A stretch of DNA of 64,000 nucleotides. Source: Stigmatella ashevillena. Lineage in GTDB: Bacteria; Myxococcota; Myxococcia; Myxococcales; Myxococcaceae. Positions within the stretch are counted from its first letter, which is position 1; the number at the start of each line of letters is the position of its first letter. The stretch lies in contig NZ_JAQNDM010000002.1 in the NCBI RefSeq assembly GCF_028368975.1, positions 4,024,425-4,088,424 on the forward strand, in the 5' to 3' direction. Both the position numbers and the translations under genes were made by a program. The notes under the pieces are model-generated. The model was not told the origin of the DNA and did no database searches. It was given only the letters and a program-made list of their open reading frames with translations. Shown here piece by piece: positions 1-64,000 of this stretch.

Positions 1-638
1 GCTCGGGCCGAACGGGCCATCTGCCAGCAGTACACCGAGAGGTTGCCAGCAAACCCATGCAGGAACACCACGGCGGTCTTCGGAGAAGAGGCGCCCTCGG
101 CAGGAATGACGACGGCATCAAAAGCCTCGGGGGACTGCAACCCGAGCCACGTCGCAGGGACAGGCGAGGCGATGGGGCCTTCGGCCTCGCTCATCTGGTC
201 AAAGACCGCCTCCATCGCCGGCACCAGGTCACGAGCGTCCTCCTGGGGGAACATGCCGGAGAGCGGAAGCAGACGGGCCGCGAAGAGAACGCCATCCCGC
301 TCCTCGACGAGCCGGTTCACAAGCCGTGTCCCTCCGTCCGGCAACCGCAAGGTGCGCAGGCCCTGCCTCTCGGTCAGGAGCAGCCGGGAACCCATCACGA
401 GCACCAGGAGCCCCAGCCCCGCCCGGGTGAGCCCCCGCCACCGCCTCCAGCGCAGGGTGAGCAGCCCCACCGAGGTGACCCCGGCCCCCACCGCGTAGCC
501 CCAACCCGAGGGAGTGGCCCCGACAACGAAGGCCACCCCGAGCAAGACGGCGGACACAGGGCTGGTGACAAATCCCAGGACGAAAGCCCACCTCGAAGCC
601 CTGGAGGAAACGGGGACCTGCCTTGTCACGGTGTCCAT
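1..638 (-). CDS. Alpha/beta hydrolase with N-terminal membrane segments (3' part off the window)
   Basis: This gene reads leftwards off the window edge; 212 codons are visible from an ATG at 638. The N-terminus (about residues 15-90) holds two or three hydrophobic stretches broken by an Arg-rich turn (LRWRRWRG), so it is probably membrane-anchored. A soluble part follows, and near residue 195 it reaches VVFLHGFAGN. That is the strand plus HG oxyanion motif that starts the alpha/beta-hydrolase fold; the nucleophile elbow (GxSxG) would lie beyond the edge. It is divergent from the glycosidase genes at 771, sharing a 132-bp intergenic region. Substrate unknown. The fold call rests on one motif and the domain order. 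Confidence 0.7.
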   Translation of the reverse strand, partial: MDTVTRQVPVSSRASRWAFVLGFVTSPVSAVLLGVAFVVGATPSGWGYAVGAGVTSVGLLTLRWRRWRGLTRAGLGLLVLVMGSRLLLTERQGLRTLRLPDGGTRLVNRLVEERDGVLFAARLLPLSGMFPQEDARDLVPAMEAVFDQMSEAEGPIASPVPATWLGLQSPEAFDAVVIPAEGASSPKTAVVFLHGFAGNLSVYCWQMARSAR

Positions 639-720
639 GGGCAGCAGCCTAATGCTCCCGTGCCATCCGCACAGGAGAGTCAAAAGAGGAAAAAACGACT
701 TAAGTTGACTTCCAGGAAAT

Positions 721-732
721 ATCTCGCGAGAT
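721..732. promoter_or_regulatory. 12-bp perfect palindrome in divergent promoter region
   Basis: ATCTCGCGAGAT is a perfect 12-bp palindrome, about 40 bp upstream of the glycosidase start. A TTGACT hexamer lies just before it at 705-710 and could be a -35 element. Its position between divergent genes suits an operator, but no regulator is known for it. Confidence 0.35.
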
Positions 733-770
733 TCGCGGCCCGGGTTCCTGAACTCAGGCAAGGATGCGCC

Positions 771-3662
771 ATGACAACGGATGAGTGTTCTCTGAGTGGC
801 CAGTCTGTGAGGGGCCCCCGGCAGCGTCGCCGCGCGTGCGCCACGGTGCTGTGGGGCCTGGCGCTCATGACCACCCTGACTGTTGCCTCCCGAGCAGCCG
901 CGCGAACCTCGCCCGACAGTTACTCGCCGGCCTCCCGCACCCTGGTGCCGGTCCGGGTGCACAGCACGTCCGGCTCGGTGAGCGCCTCTCAAAACGTGCT
1001 CTCTGGAGCATCTACCCGGCTGTCCGGAACAAATGCAGCGCTCGTTCTCGACTTTGGCAAGGAGGTCGGCGGGCTGGTGACACTGAGCTTCTCGGGCGCG
1101 AGCAGCACCGGCCAGCAGCTCGGCCTCGCCTTCTCCGAGTCGGCCCTGTACGTCGGGACGAGCAGCGATTTGAGCAATGGCGGCTCGGGCTCTGACGGAG
1201 CCCTCTACGCCAACGTCTCGGGAGCGGGCACCTACACGATGCCCACCAGCAAACTTCGGGGCGGCTTTCGTTACCTCACCCTGTTCCTGACGACCTCCGG
1301 ATGGATCGACCTCAACGGAGTCTCCCTGAGCTTCACCGCCGCGCCCGGCAAGTCCAATCCCCAGGACTACGCCAACTATTTCTCTTCCAACGATCCCCTG
1401 CTCAACAAGCTCTGGTACGCCGGTGCCTATACGGTGCAGATGAACACCATCGCTCCACACCAGGGCCGCGTCTGGGGTCCGCCGTCCACGGGTTGGCAGA
1501 ACAACGCCACCGTGGGCGTGGGCACAAGCGTGCTCACCGACGGCGCGAAACGAGACCGGTCGGTATGGCCGGGAGATCTCGGCATCGCGCTGCCCACTCA
1601 GTACGTGTCCACCAATGACACCGTGTCGACGCGCAACGCGCTCGCGATTCTCTACCAGCACCAGCAAGCCACGGGGGAGTTGCCCTTCGCGGGGCCGGAA
1701 ATCAACTTCTACGGCTCCGACACCTATCACCTGTGGACGATGATCGGCACCGCGTCCTACTACACCTACTCGGGGGACAAGGCGTGGCTGGATTCGATCT
1801 GGAGCCAGTACAAACTCGCCATGGGTTTCATCCTCGCCAAGGTGGGCACCAACGGCTTGCTCTCCGTCACCGGAATCAATGACTGGGCCCGCGGCAATCA
1901 AGGCGGCGAGAACATCGCGGCGAACGCCATTCTCTACGCCACGCTGCTCGGCGGTGCCCAACTCGCGGACGTGGAGAACGACACCGCAAGCGCTTCGGCT
2001 TGGCGGACCCGCGCGGCCACGCTCAAGTCGGCCGCCAACACCCGGCTCTGGAATCCCTCCATCGGTCTTTACCGGGACAACCCCTCCAGCACCCTCTACC
2101 CCCAGGACGGCAACTCCCTGGCCGTCTGGTACAAGCTCACCGACAGCACTCAGAAGGACGCGAGCATCGTGCGCGCCCTCACCGCTCGCTGGAACCACAT
2201 TGGCGCCCTCACCCCGGAGAAGAACGACGGCGGGAAGATCGGCACCTTCCCAGGCTCGATGGAGCTCCAAGCGCACCTGACCGCGGGCGATGACGTCAAC
2301 GCCCTCATCCTCATGCGGCGCGAGTGGGGATACATGCTCAACAGCCCCATCGGCACCGCCAGCACCTTCTGGGAAGGGCTCAATGCCGATGGCTCATTCG
2401 ATTATGGCGGTTCCTATGTGAGCGCCGCGCACGGGTGGGCCACCGGCCCCACCTTCGCCCTCACCTTCTCCGTGCTCGGCCTCATGCCCCTCGCCCCGGA
2501 CGGACGCTATCACTTCATTCCTCACCCGGGTGACCTCACACACGTCGAGGGCTCCATCACCCTTCCTCAGGGCTTGGTCTCCGGCTCCTGGGACGCCTCC
2601 GCCTCGACGGGCTCTTTCTCCGCCAAGCTGACGAGCCCCGCGGGTACCTCCGGCACCGTCGGCATTCCCACCTACGGTTCCTCCAGCGTCAGCGTCTCCG
2701 TCAACGGCGCCATCGCCTGGTCCGGCGGGGCCTTCCGCAGCGTCCCCGGCATCACCGGTGGATCCTCCGATGGCCGCTACATCTACCTGACCGGCGTGGC
2801 TCCTGGCTCCTATACCCTCACGGCCACCGGCGTCGTCGCTCCCATCCCCTTCACCGTCTCGGTGCTGCCCAGTCGACTTCCTGTCGGCTACACCCTGTGC
2901 GCAGCCGAAGGCGGCACCTGCACGCCCAGCGGCACTCAGGTGTTGGCCTACGGCGCAGGCGCCTATGCCTACCGCCTCATCAGCGGCCCCACTGCCTGCA
3001 CCACCGCCTCCTTCGGTGGCACCGACCCCGCCTACAACCTCCTCAAGTCCTGCTACCTGGCTCCCGCTGGCGGGCCCGTAGGCTTCACCCGGTGCGCTGA
3101 CGAGAAGGGAGCCTGCTCCTTCTCTGGCACCAGCAGGCTGGTTGCCTATGGCAACAACGGCGCGTTCCGCTTCCAGCTCGCCAGCGGCAGCATCGCCTGC
3201 ACCAACGAAGCCTTCGGCACCGACCCCCTGCCCAATGTCGCCAAGAGCTGCTACCTCGCCTCGGCTGACGCTCCTCCTCCTGGCAACTGGAGCCGCTGCG
3301 CGACCGAGAACACCTCGTGCGCCGTGCCCAACGGACAGCCTCTGGCCTTTGGTGCCAATGGCGCCTTCTGGAGCACCACCTCCAGCGGCACCACCGTCTG
3401 CAACAGTGGCTCCTTCGGCGTAGACCCGCTCTTCGGCGCTCCGAAGGCGTGCTACGTCCCGGCCGGAGCACCCACTGGCTTCGGAACGCTGTGCTCGGCG
3501 GAGAACGGCTCCTGCGCCTTCAGCGGCCAGAAGACCGTGGCCTACGGGGCCAACGGCGCCTTCCTCTACAAGACCTTCACCGGCGGCACCCCGTGCACCG
3601 CGGCGGCTTTCGGTGGGACGGATCCGCTCTACGGCGTCGCCAAGTCCTGCTACCTCCCCTGA
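771..3662 (+). CDS. Secreted GH78-like (alpha-L-rhamnosidase-type) glycosidase with four Cys-rich C-terminal repeats, copy 1
   Basis: The protein has 963 residues. The ATG at 771 follows AAGGA and opens a signal peptide (Arg-rich n-region, hydrophobic core to about residue 40, Ala-rich cleavage site). The open frame extends further upstream, but that part overlaps the divergent gene and is not signal-like. Residues about 60-190 form a beta-sandwich. An (alpha/alpha)6 barrel follows at about 195-560, with DGAKRDRSVWPGDL near residue 260 (the acidic active-site strip of six-hairpin rhamnosidases) and a TFWEG motif near 533 (candidate base). A beta-sandwich occupies about 575-700. The tail at 705-963 has four repeats of about 60 residues, each with four cysteines and a YGANG-like core, probably sugar-binding. 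The likely role is extracellular polysaccharide degradation. Substrate is uncertain because the usual RDE acid is RDR here. Confidence 0.8.
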   Translation: MTTDECSLSGQSVRGPRQRRRACATVLWGLALMTTLTVASRAAARTSPDSYSPASRTLVPVRVHSTSGSVSASQNVLSGASTRLSGTNAALVLDFGKEVGGLVTLSFSGASSTGQQLGLAFSESALYVGTSSDLSNGGSGSDGALYANVSGAGTYTMPTSKLRGGFRYLTLFLTTSGWIDLNGVSLSFTAAPGKSNPQDYANYFSSNDPLLNKLWYAGAYTVQMNTIAPHQGRVWGPPSTGWQNNATVGVGTSVLTDGAKRDRSVWPGDLGIALPTQYVSTNDTVSTRNALAILYQHQQATGELPFAGPEINFYGSDTYHLWTMIGTASYYTYSGDKAWLDSIWSQYKLAMGFILAKVGTNGLLSVTGINDWARGNQGGENIAANAILYATLLGGAQLADVENDTASASAWRTRAATLKSAANTRLWNPSIGLYRDNPSSTLYPQDGNSLAVWYKLTDSTQKDASIVRALTARWNHIGALTPEKNDGGKIGTFPGSMELQAHLTAGDDVNALILMRREWGYMLNSPIGTASTFWEGLNADGSFDYGGSYVSAAHGWATGPTFALTFSVLGLMPLAPDGRYHFIPHPGDLTHVEGSITLPQGLVSGSWDASASTGSFSAKLTSPAGTSGTVGIPTYGSSSVSVSVNGAIAWSGGAFRSVPGITGGSSDGRYIYLTGVAPGSYTLTATGVVAPIPFTVSVLPSRLPVGYTLCAAEGGTCTPSGTQVLAYGAGAYAYRLISGPTACTTASFGGTDPAYNLLKSCYLAPAGGPVGFTRCADEKGACSFSGTSRLVAYGNNGAFRFQLASGSIACTNEAFGTDPLPNVAKSCYLASADAPPPGNWSRCATENTSCAVPNGQPLAFGANGAFWSTTSSGTTVCNSGSFGVDPLFGAPKACYVPAGAPTGFGTLCSAENGSCAFSGQKTVAYGANGAFLYKTFTGGTPCTAAAFGGTDPLYGVAKSCYLP

Positions 3663-3740
3663 CGCCCGCTGCAATCCCATCTCACTGGCTTCTCTGCCCG
3701 CTGTCTGAAACCGGGGCACCGCTCTCCTCAAGGATGCATC

Positions 3741-6638
3741 ATGACAATGCATGAATATCCCCCCATTCGTCAGTCTGTGATTGGATTCCGTCGGTGCCGT
3801 GCCCGCGCCACAGTGCTGTGGGGCCTGGCGGTCCTGGTCACCACGGCCGTCCCGTCCGGAGCGCTGGCGCGAACCTCACCCGACAGTTACTCGCCAACGT
3901 CCCGCACCGTGGCGCCGGTCCGGGTGTACAGCACGTCCGGCTCGGTGAGTTCTCCTCAGAATGTGCTCTCTGGAGCGCCCACCCGCCTGTCCGGCGCGAA
4001 CGCCCAAGTCGTGTATGACTTTGGCAAGGAAGTCGGCGGGCTGGTGACGTTGAGCTTCTCGGGCGCGAGCGGTGCAGGCCAGCAACTCGGCCTCGCCTTC
4101 TCCGAGTCGTCGCTGTACATCGGGAAGGACAGCGATCTGAGCAATGGAGGAGCCAGCCCGGACGGAGCGCTCTACGCCAACGTCTCGGGAGCGGGCACCT
4201 ACACGATGCCCACCGACAAGCTCCGGGGCGGCTTCCGCTACCTCACCCTGTTCCTGACGACCTCCGGCTGGGTCGACCTCAACGGAATCTCCCTGAACTT
4301 CACCCCCGCGCCCGGCAAGTCCAATCCCCAGGACTACGCCAACTACTTCTCCTCCAACGATCCCCTGCTCAACAAGATTTGGTACGCCGGTGCCTACACG
4401 GTGCAGATGAACACCATTGCCTCCAATCAGGGCCGCGTCTGGGGGCCACCGTCCACGGGCTGGCAGAACAACGCCACCGTGGGTGTGGGCTCGAGCGTGC
4501 TCGTCGACGGCGCGAAGCGGGACCGGACCGTGTGGGCAGGAGATCTCGGCATCGCGCTGCCCACCCAGTACGTGTCCACCAATGACACCGTGTCGACGCG
4601 CAACGCCATCGCGATGCTCTTCCAATATCAGAGGCCCTCCGGAGAGCTGCAATGGGGCGGCTCGCCCTTCAACCTCTGGGGTTCCACCACGTACACGATG
4701 TGGGCACTGCTCGGCACCGCGTCCTACTACACGTACTCAGGCGACAAGGCGTGGCTGGATTCGATCTGGAGCAAATACAAGGTCACGATGAATTTCGTCC
4801 TCTCCCAGGTCGGCGGCAATGGCCTGCTCAGCATTCCCAAGACCTATCGCGAGGACTGGGCGCGGCAGTATCCGGAAGGCGAGAACATCGAGGCGAACGC
4901 GATTCTGTACGCAACGCTCATCGGCGGTGCCCAACTCGCGGAGGCGGAGAACGACGCCACGAGCGCTTCTGCCTGGAGGAACCGGGCGGCGGCGCTCAAG
5001 TCGGCCGCCAACGCCCAGCTTTGGAACCCCGCCATCGGCCTGTACCGCGACAACCCCACCAGCACCCTCTACCCCCAGGACGGCAACTCCCTGGCCGTCT
5101 GGTACAAGCTCACCGACAGCACTCAGAAGGACGCGAGCATCGTGCGCGCCCTCACCGCTCGCTGGAACCACATTGGCGCCCTCACCCCGGAGAAGAACGA
5201 CGGCGGGAAGATCGGCACCTTCCCAGGCTCGATGGAGCTCCAAGCGCACCTGACCGCAGGCGATGACGTCAACGCCCTCATCCTCATGCGGCGCGAGTGG
5301 GGACACATGCTCAACAGCCCCATCGGCACCGCCAGCACCTTCTGGGAAGGAATGGATTACCACGGCTCGCTCGACCCCGCGTACGGCGGCTCCTTCGTGA
5401 GCGCCGCGCACGGGTGGGCCACCGGCCCCACCTTCGCCCTCACCTTCTCCGTGCTCGGCCTCATGCCCCTCGCTCCGGACGGCCGCTATCACTTCATTCC
5501 TCACCCGGGAGACCTCACACACGTCGAGGGTTCCATCACCCTGCCTCAGGGCTTGGTCTCCGGCTCGTGGGACGCCTCCGCCCCTTCGGGCACCTTCTCC
5601 GCCAGGCTGACGAGCCCCGCGGGCACCTCCGGCACCGTCGGCATTCCCACCTACGGTTCCTCCAGCGTCAGCGTCTCCGTCAACGGCACCACCGCATGGT
5701 CGGGCGGTGCCTTCAAAGGCGCTCCAGGTATCAGCGGCGGATCCGCCGATGGGCGCTACATCTATCTGACCGGCGTGGCACCCGGCTCCTACACCTTCAC
5801 GGCCAGCGGCGTCGTTGCTCCCGCTCCCTTCACCGTCTCGGTGCTGCCCCATCAGCTTCCCGTCGGATACACCGTGTGCGCGGCCGAAGGCGGCACCTGC
5901 ACGCCCAGCGGCACCCAGGTGTTGGCCTACGGCGCGGGCTCCTACGCCTACCGCCTCATCAGTGGCCCCACGGCTTGCACCACCGCCTCCTTCGGTGGCA
6001 CCGACCCCGCCTACAACCTCCTGAAGTCCTGCTACCTGGCCCCCGCGGGAGGCCCCGCGGGCTTCACCGCTTGCGCCGCGGAGAAAGGCACCTGTTCCTT
6101 TTCTGGGATGAGACAGGTCGCCTACGGCAACAACGGGGCCTTCCGCTTCCGGATCGCCAACGGAAGCATCGCCTGCACCAACGAAGCCTTCGGCACCGAC
6201 CCCCTGCCCAATGTCGCCAAGAGCTGCTACCTGGCTCCCGCCGACGCGCCCCCTTCCGGCAACTGGAGCCGTTGCGCCATCGAGGGCAACTCGTGCACGG
6301 TGCCCAGCGGACAACCTCTGGCCTTCGGCGCCAACGGTGCCTTCTGGAGCGGCACCTCCAGCGGAACCACCGTCTGCAACAGTGGCTCCTTCGGCGTGGA
6401 TCCCCTCTTCGGCACCGCGAAGGCTTGCTACGTCCCGACCGGGGCACCCACGGGCTTCGGGACGCTGTGCTCGGCGGAGCAGGGCACCTGCGCCTTCAGC
6501 GGCCAGAAGACCGTGGCCTATGGGGCCAACGGTGCCTTCCTCTACAAGACCTTCACCGGCGGCACCCCGTGCACCGCAGCGGCTTTCGGCGGCGCTGACC
6601 CGCTCTACGGCGTCGCCAAGTCCTGTTACCTCCCCTGA
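3741..6638 (+). CDS. Secreted GH78-like glycosidase with four Cys-rich C-terminal repeats, copy 2
   Basis: This is a 965-residue paralogue of the preceding gene, 78 bp downstream in the same direction. It starts at an ATG after AAGGA. It has the same plan: signal peptide ending near SGALA, beta-sandwich, six-hairpin barrel with DGAKRDRTVWAGDL, TFWEG motif, beta-sandwich, and four four-cysteine repeats from about residue 707. The copies differ most in the N-terminal leader and in the barrel loop around positions 4640-4860, where copy 2 reads GELQWGGSPFNLWGS against GELPFAGPEINFYGS in copy 1. That loop change may alter substrate preference. The pair is probably one transcription unit acting on related glycans outside the cell. 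Confidence 0.8.
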   Translation: MTMHEYPPIRQSVIGFRRCRARATVLWGLAVLVTTAVPSGALARTSPDSYSPTSRTVAPVRVYSTSGSVSSPQNVLSGAPTRLSGANAQVVYDFGKEVGGLVTLSFSGASGAGQQLGLAFSESSLYIGKDSDLSNGGASPDGALYANVSGAGTYTMPTDKLRGGFRYLTLFLTTSGWVDLNGISLNFTPAPGKSNPQDYANYFSSNDPLLNKIWYAGAYTVQMNTIASNQGRVWGPPSTGWQNNATVGVGSSVLVDGAKRDRTVWAGDLGIALPTQYVSTNDTVSTRNAIAMLFQYQRPSGELQWGGSPFNLWGSTTYTMWALLGTASYYTYSGDKAWLDSIWSKYKVTMNFVLSQVGGNGLLSIPKTYREDWARQYPEGENIEANAILYATLIGGAQLAEAENDATSASAWRNRAAALKSAANAQLWNPAIGLYRDNPTSTLYPQDGNSLAVWYKLTDSTQKDASIVRALTARWNHIGALTPEKNDGGKIGTFPGSMELQAHLTAGDDVNALILMRREWGHMLNSPIGTASTFWEGMDYHGSLDPAYGGSFVSAAHGWATGPTFALTFSVLGLMPLAPDGRYHFIPHPGDLTHVEGSITLPQGLVSGSWDASAPSGTFSARLTSPAGTSGTVGIPTYGSSSVSVSVNGTTAWSGGAFKGAPGISGGSADGRYIYLTGVAPGSYTFTASGVVAPAPFTVSVLPHQLPVGYTVCAAEGGTCTPSGTQVLAYGAGSYAYRLISGPTACTTASFGGTDPAYNLLKSCYLAPAGGPAGFTACAAEKGTCSFSGMRQVAYGNNGAFRFRIANGSIACTNEAFGTDPLPNVAKSCYLAPADAPPSGNWSRCAIEGNSCTVPSGQPLAFGANGAFWSGTSSGTTVCNSGSFGVDPLFGTAKACYVPTGAPTGFGTLCSAEQGTCAFSGQKTVAYGANGAFLYKTFTGGTPCTAAAFGGADPLYGVAKSCYLP

Positions 6639-6659
6639 AAATGCTGAGGGCTGAGCCCA

Positions 6660-6683
6660 GCTCGAGCACGTGGCTCTTCGAGC
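6660..6683 (+). terminator. Possible terminator hairpin after glycosidase pair
   Basis: GCTCGA (6660-6665) pairs with TCGAGC (6678-6683), and an alternative GAGC/GCTC stem is nested inside. It lies 22 bp past the stop of copy 2. There is no T-run, so termination is only suggested by position. Confidence 0.3.
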
Positions 6684-6793
6684 GCCTGCTCAAGTCCTAT
6701 GACGGCTTGTAGGACTTCCCGGAGGCTGGTGGTGCGGGACCTAGGATAAATTCACGCTCTTTTACGGAAATAGCGGCCCGTTAATTTCTGGCC

Positions 6794-7747
6794 ATGACCA
6801 CGACCCAAAAGCCCCTGCCCTCTGGCTACAGCGCGCGAACGACGGCGCGCGAAGTGATTGGCACCACCCGGCTCGATGGAGCCATTGCCATCGTGACCGG
6901 CGGATACGTCGGCGTGGGGTTGGAAACCACGCGCGCGCTCTCGGCCGCCGGCGCGACGGTGATCGTCCCGGCCAGGACACCGGACAAGGCCCACGCAGCG
7001 CTGGCGGACATGGCACACGTCGAACGTGAGAGCCTCGACCTGAGCGAGCCTGCCTCCATTGATGCGTTCGCCGCACGGTTCCTCGCGTCCGGCCGTCCCC
7101 TCCACATCCTCGTGAACAACGCGGGCGTCATGGCCCCGCCCAACGTGAGGGATGCGCGCGGGTTCGAGTGCCACCTCGCCACCAACCACCTGGGCCACTT
7201 CCAGCTCACGGCAAGACTCTGGCCCGCGCTGCGCAAGGCGCAGGGCGCGCGCGTCGTGTCCCTGTCGTCGCGAGGCCACCAGCGTACCGCGATCGACTTC
7301 GAGGATCCGCACTTCCAGCGGCGCCCCTATGACAAGTACACCGCCTACGGCCAGTCGAAGACGGCGAACGCGCTCTTCGCGCTCGCGCTCGACGCACGGG
7401 GAAAGGCCCACCGGGTGCGCGCGTTCTCGGTCCATCCCGGGGCCGTGATGACGGAGTTGGTGCGGTCCCTGCCGGATGAAGAGGTGCGGGCCGCCGTCGC
7501 CGCTTCGAGTGCCATCTCGGCCTTCAAGAACACAGAGCAGGGAGCGGCCACGAGCGTCTGGTGCGCGATGAGCCCGCAGCTCGAAAGCCTGGGTGGCGTC
7601 TACTGCGAGGACGCTGACATCGCCGAGGCGGTGGCCGCCGATTTCCCGGGGCACAGCGGCGTGAAACCATGGGCCCGGGATCCAGACCAGGCCGAGCGGC
7701 TCTGGACGAAGAGCGAAGCGTGGACCGGGGTGAAGTTCACCGAGTGA
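6794..7747 (+). CDS. Short-chain dehydrogenase/reductase
   Basis: A 317-residue classical-type SDR, NAD(P)-dependent and cytosolic. The cofactor motif is TGGYVGVG near residue 35 (a variant of TGxxxGIG), followed by NNAG near 107, the catalytic Ser in VVSLSS near 157, and the YxxxK active site as YGQSK near 190. The long N-terminal lead and the post-catalytic HPGAVMTEL resemble the retinol-dehydrogenase/WWOX-like oxidoreductase subgroup. The substrate cannot be read from sequence. The gene converges on and overlaps the 3' end of the XRE-type regulator by 11 bp; such regulators often sit beside SDR genes. Confidence 0.85.
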   Translation: MTTTQKPLPSGYSARTTAREVIGTTRLDGAIAIVTGGYVGVGLETTRALSAAGATVIVPARTPDKAHAALADMAHVERESLDLSEPASIDAFAARFLASGRPLHILVNNAGVMAPPNVRDARGFECHLATNHLGHFQLTARLWPALRKAQGARVVSLSSRGHQRTAIDFEDPHFQRRPYDKYTAYGQSKTANALFALALDARGKAHRVRAFSVHPGAVMTELVRSLPDEEVRAAVAASSAISAFKNTEQGAATSVWCAMSPQLESLGGVYCEDADIAEAVAADFPGHSGVKPWARDPDQAERLWTKSEAWTGVKFTE

Positions 7748-8585
7748 CGAGCCGGAATAGCTTCCGGGCGCGCTCCGTGCTCCTCCCGGGCTGTGGCGTG
7801 TAGAGGGAGACGCGCAGCACGTGCCCTTCGGGCTCCGCATAGTGGAGCGTGACATGCTCGAATTCGAGCTCGCCCACATCCGGATGGACGAGCACCTTCG
7901 AGCCCGCGGGGCTCTCGGCCACATCGTGCTCGCCCCAGAAGCGAGCGAACTCTGGGCTGACGCGCGCCAGCTCCGCCGCGAGCGCATCGAACTCCCTCCG
8001 GTTCGCGGCCCGCGCGGCGTCGAGGCGAAAGCCGGCCACGGTCCTCCTCGCATCGGCTTCCCAGCTCGGCATGCGTGCACGCCGCTCGGGATCCATGAAC
8101 ATCAACCACAGCCCATTGCGCCGCCCGGCGGGAAAGCGCCCGAAGTCTCCGTAGAGGATCGCTGCCGCCGCGTTCCAAGCGAGCACATCCCACCGCCGCG
8201 TCGAAACCAGCGCCGGAAAGGGGTGTGCATCCAGGATCCGCTGGAGGACCCCCCTGACCGTGGCGGGAGAACTCACCGGAAGTGCCGCAGGACGTCCGTG
8301 CGCCAGCTCGAAGAGGTGTGCCCGCTCCGTCGGTGTCAGACGCAGCGCCCGCGCGAGCCGTTCCAGCAACGGCTCCGACACGTGAATGTCCCGTCCCTGC
8401 TCCAGCCACGTGTACCAACTCACGCCCACGTCGGCGAGCTGGGCGACCTCCTCGCGGCGCAACCCCGGCGTGCGCCGCCGGCTCCCGGCCGGCAAGCCCA
8501 CATCCGCGGGACGAACGCGCTCACGGCGGCTGCGGAGGAATCGGGCGAGTTCAACGCGCTGGGAGGTGCTTGGCGTATCCGTCAC
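7737..8585 (-). CDS. XRE-family regulator with MmyB-like ligand-binding domain
   Basis: 282 residues from a GTG start at 8585. Residues about 10-80 form an XRE helix-turn-helix with the signature RTPGLRREEVAQLADVGVSWYTWLEQGR, quoted here only as its hallmark: RR-EE-A-AGVS-WYTWLEQGR. Residues about 100-275 match the MmyB-like ligand-binding domain: LDAHPFPA, WDVLAWN, GLW-MF and a C-terminal LHYAEPEGH. These proteins repress or activate neighbouring redox genes in response to small ligands. Its 3' end overlaps the convergent SDR gene, the probable partner. No strong ribosome-binding site precedes the GTG. Confidence 0.85.
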   Translation of the reverse strand: MTDTPSTSQRVELARFLRSRRERVRPADVGLPAGSRRRTPGLRREEVAQLADVGVSWYTWLEQGRDIHVSEPLLERLARALRLTPTERAHLFELAHGRPAALPVSSPATVRGVLQRILDAHPFPALVSTRRWDVLAWNAAAAILYGDFGRFPAGRRNGLWLMFMDPERRARMPSWEADARRTVAGFRLDAARAANRREFDALAAELARVSPEFARFWGEHDVAESPAGSKVLVHPDVGELEFEHVTLHYAEPEGHVLRVSLYTPQPGRSTERARKLFRLVTR

Positions 8586-8784
8586 GAAGCCACACGCTAC
8601 GCCATCGTCGAACCCGGCACCACACCCCGCAGGCCGCGTCCCGTCTCTGAGAGATTGAGAAACTCCAATCAGAAAAGCGGAATGTCAGACCTGCCCAGTC
8701 TAATAACATGAAACTCACGTTTTCACAGAGAAGCCAGAGTGCCGAAGCAAGTCCTCCCAGCAGCCCTTCAACGACAAGGTCCTC

Positions 8785-11313
8785 ATGCCTTTACACGCTC
8801 TCCTTTATCGGACGGCCCTCGTGGCAATGGTGTTGGTGTCACTCCCTGGCGCCGCCTGGGCGCAAGCTGCCCTGAGCGGGCAAGTGAAGTTCTCCGATGG
8901 CAGCATCGCGTCGGGAGTGACCGTTTATGCCAGGGTGCCATCGAGCACCCTCGCGTATCGGACCACCGCGGACGCAGCCGGTATGTACTCGCTGCAGTTG
9001 ATTCCTGGCACCTACTACGTCGGCGTCGACTTCGCCTTCCACAACTTCAATGGCATGGAGACCCTGGTCCCCGCCCAGCCCATCAGCACGCCCACCACGC
9101 TCAATCTGACGGCCCATGACATCCAGCTCAACGGCCGGGTCGTCAACAGCAGCGGCCAGCCTGTAGCCAACGTGCGCCTGTGGGGCGAGGCGGTGAGTGG
9201 CGGCTACGACTCGGATCGTGAGCTGTCTCCCGTGTCTGGGGCCGACGGCCGCTTCCAGGTGCGCATGCTTCCTGGCACCTACTCCTCGATGCAGTTGGAG
9301 CCTCCCCCGGGTGGCCCCTATGTCATCACGCCTCTTCCGAATCAGACGTTCTCGAGCAACACCACGCAGGACTTCGTCCTGGGCAGTGTCATCAACCTCT
9401 CCGGGCAGGTGAAGTTCTCCGACGGGAGCATCGCGGCGGGAGCGACCGTTTATGCCAAAACATCCTCGGGCAGCGCCACGTATCGGGCGACCACGGATGC
9501 AGCCGGTATGTACTCGCTGCAGTTCATCCCGGGTACCTACAGCGTCGGCGTCGAGTTCACCTCACCCGGCTTCACTGGCACGGCGCTCGTGTTTTCCTCC
9601 CGGGCCTTCAGCACCAGTAGCACACTCGACCTGACGACCCAGGACATCCAGCTCAACGGCCGGGTCGTCAACAGCAGCGGCCAGCCGGTGGCCAACGTGT
9701 ACCTGCGGGGCGGGGTGCATCGCGACAACGGCTGGAATGGGCTGTCTCCCGTGTCTGGAGCCGACGGCCGCTTCCAGGTACGCATGCTTCCAGCCACCTA
9801 CCTCTCGATGAAACTGGAGCCTCCCACGGGTAGCCCCTACGCCGTCACTCCTCTGCCCAATCAGACGTTCTCGGGCAACACCACGCAGGACTTCGTCCTG
9901 GGCAGCGTCATCAGCCTCTCTGGGCAAGTGAAGTTCTCCGATGGCAGCATCGCGGCGGGAGTGAGCGTCTATGCCAAGGAACCCTCGAGCTCCACCGCCA
10001 CGTATCAGGCCACCACGGATGCAGCCGGTATGTACTCGCTGCAGTTGATCCCTGGCACCTACAGCGTCGGCGTCGAGTTCGCCTCACCCGGCTTCACGGG
10101 CTCGCAGACCCTGCTGTTCTCCCAGCCCTTCAGCACCCCGGCCCCACTCAACCTGACGGCCCAGGACATCCAGCTCAATGGCCGGGTCGTCAACAGCAGC
10201 GGCCAGCCGGTGGCCAACGTGCGCCTGCGGGGCTCGATGTATCGCAGCAACGGCTGGAATGACCTGTCTGCCCTGTCTGGAGCCGACGGCCGCTTTCAGG
10301 TGCGCATGTTCCCAGGCACCTACTCCTCGATGCTGCTCGAGCCGTACACCCCCGCCTACCTGATGGCGCCGCTGCCGAACCAAACGTTCTCCGCTTCCCT
10401 CAGCCAGGAGTTTGTCATCGGCGACACCAACGAGTGCATGGTGAACAACGGCGGGTGCAACGTGAACGCCACCTGCACGAACCTCCCTGGCTCGCGCACG
10501 TGCGCCTGCAACTCCGGCTACACGGGGGATGGCATCAGCTGCGTGGAGGTGAGTCCCGCGGCGCTGACCGTCACCGCCCCCAACGGCGGCGAAGAGTGGT
10601 CCACGGGCTCCGTCCGGAACATCACCTGGACGTCCTCCAGGGTGAGCCAGGTGAATCTCCGGTATTCGCTCGACAACGGCGCCACCTGGACGCTCATCGC
10701 CGCCAACGTGCCTGCCGACTTGGGCGCTTATGCCTGGACGCTGCCTGCCTCGACTTCTTTGAACGCCCTCGTGCGCATCGCGGACGCCCAGAATGGGACC
10801 CTCGTGGATACCAGCAACGCCAAGTTCACCGTGACCTCCGGGCGTGTCATCCTCAATGAGATCCTCGCCAACGAGCCCGGCTCGGCCACCGCTGGCGAGT
10901 TTGTCGAGCTGGTCAACGTGGGCAGCACGGCCATGGATCTCAGCGGCTGGGTCCTCTGGGACGCCACGGCGGTGCGCCACACGTTTGCTTCCGGCACCGT
11001 GCTTGCTCCAGGCAAGGCCCTGGTGGTGTTCGGTGCGGCTTCTGGTATGCCATTGTGCTCCTGCACGTCCAATGCCGTGGCTGCCACCACCGGCAACCTC
11101 AGCCTGGGCAACACCGGCGATACGGTCACCGTGAAGAACGCCGCTGGCACCGTCATCGACACCTTCACCTATTCCAGCGCATTGGCCGCGGCCGATGGCG
11201 TGTCGATGAACCGCAGCCCAGATGCCCAGCCGGTGGGAAGCTTCGTGCTGCACAACACGCTCTCGCCTCTCTCAGCCTCGGCTGGCAAGCGCGCGAACGG
11301 ATCCTCCTTCTAA
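8785..11313 (+). CDS. Secreted modular protein: carboxypeptidase-regulatory-like repeats, EGF-like domain, lamin-tail domain
   Basis: 842 residues with a clear signal peptide (hydrophobic core, cleavage near AAWAQA). Residues about 30-545 are three near-identical repeats of about 175 residues. Each repeat has two beta-sandwich modules of the carboxypeptidase-regulatory type (LSGQVKFSDGSIA.. and IQLNGRVVNSSGQPVANV..). An EGF-like domain with six cysteines (DTNECMVNNGGCNVNATC..) follows at about 550-588. A module starting LTVTAPNGGEEWSTGS resembles the Kre9/KNH-type cell-wall domain. The C-terminus (about 690-842) is a lamin-tail domain (LNEILANEPG, EFVELVN, GWVLWD). The likely role is as a surface or matrix protein with binding functions; no enzyme motif was seen. 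Confidence 0.75.
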   Translation: MPLHALLYRTALVAMVLVSLPGAAWAQAALSGQVKFSDGSIASGVTVYARVPSSTLAYRTTADAAGMYSLQLIPGTYYVGVDFAFHNFNGMETLVPAQPISTPTTLNLTAHDIQLNGRVVNSSGQPVANVRLWGEAVSGGYDSDRELSPVSGADGRFQVRMLPGTYSSMQLEPPPGGPYVITPLPNQTFSSNTTQDFVLGSVINLSGQVKFSDGSIAAGATVYAKTSSGSATYRATTDAAGMYSLQFIPGTYSVGVEFTSPGFTGTALVFSSRAFSTSSTLDLTTQDIQLNGRVVNSSGQPVANVYLRGGVHRDNGWNGLSPVSGADGRFQVRMLPATYLSMKLEPPTGSPYAVTPLPNQTFSGNTTQDFVLGSVISLSGQVKFSDGSIAAGVSVYAKEPSSSTATYQATTDAAGMYSLQLIPGTYSVGVEFASPGFTGSQTLLFSQPFSTPAPLNLTAQDIQLNGRVVNSSGQPVANVRLRGSMYRSNGWNDLSALSGADGRFQVRMFPGTYSSMLLEPYTPAYLMAPLPNQTFSASLSQEFVIGDTNECMVNNGGCNVNATCTNLPGSRTCACNSGYTGDGISCVEVSPAALTVTAPNGGEEWSTGSVRNITWTSSRVSQVNLRYSLDNGATWTLIAANVPADLGAYAWTLPASTSLNALVRIADAQNGTLVDTSNAKFTVTSGRVILNEILANEPGSATAGEFVELVNVGSTAMDLSGWVLWDATAVRHTFASGTVLAPGKALVVFGAASGMPLCSCTSNAVAATTGNLSLGNTGDTVTVKNAAGTVIDTFTYSSALAAADGVSMNRSPDAQPVGSFVLHNTLSPLSASAGKRANGSSF
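8881..10424 (+). repeat. Three tandem ~520-bp coding repeats
   Basis: Units start at 8881, 9406 and 9925 (spacing 525 and 519 bp), and the second module starts at 9121, 9646 and 10168. Several stretches are identical across units, for example around the segment encoding NGRVVNSSGQPVANV. This indicates recent duplication or homogenisation. Confidence 0.85.
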
Positions 11314-11640
11314 GAAGGCCCTCCACACCACACGAAGCGCACGAAGACGCGCCCGTTGATGGCTGCTCAGTGCGTCACCGAAAAAGCCCCCCTCACTGGA
11401 TTCACGGCCGTATGCCGGTGAGCGCGCGGCGCAGCACCCGACGCGCAGTGAGCAGAGCGCCACCACGAGGGGAGGGATCACCGCGTAGCGGCCGACCGAT
11501 ACCTGGAGAGTTCTCAAGGCTCTCCATCCATCGGAAGGAGCTACACTGCAAGATGCTCCAGTCCCGGCCGCAGCCGTTGCTGACAGAGCGGCCGGGACTT
11601 GCGTGTCCTCTCAAGAGACACCACGGCGGGTGCTCAGGCT
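11314..11640. other. Gene-free stretch between convergent genes
   Basis: No coding frame with a believable start and ribosome-binding site was found. The only clear structure is the 12-bp hairpin at 11560-11599. A small CCTTCT/AGAAGG inverted repeat also overlaps the stop of the upstream gene. Confidence 0.6.
11560..11599 (-). terminator. 12-bp stem hairpin downstream of SapA-like gene
   Basis: AGTCCCGGCCGC (11560-11571) is perfectly complementary to GCGGCCGGGACT (11588-11599), with a 16-nt loop. It lies 41 bp beyond the stop of the minus-strand gene at 11641 and between two convergent genes. There is no T-tract on either side, so it may stop transcription from either direction without being a classic intrinsic terminator. 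Confidence 0.55.
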
Positions 11641-12156
11641 TCAGCCACAGTGCGTGTTGTATTCATGGTAGGGCGAACCGCCGATCGAGCCCCCCCAATC
11701 GATACAGGCATTGGGAGCAGCCACATACACTGGACCTGCATAAGTGGTATACGAGCCGCAATCTTGGACCCAGGCCGCTCCCGCCCTCGACACTTTTGCG
11801 CACATCTGGACTCGGTTGCCCGGTGAGTTCCGAACGGTGACGACACAATTCTTACCCGTGCTGCTGTTGTAGGTGAGGTAGACCGTACCGCCAGCCACCG
11901 CGTGTGAGTCGATCACCCCATAGCCAGAACCACAGGCTCCGTTGTAGGCAAGTGCGTTGTAGGAGTCCTCGGGATGCACTTCCTCCGGAACATTCCCGCT
12001 GTCGATGACCTTCGAGCGGTCATCCACCTGTTCCGATGACTGCGTCTGAAAATCATCGGGCGATTCCGCCTCCGGACCGCCGCAGGCGAAGAGCGTGGTG
12101 AGCAGAAGCGTCTTGAGGATCCAGAAACGAGGCATGTTCGAATTCGTTGTGTTCAT
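11641..12156 (-). CDS. SapA-like (spore-associated protein family) lipoprotein
   Basis: 171 residues. A lipoprotein signal ends at LLTTLFAC (Cys near residue 25), then an acidic linker of about 40 residues. The C-terminal about 100 residues strongly resemble actinobacterial spore-associated protein A: YNGACGSGYGVID, VYLTYNSSTGKNCVVTVRN, YAGPVYV and CIDWGGSIGG, with paired cysteines. SapA was described from Streptomyces spore coats; its function is not established. Here the lipid anchor would hold it on the cell envelope. A second in-frame Met at residue 8 would also leave a complete signal. A palindrome-rich leader precedes the start. The gene is divergent from the sigma-54 activator at 12371. 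Confidence 0.75.
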   Translation of the reverse strand: MNTTNSNMPRFWILKTLLLTTLFACGGPEAESPDDFQTQSSEQVDDRSKVIDSGNVPEEVHPEDSYNALAYNGACGSGYGVIDSHAVAGGTVYLTYNSSTGKNCVVTVRNSPGNRVQMCAKVSRAGAAWVQDCGSYTTYAGPVYVAAPNACIDWGGSIGGSPYHEYNTHCG

Positions 12157-12174
12157 GGGTTTGCATTTCTCTCA

Positions 12175-12195
12175 GTGACGTCACCTTCCGGTGAC
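12175..12195. promoter_or_regulatory. Overlapping palindromes (GTGAC elements) upstream of SapA-like gene
   Basis: GTGACGTCAC (12175-12184) is a perfect palindrome. Overlapping it, GTCACC (12180-12185) pairs with GGTGAC (12190-12195) around TTCC. Three GTGAC half-sites therefore lie 19-39 bp upstream of the minus-strand ATG. This could be an operator or a leader hairpin. Confidence 0.4.
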
Positions 12196-12370
12196 AGGTT
12201 GTCAGCGATGCATTCACCTGACGGATGCTCTCAAAGCACGGCGCATACCACCCTGCTTCCTCCTTGAAATCCCAATGATTCCGCCCGTTTGCGATTTCAG
12301 GGCCTCAGGAGCTAGAATCCCTGCCATCAAGGGCCGTCAAGCGTGCCGGCAGAGTTGATAGGGGGGACAC

Positions 12371-13885
12371 ATGAGTGAGAACAACAAGAAGTCTGGTCAC
12401 TTTGGGAGCGAAAACCTCACGACGGCCACGGGCCCTTCACTCAGCTTGACCCAAAAAGCCATTCCGGCACCCGATCAGCCAGCGAGCGCGTCTCTCCACG
12501 AACCCAAGGCGATTCGCGTGCAGCGTGAGGGAATCGAAGACCTCATCGTTCCGCTGTATCCTGACCGGAGCTACGTCTTCGGACGGGCTCCTGAATCCAC
12601 CGTGGTCTTTCCCTTTGAATCCGTGTCTCGCCATCACGGACGCCTGGCTTTCCGAGAAGACCATCAATGGGTCTATCGAGACCTGAACTCCAAGAATGGC
12701 AGTTTCAAGGAACCGGCAGCGGCGCAGGCCGAGGGCGACGCGCGCACGCACCTCACGCAAATGGGCCCCTCTCAAGATTGGATTCTGGAAGCGGGCGATG
12801 TGATCCTTCTCGGCAACAGAAACAACCGTGTCTCGCTTCTGTCCGAAGTGCCTTACGGATTGATCGCGGGACCTCGTTCTTCGAAGGTCAGTTCTGCCGC
12901 GAGCCTGCATCTCGAGCAATCCATCAACATTTGTGCCCGTCATTCCCTCCCCGTTTTTCTCCTCGGCGATTCGGGAACAGGAAAGACGTTCATCGCGCGG
13001 GAAATCCACAGCCGGAGTCACTCTGAAGGCAATTTCGTCATCCTCAACTGTGGTCGGTTGCCTCAAGAATCCGCCTCGCTCACCAGCGAGTTGCTTGGGC
13101 ATGTGAAAGGCGCCTTCACCGGTGCGGCCATCGCCCGCATAGGCAAGTTCTTCAGCGCCAATGATGGAACGCTCTTCCTCGATGAAGTCGAGTTCCTGCC
13201 ACGCATCGCCCAGGACTTTCTCATTGACGTCTTGGAAGGGACTGGGAGCCTGGCGCCCCTGGGCGCTCCCGCTGACTTTCGGGAAGCACCGCCCCGTTTC
13301 CGGCTGATCTCCGCATCCAAGGTGCCCCTGCAGGAGTCCGAGCTGCGGCCTGACCTCGCTCAGCGGTTGGCCACGGGCGACATCATCATCATCCCGACGC
13401 TTGAGGAGCGTCGCGAGGACATTCCGAATCTGGTGCAGTCCTTCGTCCATCGTCTCAAGGCCGAGCAGCAATACGACGCGGAGATCACCAGCGACGCCAT
13501 CGATTTTCTCCAGAAGGAGAATTGGCCAGGACAGATTCGAGAGTTGGAAACGACCGTCCGCGCGGTGGTGGCGCGTGAGGCGGCGAGGCAAGACCTGGAG
13601 GGCATCAAGCGCCAAAAGATCGTCGTCACCTTGGGAGCAGTGAAGTCCTACCTCTTACAACGGCAAATCGGTTTCCGCCGCTCCTCCGTCACGCCGCCTC
13701 CCGTGAAGAATGCGACGAGCGAGGACCTGCCTGAGCTCGCGCGCAAACGCCCGGGCGATTTGACCGAACAAGAGATCCAACGGTCTTTGGAGAAGCACCG
13801 GGGCAACAAGACGCGTGTTGCCGCGGAATTGGGAATCGCCGTCAATACGCTCAAGAGCCGGATGAAAGCCTTCGGCATTGACTGA
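12371..13885 (+). CDS. FHA-domain sigma-54-dependent transcriptional activator
   Basis: 504 residues. An FHA phosphothreonine-binding domain lies at about 60-130 (FGRAPES.., SRHHGRL, DLNSKNGSF). The AAA+ domain at about 175-400 has Walker A GDSGTGKT near 200, the sigma-54-contacting loop as GAFTGA near 247, and Walker B TLFLDE near 267. A Fis-type helix-turn-helix closes the protein (KTRVAAELGIAVNTLKSRM). The FHA domain in place of a receiver suggests control by Ser/Thr kinases, an arrangement described in myxobacteria. It probably drives RpoN promoters. Its target is not shown here; the divergent SapA-like gene is one candidate, but no exact -24/-12 element was found there. The ATG follows GGGGGGA. 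Confidence 0.9.
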   Translation: MSENNKKSGHFGSENLTTATGPSLSLTQKAIPAPDQPASASLHEPKAIRVQREGIEDLIVPLYPDRSYVFGRAPESTVVFPFESVSRHHGRLAFREDHQWVYRDLNSKNGSFKEPAAAQAEGDARTHLTQMGPSQDWILEAGDVILLGNRNNRVSLLSEVPYGLIAGPRSSKVSSAASLHLEQSINICARHSLPVFLLGDSGTGKTFIAREIHSRSHSEGNFVILNCGRLPQESASLTSELLGHVKGAFTGAAIARIGKFFSANDGTLFLDEVEFLPRIAQDFLIDVLEGTGSLAPLGAPADFREAPPRFRLISASKVPLQESELRPDLAQRLATGDIIIIPTLEERREDIPNLVQSFVHRLKAEQQYDAEITSDAIDFLQKENWPGQIRELETTVRAVVAREAARQDLEGIKRQKIVVTLGAVKSYLLQRQIGFRRSSVTPPPVKNATSEDLPELARKRPGDLTEQEIQRSLEKHRGNKTRVAAELGIAVNTLKSRMKAFGID

Positions 13886-13900
13886 GCGCCTCAGAAAGCG

Positions 13901-14305
13901 TCAAGCCCGGCCCCGTTCCACACCCAGCAGAATGCCGCCCACCAGAACGTGACAGCCGCCGAGAAGACACGCAGCTTCAGCAGCAGAGAGCGCCTCATGA
14001 GAGAAATAAGAGATGATGGCGCCAAAGACTCCCCATGCCGCCCAAATGGTCAGAAAGACCTGAACCTTCTTTGGAAGACGGACCCCCAACAGGTGAGAGC
14101 CCAGCAGGGCAGTGCCTCCCGCGACAAGCCCTGATGTACAACCCGCGAAGGCACCCACGGCGAGCAAACCCTTGGCAAGGGCTCGCTCCGTCAAAATCCC
14201 CAGTGCTTGACCAGCAAAAAAGCTGAGCAGCCACATCCACCAATACACGACAGCAGAGCCTAACGTCCCAATCGCGAGAATCAAAAGCCCAAGCGTGGAG
14301 TGCAT
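13901..14305 (-). CDS. Small four-helix membrane protein, unknown function
   Basis: 134 residues, almost entirely hydrophobic, with about four membrane-spanning segments (near 5-30, 45-70, 80-100 and 110-130) rich in Gly and Ala. No family is recognised. It is the last gene of the minus-strand operon, 19 bp after the DUF3396 gene, and ends 15 bp from the convergent activator. Its place directly behind a toxin/immunity-like pair makes an accessory role possible, but nothing in the sequence proves it. Confidence 0.65.
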   Translation of the reverse strand: MHSTLGLLILAIGTLGSAVVYWWMWLLSFFAGQALGILTERALAKGLLAVGAFAGCTSGLVAGGTALLGSHLLGVRLPKKVQVFLTIWAAWGVFGAIISYFSHEALSAAEAACLLGGCHVLVGGILLGVERGRA

Positions 14306-14324
14306 GATTCTCAGTGTTCACCAA

Positions 14325-15266
14325 TCAAAGTACTTCTCTACTTTTCTCTCCACTCCGCAAAAAGCGGCGCAGCCAGCGGCGCTCGAACACCTCATCGATG
14401 AGCCATGGGTGACGCTCCTCGTAGAGGTGAGGCTCAAGCACGCGCGCGAGCGCCCGGTAAGGCTCCGTTTCATCATCCGGCTGCTCATCTCCAAGAAGAG
14501 GCCACTCACCCAGACAGAGACAGAGGCGCTCGCCATCCAGTGTCTCCAAAGAGATGCTGGAGGAGAGGCGTTCGCGAAGGGACTCCATGCCCCCGAGCTG
14601 CCCCAGCAAGGGCTGGCCGAGGAAGGTGTGCCAATATGCTCCTCGTGCCCGGGTGCCAATGGACCGGGCGGTGGGGCGCAGGTTGTAAACATCCAGCCCC
14701 GGATAGCGCGAGCAGAGTTCCTGGAGAGCCTTCCTGGCAGGATTGCGAAGGCCACCGGGCGAGATGAAGGAGAGGCTGACGTAACCAAAGCTCAAAGGCA
14801 GCTCAGCCGCCATTTCGAGTGCCAAAGCCCTCACTTGGCCAGGACCGTGCGTCTGCAAGTACTCGGTGGGCAGGGTGAAGGCCACGGCACTAACGGCCTC
14901 CCCATCCCCCTTCCATGCGGGGGCATCCAGCCATTTTCCGGAGTACTCCATGCTGTAGGCGCACACCTCGACAGGACTCTCTTGCAGACGCACCTCACTC
15001 CCCGTGGGCCAGGGGGTTTCAAGAATCTCCTCGCGGACAAACTCCCATCCCTCTTCCTCCAAGGGGTCCCACTCCCCATCCGGCTTGACGTACCAAGCCA
15101 GTGCATCGGAAGGGATTGCGCGCCGGTATGCTTGCAGGGCACGCCACACGCCTGCCGCTATCTCTCCGTGAGAACGCCTCATGAAGAAACAGAAGATCAG
15201 GCCGTCACGAAGCACCACGCGGCCCCGATCATCGTGGATGCGGAATGAAGCAAGTCTGCCGATCAC
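14325..15266 (-). CDS. DUF3396 / type VI immunity-family protein
   Basis: 313 residues, soluble. It matches the DUF3396 family as commonly seen in myxobacterial genomes: an N-terminal RGRVVLRDGLIFCFFMRR, an internal SAVAFTLPTEYL, then LPLSFGYVSLSF and GTRARGAYWHTFLGQPLLGQLGG. Databases label this family as type VI-like immunity proteins, which bind and neutralise a cognate toxin. The GTG start at 15266 overlaps the stop of the upstream lipoprotein gene as GTGA, so the two are translationally coupled, as expected of a toxin-immunity pair. The immunity role is inferred from family and position. Confidence 0.8.
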   Translation of the reverse strand: MIGRLASFRIHDDRGRVVLRDGLIFCFFMRRSHGEIAAGVWRALQAYRRAIPSDALAWYVKPDGEWDPLEEEGWEFVREEILETPWPTGSEVRLQESPVEVCAYSMEYSGKWLDAPAWKGDGEAVSAVAFTLPTEYLQTHGPGQVRALALEMAAELPLSFGYVSLSFISPGGLRNPARKALQELCSRYPGLDVYNLRPTARSIGTRARGAYWHTFLGQPLLGQLGGMESLRERLSSSISLETLDGERLCLCLGEWPLLGDEQPDDETEPYRALARVLEPHLYEERHPWLIDEVFERRWLRRFLRSGEKSREVL

Positions 15267-16069
15267 CGAATGACTCCTACCGGCGAGATGATGACCGCCT
15301 TACACCCAAGAGCCTCTGAATAAATTGTCCCCTGATCGGAGCCAGCGAAGGCACTCTTCTTTCCGTAGCGGGTCCATTGAGGCCGCTTGCCCTCAAGACA
15401 AGGGAACTTGAAGTCGAAGGCGCGACACGCAACCAACCGGTTGCCCCCTTCATGGAGAACGAGGTCAGGCTTGATAGTACGCCACAGTCCCTGAGAGCAG
15501 CCCTTGGCCAGCAGGCGCTTTTCTTCCTCGGAACTCACTCTCTCCAGCACGCCATTCGTTCGATAAAAGCGATACCGCGGTTCGATGCTGTAAGTCCCCC
15601 CTGAAGACTCCTCCATCAGTTCACGAGCACAGGAAAGGGCCACGACATGTTTCTCACGTCCCAACGCTGCGGCGCGCGTCATGGACTCCATGCAGCCGTC
15701 TACCTCTACCTCGACTTCCTCAAGGCATTCGTCGTCGTTGGGGCGTCGGCCTCCGAACCACCGGCGGTTGACCTCAAGGTCTGCCTGCACAGCACACTCT
15801 ACCAAGCGCTGCTCAAGTTCATCTTGGGGCTGCGCATCGCGAAGAAGGAGGGTGGCCGCAGGTGCGACGCGGGAAGCAGCGGAAGAAATGGTGAGAGAGC
15901 GGGAAGCGGCTTGCCTTTCGGCAATTCCTGGACACGCGGTGGGATTCTTGCCGCAGTGAGTGGAGTAGGTATCCAATCTCAAATCGCGGCCCAAAGCGGC
16001 GCCAGAATGCCGAGGGGTAGAGGCACAGGCCGCGAGTAGGACAGTGAGGACAAGAAAGCAGACGCGCAT
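15263..16069 (-). CDS. Lipoprotein with PD-(D/E)XK-like C-terminal domain (candidate lipoprotein toxin)
   Basis: 268 residues from the ATG at 16069; a TTG at 16078 is an in-frame alternative. The leader MRVCFLVLTVLLAAC is a type II signal with Cys15 and Ala at +2, which suits outer-membrane targeting. A Cys- and Glu-rich middle follows. The last about 75 residues hold IKPD (D202) and AFDFKF (D219, K221), spaced like the PD-(D/E)XK nuclease core, then QWTRYGKKS, Q246 and GCKAVIISPVGV. A nuclease-like end on a lipid-anchored protein next to an immunity-family gene recalls SitA-type toxins moved by outer-membrane exchange in Myxococcus. That role is inference. The gene lies 24 bp behind the kinase gene. 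Confidence 0.6.
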   Translation of the reverse strand: MRVCFLVLTVLLAACASTPRHSGAALGRDLRLDTYSTHCGKNPTACPGIAERQAASRSLTISSAASRVAPAATLLLRDAQPQDELEQRLVECAVQADLEVNRRWFGGRRPNDDECLEEVEVEVDGCMESMTRAAALGREKHVVALSCARELMEESSGGTYSIEPRYRFYRTNGVLERVSSEEEKRLLAKGCSQGLWRTIKPDLVLHEGGNRLVACRAFDFKFPCLEGKRPQWTRYGKKSAFAGSDQGTIYSEALGCKAVIISPVGVIR

Positions 16070-16093
16070 TAGAAGCAAGCCTGGTGGGCGCCT

Positions 16094-17662
16094 TTATGGT
16101 GAACCTGAAGTAGGTTCCCTTGGCGCATCGTAGATGGGGTAGTAACAGCCCCCCTTCCAATCATACCCCGTCTTTTCGCAGGGAGGCTCAAGGTTCGCGA
16201 CCTGAATCCAGCAACCGCCGTTGATCGACACCTGGGCTTTGCCGCCACACTTCCCAGTGCTGTCCGGCCGCAGTTGTCCTGGGAAGGGCCGTTTCGGCAT
16301 ATCCAACTTCACCCCAGACAATGATTGAGGCACCGCCGTGCTCTGTATCGGGACTGCAAGAACCGAATCAGCCAGTCCCGCCACCCCTCCATCACCCGCG
16401 TTACTTTTGATTGACTGCGATTGGGCCAATGAATTCTGCGACTGCTCAGGGATGACCTGCGCCAATGCCAAAGTCAGCGTGAAGCACCCGACAACCGAGG
16501 CAACTCCCAAGGACACCCACACCAGGGGATTCCAAGGATGCCGAACGCGCTCCGTAGGCGCATTGGCGCGGGCCAGTTCCTGAGTTTCCCTGCGCTTCGC
16601 ATCCGCTTGAGCAGCGACGTCTTGCAGTTCAACGGCACGTGCCCGCTCTTGGGGTCTGCGGCAGGGCCGATGGCCAAGCACATACGCCTTCACGGAATCG
16701 TCGGGAGACCACCGCGAGAGCGGCTGCGTCTCCCACTGGAAGAGCGGCTGATCGGCCTCCGCGCCCGCTTCCTCCACCAGGTGCTCCAGCTCTTCGGCCA
16801 GTTTTCCAGCGGTACCACGGGCCTGCGGACGGACGGAGAGCATGCGCGAGATGATAGCGCTGAGTTTCCCCTCCACGCGTGGGTTGCGCGCCAGCGGAGG
16901 GCCCGGCCCTGGCCCCTTCACCTGCCAGAGGCCCGCCTTGTCCACCCTCGGGTCCACGGAGGGTGGATAGTCGTCCGTGACCAGCCGGTATGCCGTCATC
17001 CCCAGAGCGAAGACATCATCCGCGGGCCGCGAGACATAGCGCTCGGGCGACCGATGGCTCAGGGCGAATCGCCACGCCTCTGGGCTGCGGTAGGCCGCCG
17101 TGCCGGGCGGAAAGCTGTGCCAGGTGAGCGGGGCGGCCCCCGCCAGGAGGCTGGAGCCGACGTCCACCAGGAACGCCCGGCCATCTCCCGGGCGCACCAG
17201 CATGTTGTCCCCCTTGACGTCCCGGTGCACCCCTCCCGCCGCATGGATGGCCTCCACCGCCCGCGCCATCTGCGCCAGCAACCGCATGACCTGACGCGAG
17301 GTGGGATTGCGTGCCGAGGACCAGTCGTACAGCGGCGTCCCCTCGACCCACTGCATGACGAGGAACGGATGGAGCCGCTCCCCCAACGTCCACACGCCGT
17401 GGGCATGCAGCGCAGGCACGTGGGGATGCCGGAGGCGCGAGAGCAGCGCCACCTCCCGCTCGAAGCGCGGATCCCTCGGGTGCAAGGCGAGCTTGAGGGC
17501 CACGGGCCCGGCCTCCTCGTACCCCACCCGCTCGGCGCGGTAGACGGTGCCGTAGGCCCCCCGGCCTCGAAAGCCCACCACCCGCCAGCGCTCCACCTGG
17601 GTGCCCACGGGGAGCGAGGCGGGATCCCACTCCGGAATGCGCGTCCCGCCTATCCGGCCCAC
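16094..17662 (-). CDS. Membrane Ser/Thr protein kinase with extracytoplasmic Cys-rich tail
   Basis: 522 residues from a GTG at 17662 that overlaps the end of the Uma2 gene by 13 bp. An upstream ATG-like start at 17803 would overlap far more and adds no domain. The Hanks kinase domain (about 20-310) has a glycine loop (GFRGRGAYGTVY), the lysine in VALKLA, HRDVKGDN, and a DVG in place of DFG. One membrane helix lies at about 378-402. The tail (about 403-522) would lie outside the cytoplasm and has a conserved-looking end with CGGKAQVSINGGCW, PPCEKTGYDWKGGCYYP. The kinase probably senses envelope signals. It sits between Uma2 and the toxin-like lipoprotein in one operon. Confidence 0.85.
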   Translation of the reverse strand: MGRIGGTRIPEWDPASLPVGTQVERWRVVGFRGRGAYGTVYRAERVGYEEAGPVALKLALHPRDPRFEREVALLSRLRHPHVPALHAHGVWTLGERLHPFLVMQWVEGTPLYDWSSARNPTSRQVMRLLAQMARAVEAIHAAGGVHRDVKGDNMLVRPGDGRAFLVDVGSSLLAGAAPLTWHSFPPGTAAYRSPEAWRFALSHRSPERYVSRPADDVFALGMTAYRLVTDDYPPSVDPRVDKAGLWQVKGPGPGPPLARNPRVEGKLSAIISRMLSVRPQARGTAGKLAEELEHLVEEAGAEADQPLFQWETQPLSRWSPDDSVKAYVLGHRPCRRPQERARAVELQDVAAQADAKRRETQELARANAPTERVRHPWNPLVWVSLGVASVVGCFTLTLALAQVIPEQSQNSLAQSQSIKSNAGDGGVAGLADSVLAVPIQSTAVPQSLSGVKLDMPKRPFPGQLRPDSTGKCGGKAQVSINGGCWIQVANLEPPCEKTGYDWKGGCYYPIYDAPREPTSGSP

Positions 17663-18222
17663 AACGCGCTCAGGTCCCACGCCAGCGCCTCGAAGGGCGC
17701 CGCCTTCACCGGGCCTTGCGCCTCCCACACGTCGAGCAGCGACCAGGAGTACCCCTCGAAGAGGTAGACCTCCAGCGTCCGCATCCCCGGGTGCACCAGC
17801 CACACGTGGCCCACCCGCCCCAGACCGTAGGCCAACATCTTGTGCCCCCGGTCCCAGGGCTCCGTCTCTTCGGAGAGCACCTCACAGGCCCAGTCCGGTG
17901 CGAGCGTCACCACTTCCCCCGGTTCAAGCTCCTTCCACCGCTCCCGGCGCCAACCCGCGAGGTCGGGTACCAGACGGTCCTCGGAGAGGTGCACGGGCAG
18001 GTTCCTGCGCAGCACCCACGCCCCCGCGTCTTTCCCCAGCCCTCCCGAGAGCACTTCGAGGAGGCGGATCCCCGTCTGGATTTGAATCGGCCCCGGAGGA
18101 GGCAGGAGCACCGGGGTCCCTCCCAGCACTTCCTCGACCTGATGGGGGAGGACTTCCCGTGGGGACTCTTCCCCGGACACTGCTCGCGCTGACGGCTTGG
18201 CATCGGACATGCCGCGCAGCAT
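17650..18222 (-). CDS. Uma2-family (PD-(D/E)XK fold) protein
   Basis: About 190 residues from ATG 18222; ATG 18210 is also possible. The GGTAGGGGG just ahead favours 18222. The Uma2 family (formerly DUF820) has a restriction-endonuclease-like fold. Here the acidic and basic positions are visible as VPDLAGW, CEVLS and DRGHKMLAY, followed by [17 protein letters not shown]. Members are widespread in cyanobacteria and myxobacteria and are annotated as putative endonucleases without a firm role. It is the first gene of the operon leading into the kinase, which starts within its last codons. Confidence 0.8.
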
Positions 18223-18315
18223 GCCCCCTACCTGGCACGTCTTCAAGATCCTCGACAACCTACCAGGGCAGGTTGCCGTCCGGAGGTCAGCACCTTCCGG
18301 GAGCGGCAGCCCTGC

Positions 18316-18681
18316 TCAGACCCGGCGCTCGACGCGCGGCCCGTTGGAGCGGGAGTCCGGCGTGGGACTGAGGGCGTTCATCACCCGCTGCGCGGGGCTC
18401 TTGCCCATCACCGACGGCGGCGTGAAGGCCCACAGCACGAAGTACACCAGCAGGGCCGAGCCGCCCGTGAACGCCAGGGCGATCAGGAACAGCACCCGCA
18501 CCAGGGCCACGTCCATCCCCAACCGGCGCGCCACCGCCCGGCAGACACCGAACAGCTTCCAACCCTCGCCGCCCCGGTGGATGGGCTCCGCGCCCGGCTG
18601 CCAGGCGTTGCAGGCCGAGCACCGGGCCCCATCCCCCAACAGCTCCTTCTGACAGTCCGCGCAGCGTCTCGCCGTCTCCAT
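18316..18681 (-). CDS. PspC-domain membrane protein with N-terminal zinc ribbon
   Basis: 121 residues. Two CxxC pairs at the start (CADC, CSAC) form a zinc-ribbon-like knot. A PspC domain follows ([32 protein letters not shown], shown here by its landmarks FGVC-A-A-R-G and a long hydrophobic helix) and then a second membrane segment. PspC proteins sit in the inner membrane and take part in envelope-stress signalling. The ATG at 18681 is preceded by AGGAGCA. It could lead the Uma2-kinase operon 93 bp further on, or stand alone. Confidence 0.8.
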
Positions 18682-18802
18682 GGCTTGCTCCTTTCACGGG
18701 CCCCCGTGCACTCTCGCAGGGCCGCTCGTTTTTTCTACGTCCCCCCGTGCCGCCGATTGCCGAACGCACATCGGGCCTCCCTCCCCCAAGGACCCCTTTT
18801 CT

Positions 18803-18832
18803 TTTACAAATTTAATGAGCGTGCTGTTAACA
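18803..18832 (+). promoter_or_regulatory. AT-rich candidate promoter of aceB
   Basis: In the 264-bp gap before aceB an AT-rich island holds TTTACA (18803-18808). After 17 bp comes GTTAAC, which is part of the palindrome TGTTAACA (18825-18832). The -10 match is weak. The island is clearly AT-rich against its neighbours, and the palindrome could be a regulator site for the glyoxylate operon. Confidence 0.3.
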
Positions 18833-18945
18833 AGCTTACCAAGCAAGCAGACGTCTTTCACTGCCCCCTTCCGTATCCCTCTGTGCGGGCACAATCTTCA
18901 GTCCGCCAGACGAATTTACAACGCATCCCGTCAGGAGCTTCACAA

Positions 18946-20565
<1,620 letters not shown>

Positions 20566-20596
20566 ACTTTCCACTCTCACACGCGAGGAGTTGAGC

Positions 20597-21883
<1,287 letters not shown>

Positions 21884-21908
21884 ACAACGGCGCGCGGCGC
21901 CTCGCAGG

Positions 21909-21924
21909 CCGGGTCCAGACCCGG
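21909..21924 (+). terminator. Hairpin between convergent aceA and small gene
   Basis: CCGGGT (21909-21914) pairs with ACCCGG (21919-21924) around a 4-nt loop. It lies 26 bp after the aceA stop and before the convergent stop at 21953. There is no T-tract. Confidence 0.4.
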
Positions 21925-21952
21925 TGATGCGGACGCCGCACACCTCCACCGA

Positions 21953-22198
21953 TTACTGATGCTTCTTCAGATCGTCTCGGTCGCTGTACTTGTCCCACTG
22001 GCCGGTCTGGCGATCTCCCGAGCCATCGTAGGGCACGCCCACTTCGGTGCGCTGCCCACCGTGTTGCTCGGTGATGTCGTTCAGGTGTTCCTTGCGCCCC
22101 TCGGCGGGCACCCGGTCCCCGTCCTCGTCCGGATCCTTCTGCTTCGCAGGATCGACGGGGATGCCCACGTTGCGGTTCATCCACTCCTTGGGATCCAT
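21953..22198 (-). CDS. Small hydrophilic protein, unknown function
   Basis: 81 residues, very rich in Asp, Lys, Gly and Gln, with no signal or membrane segment and no recognised domain. It is likely to be real: GAGGAG lies 6 bp ahead of the ATG, and codon use is high-GC like its neighbours. The sequence looks intrinsically disordered (DPDEDGDRVPAEGRKE). It converges on aceA. No function is suggested. Confidence 0.6.
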   Translation of the reverse strand: MDPKEWMNRNVGIPVDPAKQKDPDEDGDRVPAEGRKEHLNDITEQHGGQRTEVGVPYDGSGDRQTGQWDKYSDRDDLKKHQ

Positions 22199-22288
22199 GG
22201 CTCGCTCCTCTGGCGATTGCGTCCAACGCTTTGCCCAAAGATGGAGATGGATCGCCTTCGGGCAGCAAGTGCCCGTCCGCCCGCCTGC

Positions 22289-22639
22289 CTAGTTCAGCAG
22301 CGGGGGCTTTGAGCGGGGAGGTGGAGGCCGGGCGTCCATCATCTCCAGCCCTTGCCGCGTCAGGAGAAAGCGCACCACCCCCGAGCCCCGCTCGGTGTCG
22401 ATCTCCGCTTCGAAGGCCGGGCCGGTGATTCCCCCCAGGTGCACGTCCTTGCGCAGGTTGTGCACCTTGCCGGAGATGAGGTCTCCGGCCACCTGCCCCA
22501 CCGAGTCCCCTCGCCGGTACAAGTCATACGCCGCCTGATGCAGCGTCATCGCCAGCGTGGGCGTGAGGGGCTGGGTGCTGAACAGGACCGACAGGAGGGT
22601 CCAATACGGGGGAAACGCGTCATCGGCCATCGTCTCCAT
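22289..22639 (-). CDS. Hypothetical protein, unknown function
   Basis: 116 residues with mixed helices and strands and no signal peptide. Residues 10-55 contain LSVLFSTQPLTPTLAMTLHQAAYDLYRRG, recognisable by its alternating hydrophobic helix, and the end is Pro-rich (ARPPPPRSKPP). A second Met at residue 4 could be the start. It is read in the same direction as the small gene at 21953, 90 bp apart. Family unknown. Confidence 0.55.
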   Translation of the reverse strand: METMADDAFPPYWTLLSVLFSTQPLTPTLAMTLHQAAYDLYRRGDSVGQVAGDLISGKVHNLRKDVHLGGITGPAFEAEIDTERGSGVVRFLLTRQGLEMMDARPPPPRSKPPLLN

Positions 22640-22916
22640 CCTAGTGGAGAATCCTTGCGTCCACGATGATGCCCTCCGCGGCAGGAGTGGTTGACCCGAT
22701 GGCCTTCACGCCGCACGCTTCCCGGCATGGCACGCGGACACCAGGAGCCTGGCACAGCGTCTGGCGGAGTCAGAGCGTCGGCGCGCGGAGTTGCTGGCCG
22801 AAGTGGAACGGCTCAAGAACAACAAATGAGGGCCGCAACTTCGCCCCCACCTGGGCGATAATGGTCTGGGAACCCGATCTCTGATCCAGCGCCGGGTCTG
22901 TCCCTGGAGGAGCGCC

Positions 22917-23309
22917 ATGCACATCAACAACCTGGGTGGACCCAAAGGAGCCGCGACGGCCTCCCTGGACCGCCCCGCTGCCCCCGCCCGCTCCAGCTTC
23001 GGCTCGCTCGTGGCCGGCAGCACCTCCGTGGTGCCCCGCTCCGCGGCGCCCACCGGGACGAACATCCTCGCCAAGACCATCTCGTCTCAGGGCACTCCGG
23101 GCGCAGGCTTCGGCGCCCCCTACACGCAGGCGATGACGGCCAATGCCTCCGCAGGCGGCGCCCAGGGCCCGGCAGCCGATCTCCAGCAGCAGGCCGCCGA
23201 GCAGCAGGCCCTGTACGACATCATGAAGATGTCCCTGATGTCCTTCGTGAGCACCTCCTTCAACATGAACCAGAACCGCCCGAAGATGGAGTTCTCCTCG
23301 GAGGAGTAG
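22917..23309 (+). CDS. Hypothetical low-complexity protein, unknown function
   Basis: 130 residues. The first about 95 are Ala/Gly/Ser/Pro-rich and probably disordered. The last about 35 form an amphipathic helix with a Gln-rich coil (QQQAAEQQALYDIMKMSLMS) and an acidic tail. GGAGGAG stands 5 bp before the ATG, so it is translated. The shape recalls small secretion-apparatus or chaperone-binding proteins, but that is only an impression. No neighbour gives context. Confidence 0.55.
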   Translation: MHINNLGGPKGAATASLDRPAAPARSSFGSLVAGSTSVVPRSAAPTGTNILAKTISSQGTPGAGFGAPYTQAMTANASAGGAQGPAADLQQQAAEQQALYDIMKMSLMSFVSTSFNMNQNRPKMEFSSEE

Positions 23310-23322
23310 ACAGCACGCACCA

Positions 23323-23341
23323 GGTGGGAAAATCTCCCACC
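23323..23341 (+). terminator. Terminator-like hairpin
   Basis: GGTGGGA (23323-23329) pairs perfectly with TCCCACC (23335-23341) around AAATC, 14 bp after the stop at 23309. There is no T-run. Confidence 0.5.
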
Positions 23342-23455
23342 CCAACCACTACGGTGTGCGTGAGGACCACCGCACCGGTGGCGTTTGGCTGTGCCCGCAG
23401 GATGCGATCGCGCGCATCCGTGACCGTGGAGGCCTGAGGCCCCTATGAGCGCGTC

Positions 23456-24424
23456 TCAGCGCCGACGGCGGGACCGACCTTTGCCCAGCAGCCCCAACAG
23501 GGCCACGAGCGCCACCAGGGAGCCTCCCGCAGCGGAGCAGCCATAGGTGGGGGTCAGCTCCTGCGAAACACCCGAGGCCGGCGGGTTCACCGACCCGGGC
23601 AGGCCCGGCGTCACCTCCGGGGAAGCACCGCCCTCGGACGGAGCGCTCTCCTCAGGAGGAGAAGTCTCCGGGAGCTCGGGCTGCGGCGTCTCGTCCGGTT
23701 CCTCCTCCGATTCAGGGGGCGGCGGGGGAGGCAGCACATCCTCGAGCGCCGTCGCCTGGATGAGACCATCATGGTAGACGACGCCCGTCTCCTTGATGGT
23801 GTCGCTGCGGTACAGGCCCAGCTTCATGTAGCTCTTCATGCCCGCGTACATCGTCGCGAGGTTGCGCTTCTTCAGCACCTGCTGGCCGTTGTGCCACAGC
23901 TCGATAAAGCCCACCTTCGCGTCCGCCGACCACTTCACGTGGAAGATGAACTCGTGCCACACGCCCCGCGTGAGCGGCGTGCTCCAGGGCGTGACGCTGT
24001 CGGTCATCGTCAGCCGGATCTCCTCGCCGTAGACGAAGAACTCCACCGGCGGTGAGCCGCAGCACCCGTCGTGGTGCCACTGCGTGAACACCTGCCAAGT
24101 GCGCACGCTGGGAAAGTCCGGCGCGAACATCACTTTCCACCGGTAGTAGTACTCCGAGCCCACCTGCTCGTTGCTCAGGTACACCAGCTCGTTGCGGTTG
24201 CCGCTGGCGTTGATGGGATCATCTCCCTGCTTCACCGTCGCCTTGAGCGCGTACTTCCCCTCGGCCACTGGCGACGTCACCACCGCCAGCCGGTCCTCGC
24301 GGACCATCTGCGAGTGCGAGTACTGCGAGTGGTCGCCCGTCTCGAAGTCTCCTCGCCAGACGACGTCGGCCCGCGCCGTTCCCGCTACCAGGAGCACCGC
24401 GAGCCACCCAATATGAAGTCTCAA
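23456..24424 (-). CDS. Heparin lyase I-family (polysaccharide lyase) protein with MYXO-CTERM anchor
   Basis: 322 residues from a TTG at 24424, chosen because GAGGAA lies 7 bp ahead and the product then opens with a clean signal peptide (MRLHIGWLAVLLVAGTARA). Longer frames add a basic, non-signal lead. The catalytic-type jelly roll (about 20-235) matches heparin-lyase-I-like proteins: GDFETGDHSQY, RNELVYLSNE, YYYRWKVMFAPDFP, FTQWHHDG and WHEFIFHVKWS. A Pro/Glu-rich linker (about 240-295) leads to a MYXO-CTERM tail: GCSAAGG, a hydrophobic helix and RSRRRR. The enzyme is therefore sorted to the cell surface and probably cleaves an acidic polysaccharide. Substrate unproven. Confidence 0.8.
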   Translation of the reverse strand: MRLHIGWLAVLLVAGTARADVVWRGDFETGDHSQYSHSQMVREDRLAVVTSPVAEGKYALKATVKQGDDPINASGNRNELVYLSNEQVGSEYYYRWKVMFAPDFPSVRTWQVFTQWHHDGCCGSPPVEFFVYGEEIRLTMTDSVTPWSTPLTRGVWHEFIFHVKWSADAKVGFIELWHNGQQVLKKRNLATMYAGMKSYMKLGLYRSDTIKETGVVYHDGLIQATALEDVLPPPPPPESEEEPDETPQPELPETSPPEESAPSEGGASPEVTPGLPGSVNPPASGVSQELTPTYGCSAAGGSLVALVALLGLLGKGRSRRRR

Positions 24425-24739
24425 GAATCGATTCCTCAAAATTTGTATGTCCGCCAACGAATGAAAGCACCCTAACTCAAAATCACGTTTCATTCCTGTC
24501 ACACATTTGCGCCGCCCCCTCGGCTCCCGAGCGTGGAGCCGGACAAGGGCACGGCCGGTGTGAAACATGTTTCAGATGCTTTTTGACGCGCTGAGCCTTC
24601 CCTGCGGACAGGGGAGCCCTGCGTGCCACCGTCCGCTTCCGACACGGGCGGACGAGCAAGGGGCTGACGAACCGCTGGCGTGGTGTATGGTCCCTCCCCC
24701 CCTTCGCGGTGCCCGTTGGCCGGGCATCCTGGGTACCCC
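24425..24739. other. Divergent intergenic region
   Basis: About 315 bp between the lyase and astA. It is AT-rich near the lyase start. Apart from the palindrome at 24561-24574, no gene or clear promoter stands out. Confidence 0.5.
24561..24574. promoter_or_regulatory. 14-bp perfect palindrome, candidate operator
   Basis: TGAAACATGTTTCA is a perfect 14-bp palindrome and AT-rich in a GC-rich setting. It lies 137 bp upstream of the lyase TTG and 166 bp upstream of astA. It is shaped like a dimer-binding operator; the regulator is unknown. Confidence 0.45.
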
Positions 24740-25765
24740 ATGCTTCTCCTGCGCGATGTCCAGAAAAGCGATCTCGCCGGCCTCAAGCGCCTCGCCGCGG
24801 TGCTCAACACGGTCAACCTGCCCAACAACGAGGAGACACTCTCCTCCATCATCGACAAGTCGGTGAAGAGCTTCGCCGGCAGGGTGAAGAACCCCCTGGA
24901 GCGCGAGTACCTCTTCGTGCTCGAGGATGCGCGCAACGGCACCATCATCGGCACCTCGATGGTCATCGCGCAGCACGGCACCTACGAGGCCCCGCACATC
25001 TATTACGAGGTGAGCGAGCGCGAGCACTACTCGGCCTCCATCGACCGGCACATCCGGCACAAGGTGCTCTCCATCGCGTACAACTACGAGGGCCCCACGG
25101 AGATCGGCGGGCTGGTGGTGGATCCGCCCTACCGCGCCACGCCGGACAAGCCCGGCAAGCAGCTGTCCTACGTGCGCTTCCTCTTCATCGCCATGCACCG
25201 GCGTTTGTTCCGGCCGCGCGTGCTCGCCGAGCTGTTGCCCCCGCTGCTGCCCGACGGGCGCAGCTTGCTGTGGGAGGCGTGCGGAAGGAAGTTCACCGGG
25301 CTGTCCTACCAGGACGCCGACCGGCTCAGCCGCCAGAACAAGGAGTTCATCAAGGAGCTGTTCCCCGCCTCGGACATCCACGCAGCGCTCTTTCCCGCCC
25401 GGGTCCAGAAGGTGCTTGGGGAGGTCGGCCCCCAGACGCGCGGCGTGCAGCGCATGCTGGAGCGCATCGGCTTCCGGTACATGGAGCGCATCGATCCCTT
25501 CGATGGAGGGCCGCACTTCGAGGCCAACGTGACGGACATCACCCTCGTGCGCCGCTTCCGCACGGTGAAGCTGGCCGAAGAGGACTTCGAGATGGAGGGG
25601 GATGACGTGCTCGTCGCCTACGAGTGGGAGGCAGGCCGCAACCGCTTCCGCTCGGTGCGCACCCATGCGCGGCTGGACAACCAACTCGTCTTCCTCCCCG
25701 CCAAGGCCAAGGAAGTCCTCGGCGCGCCCGCCGGGGCGAAGCTGTCCGTCATCCCCTTCGAGTAA
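24740..25765 (+). CDS. astA: Arginine N-succinyltransferase
   Basis: 341 residues, close to the usual 340-344 of AstA. It transfers succinyl from succinyl-CoA to arginine, the first step of the arginine succinyltransferase (AST) catabolic pathway. It has a GNAT-like fold. Landmarks are LLRDVQKSDLAGLKRLA, TVNLPNNEETL, EYLFVLEDARNG-I-GTS, ALFPARVQKVLGEVG, GFRYMERIDPFDGGPHFEA and a late QLVFLPAKAKEVLGA. The ATG at 24740 begins the conserved region; the upstream frame is not conserved-looking. No other ast genes are nearby, so the rest of the pathway is elsewhere or the enzyme works alone. Confidence 0.88.
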   Translation: MLLLRDVQKSDLAGLKRLAAVLNTVNLPNNEETLSSIIDKSVKSFAGRVKNPLEREYLFVLEDARNGTIIGTSMVIAQHGTYEAPHIYYEVSEREHYSASIDRHIRHKVLSIAYNYEGPTEIGGLVVDPPYRATPDKPGKQLSYVRFLFIAMHRRLFRPRVLAELLPPLLPDGRSLLWEACGRKFTGLSYQDADRLSRQNKEFIKELFPASDIHAALFPARVQKVLGEVGPQTRGVQRMLERIGFRYMERIDPFDGGPHFEANVTDITLVRRFRTVKLAEEDFEMEGDDVLVAYEWEAGRNRFRSVRTHARLDNQLVFLPAKAKEVLGAPAGAKLSVIPFE

Positions 25766-25774
25766 GCCCGGCGA

Positions 25775-26869
25775 TCAGGGAACCCGCACCACCCGGTGCG
25801 TGCCCCGCAGCAACTCCAGCCATCGCTCGCCCGCCTCCACCGGGGCGCCTCGCGGATCCACCAGCGCCAGCGCCAGGTGCGTCTCGGCGCGCACCGCGTC
25901 CAGCGAGGTGGGATCCAACTCCAGCAGCCCCCCACCCACGAGCGCCACGCGCACCCAGGCATGCGGCCTCGCCGCCCCGCCCTCCAACACCAGCAGGCCA
26001 TGCACCAGCGCCACCCGGTGCCCCTGCGCCTGCGCCTCTGCCGCGAAGCGCAGCGCGTGGGCCAGACATCCCCCCGCCTCGCCCTCTCCGCCCGCGCGCC
26101 AGTCCGCCGCGCCCGGCCCCTTCTCCGGAAAGGCCGCATGCACCCGCGCGGCCAGGGCCCGGGCTGCGCCAGGCTCCCACTCCGTCATTCCCGGCAGCCG
26201 CTCTGGCACCGGCCACGCGGGCTCGAAGGCCAGCGCCCCCGCGCGCCCTTGCACGGGCACGCCTTGGGCGAAGAGCTCTGGCGGAGGACGCACCTTCTCC
26301 CCAGGGGCCGCCCGCGTGAAACGGGACTCGCCCACCTCCAGCACCTCGAGCCACCCCTGCGCGTCGTAGCGCGCCCGGAAGGGTACCCCCAGCAACGTGC
26401 CCTCCGCCTCACGCCCCTTCGAAGCAGTCAGGCAATGCACTCCCTCCCGGCCCGTCAGCTCCTCCCGGCCCGTCACACACCCCAGGCGAGGCGGCCCTCG
26501 CCACAACCAGAGCGCCTGGGGCACGCTGCCCGTCCCCTCCACCGTCCCGTCCGCGCTCAGCGCCAGCGTCACCTCCTGTTTGCGCTCCCCCACCTGTCCC
26601 CCACGCGTGTGCAGGTGGCGCGAGACATAGGTGAATTGCCCGGCGGACCGCCTCAACGTCACCCGGCCTACCGGCACCCCGCGCCACGAGAAGAGGTAAC
26701 TCAATGAGTCCTCTGGCCCCTGGGGCATGGACGACCCTCCCCCTCTCGGCGGGGTGGACGTAGCAGGTAGGGGCAGGAGAAAGACGCAGAGCAGACCGGC
26801 CCGGGCGCCAAAGCGCGCAAGGAATTGAGGAACGGGGCGGAAAGGCAGGCTAGCGTCACGGCTGCTCAT
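25775..26869 (-). CDS. Secreted transglutaminase-like protein
   Basis: 364 residues with an N-terminal hydrophobic signal ([17 protein letters not shown]). The middle resembles a DUF3108-like beta-sheet region ([27 protein letters not shown]). The C-terminal part carries a papain-like transglutaminase triad: C268 in GGCLAHA, H303 in RPHAWVRV and D319 in ELDPT. Catalytic activity is therefore plausible, either crosslinking or hydrolysis. The ATG at 26869 shares two bases with the ATG of the divergent chemoreceptor gene, so promoters must lie inside the opposite gene. The 3' end is 9 bp from astA. Confidence 0.65.
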
Positions 26870-29800
26870 GGGAGCCAAACGGTACCTCTTCGGCTTCGGA
26901 CTTGTCGGGGGGCTTGTCTCCGCGCTCCTCCTCGGCACGTTGCTACAGACATTCGCCCACCAGGAGTTGGGCTCCGAGGGCTGGCTCTTGCTGCTGACCG
27001 CCACCCCCCTGCTCTACCTGCTGGGCGGGTGGTTGAGCTGGTTCAGCTGGGCAGGGTACCGCAACCGGATCCGCCGGCGCGTCATCACCCGGCTGGCCGA
27101 GGGGGACCTGGCCATCACCACCCAGGCCGAGTTCGAGGGCCGCGAGGACGTGCGCCGCCTGCTGTCCTCCCTGCGCCGCGCCATCTCCCAGGTGCAGCGG
27201 GTGACGACGAACATGCACCGCACCAGCACCAGCGTCTCCGAGCAGGCGCGAATGCTGCTGGAGGCCGCGCGGCGGCAGGGCCAGGCGGTGGACCACTCGC
27301 TGGAGGCGGTGTCCCGCATGGGAGAAACGCTCCAGGGAGCTGGCCAGCGGGTGGCGCAGATGGACAGCTTCGCCCACGAGACGACGAACGCGCTGGTGGA
27401 GATGACGGAGCGGCTCCAGCAGGTGGGCTTCGCCCTGTCCAGCCTGGATGAGTTCTCCCACCACACCAGCGAGCTGGTGCAGGCCATGAGCGAGCGGCTG
27501 GACAACATCGCCGCCGCGGGAGACGAGCTCGCGCTGTTCGCCAACGAGGCCGAGAGCTTCGTGTCCGTGGTGGGCACGGGCATCGATGCGGTGCGCCGCC
27601 GTGCCAGCGAGACGAACGAGCTGGCCCAGGCCGTCACCGCCACCGCCCAGCGGGGCGAGGAGCTGGTCAACGACAGCGTCAAGGGCATGTACCGGGTGAA
27701 GGAGACGGTGCGCAAGGCCGCGGAGATCGTCGACTCGTTGGGCACGCGCTCGCGGGAGATTGGCCGCATCGTGGACGTCATCCAGGAGATCGCCGACCAG
27801 ACGAACCTGCTGGCGCTCAACGCCGCCATCATCGCCGCCCAGGCCGGTGAGCACGGAAGGCCCTTCGGCGTGGTCGCCAACGAGATCCGCGGGCTGGCCG
27901 AGCGCTCCGCGCGCTCCACCCGGGAGATTTCCACCCTGGTGTCGGGCGTGCGCGCGGAGGTGGACACCACGGTGGTGCTGGTGAGGGAAGGCCGCGAGCA
28001 GGCCACCACGGGCGCCCTTTTGGGAGACCGGGCGGCCACGGCCCTGGTGGAGATCCGCAACATCACCCAGCGCACCTTCGCGGCGGTGGAGTCCACGGTG
28101 GAGGAGACCCGGCGCCTGGAGCAGCAGGGCTCCACGGTCATCGAAGCCAGCCAGCGGGTGGCCACCCGGGTAGACGATGTGACGAGGGCCGCCATCGAGC
28201 ACGCCGGACAGGCCCGGGAGCTGGTGCGAAAAACCGGCGAGATGGTGCGTCTGGCGCGCGATGCCTCGGAGAAGGTGGAGGGACAGGCCCGCGCGGGAAA
28301 CATGCTGTCCGAGTCGGTGGTGCGACTGACGGCCGCCATCGATGGCATCCGCAAGGCACACGCGGTGCTCACCCGGGGCGAAGTCTCCATCCGTGACGAG
28401 GTCGCCCGCGTCCGGGAGGATGCGCGCCGGGTCATTCGCAGCGGCGATGAGCTGAGCCGCACCGTGGATCAGCTCGGACACGAGACGGTGAGCCTGGAGT
28501 CGGAGGTGTTCCGCTTCCGCCTGCCCCAGCCCCACTCCGGAGGCGAGCTGCGCGTGGGCATCCACCAGGCGGCGGCCCTGCGCGCGCGCCTGACGCTGGA
28601 TCCGCTCTTCAGCGTGGAGAACCAACTGGCGGAGCTGTGCGCCTGCGTCTTCTCCAACCTGCTCCGGCTCGAGGATGGGGTGCTCGTGCCGGACCTGGCC
28701 GAGCGCTGGGAGATGGACCCCTCGGCCCGCATCTTCTGCTTCTCCCTGCGCCGGGGCGTCTCCTTCCATGATGGAACCGCGCTGACGGCCTACGACGTGA
28801 AGCGCCACTTCGAGCGGCTGCTGGACCCCATGGTGCGCTCGCCGGACCGCTCGCTGCTGGAGGACATCGAGGGGGCCGGGCCCTTCACGGCGGGCACCAC
28901 GCGCGACGTGAGCGGCCTGCGCGTCCTCAATGAGGCGACGCTGGAGATCCGCCTGCGCGAGCCCAAGGCGTTCTTCCTCCACCTGCTGGCCCTGACGCCC
29001 ACGGCGATCGCCCGGGTGGACTCGGATGGGCGGTTGCTGGGAACCGGCCCCTACCGCCTGGAGCGCTTCGAGACCGACCGCATTCTCATGGAGCGCAACC
29101 CCACCTATTTCCGCCGCGAGCTGCCGTGGCTGGACCGGCTCGAGTTCCGGCTGATGGACTCGCGACAGGAGGCGCTGGATCAGCTCCAGGACGGCAAGGT
29201 GGAGTTCGTCTCCTTCCTCTACGCGCAGCAGGCCCAGTCCCCCGGAATGGAGGAACTTCAGACGGCCGCCAGCTCCACTCCCTCCACCGCCTTCGTGGGC
29301 CTCAACCTACGCGAGTCGCTCTATGACGACATGCGCGTGCGCAGGGCCATCCGCGCGGGGTTGGACATTCCCTCGTTGGTGGAGCAGTTCCACCCCGGCG
29401 CGCGCATGGCGCGGACGCTCACCCCACCCGAGCTGCTCCAGGGCCTGGAGCCCGGAAGCATGCCAGGGCCAGACCTGGCGCGGGCCGAGCAGCTCCTCCA
29501 GGAGGCCGGGGTGCGCATGGTGCCGCTCACGCTCTACCACCCCGCAGGGCGGGACTCCTCCGAGGAGGACGCGGTGTTGTTCCGGCCGCTCGTCGAGGCG
29601 GGGCTGCTGGAGCTGCGCCACGTGGAGCTGCCCTCACAGGACTACACCACCCGCCTGCGCGAAGGGCGCATCCCCGCCTTCCGCACCCTGTGGATCGCCG
29701 ACTACCCGGATCCGGACAACTTCCTCTACTTCCTGCTGAACTCGAACGCGCAGAACATCTATCCGCTCGGCTACCGCAACCTGGCGCTGGACCGGCTGAC

Positions 29801-30014
29801 GGCCGAGGCCCGGGTGTCCATTGATCCGGACCTGCGCCACCAGCTCTACCTGCGCGCCGAGGCGATCTGCGAACAGGACTGTCCCCTCATCCCCCTCTAC
29901 CACGACCGCATCTACGCCGTGGCGAGCCCCGCGGTGCAGGGCTTGCGGCTGCACATGACGCCGCCCCAGGTGCGCTTCGAGGACCTGTGGCTGGACTCCG
30001 ACGCGGCCCGGTAA
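26868..30014 (+). CDS. Chemoreceptor-type signalling protein fused to C-terminal SBP_bac_5 oligopeptide-binding domain
   Basis: 1048 residues. Two membrane helices (about 5-27 and 38-60) with almost no periplasmic loop are followed by a coiled-coil methyl-accepting signalling domain (about 100-540). Its hairpin tip reads [20 protein letters not shown] near 308-327. From about 557 to 1045 comes a complete family 5 substrate-binding domain: [76 protein letters not shown]. With both helices at the N-terminus, the binding domain should lie in the cytoplasm, which is unusual since SBP_bac_5 proteins are normally secreted. It may sense intracellular peptides or similar ligands. The tip departs from classic receptors at two contact positions. 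Confidence 0.85.
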
Positions 30015-30027
30015 CCTCCTTGCAGTC

Positions 30028-32154
30028 TCAGGGACGGGCCCGCCGGGTGCCCGTGAGGCCATGCCGCTGGGGCCAGCCGCGCGTCTCGGCCTGTCCCTGG
30101 AGCCCCAGATCGAACGCCTCCAGCCGCCACGTGCCCTCCCGCTCCAGCACGACGTAGAGAAACCGGTCCACGTGCGTTGCCCCCGCGACGCGGGGATCCC
30201 CGGCCAACGGACACACCGCCAGCTCCGTCCCTCCCGCGAACAGCTGCAGGTAGGTTCGCGCGACGCCTCCATCCGGGGTGATGTCACTGAGGGTGCCCAC
30301 CACGCCCCCTCTCACCAGCGAGGCCTCATGCAGGAGGCTCACCGAGCCCGGCGGAGCCACGGGCACTTCCCACCGGGTGCCTCCGTCCTGAGCCGCCAGC
30401 GCGCGCAGCACGAGCTGCCCCGTCTGCGGCGTGCACGGGGCGCCGCCATCCTCGCAGGTTCTCGCGAAGGCATAGCCGGTGCCATCCAGCAGCAGCGTGG
30501 GCTCCTCCAAGGGACGCCGCTCCTCTCCCCAGGACACGGGCGAGAAGGCGCCGCCATCGGTGCTGGCGAACGCGCGGGCTCCCGTGAAGAGCCACCCACC
30601 GGCCACCGCCAGCGAAGCACCGGCCTCTCCGGGCGGGCCCCCATCGCCGGCCGCGTCCACCAGGGGCACGGTGTCAAACCCCGGGCCGGCATCCGCTGGC
30701 TCCGCGAACACCACCCGGTCCCCCCCTTCGGTGCTCAGCACCACCCGGCCCTGCTCATCGAGCGCCACGCGGGCGCCCGTTCCTCCAAAACCCTCCACCG
30801 GTCCAACCCGGAGCACGCCCCCATCCACGCCCAGCCGCACGAGCGTCGACCGCCCGCCGTCAGGCCCCGCATCCTCTCCGCCCTCCGCGAAACCACTCCA
30901 CGACACGAGCGCCACCACCTCCTCCTCGGCACTCACCGCCGTGCGTCCCACCCCCGTGGACGGCACATCCCCATCCAACCCCTCTCCCGCCTCTCTCAGC
31001 GGGGCATTCCACAGGCGCTCGCCCGGGCTCGCCAGGGCATAGCGCTCCAAGCCTTCGGACTCCCGAACCAGCACCCCTGCATCGGACACGGCCAGCAACG
31101 TGCGCACCCCTCCATCCGGATAGGGGGCCTCGAAGCGCTGCAAGCCGTTGCCGGTAAAGGAGACGAGCCGGCATCCCGCGTCCTCGCCGCAGACCGAGGC
31201 GAAGAGCGCCCCCTCATGGGACAGCAGCACCTGCCCTCCGTCCTCCGCCACGGGCGCTCCGCCGAGCGGCGCGGAGAACTGAGAGACGAGGTCCTCTACG
31301 GGCGGACGCACGCAATCGCCACTGCGGCACCGGCCCTCGCCTTGGCAAGGCGTCCCAGGCGCACACAGAAACCCCTCGGGGGTGGGCAGGGTGCGGCAGC
31401 TTCCAAAGAGGCACAGGTTCGCGGTCTTGCAGTTGGTGGGGCCGCACACCGTGTAATCGGCGGCATCCCGCTCACCGCAGCCGCTCTCCCGGTCACACAC
31501 GCCCACCCGGCAAGGATTCGAGGGCTGGGGACACGTCACATCCGACGTCACACAGCCTTCCGTGGGAGAGCACGCATCCACCGTGCAGGGGTTGTCGTCA
31601 TTGCACGTGCGAGGGGCACCCACACACTCGCCCGACTGACAGCGGCCATTCTCCTGGCACCGGCTGGAGGGGATGCAGGCTTTCCCATCCGGCGACAGCG
31701 TCTCCACGCAGAGGCCCGGCTCCAGCTCGAAGCGGGCCTCGCGGCACTGCATCGAGGGCACACAGGCCAAGGGCCTGACCCCCTCGCCTCTCAGCACCAC
31801 GGTCTCCGTCCGGCGGCCGGCCACCAGGGTCAGGACCCCTTGGGCCTGGCCTTCGCCCGCGGTGAACACCACCACCACCTCCACCGCCCCTCCGCCTGGA
31901 ACGGACACCGTCTGCGGGGCCACCGAGAAGGGGGCTCCGGCCGTCGCCGTCACGAGCGCCTCCGCGCGGCCAGTGCCCAGCAACGTCACCGTGCGCTGGA
32001 CCTGGCTGCCCTCCAGCACCCGGCCAAAGTTCACCTCGGCCTGCTCGGGCCGGAAGTCCCCCCGCGAGTTGCCGAGCCCTGGGCCGTCACACCGGCAGGC
32101 GCCGGAGAACACGAGCGCCACGAGGAACAGGAACCAAGGCCGTGTGCGAAGCAT
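30028..32154 (-). CDS. Lipoprotein with HYDIN/ASH-like, Cys-rich and propeller-like regions
   Basis: 708 residues with a type II signal (FLVALVFSGAC, Cys near 20). Residues about 35-125 resemble an ASH/HYDIN-type beta-sandwich (VNFGRVLEGSQVQRTVTLLGTG). A Cys-rich stretch at about 128-285 has many CxxGxC-like pairs (CNDDNPCTVDAC, CRVGVCDRESGCG) as in myxobacterial surface proteins. The remainder is a repeat-rich beta structure with DGG turns that could form a propeller. It is anchored in the envelope; no enzyme motif is seen. It converges on the chemoreceptor gene with 13 bp between stops. Confidence 0.65.
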   Translation of the reverse strand: MLRTRPWFLFLVALVFSGACRCDGPGLGNSRGDFRPEQAEVNFGRVLEGSQVQRTVTLLGTGRAEALVTATAGAPFSVAPQTVSVPGGGAVEVVVVFTAGEGQAQGVLTLVAGRRTETVVLRGEGVRPLACVPSMQCREARFELEPGLCVETLSPDGKACIPSSRCQENGRCQSGECVGAPRTCNDDNPCTVDACSPTEGCVTSDVTCPQPSNPCRVGVCDRESGCGERDAADYTVCGPTNCKTANLCLFGSCRTLPTPEGFLCAPGTPCQGEGRCRSGDCVRPPVEDLVSQFSAPLGGAPVAEDGGQVLLSHEGALFASVCGEDAGCRLVSFTGNGLQRFEAPYPDGGVRTLLAVSDAGVLVRESEGLERYALASPGERLWNAPLREAGEGLDGDVPSTGVGRTAVSAEEEVVALVSWSGFAEGGEDAGPDGGRSTLVRLGVDGGVLRVGPVEGFGGTGARVALDEQGRVVLSTEGGDRVVFAEPADAGPGFDTVPLVDAAGDGGPPGEAGASLAVAGGWLFTGARAFASTDGGAFSPVSWGEERRPLEEPTLLLDGTGYAFARTCEDGGAPCTPQTGQLVLRALAAQDGGTRWEVPVAPPGSVSLLHEASLVRGGVVGTLSDITPDGGVARTYLQLFAGGTELAVCPLAGDPRVAGATHVDRFLYVVLEREGTWRLEAFDLGLQGQAETRGWPQRHGLTGTRRARP

Positions 32155-32210
32155 GGGCCGGACTTAACCAGCTTCGGGAAGGCCTCTGAAGGGGAAGCAG
32201 CGCCGGGGTG

Positions 32211-32831
32211 TCAGGTAACGGGGGTGCGCCGCCGTGCCAAGGTCCGGATGACCACGGCCAGCACCCCGATGAGGACCAGGACCCCCACGGCCATCTGATA
32301 GCGCGCCATCAGCCCTTCCAGGCGCTCAAGGTTCCCGCCCACCGCCCGGCCCACGGAGAGCACCAACGCGTTGTGGGCCATGGCGGACAGGGCGCCCAGT
32401 AGCAGGGCGTTGCGCCGGGGCATGTGGGCCGCCCCGGCGGCGATGAAGATGACCCCACGAATTCCGGGCAAAAAGCGGTTGGCCAGCAACAGCCAGGGCC
32501 CTCCGCGCCTCATCCTCGCCTGAACCTCCACCAATCGGGCGTGCGTGAGGCCGAAGAAGCTCGTGTCTGGCTTTGCCTCGAAGCGCCGTGCTAGCCAAGT
32601 GCCAAACCAGTAGTTGATGGCCGCGCCGGCGACGCTGCCCACCGTCACCACCACGAAGACGAGGGGCCAGGGGTGGTCCCCCCGCACCGCGTACACCCCT
32701 CCCAGCAAGGTGATGGTATCCCCGGGGAAGGGCGGCACCAGGTACTCCAGCATCGCCGCCAGGCCCAGGATGAGCACCCCCGCCAGCCCCAACGCCATGA
32801 TGAGGTTGTCGAGGTACTCCACCATCCACAC
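32211..32831 (-). CDS. DedA-family membrane protein
   Basis: 206 residues with the DedA (SNARE-associated/VTT) pattern: EYLVPPFPGDTITLLGG near the start, GSVAGAAINYWFGTWLARRF, the amphipathic RxxPGIR as NRFLPGIRGVIFIAAGAA, and three to four membrane helices. DedA proteins act in the inner membrane, and several move undecaprenyl-phosphate or phospholipids between leaflets. The start is either GTG 32831, 5 bp after AAGG, or ATG 32825 two codons later. It is read in the same direction as the upstream lipoprotein gene cluster but spaced from it. Confidence 0.85.
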   Translation of the reverse strand: MWMVEYLDNLIMALGLAGVLILGLAAMLEYLVPPFPGDTITLLGGVYAVRGDHPWPLVFVVVTVGSVAGAAINYWFGTWLARRFEAKPDTSFFGLTHARLVEVQARMRRGGPWLLLANRFLPGIRGVIFIAAGAAHMPRRNALLLGALSAMAHNALVLSVGRAVGGNLERLEGLMARYQMAVGVLVLIGVLAVVIRTLARRRTPVT

Positions 32832-32965
32832 ACCCGCCTTTCAGAGCCTTCCGCTTCATCTGGTTCACCGCCCTGCCCCTTGCAACCCCGTTTGGCGCGT
32901 GCCACGCCGCGCCGTAAGATGGAGGACACCCACGTGGTGAGTTCCCGTCCCCGAGAGCAGAACGC

Positions 32966-34957
32966 ATGACCGAACGCCCCATCGGCGGCAGGTACATCTT
33001 GGAGCGAAGAATCGCAGGAGGAGGGATGGGTGCCATCTGGATGGCGCTCGACAGCCAACTCCAACGGCACGTGGCGCTCAAGCAGATGGCCTCCCATCGC
33101 GTCTCCTCCGCCGAAGACCGGCAGCGGTTCGCCCGAGAGGCGAAGGCCATTGCCCGGCTCCACCACCCCCATGTCGTCCAAGTGCACGACTACGGGGTCG
33201 ATGGCGATGTGCCCTACATCGTCATGGAGCTGCTCGAGGGAGAGGACCTCGAAGCCCTGCTGGAGCGGCGGCAGCGGCTCACCCCCGCCGCGGTGACCCC
33301 GCTGCTCCTCCAGGTGGCGCGGGCGCTCGACGCGGCCCACGCGGCCGGCATCGTCCACCGGGACCTCAAGCCGGCCAACCTCTTCCTCGCCCGCGTAGAC
33401 GGCGAGGAGGTGCTCAAGGTGCTCGACTTCGGGCTGGCCCTGTTGAACGAAGGCACCGAGCCCGCGCCCCAGGGCAAGGAGCTGGCAGGGACGCCCCGGT
33501 ACATGAGCCCCGAGCAGATGCGGGGCCTGACCCGGCTGGACCGCCGCAGCGATCTCTGGTCCCTCGGCATCGTGCTCTACCGGTGCCTCACCGGTCAGTT
33601 CCCGTTCTCCGTGGATGCGTTGGAGGCCCTGCGCGACGGCACCTCCGCGCCCAGCTTCCTGCCCATCTCCCAGGTGGCGCCCGAGCTGGGCAAGGAGGCG
33701 GACGGCTTCTTCGCGCGCGCGCTGGCGCCAGAGCCTGCCCAGCGCTTCGCGTCCGCCCAGGAGATGGCGGTGGCGTTCTCCGCGCTGGTGCTGGCGGGCA
33801 GGCCCAACCGGCCCTCGAAGATCCTGATCGTGGACGACGAGCCCGACACGATCCTCGTGATGCAGCAGCGCTTCCGCAAACAGATCGAAGCCGCGGCCTA
33901 CGAGCTGATCTTCGCCACCAACGGGGAGGAGGCCCTCGAGAAGCTGCGGCAACACCCGGACACGGATGTCGTCCTCACGGACCTCAACATGCCGAAGATG
34001 GACGGGCTGTCGTTCCTGGCCCGGGTGGGCGAGGTGAACTCCCTCGCCAAGGTCATCATCGTCTCGGCCTACAGCGACATGAGCAACATCCGGACGGCGA
34101 TGAACCGGGGGGCCTTCGACTTCCTGGTGAAGCCCGTGAGCTTCCAGGACCTGAAGACCACGCTGGAGAAGACGCTCAAGCACGTGGGGGAGCTGCGCCG
34201 GATGCTGCGCTCCACCGAGGAGAACGACCTGCTGCGGATGTTCGTGCACGGCGGCGTCGTGGAGCGGGTGCTCTCGGCGGTCCGCACCCCCCTGGGGGTG
34301 GCCGGGGAGCGCGTGGAGGCCACCGTGGTGTTCATCGACGTGAAGAACTTCCTTCCCGTCACCCGCAGCGAGCTGCCCGACGCGGCCATTCGCCGGCTGA
34401 ACGCCAACTTCGAGATCATCGTCTCCGAGCTGGTCTCCTCGGGGGGCGTGGTGGACAAGTTCGTGGGAGACGCGGTGATGGCCGTGTTCCGGGGCCAGGG
34501 CCACCTGGGCCGGGCCATCGATGCCTGCCTCCAGACACGCCAGCGGCTGAGCGACCTGGCCTTCCGCAGCGGCGAGCACTCCGCCTACACGCACGGGGTG
34601 AGCATCGGCCTGGCCTCCGGCGAGCTGCTCTCCGGGAGCATCGGGGCCAAGGCGCTGGGCCGCCTGGACGCCACGGTGCTCGGGGACGTGGTGAACACGG
34701 CCGCATGGCTCGCCGCCCTGGCCAGCAAGGATCAGCTCCTCATCCCCGCAGCGCTCCGCGAGCGGCTGGAGTCCAGCTTCGAATGCCAGGGGGCAGGCGC
34801 CCACCTGCTTCCGGGCCAGAAGACGCCCGTGCCTCTCTACAACATCGTGCACCGGAAAGATGCCGTGGTCTCGACCTCGGATCCCACGGCGTCGACCCCC
34901 CCGCGCAAGGAGCGAGCTGATCCCCGCATGGTCGCACTCAATGAAGGAGGGGACTAA
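32966..34957 (+). CDS. Ser/Thr kinase - receiver - class III cyclase fusion
   Basis: 663 residues. A Hanks kinase lies at about 8-275: GGGMGAIW loop, VALKQM lysine, HRDLKPANLF, VLDFGLALL, MSPEQ. The receiver at about 285-405 has VDDEPD, phospho-Asp in LTDLNMPKMDG and LVKPVS. The class III nucleotide cyclase domain (about 445-620) has metal aspartates in FIDVKNF and KFVGDAV, and GDVVNTAAWL late. In that last motif the transition-state Arg of the usual N-xxx-R is Trp, so activity may be low or lost. The kinase looks active. The gene is followed 3 bp later by an FHA-GAF-cyclase. Together they probably link phosphorylation to cAMP signalling. Confidence 0.9.
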   Translation: MTERPIGGRYILERRIAGGGMGAIWMALDSQLQRHVALKQMASHRVSSAEDRQRFAREAKAIARLHHPHVVQVHDYGVDGDVPYIVMELLEGEDLEALLERRQRLTPAAVTPLLLQVARALDAAHAAGIVHRDLKPANLFLARVDGEEVLKVLDFGLALLNEGTEPAPQGKELAGTPRYMSPEQMRGLTRLDRRSDLWSLGIVLYRCLTGQFPFSVDALEALRDGTSAPSFLPISQVAPELGKEADGFFARALAPEPAQRFASAQEMAVAFSALVLAGRPNRPSKILIVDDEPDTILVMQQRFRKQIEAAAYELIFATNGEEALEKLRQHPDTDVVLTDLNMPKMDGLSFLARVGEVNSLAKVIIVSAYSDMSNIRTAMNRGAFDFLVKPVSFQDLKTTLEKTLKHVGELRRMLRSTEENDLLRMFVHGGVVERVLSAVRTPLGVAGERVEATVVFIDVKNFLPVTRSELPDAAIRRLNANFEIIVSELVSSGGVVDKFVGDAVMAVFRGQGHLGRAIDACLQTRQRLSDLAFRSGEHSAYTHGVSIGLASGELLSGSIGAKALGRLDATVLGDVVNTAAWLAALASKDQLLIPAALRERLESSFECQGAGAHLLPGQKTPVPLYNIVHRKDAVVSTSDPTASTPPRKERADPRMVALNEGGD

Positions 34958-34960
34958 GCC

Positions 34961-36550
34961 ATGTGGCTCATCATGAACCCTGGCCTGCTCACGGAGAGCG
35001 TGGTGCCGCTGCCCGAGGGCCCCACGAGCATCGGCCGGACGGAGGAGAACAGCCTCTGCGTGCTCCACGCCAGCCTGTCGCGCCGGCACGCCCGGGTGGA
35101 GCGCCGCGGCGAGCACGTGGTGCTCTTCGACCTGAACAGCAAGAACGGGACGTTCCTCGGTGAAAGCCGGGTGGACCAGCGCGAGCTGCGCGTCGGGGAC
35201 ACCTTCCGGTGCGGCGAGGTGTCCTTCAAGCTGGTGGCGGCGCTGGGCGAAGTGAAGCCCACGCACGTCCAGCCGCTCCGCACCCGCTTCTCGCCCGCCT
35301 CCATGGAGGAGCTGCTCTCCGAGCAGACCCTCACCAACAACTCCATCCTCAAGGTCCGGCAGATGGCCGGAGGGGACAGCCGCATCGCCGACAAGCTCCA
35401 GGTGCTGCTCAAGGTGAGCCACCTCTTGTCCGAGCTGGGCCCCATCGACGAGATGCTGGAGCGCATCATCCAGCTCGTCTTCCAGATCCTCGAGGTGGAC
35501 CGGGCCGCCATCTTCCTGGTGGACGCCTCGAGCGGCGCGCTGCGCCCCCGGGTGGCGCGGCTCTCCTCGGGCCAGACGCCCTCCCAGTCCTTCTACAGCC
35601 AGCAGATCGTCGATTATGTGCGCACCCGCAGCGTGGCAGCGCTCTTCGCAGATGCCTTGCAGGACTCCCGGCTGGATGGCGCCTCTTCGGTGATGTTGCA
35701 GTCCATCCAGGGCTCCATGTGCGTGCCGCTCAAGGCGCGCGACGAGGTGCTGGGCGTGCTGTACGTGGACAACCTCACCCAGGCGAACCGCTTCACCCAG
35801 GAGGACCTGGAGTTCCTCACCGCCTTCGGCAACCAGGCCGCCATCGCCCTGGAGATCTCCCTGCTCTCGCAGCGGCTGGCGGAGGAGGCCGCGCTGCGCA
35901 ACTCCTACCTGCGCTTCTTCCCTCCCTCCGTCATCAAGAAGATCCAGGGCTCACGCGGGGCCCCGCTGGACATCGTCGAGACGGAGGTGACCGTCCTCTT
36001 CTCGGACATCACCGGCTTCACCTCCCTGTCCTCCACCCTGAACCCCCGCCAGGTGGTGGACCTGCTCAACGAGTACTTCCCCGTCATGGCCGACATCGTC
36101 TTCCGCCACGAGGGGACGCTCGAGAAGTACATCGGCGATGCGCTGATGGCGGTGTGGGGCGCGCCGTTTCCCCAGCCGGATGACGCGGACCGGGCCCTGC
36201 GCGCCGCGGTGGAGATGCAGCGCGCGCTGGTGGACCTGAACGCGCGCTGGCGGGAGCAAGGCAAGCCGGAGCTTCAGATTCACGTGGGGCTCAACACGGG
36301 CCGGGTCGCCGCGGGCAACATCGGCTCGGAGCACTACCTGCAATACGCCACCATCGGAGACGCCACCAACGTCGCCAGCCGCATCTGCAGCGCGGCCGAG
36401 GCCGGAGAGATTTGCATCGCCGAGACCACGCTCCAGCGCTGCGCTGTGCGGCCCTGGCCGCTGGCGAAGCTGGCGCCCGTTCACGTCAAGGGCAAGACGG
36501 AACCCCTGACGCTGTACCGGGTGGACTGGCGGGACGCGCCCCCGACATGA
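34961..36550 (+). CDS. FHA - GAF - adenylate cyclase
   Basis: 529 residues. The FHA domain (about 20-95; SIGRTEENSLC, SRRHARVE, LNSKNGTF) binds phosphothreonine. The GAF domain (about 150-305) senses a small ligand. The class III cyclase (about 340-505) has LFSDITGFTSLS, EKYIGDALMAVWG and YATIGDATNVASR, with both metal aspartates, the Lys/Asp adenine-selecting pair and the transition-state Asn/Arg all intact, so it should make cAMP. GGAGGGG lies 9 bp ahead of the ATG. The start is only 3 bp after the kinase-receiver-cyclase stop, so the FHA domain may read that kinase's phosphorylation. Confidence 0.92.
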   Translation: MWLIMNPGLLTESVVPLPEGPTSIGRTEENSLCVLHASLSRRHARVERRGEHVVLFDLNSKNGTFLGESRVDQRELRVGDTFRCGEVSFKLVAALGEVKPTHVQPLRTRFSPASMEELLSEQTLTNNSILKVRQMAGGDSRIADKLQVLLKVSHLLSELGPIDEMLERIIQLVFQILEVDRAAIFLVDASSGALRPRVARLSSGQTPSQSFYSQQIVDYVRTRSVAALFADALQDSRLDGASSVMLQSIQGSMCVPLKARDEVLGVLYVDNLTQANRFTQEDLEFLTAFGNQAAIALEISLLSQRLAEEAALRNSYLRFFPPSVIKKIQGSRGAPLDIVETEVTVLFSDITGFTSLSSTLNPRQVVDLLNEYFPVMADIVFRHEGTLEKYIGDALMAVWGAPFPQPDDADRALRAAVEMQRALVDLNARWREQGKPELQIHVGLNTGRVAAGNIGSEHYLQYATIGDATNVASRICSAAEAGEICIAETTLQRCAVRPWPLAKLAPVHVKGKTEPLTLYRVDWRDAPPT

Positions 36551-36568
36551 GGGGCGCGGGCCTCGCGC

Positions 36569-37249
36569 TCACTCGGCGTCCTGGCCGAGCCGATCGGGTT
36601 TGACGAGGGTGATCTGCCCGCCCTCGTAGGACAGCAGCCCCTCGCGGACGTAGAAGCGAAGCCACTTGTTGGTGCTCTCCCGGGTGAGGCCGCACAGGTT
36701 GGCCAGCTCGGACTGGGTGAGCTTCGGGGTGATGGTGATGCCCTGGGCAGCGGGCTGGCTCTGGTGCTCCGCCAGCTCCAGCAAGACACGCACCAAGCGC
36801 GTGCGCGCATCCAGGAACGTCGTGTCGTGGACGAGCTGCGTGACACGCCGGACCAGACGGCTCAGCGTGGACAGCAGGCCCATGGCCACGCGGGGACGCT
36901 CCTCCAGGAAGCGGCGGAAGTCCTCACGCTGGAGGCTCAAGAGGTCGGCCTCCTCCCGCGCCACGGCGTCCGTCGAGCGCGGCTCCTCGTCCAACAGGGC
37001 CAGCTCCCCAAAGAAGTCGCCCCGGTCGAGCAACGCCAGAATCACCTCCTTGCCCTCATCCGAGCTGAGGCGGATGGCCACCTCGCCCTTGCGAACGATG
37101 TAGAGCGCCGTTCCCACATCGCCTTGATGAAAGATGACCTCGCCCTTGGCATAGCGCCGGGACCGCAAGAGCGAGGACAGGTGTTCCAGTTCCTCTGCAT
37201 CCAGGTTTTCAAAGAGAGAGATTCGGGCCAGAAGTTGTGAATACGACAT
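36569..37249 (-). CDS. CRP/FNR-family transcriptional regulator
   Basis: 226 residues. The cyclic-nucleotide-binding domain (about 10-125) has GDVGTALYIVRKGEV and the phosphate cassette GELALLDEEPRSTDAVA with the Arg-Ser pair typical of cAMP binders. The winged helix-turn-helix (about 165-215) reads LTQSELANLCGLTRESTNKWL. The recognition helix keeps the Arg-Glu of E. coli CRP, with Lys where CRP has R185, fitting TGTGA half-sites. It converges on the cyclase operon (18 bp apart) and is divergent from the double-cNBD gene. Two CRP-like sites lie in that divergent gap, so it probably regulates itself and its neighbour. Confidence 0.9.
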   Translation of the reverse strand: MSYSQLLARISLFENLDAEELEHLSSLLRSRRYAKGEVIFHQGDVGTALYIVRKGEVAIRLSSDEGKEVILALLDRGDFFGELALLDEEPRSTDAVAREEADLLSLQREDFRRFLEERPRVAMGLLSTLSRLVRRVTQLVHDTTFLDARTRLVRVLLELAEHQSQPAAQGITITPKLTQSELANLCGLTRESTNKWLRFYVREGLLSYEGGQITLVKPDRLGQDAE

Positions 37250-37355
37250 GGCGCTCCATCCTCCAGACTCGGTTCAGGCCGCCCCCGAGCATATGCCGGG
37301 GCAATGAGGGTGCCCCGGAACTCCTTTCAGAATCCTTCCCGCGAGGCGGAAGGTC

Positions 37356-37371
37356 TGTGAGCCGCTTCACT
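37356..37371. promoter_or_regulatory. CRP-like site 1
   Basis: TGTGAGCCGCTTCACT fits TGTGA-N6-TCACA with one mismatch. It lies 80 bp upstream of the TPR-cNBD start and 107 bp upstream of the CRP-family start. Confidence 0.6.
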
Positions 37372-37378
37372 TTTCAAC

Positions 37379-37394
37379 GGTGAGGGGCCTCACA
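37379..37394. promoter_or_regulatory. CRP-like site 2
   Basis: GGTGAGGGGCCTCACA fits TGTGA-N6-TCACA with one mismatch in the first half. It is centred 23 bp from site 1, about two helical turns. Confidence 0.55.
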
Positions 37395-37450
37395 GCCGCC
37401 CAATCCCAGGCGCCGTACGGTGCGTTCATCCCTTCCACGAGGAGAACCTC

Positions 37451-38803
37451 ATGGCCGCCCAGAGCCGCGCCGCACTGTCCGCCTTCCCCAAGCCTTCCAC
37501 CCCTCCCCGGAGCAAGCCCGTTGCCGTCCAACCCCGGAACGGAGGCGGCGAGGCGCTGACCCGGACCCTGCGGGAGACCAAGGACCGAGGCATGGAGCTG
37601 CTCGCCAAGGGGCGATGGGAGGCAGCGCTCGAGATGTTCCAGGAGGTGGTGCGCGCCGCCCCTGGCGAGCCCCACCACCATCAGAAGGTGGCCGAGCTGC
37701 TCCAGCGCCTCGGACGAACGCAGGAGGCCATCGCGGCGTATTCGCTGGCGGCGGAGTCCTGGGCCCAGACAGGCAAGCTCCTGCGCGCCATCGCCCTGTG
37801 CAAGCTCATCCTCCAACTCGATGGGACCCACACCGCGACCCAGTCCTTCCTGGCGAACCTCCAGGCCCGGCAGGACCCGCCTCGCGGCGTGCCTTCGCGC
37901 ACGGCCCTGCCCCTGCCTCCCGGGTTGAAGCCCGCCCGGGCCCTGCCCGAGTCGGCCCCCCTCGCGCCGATGGCGCCCATCCCCCTGTTCGCTTCCCTGG
38001 GACGCGAGATGTTCCTGGAGATGCTCGCGGGCGTCGAGCGAAGCGTGTTCCAGGCGGGCGAGCGCATCCTCCAGGAGGGAGCCCCCGGCCGCTCCATGTT
38101 CGTCATCGTGGAAGGGGAGGTGAACGTGGTGCGCCAGGGCCAGGAGGGCCAGCCTTTCACCGTGGCCACCTTGGGAGAGGGCGGCTTCTTCGGAGAGATG
38201 GCCCTACTCTATGCGGTGCCCCGGCTCGCCAGCGTGGTGGCCGGAACGCGCACGGTGCTCCTGGAGTTCTCCCGGGATCGGATGGAGCACATCGCCACGC
38301 GCTACCCCCAGATGGCGGAGGTGGTGCAGCGCCTCTATCAGGGCCGACTGCTCGCCAATGTGCTGCGCAGCAATCCCCTCTTCGCCGCCTGGCCGGAGGC
38401 GCTCCAGCGCGGGGTGGCGCAAGCCTTCACCCCCATCGCCGTCCCGGCGGGCGAGGAACTGCTGACGCGGGGGCAACCCGCCCACCAGCTCTACTTCCTG
38501 CTGCGCGGCCACTGCACCGTCTTCCACAAACACCTGGATGGCCACGAGACGCCCTACCCTCACATGGAGGAAGGGGCCGTCTTCGGAGAGGTGTCCCTGC
38601 TGCGCAGCAGGCTCGTCACCGCCTCGGTCCGCACCACGACCCCCTGCGTGCTGCTGAAGCTGGAGCAAAACCACCTCGAGCGGCTCCTGATGACCTACCC
38701 CACCCTGCGTGAGGAATTGCGGCAACTGGGCTCCGAACGCTTGCTGCGCACCACGCAATTGCTGTCTGGGCAAACGCTGGCCCGCGCCTCGACGTGCGTG
38801 TGA
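37451..38803 (+). CDS. TPR protein with two cyclic-nucleotide-binding domains
   Basis: 450 residues. TPR-like helices at about 45-130 (LAKGRWEAALEMFQEVV, LGRTQEAIAAYSLAA). cNBD 1 is at about 175-290 (GAPGRSMFVIVEGEVNV, FFGEMALLYAVPRLASVVA) and cNBD 2 at about 300-420 (GQPAHQLYFLLRGHCTV, VFGEVSLLRSRLVTASV). In domain 1 the cassette has Arg-Leu instead of Arg-Ser, and domain 2 is further from the cAMP pattern, so ligand binding is uncertain. No DNA-binding domain is present; it may be a cNMP-responsive scaffold. GAGGAGA sits 6 bp before the ATG. It is part of the cyclase/CRP island. Confidence 0.85.
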   Translation: MAAQSRAALSAFPKPSTPPRSKPVAVQPRNGGGEALTRTLRETKDRGMELLAKGRWEAALEMFQEVVRAAPGEPHHHQKVAELLQRLGRTQEAIAAYSLAAESWAQTGKLLRAIALCKLILQLDGTHTATQSFLANLQARQDPPRGVPSRTALPLPPGLKPARALPESAPLAPMAPIPLFASLGREMFLEMLAGVERSVFQAGERILQEGAPGRSMFVIVEGEVNVVRQGQEGQPFTVATLGEGGFFGEMALLYAVPRLASVVAGTRTVLLEFSRDRMEHIATRYPQMAEVVQRLYQGRLLANVLRSNPLFAAWPEALQRGVAQAFTPIAVPAGEELLTRGQPAHQLYFLLRGHCTVFHKHLDGHETPYPHMEEGAVFGEVSLLRSRLVTASVRTTTPCVLLKLEQNHLERLLMTYPTLREELRQLGSERLLRTTQLLSGQTLARASTCV

Positions 38804-38965
38804 ACCCTTACTTCTGAAGAAGAGAGAGGCTCGCGGAAAGATTGCAACGCCACTGCACTCTTTCCCCTCCTGACGTCCCCCCAATGTTCACTTTTCACTA
38901 CTTCACTCCAAGTATGGGCGTAGAAGGGCAAACCCTTTCTCAAGGGGCCCTTCCAGGAGTTTTCA

Positions 38966-41900
38966 TTGAAGAAACGATTGGCATTGCTCGTATCGGGCTT
39001 GGCCCTCGCGGCATGCAGACCCGACGCAGGCGAGACCGAGGCTCCCTCCTCTTCCTCGACCCAAGTTCAAGAGCTGCCGGGAGATCCTACCTGTAAGTTG
39101 ACGCCCAACGTGGCGACGGCACTTCCCACACAGGTGGGAAGGCGCTTCACGGGAGAGGCAGGCGTGCGCGCGGGCGCGGTGCTCGCCTCGGGGAACCTGA
39201 TCGACACGGCGGCGGCCGAGCTCGTCATCGGAGCCCCCGGCACGGGCGCCACCCTCCGGGGCTCGACCTACGTGGTGTCCCTGCCCGCTCCGCTGGACGA
39301 CACCCTCGCGCTGGCCGCCAACACCACATTCACGGGCGAAGTCGGTGGCAACCGCCTGGGAGCCGCCGTGGCCGTGGGAGACTTCCTCGCGAGCACGGGC
39401 AAGGACCTGGCACTCGGGGCGCCCGCCTACTCCACCAACCAGGGCATCGCCTACCCGGTGGACAACAGCCTGATCTCGGGCGGTAGCAAGTTCCTTGGGG
39501 CCAGCAGCCCCCGCTTCCGGGGGGCGACGGTGTCAGACGCCGCGGGCACGGCCATCGCCGTGGGCGACATCTCGGGCGATGGCGTGGAGGACCTCATCGT
39601 GGGGGCGCCCTCCTACGACACGTCCGCGTCTACAACCGACACGGGGGCTGTCTACGCTTTCACCGGGCCTGTGACCGTCTCGTCGGCGGGCGTTCTCAGC
39701 AGTGCTCCGATCAAACTCCTGGGCGGACTGACCCAGAGCAACTACATGGCGGGCTCATCCCTGGCGGTGGTGGACATCAATGCCGACGGGAAGAATGATC
39801 TGGTCGTGGGAGCCCCCCGTTACGACGCGGGCACCACCGTCGATGCAGGCGCGGTGTTTGTCTTCTTTGGACCGCTCTCGGGTGTCCAGAGCTTCGCCTC
39901 CCCCAACCTCGTTCTCACCGGCAGCAGCGCGAACGAGCTTGCGGGGACCACGGTGGTCAACGCGGGGGATCTCGACAAGGACGGCTACGAGGATCTCCTC
40001 ATTGGTGCACCAGCCTTGGGGAGCATGGCAGGCAAGGCCTATCTCGTGTACGGAGGGAGTGTCTCCGCATCCACCTCGTTGAGCACCCTGCCCCGCTTCA
40101 CCAGCAGCGCCGCCAGTGATCTGGCCGGCACGGCCCTTCTGGGCCCAGGAGACATCAACGGGGATGGATTCAACGATGTCCTCATCGGCGCGCCGGGCCA
40201 CACCTCCAACATCGGCGCCGTGTATGTGGTGTATGGAGCGGCGAGCCGCTTCCCTGCCAGCACCGCGCTCGGGACCCGCTATGGAGGGCCCGGGGCCGCC
40301 AGCGAGGCGGGCCGGGCACTCGCCGCGCTCGGAGATGTGGACGGGGATGGTTCGGCGGACTTTGCCGTGGGCGCGCCGGGCGCCTCCTCACACACAGGCG
40401 CGGTGTACGTGGTGCTGGGGTTCGGTCCCCGCTCTTGGTACCCGGACAACGACGAGGACCGCTTCGGCACCATCACAGGTGCCCAAAGAAGGTGCGGCGA
40501 GCCTGCGGCAGGCAGCAAGTTTGCCCTGGTCTTTGGCGACTGCCAGGACGGAGACAACACGGTCTACCCGGGTGCCGCCGAAATCTGCGACCCGGGCGTG
40601 GAGAAAGACAATAACTGCGATGGCCTGATGGGAGACGACGAGGGCGCAGGCACGGTCGATCAGAAGACTTGGTTCCAGGACAGCGACGGCGACCTGCACG
40701 TCTACTACAGCACCGCCCGGCAGAGCTGCGCCCCACCCGCCAGCACAGGGTGGGTCGAATTCAGTCAGGTTCCAGGGTTGGAGTGTGATCCGCCCGAAGG
40801 CAATACGGATCCCAACTACACCACCGACAACGACAGCACCATTCACCAGTTGGCCAACGACGTGTGTGACAACAAGGACAACGACTGCAACGGCGTCACG
40901 GACGACAATCCGACCTTCTGGCCAGCTTGGTATCCGGACGTCGATGCAGATGGCTACGGCTACAACGGAAACACCAAGACACAGTGCGCGCCCCCCGCAG
41001 GCCACGTGAGCAACAACACGGACTGTGATGACACAACCTCCCTCAGCCACCCAGGTGCCGCAGAGGTCTGCGACAACCGGGACAACAACTGCGACGGCAG
41101 TGTCGACGAGGGCGTCCTCACCACCTATTACCGGGACGTGGACGGCGATGGCCATGGCGTCCAGACGCAAACGCTCCAGGCCTGCAGCAAGCCCGCGGGC
41201 TACGCCACGATCAGCGATGACTGCAACGACTCGCCCACCAACGGCGCGCAGATGTACCCAGGCAAAGCAGAGATCTGCGACGGCCTGGACAACAACTGCA
41301 ACTTCGACACGGACGAAGGCGTGAAGTCCACCTTCTACTTGGACGCGGACAAAGACGGCCATGGCAACCCGTACATCTTCACGCTCGCGTGCACGGCGCC
41401 CACGGGCTATGTCGCTGGCGGCCAGGACTGCAACGACTCGAGTGCCACGACCCAGCCTGGGGCCACCGAGGTCTGCGACGGCAAGGACAACAACTGCAGC
41501 GGCACGGTGGACGAAGACGTCCAGGCCGAGTGGTACCCGGATGCGGACAGCGATGGCGTGGGCACCACCAACGTGTCCTTCCGCGTTCTCGCTTGCACGG
41601 CCCCCGCCGGGTATGTGTCCAGCCACGCGGACTGCCACGACGGCAATGCCACCGTGAAGCCGGGCGCTGCCGAACTGTGCGACGTCCTGGACAACGACTG
41701 CGATGGCAGCATCGACGAAGGGCTCGCCACCGTTTCCTGGTATCCAGACGCGGACGGTGATGGCTTCGGCGGCGTCTCCGGAACCGCCGTGGTGGCCTGC
41801 CGCTCACCGGGGGCGGGCTACGTGAGCAACAAGACAGACTGCAATGATGGCAGCGCCAGCATCAGCCCGGCCCAGCCGGAGATTTGCGAGCCCACGGATC

Positions 41901-42523
41901 AGACACAAGTGGACAACAACTGCGACGGAAGCACGGAGAATGCCGTCAACGACACTGTCTGGTACCGCGACGCGGACGGTGACGGCTTTGGCACGAAGAC
42001 GAACACAAAGAAGAGCTGCACCCAGCCCGACGGTTACGCGCGGGTCGAGAACGATTGCAATGACCAGAACCCGCTCGTAAACCCGGGCGCTACAGAAATC
42101 TGTGAAGCAGGAGCCTACTCTGCTCAGTTGGACAACGACTGCGACGGCGACAAGAACGATGTGGATCCAAAACTTCCCGTGGGCAGTGGCGGCGCGCGCA
42201 TCTGGTACGGAGACGCGGACAAGGATGGACATGCAGGCAGTGGGTTCAAGCTCCTCTGGTGCTTCAATCCAACCAACCTCGTGGATCCCAATGGGACAGT
42301 CCTCGTCCAGGGGACCTATGTGGCCACCGAGCCCGATGATTGCGACGACTCGTACAGTGGCGTCTTCCAGCGCCTGACTTGGTACGAGGATCAGGATCGC
42401 GACGGCTGTGGCAACCCCCAGGCGGGCCGTTTGTCCTGCGGCTCTCCCGCCGGCTGTGGGTTCCCGTTCGTGACCAACAACAAGGATCCGAACGATGCCC
42501 AAGCGGGCGACTGCACGCCCTAG
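38966..42523 (+). CDS. Large lipoprotein: FG-GAP repeats plus MopE-like Cys-rich metal-binding repeats
   Basis: 1185 residues from a TTG at 38966, supported by AGGAG 6 bp ahead and an immediate lipoprotein signal (MKKRLALLVSGLALAAC). Residues about 45-490 are FG-GAP (integrin-alpha-like) repeats with GDINGDGFNDVLIGAP-type Ca-binding loops. Residues about 500-1185 hold about nine repeats with the pattern WYPDADGDG.. and CDG-DNNCDG--DE, as in the putative metal-binding motif of MopE. The protein is probably displayed on the outer membrane and binds Ca or Cu; adhesion is possible. A strong terminator follows 15 bp later. Confidence 0.8.
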   Translation: MKKRLALLVSGLALAACRPDAGETEAPSSSSTQVQELPGDPTCKLTPNVATALPTQVGRRFTGEAGVRAGAVLASGNLIDTAAAELVIGAPGTGATLRGSTYVVSLPAPLDDTLALAANTTFTGEVGGNRLGAAVAVGDFLASTGKDLALGAPAYSTNQGIAYPVDNSLISGGSKFLGASSPRFRGATVSDAAGTAIAVGDISGDGVEDLIVGAPSYDTSASTTDTGAVYAFTGPVTVSSAGVLSSAPIKLLGGLTQSNYMAGSSLAVVDINADGKNDLVVGAPRYDAGTTVDAGAVFVFFGPLSGVQSFASPNLVLTGSSANELAGTTVVNAGDLDKDGYEDLLIGAPALGSMAGKAYLVYGGSVSASTSLSTLPRFTSSAASDLAGTALLGPGDINGDGFNDVLIGAPGHTSNIGAVYVVYGAASRFPASTALGTRYGGPGAASEAGRALAALGDVDGDGSADFAVGAPGASSHTGAVYVVLGFGPRSWYPDNDEDRFGTITGAQRRCGEPAAGSKFALVFGDCQDGDNTVYPGAAEICDPGVEKDNNCDGLMGDDEGAGTVDQKTWFQDSDGDLHVYYSTARQSCAPPASTGWVEFSQVPGLECDPPEGNTDPNYTTDNDSTIHQLANDVCDNKDNDCNGVTDDNPTFWPAWYPDVDADGYGYNGNTKTQCAPPAGHVSNNTDCDDTTSLSHPGAAEVCDNRDNNCDGSVDEGVLTTYYRDVDGDGHGVQTQTLQACSKPAGYATISDDCNDSPTNGAQMYPGKAEICDGLDNNCNFDTDEGVKSTFYLDADKDGHGNPYIFTLACTAPTGYVAGGQDCNDSSATTQPGATEVCDGKDNNCSGTVDEDVQAEWYPDADSDGVGTTNVSFRVLACTAPAGYVSSHADCHDGNATVKPGAAELCDVLDNDCDGSIDEGLATVSWYPDADGDGFGGVSGTAVVACRSPGAGYVSNKTDCNDGSASISPAQPEICEPTDQTQVDNNCDGSTENAVNDTVWYRDADGDGFGTKTNTKKSCTQPDGYARVENDCNDQNPLVNPGATEICEAGAYSAQLDNDCDGDKNDVDPKLPVGSGGARIWYGDADKDGHAGSGFKLLWCFNPTNLVDPNGTVLVQGTYVATEPDDCDDSYSGVFQRLTWYEDQDRDGCGNPQAGRLSCGSPAGCGFPFVTNNKDPNDAQAGDCTP

Positions 42524-42537
42524 CCCTTGAGCCACTG

Positions 42538-42569
42538 CCCCTCCGCGAGGCAACGCCCTCGCGGAGGGG
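42538..42569 (+). terminator. Strong terminator hairpin
   Basis: CCCCTCCGCGAGG (42538-42550) pairs perfectly over 13 bp with CCTCGCGGAGGGG (42557-42569) around CAACGC. It sits 14 bp after the upstream stop, with TTGG following. Confidence 0.8.
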
Positions 42570-42745
42570 TTGGCCCCCTTGGAACAGGCCGCGAACAAGC
42601 GAGCTGAAGGCCGCCCTCTTGCCCGTGCACCTGCCTGCTCCCCCCGGATTCAGCAGACCGACGCGAACCGTGCTTCGAGAGGGCATCGCCGCTCCAGGAG
42701 TTCTCCGCTCTGGCAGCGGAGACATTGGCGCTAGGATGCGCGCCC

Positions 42746-43903
42746 ATGTCCAAGCGCATCCGGATCATCGAGGGGACGTGGAACTGCACCTCGTGTGACA
42801 CGAAGGGCATCCTTGCCCGGCACAAGAAGTGCCCCCAGTGCAACAACCCCCGGGAGCTGACCGGCAAGGAGTCCGAGTTCGACTTCGGCGGCACGGATGC
42901 GGCGACAGGCAAGGCCCTGCGAGAGGGTGTGACCGACGAGAAGGCGCTGGATCTGGCCCACGCGGGCGCGGACTGGTTCTGCGCCTACTGCGGTGCCTCC
43001 AACCGGGGCGATCAGACCCTCTGCAAGCACTGCCAGGCGGAACGCACGGATGATGCCCGCGCGCTCCACGAAGAAGAGGCCGCCGAGGACGCGCCCCCCA
43101 TGCCCGCCCCTCCACGGGCCTCATCGACGAAGAAGACGCTCGGCAAGGTGGCCCTGGTCATTGGAGGCAGCCTGTTCTTCTGCTGCTCCAGCACCATTAT
43201 CTACGGCCTCTGGAGCACCTCGACCCACGACACCACGGGACAGCTCCTGAACACCGAGTGGAAGCGCACCGTCTACCAGGAGCGTTACACTCCCGTGACA
43301 TTGGAGGGCTGGCAGGACGAGCTGCGGCCCCAGCCCCCGCGCATGCCCGTGAATGGCCTGGGTGAGTTCGCCGGCGTGCAGAACGTCCGGGGCTGCGTCT
43401 CGAGCCGCCGGGGCTCCCGGAAGGTGGCCGATGGCACACAGCGCGTCTGCTCGACGAAGACTCGCAAGAAGGCCTGTGGCACGGAGGAGAAGTGCCAGAC
43501 GCGGAACAAGGGCAACGGCTTTCAGGAAGAAGTCTGCAAGGACGTGACCCGGTATTGTGACGAGTCCTATGAGGACTGCCGCAACGAGACGCGCTACCGC
43601 GACGAGCCCGTCTATGCCTCGAAGTGCGACTACGACACCTACCAGTGGAAGGAAGTGGGGCGCCGGGAGCTGTCGGGACAGGCAGGAGAGCCGCCCCGCT
43701 GGCCCGAGCTGTCCGTGAGTCCCACCGACCGGCTGCGGCGCGAGGAGCACTATGTCCTTCACGTCGAGTACGAAGATGATGGGAAGAAGCAAGCGACCTT
43801 CGAGCCCAAGACCGAGCAGGAGTTCCTCTCTTGGAAACCGGGACAAACGGTGTCCGTGACGGTGACCCGGGGAGGAGACATCCAGCAACTGCTCCCCCGC
43901 TGA
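42746..43903 (+). CDS. Zinc-ribbon single-pass membrane protein, unknown function
   Basis: 385 residues from ATG 42746 (AGGA 10 bp ahead); an in-frame TTG at 42725 is less likely. Two RanBP2-like zinc knots (GTWNCTSCDTKG..CPQCNNP and DWFCAYCGASN..CKHCQAE) occupy residues 10-105. One membrane helix follows at about 135-158 (GKVALVIGGSLFFCCSS). The outer part is charged, with a Cys-rich stretch at about 220-300 (CVSSRRGSRKV, CSTKTRKKACGTEEKC) and late beta strands. It may gather proteins through its zinc knots on the cytoplasmic side. No operon partner is evident. Confidence 0.65.
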   Translation: MSKRIRIIEGTWNCTSCDTKGILARHKKCPQCNNPRELTGKESEFDFGGTDAATGKALREGVTDEKALDLAHAGADWFCAYCGASNRGDQTLCKHCQAERTDDARALHEEEAAEDAPPMPAPPRASSTKKTLGKVALVIGGSLFFCCSSTIIYGLWSTSTHDTTGQLLNTEWKRTVYQERYTPVTLEGWQDELRPQPPRMPVNGLGEFAGVQNVRGCVSSRRGSRKVADGTQRVCSTKTRKKACGTEEKCQTRNKGNGFQEEVCKDVTRYCDESYEDCRNETRYRDEPVYASKCDYDTYQWKEVGRRELSGQAGEPPRWPELSVSPTDRLRREEHYVLHVEYEDDGKKQATFEPKTEQEFLSWKPGQTVSVTVTRGGDIQQLLPR

Positions 43904-43931
43904 ACGGGCGGCACTTGAGGCCCGCCGGTGA

Positions 43932-43944
43932 TATTGTAACAATA
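43932..43944. promoter_or_regulatory. AT-rich 13-bp inverted repeat upstream of porin operon
   Basis: TATTGT-A-ACAATA is a perfect inverted repeat, followed by TTGTAC, in an otherwise GC-rich region 45 bp before the porin start. It is a good candidate operator or promoter core of the five-gene operon. Confidence 0.5.
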
Positions 43945-43988
43945 CATTGTACCAGAACGGTGCTCATGTCTTGAGGGAGGCCCCCCCC

Positions 43989-45320
43989 GTGTTGTCTGTT
44001 CACACCGTCCTCGGGTACCGTCTCGGGCTTTGGTTGCTCCCCCTCTGGGGACTTCATGCCGCCCCAGCGCTCGCCCAGGATGACACTCCGCCGGCCATCG
44101 CGGAGCCAGCCAGTTCCCCCGCGCCCGCGGCTGACGCCGAGCCCCCTGACGCCGAGCCCCCTGACGCCGAGCCCAAGCCCGAGTCCCCCGAAAAGGACAG
44201 CCTGGAGGCGCTGCTCCAGGAAGAGGTGGCCCCTGGCTCCGTGGGTTCCTTCGGATACCGCCTGCGCCGCTACGGCATCACCCCCTATGTCCACGGGGTC
44301 ATCACCACGGATCTCTGGCAGTGGGAACGGCGCAGAGGCAACGTCCCCCACCGCAACAGCTTCGAGCTGCGGGATGCCAACCTCTACTTCGGCGCCGACA
44401 TTTTTGACCTCATCGTCCCCGAGGTGTTCCTGGAGTTCGAACCCAGCTTCAGCTCCTATGAATTCAACACCGGCATCCGCCTCCGGTACGCCCAGCTGGA
44501 CCTGCGCATCTACAAGGAGCTCCTGGTCCTGCGGGCAGGCCTCTTCCTGGTCCCCTTCGGCACCTACAACTCGGTGACCTTTCCCGCCTTCATCAACAAG
44601 TTGCCAGAGCGGCCCACGCTCTTCCGGGAGGTCATCCCGAGCCCCTGGCAAGAGGTGGGTGTCCAGCTCACGGGCGCGTGGCAGTGGGCCCCGGGCCGGA
44701 ACCTGAGCTACGCCGTCTTCGTCACGAACGGCATGGAGCAGTTCGACGGAAACAACCCGCTCAATCCCAACGACGACGGGGTTGATGAGGGAGGCTCCAT
44801 CGCGTTCTTCACCCCCTCGTATGCGGACACCCACAACACCCGCAAGTCCTTCGGGGCCCGCCTGAGCGCGGAGCTCACCGAGGGGCTGTCACTGGGTGCC
44901 TCGGGCTACACGGGGGCCTATACGTTCGATGGGAAGCGGCGGCTGAGTCTCGTCGGCGTCGATGCGAACTTCAGCCGCGGCCCGCTCACCCTCGAGTTCG
45001 AGGCCGCGTTCGCACATCAACAAATCACGGACGGAGCGCTCGAGAAGTGGGGCTATTCCATCGTCGCGGCCTACCGGCTCAACTCCCGGTTCGAGCCCAT
45101 CCTCGCTCTGGATCAGGCCAAGATCGGCCCCCTGCCCGCACCGTTCGATGGCCAGAGCTTCTCCGAGAATGGGCACTCCTACTGGGGGGGGTTCATCTTC
45201 CTGCCGTTCCCAGAGCAGATCCCCACGGCGCTCACCAAGACCGTCTACCGCATCACCTTCCCGCGCCACGGCAAGCCCGCCCAGCACGTGCTCACCCTTC
45301 AGCTGGCCGTTGGCTTCTAG
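43989..45320 (+). CDS. Outer-membrane porin-like beta-barrel protein
   Basis: 443 residues from a GTG at 43989, preferred over the earlier frame start because GGGAGG lies 8 bp ahead and it opens the signal peptide (LGLWLLPLWGLHAAPALA). A Pro/Glu-rich linker of about 50 residues with DAEPP repeats follows. About 330 residues of alternating strands resemble phosphate-selective/outer-membrane porin barrels (RDANLYFGADIFDL, RAGLFLVPFGTYNS, GVQLTGAWQW, LTLQLAVGF with a terminal Phe). It is first of the operon with the YfiR-like protein and two-component proteins, which probably monitor its substrate or the barrel itself. Confidence 0.75.
   Translation: MLSVHTVLGYRLGLWLLPLWGLHAAPALAQDDTPPAIAEPASSPAPAADAEPPDAEPPDAEPKPESPEKDSLEALLQEEVAPGSVGSFGYRLRRYGITPYVHGVITTDLWQWERRRGNVPHRNSFELRDANLYFGADIFDLIVPEVFLEFEPSFSSYEFNTGIRLRYAQLDLRIYKELLVLRAGLFLVPFGTYNSVTFPAFINKLPERPTLFREVIPSPWQEVGVQLTGAWQWAPGRNLSYAVFVTNGMEQFDGNNPLNPNDDGVDEGGSIAFFTPSYADTHNTRKSFGARLSAELTEGLSLGASGYTGAYTFDGKRRLSLVGVDANFSRGPLTLEFEAAFAHQQITDGALEKWGYSIVAAYRLNSRFEPILALDQAKIGPLPAPFDGQSFSENGHSYWGGFIFLPFPEQIPTALTKTVYRITFPRHGKPAQHVLTLQLAVGF
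44131..44173 (+). repeat. 15-bp tandem repeat in porin linker
   Basis: CTGACGCCGAGCCCC is repeated almost three times and encodes DAEPP units in the Pro/Glu linker between signal and barrel. Slippage here could change linker length by five residues. Confidence 0.8.
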
Positions 45321-45336
45321 TGCCTCGGAGACGACG

Positions 45337-45918
45337 ATGACCCGGCTTCCCCTCCGTGCGCTCACGTTTCTCCTGGTCGTGCTGGGCCACAGCCTCCCTG
45401 CGCTCGCGGCGGATGATCTCGCGCCCGGCAAGCAGGCCGCGCTGCTGCTCCGCGTCCTGCCTTATGACCGCAACTTCTCGCACCGCGTGGAGGAGGCCGT
45501 CACGGTCGCCGTGGTGTATCGCGAGAGGAACCTGAAGTCCGAGACCTATGGCATCGATGTGACGATGGCCCTGAAGGACATCGCGCGGACGGCCCAACTG
45601 CGCAACCTGCCCGTGCGCATCCTGCGCATCGGGTACTCGAGCCCCGAGGAGTTCGAAGCGGCCATCGGGCAACAGCGCGTCACCGCGCTCTACCTCTGTC
45701 CCGGCCTGAGCGACGTCATCGATTCCATCTCTGAAATCACCCGGCGCTACAAGATCCTGTCGTTCTCCGGCCGGGAGGCCGACATCCGAGACGACGTCAG
45801 CATCGGGCTGCTCCGGCGGGGCTCCCGGCCCGCGCTCGTCGTGAACCTGCGGATCGCCTCGGCCGAAGGCGCGGACCTGGAGCCCGAGCTGCTCGCCCTC
45901 AGCGAGATCCTTCGATGA
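45337..45918 (+). CDS. YfiR-like (DUF4154) periplasmic protein
   Basis: 193 residues with signal peptide (LTFLLVVLGHSLPALA). It matches the YfiR/HmsC-like fold: KQAALLLRVLPYDRNF near the start, VAVVYRE, a variable middle, CPGLSDVIDSISEITRRYKILSFSG, and a late SRPALVVNLRIASAEG. YfiR restrains the diguanylate cyclase YfiN in Pseudomonas; here the likely partner is instead the histidine kinase encoded next, whose ATG overlaps its stop by 4 bp (ATGA). It would act in the periplasm as a sensor accessory protein. Confidence 0.75.
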   Translation: MTRLPLRALTFLLVVLGHSLPALAADDLAPGKQAALLLRVLPYDRNFSHRVEEAVTVAVVYRERNLKSETYGIDVTMALKDIARTAQLRNLPVRILRIGYSSPEEFEAAIGQQRVTALYLCPGLSDVIDSISEITRRYKILSFSGREADIRDDVSIGLLRRGSRPALVVNLRIASAEGADLEPELLALSEILR

Positions 45919-47426
45919 CCGGCCCCCTGAGACGACTGCTCGGAGAGAAGCCCCTCACCGTCAAGCTCGCGGGGCTCCTGTCCGCCGTCATCCTGGCCAC
46001 CATCCTCAGCCTGTCGATCTCGTTGATCTCGACCTTGACCTCCAACACGGAGGAGCTGCTCCACGAGCGCGCCAAGAGCCTGGCCACGGTGATGGCGACG
46101 CTCGTCTCCGCCGCCATCGAGTTCGAGCACGTGGAGGCCGCCACGGAGCGCCTGAGCGCCCTGGCCAAGAGCCCGGATGCCATCTACGCCGCCATCTATG
46201 CCCCCGACGGCACCCGCCTTGCCCAGTGGGGGCAAGTGCCCCCGGCGTCCCCCTTCCTGCTGCCTGTGCTGCTTGCCACCTCGAAGACAGACGGGCACCA
46301 CCTGCAGGCGGCGGTCCCCGTTGGGGACACGCTCCACTCCTCGCTCGTCATCGCCTTCTCGCGCGCCGAGCAGCAACGCCAGGCGGCCGCCATCGTCCAG
46401 GCCGCGCTCCTCACCTCGGGCCTGCTCCTGCCCATCATGATCCTGCTGGGGGTCCTCGTCGCCACCAACATCGTCCAGCCCATCCGCGCCATGACGTCGA
46501 TCGCGGATGCGATTGCCCGCGGTGACCGGATCGCGCTCTCGCAGTTGCCCTCCAACGAGAAGGACGAGTCGGGGACCCTGGCCAGGGCCTTTCACCGGCT
46601 CCTGGTGCAGGAGCACGAGCACCAGTCCCTGCTCGAGGCGCGCGTGGAGGAGCGCACCCAGGCCTTGCAGAAGGCCAATGAGGAGTTGGCGCTGCGGCTG
46701 CGCCAGCTCGCGGAGGCCCAGGAGCAGCTCGTCCAGACAGGGAAGATGGCGGCGGTGGGTCAGCTCGCGGGAGGCGTCGCGCACGAGATCAACAACCCGC
46801 TGGCGGTCATCCTCGGGTTCGCCCAGGGCATGGAGCGCCGCGTGCCCGAAGAAGACCCCATGCGCCTGCCCGTGCGCTCCATCGTCCGAGAGGCGCTGCG
46901 CTGCAAGAACCTGGTCCAGGAGCTGCTGACCTTCTCCCGTGTCGGGAAGAAGAACGTGGAGTCCGTCGAGCTCAATGGCCTGGTGCGCTCCACGCTCGTC
47001 CTCGTCGAGGCGCGCGCGCGGACCCAGGAGGTGAAGATCGTCCAGGACTTCGCCGAGAAGCTGCCCATTCTCCAAGGAAACAAGACCCAGCTCCAGCAGG
47101 TGCTCGTGAACCTGGGGACGAACGCGCTCGACGTCATGAAGGGCGGGGGCACACTGACGGTGCGCACGTACATGAAGGACTCGGAGAGCGTCTGCCTGGA
47201 GGTTACAGACACCGGGAGCGGCATCCCCGAGGAGGTCCGCTCCCGCATCTTCGATCCCTTCTTCACGACCAAGCCCGTCGGAGAAGGGACAGGCCTGGGC
47301 CTGAGCCTCGTCTTTGAAATCGTCCAACAGCACCGGGGGCAGATCGAGGTAGACAGCCAGCTCGGAGTGGGCACCACCATGCGGGTCAAGCTCCCCGTGA
47401 GCCTGAGCGGGGCCACAAGCGCATGA
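45915..47426 (+). CDS. Membrane sensor histidine kinase
   Basis: 503 residues. Two membrane helices (about 17-40 and 165-188) frame a periplasmic sensor domain (CHASE8-like by its DAIYAAIYAPDGT region). HAMP follows at about 188-240 and a coiled coil, then the phosphoacceptor box GGVAHEINNPLAV near 292. The ATPase has N box QVLVNLGTNALD, G1 DTGSGIPEEV, F box FDPFFTTKPVGEGTGLGLS. All key residues are present. It overlaps the YfiR-like gene and the response regulator by 4 bp each, so the three are translationally coupled. Confidence 0.92.
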   Translation: MTGPLRRLLGEKPLTVKLAGLLSAVILATILSLSISLISTLTSNTEELLHERAKSLATVMATLVSAAIEFEHVEAATERLSALAKSPDAIYAAIYAPDGTRLAQWGQVPPASPFLLPVLLATSKTDGHHLQAAVPVGDTLHSSLVIAFSRAEQQRQAAAIVQAALLTSGLLLPIMILLGVLVATNIVQPIRAMTSIADAIARGDRIALSQLPSNEKDESGTLARAFHRLLVQEHEHQSLLEARVEERTQALQKANEELALRLRQLAEAQEQLVQTGKMAAVGQLAGGVAHEINNPLAVILGFAQGMERRVPEEDPMRLPVRSIVREALRCKNLVQELLTFSRVGKKNVESVELNGLVRSTLVLVEARARTQEVKIVQDFAEKLPILQGNKTQLQQVLVNLGTNALDVMKGGGTLTVRTYMKDSESVCLEVTDTGSGIPEEVRSRIFDPFFTTKPVGEGTGLGLSLVFEIVQQHRGQIEVDSQLGVGTTMRVKLPVSLSGATSA

Positions 47427-47818
47427 TGAGCCTGACAGGCAAGTGCATCCTGATCGCAGATGACGAAGAAGGCATCCGTGACCTCTTTCGATTCACCCTG
47501 GAGCCCCTCGGCGTGGAGGTCGTCACGGTTGCCGACGGGTGGGAGGCCTTTCAAGCCGTCCAGGCCCGGAGTTTCGACCTCATCATCTTGGATGTGCACA
47601 TGCCACGGTTGAGCGGCCCCGAGGTGCTCGTGAAGGTCCGGGAGAGCCGGCCCACCCAACGGGTGTTGGTGGTGAGCAGCAGTTCGGACGCCAGCCATGC
47701 CTTCGAGCAGCGGGTGTCGGAGTTCGGTGCCTCCGCGTGTCTGTACAAGCCCGTGGAGCTCGACGAGCTGCTCTCGGCCATCGAGCGCGCCCTGTCCGAA
47801 GGAGGCGCCGCCGCATGA
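47423..47818 (+). CDS. Single-domain response regulator
   Basis: 131 residues, a receiver domain only: acidic pair ADDEEG, phospho-Asp in LIILDVHMP, Ser in VVSSSS and Lys in LYKPVEL. It overlaps the kinase before it and the receiver-kinase after it by 4 bp each. With no output domain it must pass its signal on by protein contact, probably shuttling phosphate between the two kinases. Confidence 0.92.
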   Translation: MMSLTGKCILIADDEEGIRDLFRFTLEPLGVEVVTVADGWEAFQAVQARSFDLIILDVHMPRLSGPEVLVKVRESRPTQRVLVVSSSSDASHAFEQRVSEFGASACLYKPVELDELLSAIERALSEGGAAA

Positions 47819-49530
47819 GCACACGCGCTTCGGTCCTGGTGATTGACGACGAGCCGGGCATCCGGGACATGCTCTCCTTCGAGCTCTCGCAAGAAGGCTT
47901 CGACGTGGAGACGGCCGAGAACGGCATGGCCGCGGTGGAGACGCTGCGGCGCCGGAAGTTCGATCTGGCCATCACGGATCTCAAGATGCCCGGCATGGAT
48001 GGGGTGGCGACCGTCGAGGCGCTGCGCGCGCTGGATCCGGACATCGAGGTCATCGTCGCCACGGGCTATGCGAGCGTGGAGACGGCGGTGGCCTGCATGA
48101 AGCATGGGGCCTACGACTACATCCAGAAGCCCTATGACGTCGCCGAGCTGAAGCTCCTGCTCGAGCGGGCGAGGCAGAAGAGCCACCTTCAGAGCGTGGT
48201 GGCCCTCTACGAGGCGAGCCGCGCCCTGATGACGACGCTCAAGCACACAGACCTGGTGCAGCTCGTCGTGACGCTGGCCCAGCGGGTGCTCCGCGCGGAT
48301 GACATCGGGCTCATCCTCTGGCGAGGCGAGCCCGGGGACTTCCACATCCACCGGCTGGTCCACGACGTGCTCCCCTCGGAGACCCTGCTGCTCGCGCTGG
48401 CCGGGCGCGTCACCCAGAAGGAAGGGGCCCTGAAGCTGGCCGCCCATGAGATTCAGCCGCTCGCCTCCCCGAGCGAGAACCGGATCTACTCCTCCGCGCT
48501 GGCGTATCCGCTGGTCGCCCGGGACCGGGCCCTGGGCGCCCTGGTCGCGCTGCGCCGCGGCAACTCCCTGGAGTTCGCCGCGTCCGAGCTCCAGAAGGGC
48601 ACGGTCTTCGCCAGCCAGCTCGCCATCTCCCTGGACAATGCACGCCTCTATGACGAGCTGGCCCAGAAGGTGTCCGAGCTCGTCCGGACCCGCGAGCAGC
48701 TCGTCCATGCGGAGAAGATGGGCCTGGCCGGGCAGCTCGCGGGCGCCGTCGCTCACGAGGTCAACAATCCCCTGTCCTTCGTCCAGGCCAACCTCAGCGC
48801 CATGAATGACTATTCATTGATGGTGAACGGCATGTGGCTGGCCTCGAAGGAGGCGGCGCACTACCTCTACGGACAGAACCGCCCGGAGTCCCAGGCCTTC
48901 GCCGACATGCTGCTCACCCCCGCGGGCACCCAAGGGCGGACGGAGAGCCTGATCCGGGAAATCGACGAAGTCGTCACCGACACACTCGATGGCGTGAAGC
49001 GGATCGCCGAGCTCGTCTCCGGCTTCGCGCGCCTGGCCGAGCCGCAGACGTCCGCCAGTCCCGAGCCGGTGGACGTCAATGACATCGTCCAGGAGTGCCT
49101 CGAAACCCTGCCCGAGGAGAGCGGCCCCGACGCCTGGGAGGTGCACTTCCACCCCACGTCCTGCCTCGCCCTCATCGCACGGGAGGACCTCAAGTTCGCC
49201 CTGCTCCACATGATGACGTTTCTGCGCGCACCCACGGGCGGACAGGCCCGCCAGGCCTGCACCCTCGTCCTCCAGACAGGAACGTCGGAGGGACAGCCCT
49301 GGCTGGAGATCCTCAACCGGGATCTGCTCCTGACCGAAGAGGAGCGGCGCCGGATCTTCGATCCCCGCGTGGAACTGGACAGCGGAGGCCGGACGATGCG
49401 CCTCAACATCGCGCTCGCGCTGACGTATCAGATGTTGCGCAGGAACGATGCCGAGGTCTCGACGATGCTCGAGCAGGAGCAAGGCGTCCTCTTCCGCGTC
49501 CTGTTCAAGCCGCCCACGCGGTGGATGTAA
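47815..49530 (+). CDS. Receiver - GAF - histidine-kinase-like protein with degraded ATPase domain
   Basis: 571 residues from the ATG at 47815 (overlap ATGA). The receiver at 5-120 has DDEPG, phospho-Asp in AITDLKMPGMDG and IQKPYD. GAF is at about 140-290. The HisKA box AGAVAHEVNNPLSFV lies near 315. The C-terminal ATPase is degenerate: no N-box Asn, NRDLLL in place of the G1 DxGxG motif, no glycine-rich lid, although an IFDP F box remains. It may accept phosphate or regulate by binding rather than act as a kinase. Last gene of the operon; its stop is 6 bp from convergent rlmN. Confidence 0.85.
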   Translation: MSTRASVLVIDDEPGIRDMLSFELSQEGFDVETAENGMAAVETLRRRKFDLAITDLKMPGMDGVATVEALRALDPDIEVIVATGYASVETAVACMKHGAYDYIQKPYDVAELKLLLERARQKSHLQSVVALYEASRALMTTLKHTDLVQLVVTLAQRVLRADDIGLILWRGEPGDFHIHRLVHDVLPSETLLLALAGRVTQKEGALKLAAHEIQPLASPSENRIYSSALAYPLVARDRALGALVALRRGNSLEFAASELQKGTVFASQLAISLDNARLYDELAQKVSELVRTREQLVHAEKMGLAGQLAGAVAHEVNNPLSFVQANLSAMNDYSLMVNGMWLASKEAAHYLYGQNRPESQAFADMLLTPAGTQGRTESLIREIDEVVTDTLDGVKRIAELVSGFARLAEPQTSASPEPVDVNDIVQECLETLPEESGPDAWEVHFHPTSCLALIAREDLKFALLHMMTFLRAPTGGQARQACTLVLQTGTSEGQPWLEILNRDLLLTEEERRRIFDPRVELDSGGRTMRLNIALALTYQMLRRNDAEVSTMLEQEQGVLFRVLFKPPTRWM

Positions 49531-49536
49531 GCGGGC

Positions 49537-50622
49537 CTACGAGCCCTCGCGGACGCTCTGCACGGGGGCCACGGGCGGCGGGGGCAGCACGGTGCCACCG
49601 TACTGGCTGGCCTCCAGCGTGCCGCAGGCCGCGCCGATGTCCTTGCCTCCGGAGTACCGCCGCGCAATGGGCGCCTTGAGGATCTGGAGATGATCCCGGA
49701 ACGCCTTCAGCTCCTCGGGCCCCGGCGGCAGGTACTTCCCCGTCGGATCCGTCACGTCGATGAGATCCACCTTGATGGGGATTCCCTCGAAGGTGTCCTT
49801 CAGTGCCTGGGCATCCTCCTGTCCCAGGTTGAAGCCGGAGATGGCCACGTAGGCGATCATCGCCCGCTCGCGCCGCACCTGCGTGTACTCGCGGATGGCC
49901 TCCACCAGCTCCGGCAGCGGGTGCCCCTTCTCGATGGGCAGCACCTTCAGCCGCTTCTCCGGGATGGCGCTCGTCACCGAGAAGGCCAGCCGGTAGGGGT
50001 GCCCCTCGCTCGTGTACCGCCGGATGGCCGGCACCATGCCCGCCGTGGAGAAGGTGATGGCCGTGCCAGAGATGGCGAACCCCGCCGGGTTCGAGAGGAT
50101 CTGCGCCGCGCGAATCGTCTCCGCGTAATTCAAGAGCGGCTCGCCCATGCCCATGAACACCACGCCGCGCACGGGCCGGTCCGCCTCCTCGCGCACCTGC
50201 ATCACCTGCTCGAGGATCTCCCACGTCTTCAGGTTGCGCTGGAAGCCGAGCTTTCCCGTCATGCAGAAGTCGCACGCCAACGCGCAGCCCACCTGGCTGG
50301 ACACGCAGACGATGTACTTCTCGTCGAAGATGGGGATGCGCACCGCCTCCACCCGCCCTCCCAGGGGCGAGCCGAAGAGGTACTTCACGAAGCCGTCCTC
50401 GGCCTGGCGCCGCTCGACCACCTCGAGCCTCGGCATCTGCGCGTGGGCGCGCAGGTGCTCGGCCACCCGCCGGGGCACCTGGGGGGCGGCGCAGACCTCT
50501 TCCACCGTGCGGGCGCCGTGGGCGAACACGGCCGCGAAGACCTTGCGCACCGCCGTGGGGGTCGGCGTCAGGGGCGCCAGGGCTTCCCCGAGTTCCGGCA
50601 GTGAGAGTTGCTTCAGGTTCAC
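49537..50622 (-). CDS. rlmN: 23S rRNA (adenine-2503-C2) methyltransferase
   Basis: 361 residues from a GTG at 50622 whose bases overlap the anti-sigma stop (GTGA). It is a radical-SAM enzyme that methylates A2503 of 23S rRNA and also A37 of some tRNAs. The iron-sulfur motif CALACDFC is present, with GMGEPLLNY, FSTAGMVP, AFSVTSAIPEKR and the second conserved Cys in GAACGTLEA. The length is usual. Finding it coupled to sigma/anti-sigma genes suggests that stress may raise rlmN expression or that it simply shares their promoter. Confidence 0.93.
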   Translation of the reverse strand: MNLKQLSLPELGEALAPLTPTPTAVRKVFAAVFAHGARTVEEVCAAPQVPRRVAEHLRAHAQMPRLEVVERRQAEDGFVKYLFGSPLGGRVEAVRIPIFDEKYIVCVSSQVGCALACDFCMTGKLGFQRNLKTWEILEQVMQVREEADRPVRGVVFMGMGEPLLNYAETIRAAQILSNPAGFAISGTAITFSTAGMVPAIRRYTSEGHPYRLAFSVTSAIPEKRLKVLPIEKGHPLPELVEAIREYTQVRRERAMIAYVAISGFNLGQEDAQALKDTFEGIPIKVDLIDVTDPTGKYLPPGPEELKAFRDHLQILKAPIARRYSGGKDIGAACGTLEASQYGGTVLPPPPVAPVQSVREGS

Positions 50623-50858
50623 GACGCGGACTTGATCTTCGAGCGGAGGTACTCGGTCAGCTTCGCCGAGACCTCCTGGGGCATGCGCGACGCCAAGGCC
50701 CGCTTGCAGAGGCCCGGGGTCGCCCGGTAGGTGCGCAAGAAGTCCACGCACGGGGAACACCCTTGCAGGTGCTCGCGCAGGTGCTGGGTCTCCTCCTGCG
50801 ACAGCTCGCCGTCGAGGAAGTTCAACAGGAGGTTGATGGAATCTTTACAGGTATACAT
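50619..50858 (-). CDS. Zinc-finger anti-sigma factor
   Basis: 79 residues with the ZAS core HLREHLQGCSPC (H-xxx-C-xx-C) near residues 29-37. It has no membrane helix, so it is a soluble anti-sigma factor. It probably holds the ECF sigma encoded just upstream (69 bp apart) until the zinc site is oxidised or another signal arrives. It overlaps rlmN by 4 bp. Confidence 0.85.
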   Translation of the reverse strand: MYTCKDSINLLLNFLDGELSQEETQHLREHLQGCSPCVDFLRTYRATPGLCKRALASRMPQEVSAKLTEYLRSKIKSAS

Positions 50859-50927
50859 CCAGAGCCTCGACCGCAGCCTTCCTCGAATCCGTGCTCCCTT
50901 CGAAGATGCTGGGGACGCCGGAGGGTT

Positions 50928-51545
50928 TCACACTTCACGATTGTCCCGGTTGTAAAACTGGTCAATCGCTTCCCGCAGCGCGAGCCGGGCACGGTGCAAC
51001 CGGCTTTTGATCGCGGGCACAGAATCCCCCGTCAACTCCGAGATTTGTTCGTAGCTGAGCCCATCGACGTCTTTCAAGAGAAAGACCTCGCGGTACCCCT
51101 CGGGCAGGCGGTCGGTTGCCTGCTGGATGGCCAGCCCGGTCTCCGCATCCAGGGCTTTCTCCTCGGCGTCCCGGCTCCAGTCCCGCTCGGGGTAGACCGT
51201 CAAGGAGCCCCGCTCGGTGAAATCGGGCCCCATGAGTTCATCCTCGGCCGCTTGCACCACCCGGCGGTGGCGCAGGCGCATCAGGGCATGGTTGGCCGCG
51301 ATGCGATAGACCCAGGAGCTGAACGCCGCATCTCCCCGGAATTCCTTGAGGTGCTGGTAGGCGGACAGGAAGGTGTCCTGGGAGATTTCCGCGGCGTCCG
51401 CCTCGGAACGCGTCATTCTCATCGCCAACCCGAAGACTTTGTCCCGATGGGACTCCACCAGTGCCTCGAACGCGGCCATGTCTCCGGCTTGCGCGCGCGC
51501 CAGCAACTGGCGGTCTTCTTGGGGTGGGGAAACCTCGTCAGGCAT
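50928..51545 (-). CDS. ECF-type RNA polymerase sigma factor
   Basis: 205 residues from ATG 51545; an ATG at 51569 is also in frame, but GGGAGG stands upstream of 51545. Region 2 (about 25-95) has DAAEISQDTFLSAYQHL and SSWVYRIAANHALMRLR. Region 4 (about 140-195) has LPEGYREVFLLKDVDGLSYEQISELTGDSVPAIKSRLHRARLALRE-type features, seen as LPEGYREVFLL and AIKSRLHRARL. It is paired with the zinc anti-sigma downstream. Its regulon is unknown. Confidence 0.9.
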   Translation of the reverse strand: MPDEVSPPQEDRQLLARAQAGDMAAFEALVESHRDKVFGLAMRMTRSEADAAEISQDTFLSAYQHLKEFRGDAAFSSWVYRIAANHALMRLRHRRVVQAAEDELMGPDFTERGSLTVYPERDWSRDAEEKALDAETGLAIQQATDRLPEGYREVFLLKDVDGLSYEQISELTGDSVPAIKSRLHRARLALREAIDQFYNRDNREV

Positions 51546-51580
51546 GTCGGGGCTCAACCTCCCAGTCATGGGGTCTGCCG

Positions 51581-52162
51581 TCAAGGACGGCAACGCCCCC
51601 GCTGGGAGGGCGCCTTGCTCACATAGACACTGTCCCGGATCCATTGTCGGAAGGGAGCCTGCGCCCACACCCCTGCATAGTCCACTCCAATGCGCGGGCC
51701 CTGCCCCACCCGCTCCTCTGGCACCGCGGGCCCCTCGGTCAGGTAGAGCCCGGCCGTCTGGAGGTCCAGGCGGTTGTGGGCCAGGGTAATCCCAAAGGCG
51801 CTGCACAGCCGGCCGGGGCCATCCGTGCGGCGGCCGGGGGGCAGCCCCTCCACGGGTTCCACGCCCCGTATCAGCACCGCGCCGGCCAGCCCCGCGGTCT
51901 CCGTCACCACGTTGAAGCAGTGGTGCATGCCATAGATGAAGTAGACATAGGCGCGCCCCGGAGGACCGAAGAGGACCTCGGTGCGCGCGGTGCGCCCCTT
52001 GGCGGCATGGCAGGCCAGGTCGTACTCGCCGATGTAGGCCTCCGTCTCGACGATGCGGCCCACCCGGCGCACGCCGCCCTCTTCCAGCACCAGGTGAGTG
52101 CCCAACAGTTCGCGGGCCACGGTGAGGGCGGGACGCTCATAGAAGGACACAGGCAGACGCAT
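51581..52162 (-). CDS. 3-methyladenine DNA glycosylase (MPG/AAG family)
   Basis: 193 residues from ATG 52162. It removes alkylated purines in base-excision repair. Landmarks are FYERPALTVARELLGTHLV, the catalytic Glu in RIVETEAYIGEYDLACHA, ARTEVLFGPPGRAYVYFIYG, HCFNVVTE and GPGRLCSAFGI. An upstream frame extension overlaps the monooxygenase gene and lacks conserved sequence. It lies 35 bp ahead of the sigma-factor gene in the same direction, so the repair gene may share its transcript. Confidence 0.92.
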   Translation of the reverse strand: MRLPVSFYERPALTVARELLGTHLVLEEGGVRRVGRIVETEAYIGEYDLACHAAKGRTARTEVLFGPPGRAYVYFIYGMHHCFNVVTETAGLAGAVLIRGVEPVEGLPPGRRTDGPGRLCSAFGITLAHNRLDLQTAGLYLTEGPAVPEERVGQGPRIGVDYAGVWAQAPFRQWIRDSVYVSKAPSQRGRCRP

Positions 52163-52229
52163 GAATGGACCGGGGCTCCTTTGCCGGGGGAGACAACCGC
52201 CGTCAACCGCCGCCGCATCCTCGCTCGGC

Positions 52230-53696
52230 TCAGGCGCGCGCGACGTAGCCGATTCGCCCATCCGGACGGACCAGGAGTGACTGCCACGGCCGCAGTTCCT
52301 CCGGCCCCCCTTCGGGCTCGGCCGTCACGGCGGAGGTCCACGCCCCCCAGGGCGCGGCCTGGGGCTCGCGGTGCGGGGCCGAGGGGCGCCGGAGCATCAG
52401 CCACCGGCCCTCGTGCATGAGCGAGTAGAGCCGCCGGGTGACGCCGTCCTCGCAGCGAAGCGCGAAGTCGGGCAGACGTTTGCCCGTCACCTCGGGCACC
52501 GCCTCCATTCCCGGCGGGGCGGGGAGCACCGGGTCGGGATAGGCCACATCGAAGGCGGCGATCTGCTCGGCGAGCATGCGGTTGGCGGCAGGAAGCGTCA
52601 GGAGCTTCGACACCGACGCCCGGAGGGCCTGACCCTCGGGATGGGTCGCGTGCAGCAGGGCGCTCTGGCTCAGCGTGTTCTGGAGGAGGTGCGCACCCAC
52701 CGGGTGGCGCTCGCGCTGGTAGCTGTCGAGCAGCGGCTCCGGCGCCAGGCCCCGCAACACCCCCACCAGCTTCCAGCCGAGGTTCATCGCGTCCTGGAGC
52801 CCCACATTGAGGCCCTGCCCCCCCGCGGGCAGGTGGACATGGGCGGCATCCCCCGCCAGAAACACGCGGCCTTCTCGGTAGGTGGTCGCGTGCCGGGTCT
52901 CGTTTCCGAAGCGGGACAACCAGAACGGCGTCTTCATCCCGAAGTCGGTGCCAGCGATCGCTCGCACCGAGCGCGCCAGTTCCTCCAACGTGACTGGCTC
53001 GGACAGGGGAACCTTCGTCCGCTCCGGATCGAACACCACGGCGCGATGGTGGATGCCATCCCCCAGGGGGGCCAGCAACAGGACGCCCTTCGGGCTCGAG
53101 AGGGTGAGCGCGGGATGCGGAAGAGGCTCCGTGAGCACCACATCTCCCAGCACCAGGCTCATCGTCGCGTCGGCCCCCGGAAACGGAATGCCCGCCAGCG
53201 TCCGGACGGCACTGCGCGCCCCATCCGCTCCCACCACGTAGCGGGCTGCCGCGCGGAACGTCCCGCCGCCGCCCGTTCCCTCCAGGTGCACTTCCTCCGG
53301 GGACTGCTGGAGCCGGGTGATGAGATGGCCCCGGTGGATGTTCACCCCCAGCTCCCTCGCACGCTCCTCCAAGAGCGCTTCCGTGACGGTCTGCGGGATG
53401 AACAGGGAGAAAGGGAACGCCGTTTCGAGCACGGAGAAGTCCAGCCGGGTCTCCAGCACCGCGTAGTGCCCGTTGGGCAAGCGCTGCCCTCGCGCCATGA
53501 ACCGGTCCGCCAGCCCCCGGAGCGCCAGCACCTCCAGGGAGCGCGGGTGCAGCGACAGCGCCCGGGACTGCTGGACCCGCTCCGTCCGGCGCTCGAACAC
53601 CGACACCGCCACGCCTGCCAGCGCCAGCTCACAGGCCACCATCAGCCCCACCGGCCCGCCCCCCACCACCGCGACCTCTCCTGCGTCTCGTGTCAT
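52230..53696 (-). CDS. FAD-dependent aromatic-type monooxygenase
   Basis: 488 residues of the PheA/TfdB-like FAD hydroxylase family. The FAD motif GGGPVG is near residue 12, DG motif VVGADGARSAVR near 155, and GD motif VFLAGDAAHVHLPAGGQGLN near 280. It hydroxylates a small aromatic or polyketide-type substrate with NAD(P)H and oxygen; some relatives inactivate rifampicin. It is divergent from a TetR repressor with two operators between them, so it is probably induced by its substrate. Confidence 0.9.
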   Translation of the reverse strand: MTRDAGEVAVVGGGPVGLMVACELALAGVAVSVFERRTERVQQSRALSLHPRSLEVLALRGLADRFMARGQRLPNGHYAVLETRLDFSVLETAFPFSLFIPQTVTEALLEERARELGVNIHRGHLITRLQQSPEEVHLEGTGGGGTFRAAARYVVGADGARSAVRTLAGIPFPGADATMSLVLGDVVLTEPLPHPALTLSSPKGVLLLAPLGDGIHHRAVVFDPERTKVPLSEPVTLEELARSVRAIAGTDFGMKTPFWLSRFGNETRHATTYREGRVFLAGDAAHVHLPAGGQGLNVGLQDAMNLGWKLVGVLRGLAPEPLLDSYQRERHPVGAHLLQNTLSQSALLHATHPEGQALRASVSKLLTLPAANRMLAEQIAAFDVAYPDPVLPAPPGMEAVPEVTGKRLPDFALRCEDGVTRRLYSLMHEGRWLMLRRPSAPHREPQAAPWGAWTSAVTAEPEGGPEELRPWQSLLVRPDGRIGYVARA

Positions 53697-53713
53697 CGTT
53701 TTCTCCCGTCAAT

Positions 53714-53726
53714 CTAACAACGTTAG
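53714..53726. promoter_or_regulatory. TetR-type operator 1
   Basis: CTAACAACGTTAG is a perfect inverted repeat (arms CTAAC/GTTAG, 3-bp centre) located 18 bp before the monooxygenase start. Confidence 0.75.
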
Positions 53727-53732
53727 GCTGAA

Positions 53733-53745
53733 CTAACGGCGTTAG
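53733..53745. promoter_or_regulatory. TetR-type operator 2
   Basis: CTAACGGCGTTAG has the same arms and centre length as operator 1. It is centred 19 bp away, 28 bp before the tetR start. Confidence 0.75.
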
Positions 53746-53772
53746 ACTGTCAAGCAGGAGCCAGGAACAGCC

Positions 53773-54402
53773 ATGAGCATTCAGAGAGAGCAGGTGGTGC
53801 GGGCCGCGTTGGAGCTGCTGGACGATGCGGGGGTCGAAGGGCTCACCATGCGCAAGCTGGCCCAGAAGCTGAACATCCAGGCCCCGTCGCTCTATTGGCA
53901 CTTCGCCAACAAGCACGCGCTGCTGGAGGGGATGGCGGACGCACTGCTCGAATCCGTGGCACGCACCGTGAAACCCCAGGCCCCCTGGGAGGAGGTGCTC
54001 ACCACGGTGGCCAACGAGATGAGACACGCCTTGGGCGCCCGCCGGGACGGCGCGCGGGTCTTCGCGGGCACCTATATCGTCACGGAGAATGTGCTCCGCG
54101 TGAGCGAAGCCATGATGGGCGCATTGCGCGCCGCGGGCGCCTCCCACCGCACCGCCTCCTGGGGCAGCTTCTCCATCCTCTATTACGTGCTCGGCTTCGC
54201 CATGGAGGAACAGGCGATCGATCCCCGCTGGAACCCGGGAACCGTGGACATCGCCAAAGGCCGCGAACAGTTCGCCGCCTCGTCTCCGATCCAGTTTCCC
54301 AATGTCCTCGCCACCCTCGACGCCACCTTCGATGGGAACTTCGAGGCCCGGTTCGAGTTCGGACTCAAGTGCCTCATCGCCGGGCTCAAGACGGTGCTGT
54401 AG
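53773..54402 (+). CDS. TetR-family repressor
   Basis: 209 residues. The helix-turn-helix at about 20-55 reads LTMRKLAQKLNIQAPSLYWHFANKHALLEGM in outline, with the Tyr-Trp-His-Phe contact helix. The C-terminal domain is TetR_C-like (PWEEVLTTVANEMRHAL, GSFSILYYVLGFAMEEQA). It is divergent from the FAD monooxygenase, and twin CTAAC-N3-GTTAG operators lie between the starts; it probably represses both genes until a ligand binds. CAGGAG precedes the ATG. Confidence 0.92.
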   Translation: MSIQREQVVRAALELLDDAGVEGLTMRKLAQKLNIQAPSLYWHFANKHALLEGMADALLESVARTVKPQAPWEEVLTTVANEMRHALGARRDGARVFAGTYIVTENVLRVSEAMMGALRAAGASHRTASWGSFSILYYVLGFAMEEQAIDPRWNPGTVDIAKGREQFAASSPIQFPNVLATLDATFDGNFEARFEFGLKCLIAGLKTVL

Positions 54403-54573
54403 GCCGCGCGGAAGCGCCCGCCGGGCCCGCCCTCGCATCGAGTTCACCATCCAACATTTGGACCGATGTCTCACGGCACGGGCCTGCCCCGCTGGCGGCT
54501 CCTCGGAGGGGAAACAGGCGTCCTGTTTCTCCAATCAGTTCACAGCGGCGGGTTGGTGGGGCAGATTGCGCGC

Positions 54574-56124
54574 ATGCTCCCTACCGGTCGGCTCTCCGGC
54601 CTTCTGTTGCCTGTCTTTTCCTTCCGCTCCCGCACCGACTTCGGCATTGGCGACTTTGGCGCAATGCCCGGCCTGTTCCGATGGATGAACGAGGCCCGCC
54701 AAAAGATGCTGATGGTGCTGCCGCTGCTGCCCACCGCGCCCGGCGACCCGAGTCCCTACGCCACGCGCTCGGCCTTCGGCCTCAACCCGCTCTTCATCGA
54801 CCTGAAGGCACTGCCCGAGTTCCAGGCCACCGGCGGGGAAGACGCCTTCTCCGACGAGCAGAAGCGCCAGCTCGCCGAGGCCCGCGCCGCGCCGCGCGTC
54901 CGCTATGATCGGGTGTTCCCCCTCAAGGACGCCGCCTTCGCCCGGGCCTTCGAGCACTTCGAGCGCCAGGAGTGGGCCGCCAAGAGCCCCCGCGCCCAGC
55001 AGTTCCAGGCATGGCGGGAGGCCCAAGGAGAGTGGGTGGAGAGCTACTCGCTGTTCACCGCCATCTCCGAGGAGCAGCAGCGCCGCGCCTGGTGGGAGTG
55101 GCCCGAGCCGCTGCGCACGCGCCAGCCCGAGGCCCTGCGCGCCGAGGGGGTCCGTCTGGAGCGCCGCGTGCGCTACCACGCGTGGTTGCAGTGGGTGGCC
55201 GAGGAGCAGTGGAACACGGTGCGCCAGGAGGCCAAGGCCCGCGGCATCCTGCTGTGCGGGGATGAGCCCTTCATCATCGGCCAGGACAGCTCGGATGTGT
55301 GGGCCCACCCGGACATCCTCCGCCGCGATGCGCGCCTGGGCGTGCCGCCGGATGACTTCTCCGCCACCGGCCAGGACTGGGGCTTGCCCTACTTCGACTT
55401 CGCCGCGATGGAGAAGGACGACTACCGCTGGCTCAAGGCCCGCGCCATCAAGGCCGCCAGCTACTACGACTTGCGCCGGGTGGACCACGCGGTGGGCTAC
55501 TTCCGCCAGTGGATCCGCGATGAGCAGACGCCCACCGGGCGCTTCATCCCCCCGGACGAGGAGAGCCACAAGCGGCTGGGCGAGAAGCTCTTCCGCCTGC
55601 TGTCCCAGGACGCGGGCATCGTCGCCGAGGACCTGGGCGTGATTCCGCCCTTCGTGCGCAACATCCTCGCCAACCTGGGCCTGCCCGGCTACCGGGTGCT
55701 GCGCTGGGAGCGCGACGACATGGTGTACCGCCACCCGCACCAGTACCCGGCCGTTTCGCTGGCCACCACGGGCACCCACGACACGGAGCCCATGGCCGAC
55801 TGGTGGGAGTCCGCCCGGGACGATGAGCGGGCCGCCGTGGCCAAGGCTTGGCCGGAGTTCCAGGGCGTGGAGAGCGCGAAGGCGTTCACCGCCGAGGTGC
55901 ACCGCGCCATGCTGGCCGCCGCGCTCAACTCCAGCAGCAACCTGTGCGTGCTGCCCTGGCAGGACATCCTGGGCACGCGCGACCGCATCAACCTGCCGGG
56001 CACCATGAGCGACAGCAACTGGGCCTACCGCATCTCCCAGAACACCGAGGACCTGCTGGAGGACCCCCAGTCGCGCGCCGCCGCCGAGCGCCTGGCCTGG
56101 CTCACCGCCTCCGCCCGCCGCTGA
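54574..56124 (+). CDS. malQ: 4-alpha-glucanotransferase (amylomaltase)
   Basis: 516 residues of glycoside hydrolase family 77. It transfers alpha-1,4-glucan segments in glycogen/maltodextrin metabolism. The family blocks are FGIGDFG, PLLPTAPGDPSPYATRSAFGLNPLFIDL, RVDHAVGYFRQW (nucleophile Asp), AEDLGVI (acid/base Glu), and TGTHDTEP (stabilising Asp). The start is ATG 54574; the open frame upstream has no such features. It stands alone, and hairpins follow its stop. Confidence 0.93.
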   Translation: MLPTGRLSGLLLPVFSFRSRTDFGIGDFGAMPGLFRWMNEARQKMLMVLPLLPTAPGDPSPYATRSAFGLNPLFIDLKALPEFQATGGEDAFSDEQKRQLAEARAAPRVRYDRVFPLKDAAFARAFEHFERQEWAAKSPRAQQFQAWREAQGEWVESYSLFTAISEEQQRRAWWEWPEPLRTRQPEALRAEGVRLERRVRYHAWLQWVAEEQWNTVRQEAKARGILLCGDEPFIIGQDSSDVWAHPDILRRDARLGVPPDDFSATGQDWGLPYFDFAAMEKDDYRWLKARAIKAASYYDLRRVDHAVGYFRQWIRDEQTPTGRFIPPDEESHKRLGEKLFRLLSQDAGIVAEDLGVIPPFVRNILANLGLPGYRVLRWERDDMVYRHPHQYPAVSLATTGTHDTEPMADWWESARDDERAAVAKAWPEFQGVESAKAFTAEVHRAMLAAALNSSSNLCVLPWQDILGTRDRINLPGTMSDSNWAYRISQNTEDLLEDPQSRAAAERLAWLTASARR

Positions 56125-56129
56125 GCCCC

Positions 56130-56148
56130 GGGGCCCCTTGCGGGCCCC
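56130..56148. terminator. GC-rich hairpin between convergent genes
   Basis: GGGGCCC (56130-56136) pairs with GGGCCCC (56142-56148) around CTTGC, 5 bp after malQ. A second CCCCG/CGGGG stem (56145-56159) overlaps it. It may serve both convergent genes. Confidence 0.55.
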
Positions 56149-56175
56149 GCCCTTCGGGGTCAGTCGTCGCCGTGG

Positions 56176-56499
56176 CTAGTCATCGTCCTTGATGCAGCGC
56201 ACCTGCACGGGGATGCCGTCGAAGAGGACACAGCGGCGCCCCTGCTTCAGGCACTCCATCCGCTCGCAGATGCGCGTGTCCACGCACAGCGGCGGGGAGC
56301 GGCCGTACTCCATGAGCAGCTCCGCGCACAGCAGGGACTGCCCCTGGCCATCGAACCCGCAGTACAGCCCCGGGCATTCGACGATGTCGTCCAGGTTGCT
56401 GCCCTCCCGGACCTTCATCGCCTCGTCTTCACTCGGGCCGCACGAGAGCAGCACCGCCGCCAGGGCCGCGCCGAGCGCCCCGCTCATTCGCCATGTCAT
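56176..56499 (-). CDS. Small Cys-rich lipoprotein
   Basis: 107 residues from ATG 56499. The leader MTWRMSGALGAALAAVLLSC is a lipoprotein signal (Cys20); the frame upstream of this Met lacks signal features. The mature part has eight further cysteines (CPGLYCGF, LLCAEL, CVDTRICERMEC, RCVLF, VRCIKDDD), likely disulfide-bonded. No family is recognised. It lies between malQ and tamA on the opposite strand. Confidence 0.6.
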   Translation of the reverse strand: MTWRMSGALGAALAAVLLSCGPSEDEAMKVREGSNLDDIVECPGLYCGFDGQGQSLLCAELLMEYGRSPPLCVDTRICERMECLKQGRRCVLFDGIPVQVRCIKDDD

Positions 56500-56635
56500 G
56501 TCATACCCACTCTGGCCCAGGCCGCTCCGGCTTGCACGCTTCCTGGCCGCGAGTGTCCGCCATCCGGCCTTCTCCGAATGAAACGCGACAAAGCCTGCGG
56601 CTTGTTGCATCCCGGAGGAGGCAATCCCACCTCGA

Positions 56636-58750
56636 ATGGATATGACCGGGTCCGTGGATGCCGCCCGCCCCTGCTACCGCCTGCTCGTTCTTCTCATCCC
56701 CCTGTCCCTCGCCTGCGCGTGTGCCGCGAAGAAGCCCCGGCCGGACGCGCTCAAGGTCGAAGACCTCCAAATCAAAGGCACCGACCAGGTCAGCGAGGGG
56801 AGCATCAAGTCCAAGATTCTCACCACCGATACGCCGTGGTGGGAGCCGCTGTGGCCCTTCGACAATGGCCCCTCGTACTTCGATCCCAACGCGTGGGAGG
56901 CGGACAAGCGGCGCATCGAGCGCTACTACCAGGCCAAAGGCTACTACCAGGCCCGGGTCACCTCGGATGAGGTGAAGCCCGAGGGGAAGGACGCGGTGAA
57001 GCTGGAGGCCACCGTGCGGGAGGGCGAGCCCACGCGCATCGACGCCGTGTCGGTGACGGGGCTGGAGCCCCTGACGGAGGAGCAGCGCACCCAGGCGCTG
57101 GCGGCGCTGCCCCTCAAGAAGGGAGACATCTTCCAGGAGGACAACTGGAACGGGGTGAAGGAGCTCATCCAGGGGCGGCTGCGGGAGATGGGCTATGCCG
57201 AGGCGGAGGTGACCGGCGAGGCGCAGGTGGACGTGGCCACGCAACTGGCCACGGTGGACCTCCGGGCGGCCCTGGGCAACCGCTACCGGTTCGGCAACGT
57301 GTTCGTCTCCACGGACCCCAACCCCAAGGTGAGCCCCAAGCGCATCATCGAGCAGGCCCAGGGCGCCATCCGCAAGGGCTCGTGGTTCAGTGAGTCGGCG
57401 CTCGCCGAGGCCCAGGCCCGGGTGTTCGCCATGGGCGTCTTCGGCGCGGTGAAGGTCAACCGGGGCGGGCCGGACCGGGAAGCCTCCACGGTGCCCGTGG
57501 TGGTGGATGTCCGCGAGGCGCCCCTGCGCTCGGTGCGGTTGGGCGGTGGTCTGGGCATTGACGCCACGCGCCAGGAGGCGCGCGCCCTGGCCGAGTGGAC
57601 CAACCGCAACATCTTCGGCGGGTTGAGGCGGCTCACCGTCCGGGGCCGGGTGGGCTACGCCTTCCTGCCCTCCTTCTATGCGGGCGACGACGTGAAGAGC
57701 GGCGTCGTCGGCGATGTCACCACCGAGTTCGAGCAGCCGCGCTTCCTCTTCCGGGACCTGCGCCTGCAAGCGTCGCTCACCGGTGAGAAGGGCCTGGAGC
57801 AGGCGTACTCCTTCTACGGCGGCCGGATGCGCGCCGGCGTCATCTGGCAGCCGCACCCCAACCTGTCCATCTTCCCCGCCTACAACCAGGAGCGCTTCCG
57901 GCTCCAGGGGCGCGTGGACGGCAACGAGAGCATCCCCCCCATCACCCTGGGCTGCCGCGAGCGGGACTCAGGCGATGAGAACGCGCCGTGCAACATCGCC
58001 CTGAGCTACCTGGAGACCACCATCGAGTGGGATCGGCGGGACGAGCGGACCGCGCCGCGCAACGGCTTCTATGCGGCGCTCTCCATCCAAGCAGGCGGAG
58101 GCCCGCTCCAGGGGGACTTCACGTACGTCCGCCTTCTGCCGGACGTGCGCTACTACCACTCCTTCGGCGAACAGCAGCGGCTCACCGTGGCAGGCAAGCT
58201 GCGCCTGGGAACGCTCATTCCCTACAAGAACGAGGAGACCGGGCTGCGCCAGAGCTCCATCGTCAACCGCTTCTTCGCGGGCGGAGGCTCGTCCATGCGC
58301 GGCTTCAACAGCCGACGCCTGTCCCCGCTGACTCCTCTGAACCCGGATGATCCCGAGACGACGACGGTGCCCGTGGGCGGCAACAGCCTCTTCGAGACTT
58401 CCCTGGAGCTCCGCTACCGGGTGACCGAGAGCCTGGTGGTGGCCAGCTTCTGGGACACCGGGTCCGTGGGCACGGACTCCCTGTCCTTCGGGGGAAATTC
58501 ACCCTTCAACAACCGCCTCTACCACGCGCTGGGCCTGGGCTTGCGCTACCTCACCCTCGTGGGGCCCATCCGGTTGGACATTGCGCGACGATTGAATATT
58601 GGCCCCCCCTTGCCCATCGAGCCTTCCGGCTCCACATACACTTTGCCCAGTTCCGGAACATGTTTCGGCCTGGGCGGTAAGAAACGGGAGTACGCAGGAG
58701 CCCCCGATGGGCTCTGCACGATCCAACTGTCCATTGGAGAAGCATTTTGA
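56636..58750 (+). CDS. tamA: TamA-like Omp85 outer-membrane protein with apparent lipobox
   Basis: 704 residues. After the leader (LLVLLIPLSLAC, AC) come POTRA-like modules at about 40-310 (KVEDLQIKGTDQVSEGSIKSKIL, TRIDAVSVTGLEPLTEEQ), then a 16-strand-type Omp85 barrel (about 320-704) with FFAGGGSSMRGFNSRRLSP, matching the VRGF motif of loop 6, and GLRYLTLVGPIRLDIA. It inserts outer-membrane or surface proteins together with TamB. Two Cys positions in the leader satisfy lipobox rules, as in the lipidated TamL of Bacteroidetes. It is coupled to tamB by a TTGA overlap. Confidence 0.85.
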   Translation: MDMTGSVDAARPCYRLLVLLIPLSLACACAAKKPRPDALKVEDLQIKGTDQVSEGSIKSKILTTDTPWWEPLWPFDNGPSYFDPNAWEADKRRIERYYQAKGYYQARVTSDEVKPEGKDAVKLEATVREGEPTRIDAVSVTGLEPLTEEQRTQALAALPLKKGDIFQEDNWNGVKELIQGRLREMGYAEAEVTGEAQVDVATQLATVDLRAALGNRYRFGNVFVSTDPNPKVSPKRIIEQAQGAIRKGSWFSESALAEAQARVFAMGVFGAVKVNRGGPDREASTVPVVVDVREAPLRSVRLGGGLGIDATRQEARALAEWTNRNIFGGLRRLTVRGRVGYAFLPSFYAGDDVKSGVVGDVTTEFEQPRFLFRDLRLQASLTGEKGLEQAYSFYGGRMRAGVIWQPHPNLSIFPAYNQERFRLQGRVDGNESIPPITLGCRERDSGDENAPCNIALSYLETTIEWDRRDERTAPRNGFYAALSIQAGGGPLQGDFTYVRLLPDVRYYHSFGEQQRLTVAGKLRLGTLIPYKNEETGLRQSSIVNRFFAGGGSSMRGFNSRRLSPLTPLNPDDPETTTVPVGGNSLFETSLELRYRVTESLVVASFWDTGSVGTDSLSFGGNSPFNNRLYHALGLGLRYLTLVGPIRLDIARRLNIGPPLPIEPSGSTYTLPSSGTCFGLGGKKREYAGAPDGLCTIQLSIGEAF

Positions 58751-61700
58751 CGGAAGCGTCCCCCTCCTCGCCTCGCCCTTCTTCCAAGCCTCCGCATGCG
58801 CCCTGGCGGCGCTGGGTGCGCCGCGGGGTGTGGGGCGTGTTCGGCCTGGTGGCCGTCGTGTTGTTGCTGGTCGCCGGAGTGCTCGTCTATGCCACCTCGT
58901 CCACGGGGGAGGGCTGGCTGCTCCAGAAGGGCCTCTCGCTGGCCAACGGGCAACTGGCGGGCAAGGTGGAAGCAGGCTCGGTGGACCTGAGCCTGAATGG
59001 CGCCACCCTGCGAGATGTGAAGCTCTACACCCCCGAGGGCGAGCTGGTGGCCGAGGCGGCCCTGGTGGATGCGCGCCTGGCCCTGCTGCCCCTGGTGGGC
59101 CAGCACGTCGTGCTGCGCTCCGCGCTCCTGGAGAAGCCGCGCCTGTACCTCGTCCAGGATGAACGCGGCCTGAACCTGATGCGGGCCGTGGCGCCCCGCG
59201 AGCCGAAGCCCGAGGAGCCCGACACGGGCCGGGGTTCGCTGCGCCTGTCCGTGAAGGATTTCAAGCTGGAGGACGGCTACGTCGACTTCCAGGCCGAGAG
59301 CGAAGAGAGCCCTCGCCACGTGCGGCTGGAGGACTTCGATGTGTCCGGCGCCGCCAGCTACGCCGCGGCCACCGTGGCCTTCGATGCGCGACTGGAGGCC
59401 ACCGGTGGGCTGACGCTTCCAGTCAGCGGGCCCGTGAAGCTGTCGCTCCGGGGCCAGGGCGAAGAAGAGAACCTCTCCGCGGACGTGAGCCTCACCGTGG
59501 CCGGCCTGGAGGCCGTGGCCCGCGGCGGCATGCGCGGGATGAGCGAGGTGTGGGCCGAGATTCAACGCCTGTCGCTCACGCCGGACACGGCGCGCGCCGT
59601 GGTGCCCACCTGGCCCCTGCTCGTCCCCGTCTCCCTGGAAGGCAACGGCCAGAAGCAGGGAGACGTGGCCCGGACGAGCCTGGATGTGCGCGCGGGTACC
59701 GCCAAGGTGGACCTGGATGGCTCCTTCAACCTCGTCACGATGCGCACGGACGGTGTCTCGCTGAAGGCCCAGGACATCAACCTCCAAGAGCTGGTGGAGA
59801 ACGGGCCGCCCACCTCCATCGTCGCCAACCTCTCCGCGCGCGGCGGGGGCACGAGCCTGGAGACGCTCGATGGCGATGTGGAGCTGACGGTCTCTCCCTC
59901 GAAGTTCCGGGAGCAGCCCCTGGGCCCTGTGGATTTGCGCGCGAGCGCGAAGGACGGCCACTACACCCTCTCGCGCCTGCGGGTGCTGGTGCCGGGCGCC
60001 TCGCTGGACGCGCGCGGCCAGGGCACCGCCGAGAACATTCAATTGAAGGGCAGCCTGAGCGCCTCGGACCTCGCCGTGCTGGGACAGACGGTGGGCAAGC
60101 TGGGCCCGGGCCCCGCGCTGCCGCTGGCCGGCAGCGGCGTGCTGGACTTCCAGGTGAAGGGGCCCCTGCGAACCCCCGGCGTGTCCGCCTCGGGAACCTT
60201 CTCCTCGCTGGCCTATGCGGACACGGTCCTGAAGGATCTCAACCTGAAGGCCTCGCTGCCGGATGCGACGAAGCCCCTGTCCGTGGATGCCTCGGTGGTG
60301 GTGGGTGAGATGAGCGCGGGGGGGCGGACCTTCCAGAACCTCGCCGCCACCGTCGTCACCCAGGATCGCGCCCTGCAAGCCAACGTGAGCACCCAGGGAC
60401 AGGTGGAGCTGAGCCTCACGCTGACCGGCACCGTGGACGAAAACCAGGAGGGCCTGGCGGTGAGCGCGATGACGCTGGCCTATCCAGAGGCCACCTGGCG
60501 GCTCCAGCGCCCCACCCATGTGGGCTTCGGTGGTGGCCGCATCGAAGTGAAGCCCACCCTCACCCTGGCCGCGGAGAATCAGCGGCTGGCCGTCCAACTG
60601 GTCAAGGTGGGCGAGCGCGTGGATGCGCAGGTCGACGTGGGCGAGCTCGACCTGTCCAAGCTGCCCAAGGCGTTCGTCCCCGAGTCGCTCGGCCTGGGCG
60701 GCATGCTCTCCGCGCAGGTGAGCGCCAAGGGCGCCCTGTCCCGCCCGGATGCCACGTTCTCCCTGTCGTTGGCCGACGGGCGCTTCCAGCAGTACACCGG
60801 GCTGGGCCTGGAGCTGAAGGGCACCTACGTGAAGGACACGGCCCAGGGCACTCTGAGCGCCCAGGTGCCCGCCGCCCAGCTCTCCGCGAACTTCAAGGTG
60901 CCCGTGCAGGCGGTGCTCAAGCGCCGCAAGGACGAGCTCAACCTGCGGGTGGAGCTGTCGCGCTTGGATGTGGCCGAGGTGATGAAGCTCCTCAACCGGC
61001 CCGAGCCCTTGAAGGGGCAGCTCTCCGGCCTGCTGGAGGTGACGGGCCCCGCGAGGGATCCACGGCTCGCCTTCACCCTGCGAGGCCAGGGGCTGGAAGC
61101 CAACGAGATGCTCCCCGGCCGCCGGCCGCTGGATCCGCTGGGCTTCGAGCTTCGCGCGTCCTCCGACGCTTCGGACGGCACGCTGGATGTGCGCCTGGAC
61201 ATGAGCGGCCTGGGCAAGGAGGCCTACGTCACGCTCGCGACGCCCTTCACGCTGGGGCAGCTCATCGCCAAGCCGCCCACCGCGGACGAGGTGATGCGCA
61301 CGGTGGTAGGCCTGGAGGCCCAGCTCAACGAGGTGCCCGTGCGGCTGCTGGCCCGCGTGGCCGGGTTCCGGGGCCGGGGCACCGACGGCACGCTGTCGCT
61401 GAAGCTCGCCCTGAACGGCTCGGTGCTCGTGCCCCAGGGCAAGCTGGAGCTCATCACCCAGGGGGCCACGTTCAGCGGAATCCCCCCGCTGGATGCGCAT
61501 CTCACGGTGTTGGGCGAGGGCAAGGACACCCGGCTGGAGCTGACGGCGAAGCAACTCCAGGGCAGCGAGTTGCGGCCCCTCATGGACCTGAGCGCCATCG
61601 TCTCCGCGCCCCTCGGGGCGCTTCAGGACCCGGACGTCATTGGCTGGGTGCCGTTCCAGCTCAAGGGCCGCGTCCATCCCACGCCCTTGAGCCATCTCCC

Positions 61701-63471
61701 GGGCTTGGCCAAGGCCGATTCTTCCCAGAAGAATGCCGATGGCACTCCGAAGGAGGAGAGCTACGAAGGCCTGCAAGGCATCCTCTCGCTGGAGCTGAAC
61801 GCGGCGGGAACCCCCGCGGCGCCGAAGCTTGACCTGACGGTGGGCCTCCAGGAGCTCGGCGTGAACAAGCCCGGCGTGAACAAGCCCGACGAGAAAAAGC
61901 TCCCGCTCGGCCAGGCCCGTTTCCACTACGCCTACGCGAATGCGCGCTCCCAGGTGGACGCCCTCATCACCGCGCCCGCAGGCGGCACCTTGCTCGTCGA
62001 GGCCAACGTGCCGCTGGACCTGTCCCTGAACGCGATGAAGCAGACGCTCGACGTGAGCACCGTGCCTTTGGACGTGACGCTCCGGGCGCGCGGCTTCGAC
62101 CTGGCGTTCCTCTCGGGGGCGCACGACATGATCCGCACCCTGGGCGGGGTGCTCGAGGCCGATGCGAGCATCGCCGGCAAGGTGGGCGCGCCCACGCTGA
62201 AGGGCAATGTGAACTGGAAGAACGGCCAGCTCGGATTGGCGGGGTTCGGCTCGTACCGGGACATCGAGGTCGCCCTCGAAGTGAGCGAGGAGCAACTCCA
62301 ACTCAAGGAGCTGTTCGCGCGGGCCGGCTCGGGTGAACTGAAGCTCACCGCCGATGCCAAGGCCACGCGGGGCGTGTTCGAACTCACTGGCAAGGCGCGC
62401 CTCAAGGACTTCCCCATCGTCTCCGATGACCAACTGCTCGCCATCGTCACCCTGGATTCGACGCTGGCAGGGAGGCTGTCGGCGCAGTCGGTCAACATCC
62501 AGAACCTCAGCATCACCAAGGCCGACATCGAGCTGCCCGAAATCAAGCGCAAGGACTTGCAGCCGCTGGAGAAGCCCGGCGACATCGTCCTGGTGCGCAA
62601 CGGCCTGCTCGTGAACAAGCGCCGCAAGCCCGCAGCCGCGTCCACGCCTCCTGGCACCGGCGGCACTGGCAACGCGGGCACCGAGCAAGAGAACGTCCCG
62701 GAAGAAGAAGAGCCCACAGTGCAGCGCATCTACGAGGTGCACGTCCGCGCACCCAACAACAACCTCCGGGTGCACGGCACGGACTTGAACGTGACGGTCG
62801 GCTTACCGCTCAACGATTTCTACGTCTCCTACCGGAACAAGGCGGAGATCTTTGGAACCGTGCGCGTACGCGAAGGAAGTGTGGCGGCGCTGGGCCGCGC
62901 CCTGGAGATCCAAAAGAACAGCGAGGTGCGCTTCGGAGGCCCGCCGCTGGCGCCCTACCTGAACATCACCGCCGAGCACAACAATGAGCGCGAGAACGTG
63001 AAGGTCTTCATCCACGTGCGCGGCCAGGGCAAGGACTTCACCATCGAGCCCACCAGCGAGCCGCCCATGTCGGAGACGGAGATCTACACGCTCTTGGCCA
63101 CGGGCCGCAGCACGCTGGAGCGCAACTCGGGCGCGTCCATGTCGGCGGGCGCTCAAGCCGCCTCGGTGGTGGGCTCGCTGGTGGCCTCGCAGGCCAAGAA
63201 GGCGCTGTCGGCCGAGCTGCCCCTGGACGTCTTCTCCGTCGAGGCCGGCGACAGCGGCGGCCTCCAGGGCACCCGCCTGGAGGTCGGCAAGTACATCTCG
63301 GACAAGATCTACGTGGGCTACACCGGCCGCGTGGGCGAGGTGGCCAACGAGCGCGAGAACTCCAACGCCGTCCGCTTCGAGTACCAGTTCAACCCGAGCT
63401 GGAGCCTGGAGGCCAACTACGGCGACGCCCGCTCGGGTGGACTGGATCTCATCTGGAGCAAGGACTACTGA
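58747..63471 (+). CDS. tamB: TamB-like translocation and assembly protein
   Basis: 1574 residues, starting at a TTG at 58747 that overlaps the tamA stop; GGAGAAG lies ahead of it. One N-terminal membrane helix (about 32-52) anchors it in the inner membrane. The rest is a long repetitive beta structure (AsmA/DUF490-like) expected to form a groove spanning the periplasm. The C-terminal DUF490/TamB block is clear: VRVREGSVAALGRALEI, SEVRFGG, EPPMSETEIYTLLATGRSTL, DVFSVEAGDSGGLQGTRLEVGKYISDKIYVGYTG and VRFEYQFNPSWSLEANYGDARSGGLDLIW by its main points. It works with TamA in outer-membrane assembly or lipid transport. Confidence 0.92.
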   Translation: MTEASPSSPRPSSKPPHAPWRRWVRRGVWGVFGLVAVVLLLVAGVLVYATSSTGEGWLLQKGLSLANGQLAGKVEAGSVDLSLNGATLRDVKLYTPEGELVAEAALVDARLALLPLVGQHVVLRSALLEKPRLYLVQDERGLNLMRAVAPREPKPEEPDTGRGSLRLSVKDFKLEDGYVDFQAESEESPRHVRLEDFDVSGAASYAAATVAFDARLEATGGLTLPVSGPVKLSLRGQGEEENLSADVSLTVAGLEAVARGGMRGMSEVWAEIQRLSLTPDTARAVVPTWPLLVPVSLEGNGQKQGDVARTSLDVRAGTAKVDLDGSFNLVTMRTDGVSLKAQDINLQELVENGPPTSIVANLSARGGGTSLETLDGDVELTVSPSKFREQPLGPVDLRASAKDGHYTLSRLRVLVPGASLDARGQGTAENIQLKGSLSASDLAVLGQTVGKLGPGPALPLAGSGVLDFQVKGPLRTPGVSASGTFSSLAYADTVLKDLNLKASLPDATKPLSVDASVVVGEMSAGGRTFQNLAATVVTQDRALQANVSTQGQVELSLTLTGTVDENQEGLAVSAMTLAYPEATWRLQRPTHVGFGGGRIEVKPTLTLAAENQRLAVQLVKVGERVDAQVDVGELDLSKLPKAFVPESLGLGGMLSAQVSAKGALSRPDATFSLSLADGRFQQYTGLGLELKGTYVKDTAQGTLSAQVPAAQLSANFKVPVQAVLKRRKDELNLRVELSRLDVAEVMKLLNRPEPLKGQLSGLLEVTGPARDPRLAFTLRGQGLEANEMLPGRRPLDPLGFELRASSDASDGTLDVRLDMSGLGKEAYVTLATPFTLGQLIAKPPTADEVMRTVVGLEAQLNEVPVRLLARVAGFRGRGTDGTLSLKLALNGSVLVPQGKLELITQGATFSGIPPLDAHLTVLGEGKDTRLELTAKQLQGSELRPLMDLSAIVSAPLGALQDPDVIGWVPFQLKGRVHPTPLSHLPGLAKADSSQKNADGTPKEESYEGLQGILSLELNAAGTPAAPKLDLTVGLQELGVNKPGVNKPDEKKLPLGQARFHYAYANARSQVDALITAPAGGTLLVEANVPLDLSLNAMKQTLDVSTVPLDVTLRARGFDLAFLSGAHDMIRTLGGVLEADASIAGKVGAPTLKGNVNWKNGQLGLAGFGSYRDIEVALEVSEEQLQLKELFARAGSGELKLTADAKATRGVFELTGKARLKDFPIVSDDQLLAIVTLDSTLAGRLSAQSVNIQNLSITKADIELPEIKRKDLQPLEKPGDIVLVRNGLLVNKRRKPAAASTPPGTGGTGNAGTEQENVPEEEEPTVQRIYEVHVRAPNNNLRVHGTDLNVTVGLPLNDFYVSYRNKAEIFGTVRVREGSVAALGRALEIQKNSEVRFGGPPLAPYLNITAEHNNERENVKVFIHVRGQGKDFTIEPTSEPPMSETEIYTLLATGRSTLERNSGASMSAGAQAASVVGSLVASQAKKALSAELPLDVFSVEAGDSGGLQGTRLEVGKYISDKIYVGYTGRVGEVANERENSNAVRFEYQFNPSWSLEANYGDARSGGLDLIWSKDY

Positions 63472-63477
63472 CGGGCC

Positions 63478-64000
63478 TTACAGCGCGTACATCTCGAAGC
63501 ACGAGCCCGCGGGCCCGGCGCCGGAGACGGGCGCGCTGGAGGCGGGCAGCCACGCCCCTTCCGCGGCGCACTGCTGCCAGGTGCTGTTGCTCGCGGACTG
63601 CACACAGGTGCGCATGGCCACGGAGCGGCCCAGCGTGGACGAGGCGCAGTACGGGTACGAGGCGCTGCAATTCGAGGGCTTCGCCGGGGTGCCGTCCGTG
63701 AAGACGCCCGAGAGGCACTGCCGCCAGAGCGCGTCCGAGGAGCTCTGCACGCACGCGCGCTCGGCGACATTGGCGTCCACCGTGCCCGAGTAGCAGGTGG
63801 CCCCCGCGCCGGTGCCCCACGCATACTCGCCCTTGAAGCGGTTGAAGATGCTGGCCACCAGCGACGAGCCGCCCACCGTCGTCTTGCCACACTGGAGCGC
63901 GTAGGCGCCCACCCAGGGGGTGTACGTGTAGAGCGCCGCGGTGGCCTTGTTGACCGGCTTCACCGAGCACGGATCCGACGTCTGCTTGGTGAGCCCGACC
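63478..64000 (-). CDS. Secreted Cys-rich protein, possible peptidoglycan-hydrolase tail (5' part off the window)
   Basis: About 174 residues are visible; the frame stays open to the window edge, so the start is beyond 64000. The visible part opens with a region containing KATAALYTYTPWVGAYALQCG and SSLVASIFNRFKGEYAW, a pattern seen in C-terminal parts of secreted amidase/hemagglutinin-like proteins of myxobacteria. It continues with a Cys-rich stretch (CYSGTV, RACVQSS, RQCLSG, CVQSASN, CAAEGAW). It converges on tamB with 6 bp between stops. Function is uncertain without the N-terminus. Confidence 0.55.
   Translation of the reverse strand, partial: VGLTKQTSDPCSVKPVNKATAALYTYTPWVGAYALQCGKTTVGGSSLVASIFNRFKGEYAWGTGAGATCYSGTVDANVAERACVQSSSDALWRQCLSGVFTDGTPAKPSNCSASYPYCASSTLGRSVAMRTCVQSASNSTWQQCAAEGAWLPASSAPVSGAGPAGSCFEMYAL

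Follow-up and report, generated by a model that had tools for sequence, protein, structure and literature searches.

Chemoreceptors are usually pictured as outside sensors whose ligand-binding domain lies ahead of the signalling hairpin. A solute-binding protein (SBP) can feed a methyl-accepting chemotaxis protein (MCP), as in chemoreceptors activated by SBP docking (PMC9602780), in which a separate periplasmic SBP touches the periplasmic domain of the receptor. The SBP_bac_5 proteins OppA, MppA and DppA are themselves exported and serve ABC importers. A precedent for a cytoplasmic SBP_bac_5 domain comes from the transcription factors SgrR and DsvR, which combine an HTH with a C-terminal SBP_bac_5 domain that acts as the sensor (PMC13060122). 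The same 2026 preprint cites glutamate binding by SgrR.

The closest described protein to the one analysed here is McpK of Myxococcus xanthus. Moine et al. 2014 (PMC3945109, Table 1) assign McpK a 'bacterial extracellular solute-binding proteins domain' and three transmembrane (TM) helices, a TMHMM count. That work treats it as an orphan receptor in one group with DifA, Mcp7, McpB and McpJ, and its placement with DifA in length class 44H led to the proposal of a Dif link. The McpK GFP fusion was outside the ten bright ones. The mcpK mutant is absent from both the no-defect list and the motility-defect list, which implies, without stating it, a developmental phenotype. McpK was thus published as a table row and in the receptor phylogeny only, and its topology, ligand and spread were not discussed. 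Searches of the open-licence literature found no mention of MXAN_6456, the mcpK locus, and no paper that joins SBP_bac_5 and MCPsignal or discusses the architecture. The earlier note on this DNA had raised the point that the architecture might already be well described; the combination is indeed listed for McpK, but it was neither described nor interpreted. As far as these searches reach, the topology, wide spread and single origin of McpK-type receptors appear to be previously undescribed. What is new here is a full-length ortholog set, the spread of the family, the acidobacterial fusions, a single fusion event as a sufficient account of them, the missing export signal, and a subclade devoid of TM helices.

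Gene and domain layout

The window, i.e., the whole stretch of 64,000 nucleotides of Stigmatella ashevillena DNA that was analysed, carries an mcpK-like gene at positions 26868 to 30014 of the plus strand, to which all domain coordinates below refer. It is one open reading frame of 1048 aa, from ATG to TAA, and its start codon is backed by orthologs opening with the identical MGAKRYLF. Judged from sequence, the gene is the ortholog of McpK (MXAN_6456, 1048 aa). Both have the same length, an identical domain order, with N-terminal TM helices, an MCP domain and a C-terminal SBP_bac_5 domain, and shared neighbours. MXAN_6456 itself was matched by length and domain positions, and the sequence compared was that of the M. 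xanthus strain AM003 locus, whose protein is 1048 aa long when counted from its ATG and 67% identical to the Stigmatella protein.

TM helix 1 spans residues 7 to 25 (26886 to 26942) according to hydropathy, is kept in the orthologs and is a helix in the AlphaFold2 model. TM helix 2, at residues 38 to 58 approximately (26979 to 27041), is indicated by hydropathy, the AlphaFold2 model and charge counts; it is separated from the first by a loop of about 12 residues and followed by strongly positive residues. Residues 65 to 105 (27060 to 27182) form a HAMP-like stub on the basis of a sequence motif (...RLAEGDL...), and the Pfam search returned no HAMP match in the protein. The MCP signalling domain follows at residues 251 to 438 (27618 to 28181; PF00015, E 1.7e-34), with the hairpin tip region at residues 305 to 340 approximately (27780 to 27887), as supported by ortholog identity over residues 300 to 345. 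A connector predicted to be a coiled coil, all-helical in the AlphaFold2 model and with no hydrophobic segment, leads from the hairpin to the SBP domain (residues 441 to 548, 28188 to 28511). The C-terminal SBP_bac_5 domain, of the oligopeptide-binding, cluster C type, occupies residues 549 to 1042 (28512 to 29993), as supported by PF00496, sequence matches in the PDB and Foldseek; the Pfam match itself covers residues 606 to 961 (E 5.4e-58). Both Pfam matches are far above cut-off and nearly of full profile length. NCBIfam gave sub-threshold matches alone, to peptide-binding-protein and MCP models. The domain description and coordinates proposed in the earlier note, with a full SBP_bac_5 domain behind the methyl-accepting hairpin, were therefore correct.

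The MCP hairpin is shared with DifA and other myxobacterial MCPs, and in a DifA-like protein of the set (L044) the two TM helices are likewise N-terminal and enclose hardly any periplasmic loop. In contrast, no SBP_bac_5 match falls on any of the 22 further MCP loci of this genome. The SgrR model matched the 1048-aa protein weakly (E 4.8e-5), and neither Pfam nor NCBIfam detected an N-terminal DNA-binding HTH of the SgrR type. The output of SgrR and DsvR is that HTH, whereas here it is an MCP hairpin with the SBP domain behind it.

Membrane topology

Hydropathy was calculated as the 19-residue Kyte-Doolittle mean. The earlier claim that both membrane helices are N-terminal was borne out, with segments at about 7 to 25 and 38 to 58 and no segment above 1.25 after residue 76. 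In the 49 orthologs, the N-terminal tail has on average 1.9 K+R, the loop 0.65 and the part behind TM2 6.0, and this bias around the helix pair argues for an N-in, C-in orientation. No hydrophobic segment common to these orthologs was found between the hairpin and the SBP domain. Over the 70 residues ahead of the SBP domain, the nearest free SBPs hold a segment of mean hydropathy 1.8 to 3.6 that corresponds to a signal peptide or lipobox, whereas the fused proteins do not exceed about 1.6, with no export signal (two higher values come from a mis-set domain start in L074 and L142). The mark of exported SBP_bac_5 transport subunits is thus found in the free relatives and missing from the fused proteins. 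An adjacent ABC transporter, another feature of exported SBP subunits, is also missing, although many SBP genes sit apart from their transporters, which makes this a weak criterion.

Five proteins of an acidobacterial subclade (L221, L222, L223, L225 and L229) start straight in the soluble coil with no membrane helices, and the first 200 residues contain no segment above 1.24. Both the MCP and the SBP domains were verified by Pfam for L222 and L229. Since these members lack both TM helices and a signal peptide, any location of their SBP domain other than the cytoplasm would require wrongly assigned start codons. Charge bias, connector and TM-less homologs, that is, every in-silico test, favour the proposal of the earlier note that the binding domain faces the cytoplasm. 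The predicted cytoplasmic location of the SBP domain is therefore supported, with a helix pair that would leave hardly any periplasmic part.

The opposite arrangement would have a third membrane helix, in the hairpin or between the hairpin and the SBP domain, and would make McpK an ordinary receptor with an exported sensor. The three TM helices given for McpK in PMC3945109, if read literally, place the SBP domain outside, and several Myxococcus orthologs contain a hydrophobic stretch at residues 353 to 371 with a mean of 1.4 to 2.1 over 19 residues. This stretch lies about 20 to 30 residues beyond the tip, within the return arm of the MCP hairpin, and a membrane crossing there would wreck the CheA/CheW-binding bundle. 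In the S. ashevillena protein it reaches a mean of only 1.24 and includes charged residues. A third TM helix at 353 to 371 was rejected in the hydropathy analysis of the 49 orthologs because of its placement inside the hairpin, and is very unlikely; we infer that the stretch explains the published count of three. With no ortholog-wide hydrophobic segment further downstream, and with acidobacterial members that have no membrane helix at all, a periplasmic C-terminal domain is highly improbable.

Spread and origin of the fusion

The gene is present in 88 of the 96 sampled genomes of Myxococcaceae, nearly always in single copy; two copies occur in a few genomes, all of a single genus (Archangium, by matching contigs). 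The hosts named include Myxococcus, Corallococcus, Pyxidicoccus, Archangium, Hyalangium and others, and one genome of the same genus as S. ashevillena encodes a protein that is 97% identical. The same layout was found in 49 full-length orthologous loci, with open frames of 1039 to 1053 aa. The fusion is also present in another family of the same class (L196). A search with an acidobacterial protein as the query yielded 30 full-length fusions, spread over 29 of the 396 genomes of an Acidobacteria phylum, taken as that of a genome labelled Acidobacteria by its title (L144). No fusion was detected at E 1e-150 in the phyla of Desulfonema (395 genomes) and Rokubacteria (95 genomes), in searches that scored the 2 or 8 best candidates of each genome and whose positive control was silent. 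The 49 orthologs and 30 acidobacterial loci with the same layout rule out a sequencing or assembly artefact as the source of the fusion.

Among the orthologs, mean pairwise identity was highest in the MCP hairpin (0.76), reaching 0.90 at tip residues 300 to 345, compared with 0.64 to 0.70 in the coils and 0.66 in the SBP domain. The SBP half is thus conserved about like the coils and less than the hairpin. The tip departs from the usual NAAIEAARAGE, and the variant is common to McpK, its closest paralog (L043/L002) and the acidobacterial L144. The altered positions correspond to receptor trimer contacts in E. coli. In one genome (G098), two overlapping frames replace the single gene, with the break exactly where MCP and SBP parts join (residue 558), probably owing to a frameshift or a sequencing error. 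A gene almost like that of Myxococcus was found in a record titled Comamonas sp. KCTC 72670, and this record is probably mislabelled or contaminated.

In a tree of 54 SBP domains, all 32 fused ones lie on one side of a branch with a bootstrap of 99 and an SH-aLRT of 94, which was found in 200 of 200 bootstrap trees. A quick tree built earlier from 86 rows gave the same result except for L214, a fragment at a contig edge. Because the fused domains are all on one side of that branch, one fusion event would be enough to account for them; either transfer between phyla or vertical descent may lie behind their spread.

Binding pocket, signalling and gene neighbourhood

The best match of the SBP domain in a PDB sequence search was 8upi (E 4.3e-40), followed by OppA, MppA, DppA and others. 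AlphaFold2 predicted an OppA-like fold for the C-terminal 500 residues or so, with pLDDT values mostly of 70 to 94 in the SBP domain and of 40 to 60 in much of the coil (pTM 0.50, 27-row alignment). Foldseek matched the model to 8upi (E 5.2e-33), MppA (1.6e-32) and OppA (3.6e-32). Profile match and fold thus both identify a solute-binding domain, which resembles OppA, MppA and DppA in fold, in length and in the W-x-A-D anchor motif; it differs from them in lacking a signal peptide and in being fused to a receptor. Asp945 (codon 29700 to 29702), in the motif W-x-A-D-x-P-D-P-D-x-F, aligns with Asp419 of OppA in the PDB search alignment. OppA Asp419 holds the amino group of the peptide and anchors its N terminus. 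Trp942, Asp945, Asp948 and Asp950 are each present in 47 of 47 fused domains, and the equivalent of Asp945 is found in 37 of 38 free relatives. As the W-x-A-D motif is common to most exported SBP_bac_5 relatives, its presence in the alignments shows a kept pocket and names no specific ligand.

We propose that McpK-type proteins are membrane-anchored chemoreceptors with a cytoplasmic SBP_bac_5 domain as the ligand-binding domain, and that an intracellular ligand, probably a short peptide or an amino-acid-like compound, feeds a chemosensory pathway; we put the probability of this reading at roughly 0.7. The N-terminal helix pair would serve as an anchor only. The ligand, most likely a short peptide or a compound with a free alpha-amino group, would be held between the SBP lobes, and closure of the clamshell would alter the packing of the C-terminal coiled coil (residues 441 to 548). 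This change would reach the signalling hairpin and its CheA kinase from the end opposite to the usual HAMP input. The SBP would thus be covalently attached on the cytoplasmic side, unlike the separate periplasmic proteins of the docking systems, and both elements of the usual picture of chemoreceptors, outside sensing and a ligand domain ahead of the hairpin, would be reversed. The kept anchor residue and the growth of myxobacteria on digested protein suggest that the likeliest cue is an internal peptide or amino-acid pool.

As has been suggested for regulators of the SgrR type, the intracellular ligand might instead be a non-peptide compound, for instance glutamate, a murein fragment, a sugar phosphate or some other metabolite; this possibility overlaps with our proposal except in ligand class. 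Among the PDB matches, the ligands of SBP_bac_5 proteins with known structures range from peptides and amino-acid conjugates to nickel, haem, opines and sugars, and such a range is in its favour, as is the location of the gene after those of alanine dehydrogenase and acetyl-CoA hydrolase/transferase in two acidobacterial genomes. However, the peptide-anchoring residues are retained, and peptides or amino-acid derivatives are the ligands of the nearest proteins of solved structure; we consider a non-peptide ligand rather unlikely. Less probable still is an SBP domain with no small ligand that acts as a scaffold or protein-interaction module and links the receptor to another protein, e.g., to the cytoplasmic side of a transporter. 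In its favour, related binding-protein folds do act as non-transport modules elsewhere, the family has no known ligand and no transporter gene is nearby; yet the overall SBP fold is intact, with the pocket motif W-x-A-D-x-P-D-P-D kept across two phyla and Asp945 invariant.

If a cytoplasmic, ligand-binding SBP domain is confirmed, McpK-type receptors would provide a handle on internal nutrient monitoring in bacteria, including predatory myxobacteria, and would show how a signal could enter an MCP via its C-terminal end. A single-origin family with TM-less members and a kept anchor residue makes both topology and ligand easily testable. More tentatively, and at somewhat less than even odds, these receptors may form an ancient inside-sensing class that arose when an exported oligopeptide-binding protein was captured once and that now extends across Myxococcota and Acidobacteriota, with a cytoplasmic clamshell driving the hairpin C-terminally so that behaviour is steered by the internal peptide pool, reflecting nutrients or prey digestion.

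M. xanthus and Hyalangium have the same run of genes, AstA, transglutaminase-like, McpK, lipoprotein-like and DedA-like; in the window, these neighbours (the last a DedA/VTT gene) are accompanied by kinase genes, and no peptide transporter or che gene lies beside the mcpK-like gene. The acidobacterial neighbours vary between clades. In the two acidobacterial loci mentioned above (L231, 1412 to 7099, and L233, 1331 to 7045), the genes for alanine dehydrogenase and acetyl-CoA hydrolase/transferase precede the fused receptor in the same orientation, separated by short gaps only, and these genes probably form an operon. Given the absence of adjacent transporter or che genes and the differences between acidobacterial clades, the neighbourhood was rejected as a guide to function. 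In a tree of MCP domains from the same genome, which included 12 of the 23 receptors since a motif filter missed the other 11, the closest paralog was the McpJ-like L043 (support 83). As this placement is not decisive, the tree assigns no CheA partner, and both Dif, proposed on the grounds of length class (PMC3945109), and a partner suggested by the McpJ-like paralog are candidates.

A TTGAGG ... AAGGCnGGnTAGCGT motif upstream of the start (window 26810 to 26869) is conserved in many orthologs. Its TAGCGT element lies only about 12 bases ahead of the mcpK-like ATG, with no clear Shine-Dalgarno sequence, and the transcript may possibly be leaderless. The divergent transglutaminase-like gene (25775 to 26869, minus strand) has an ATG that may overlap that of mcpK (CATG, 26867 to 26870); the overlap is not conserved, as the neighbouring frame of M. 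xanthus stops just before the mcpK start. Further downstream, positions 32966 to 34957 of the plus strand encode one protein with Ser/Thr kinase, response-regulator receiver and adenylate/guanylate cyclase domains, an unusual combination.
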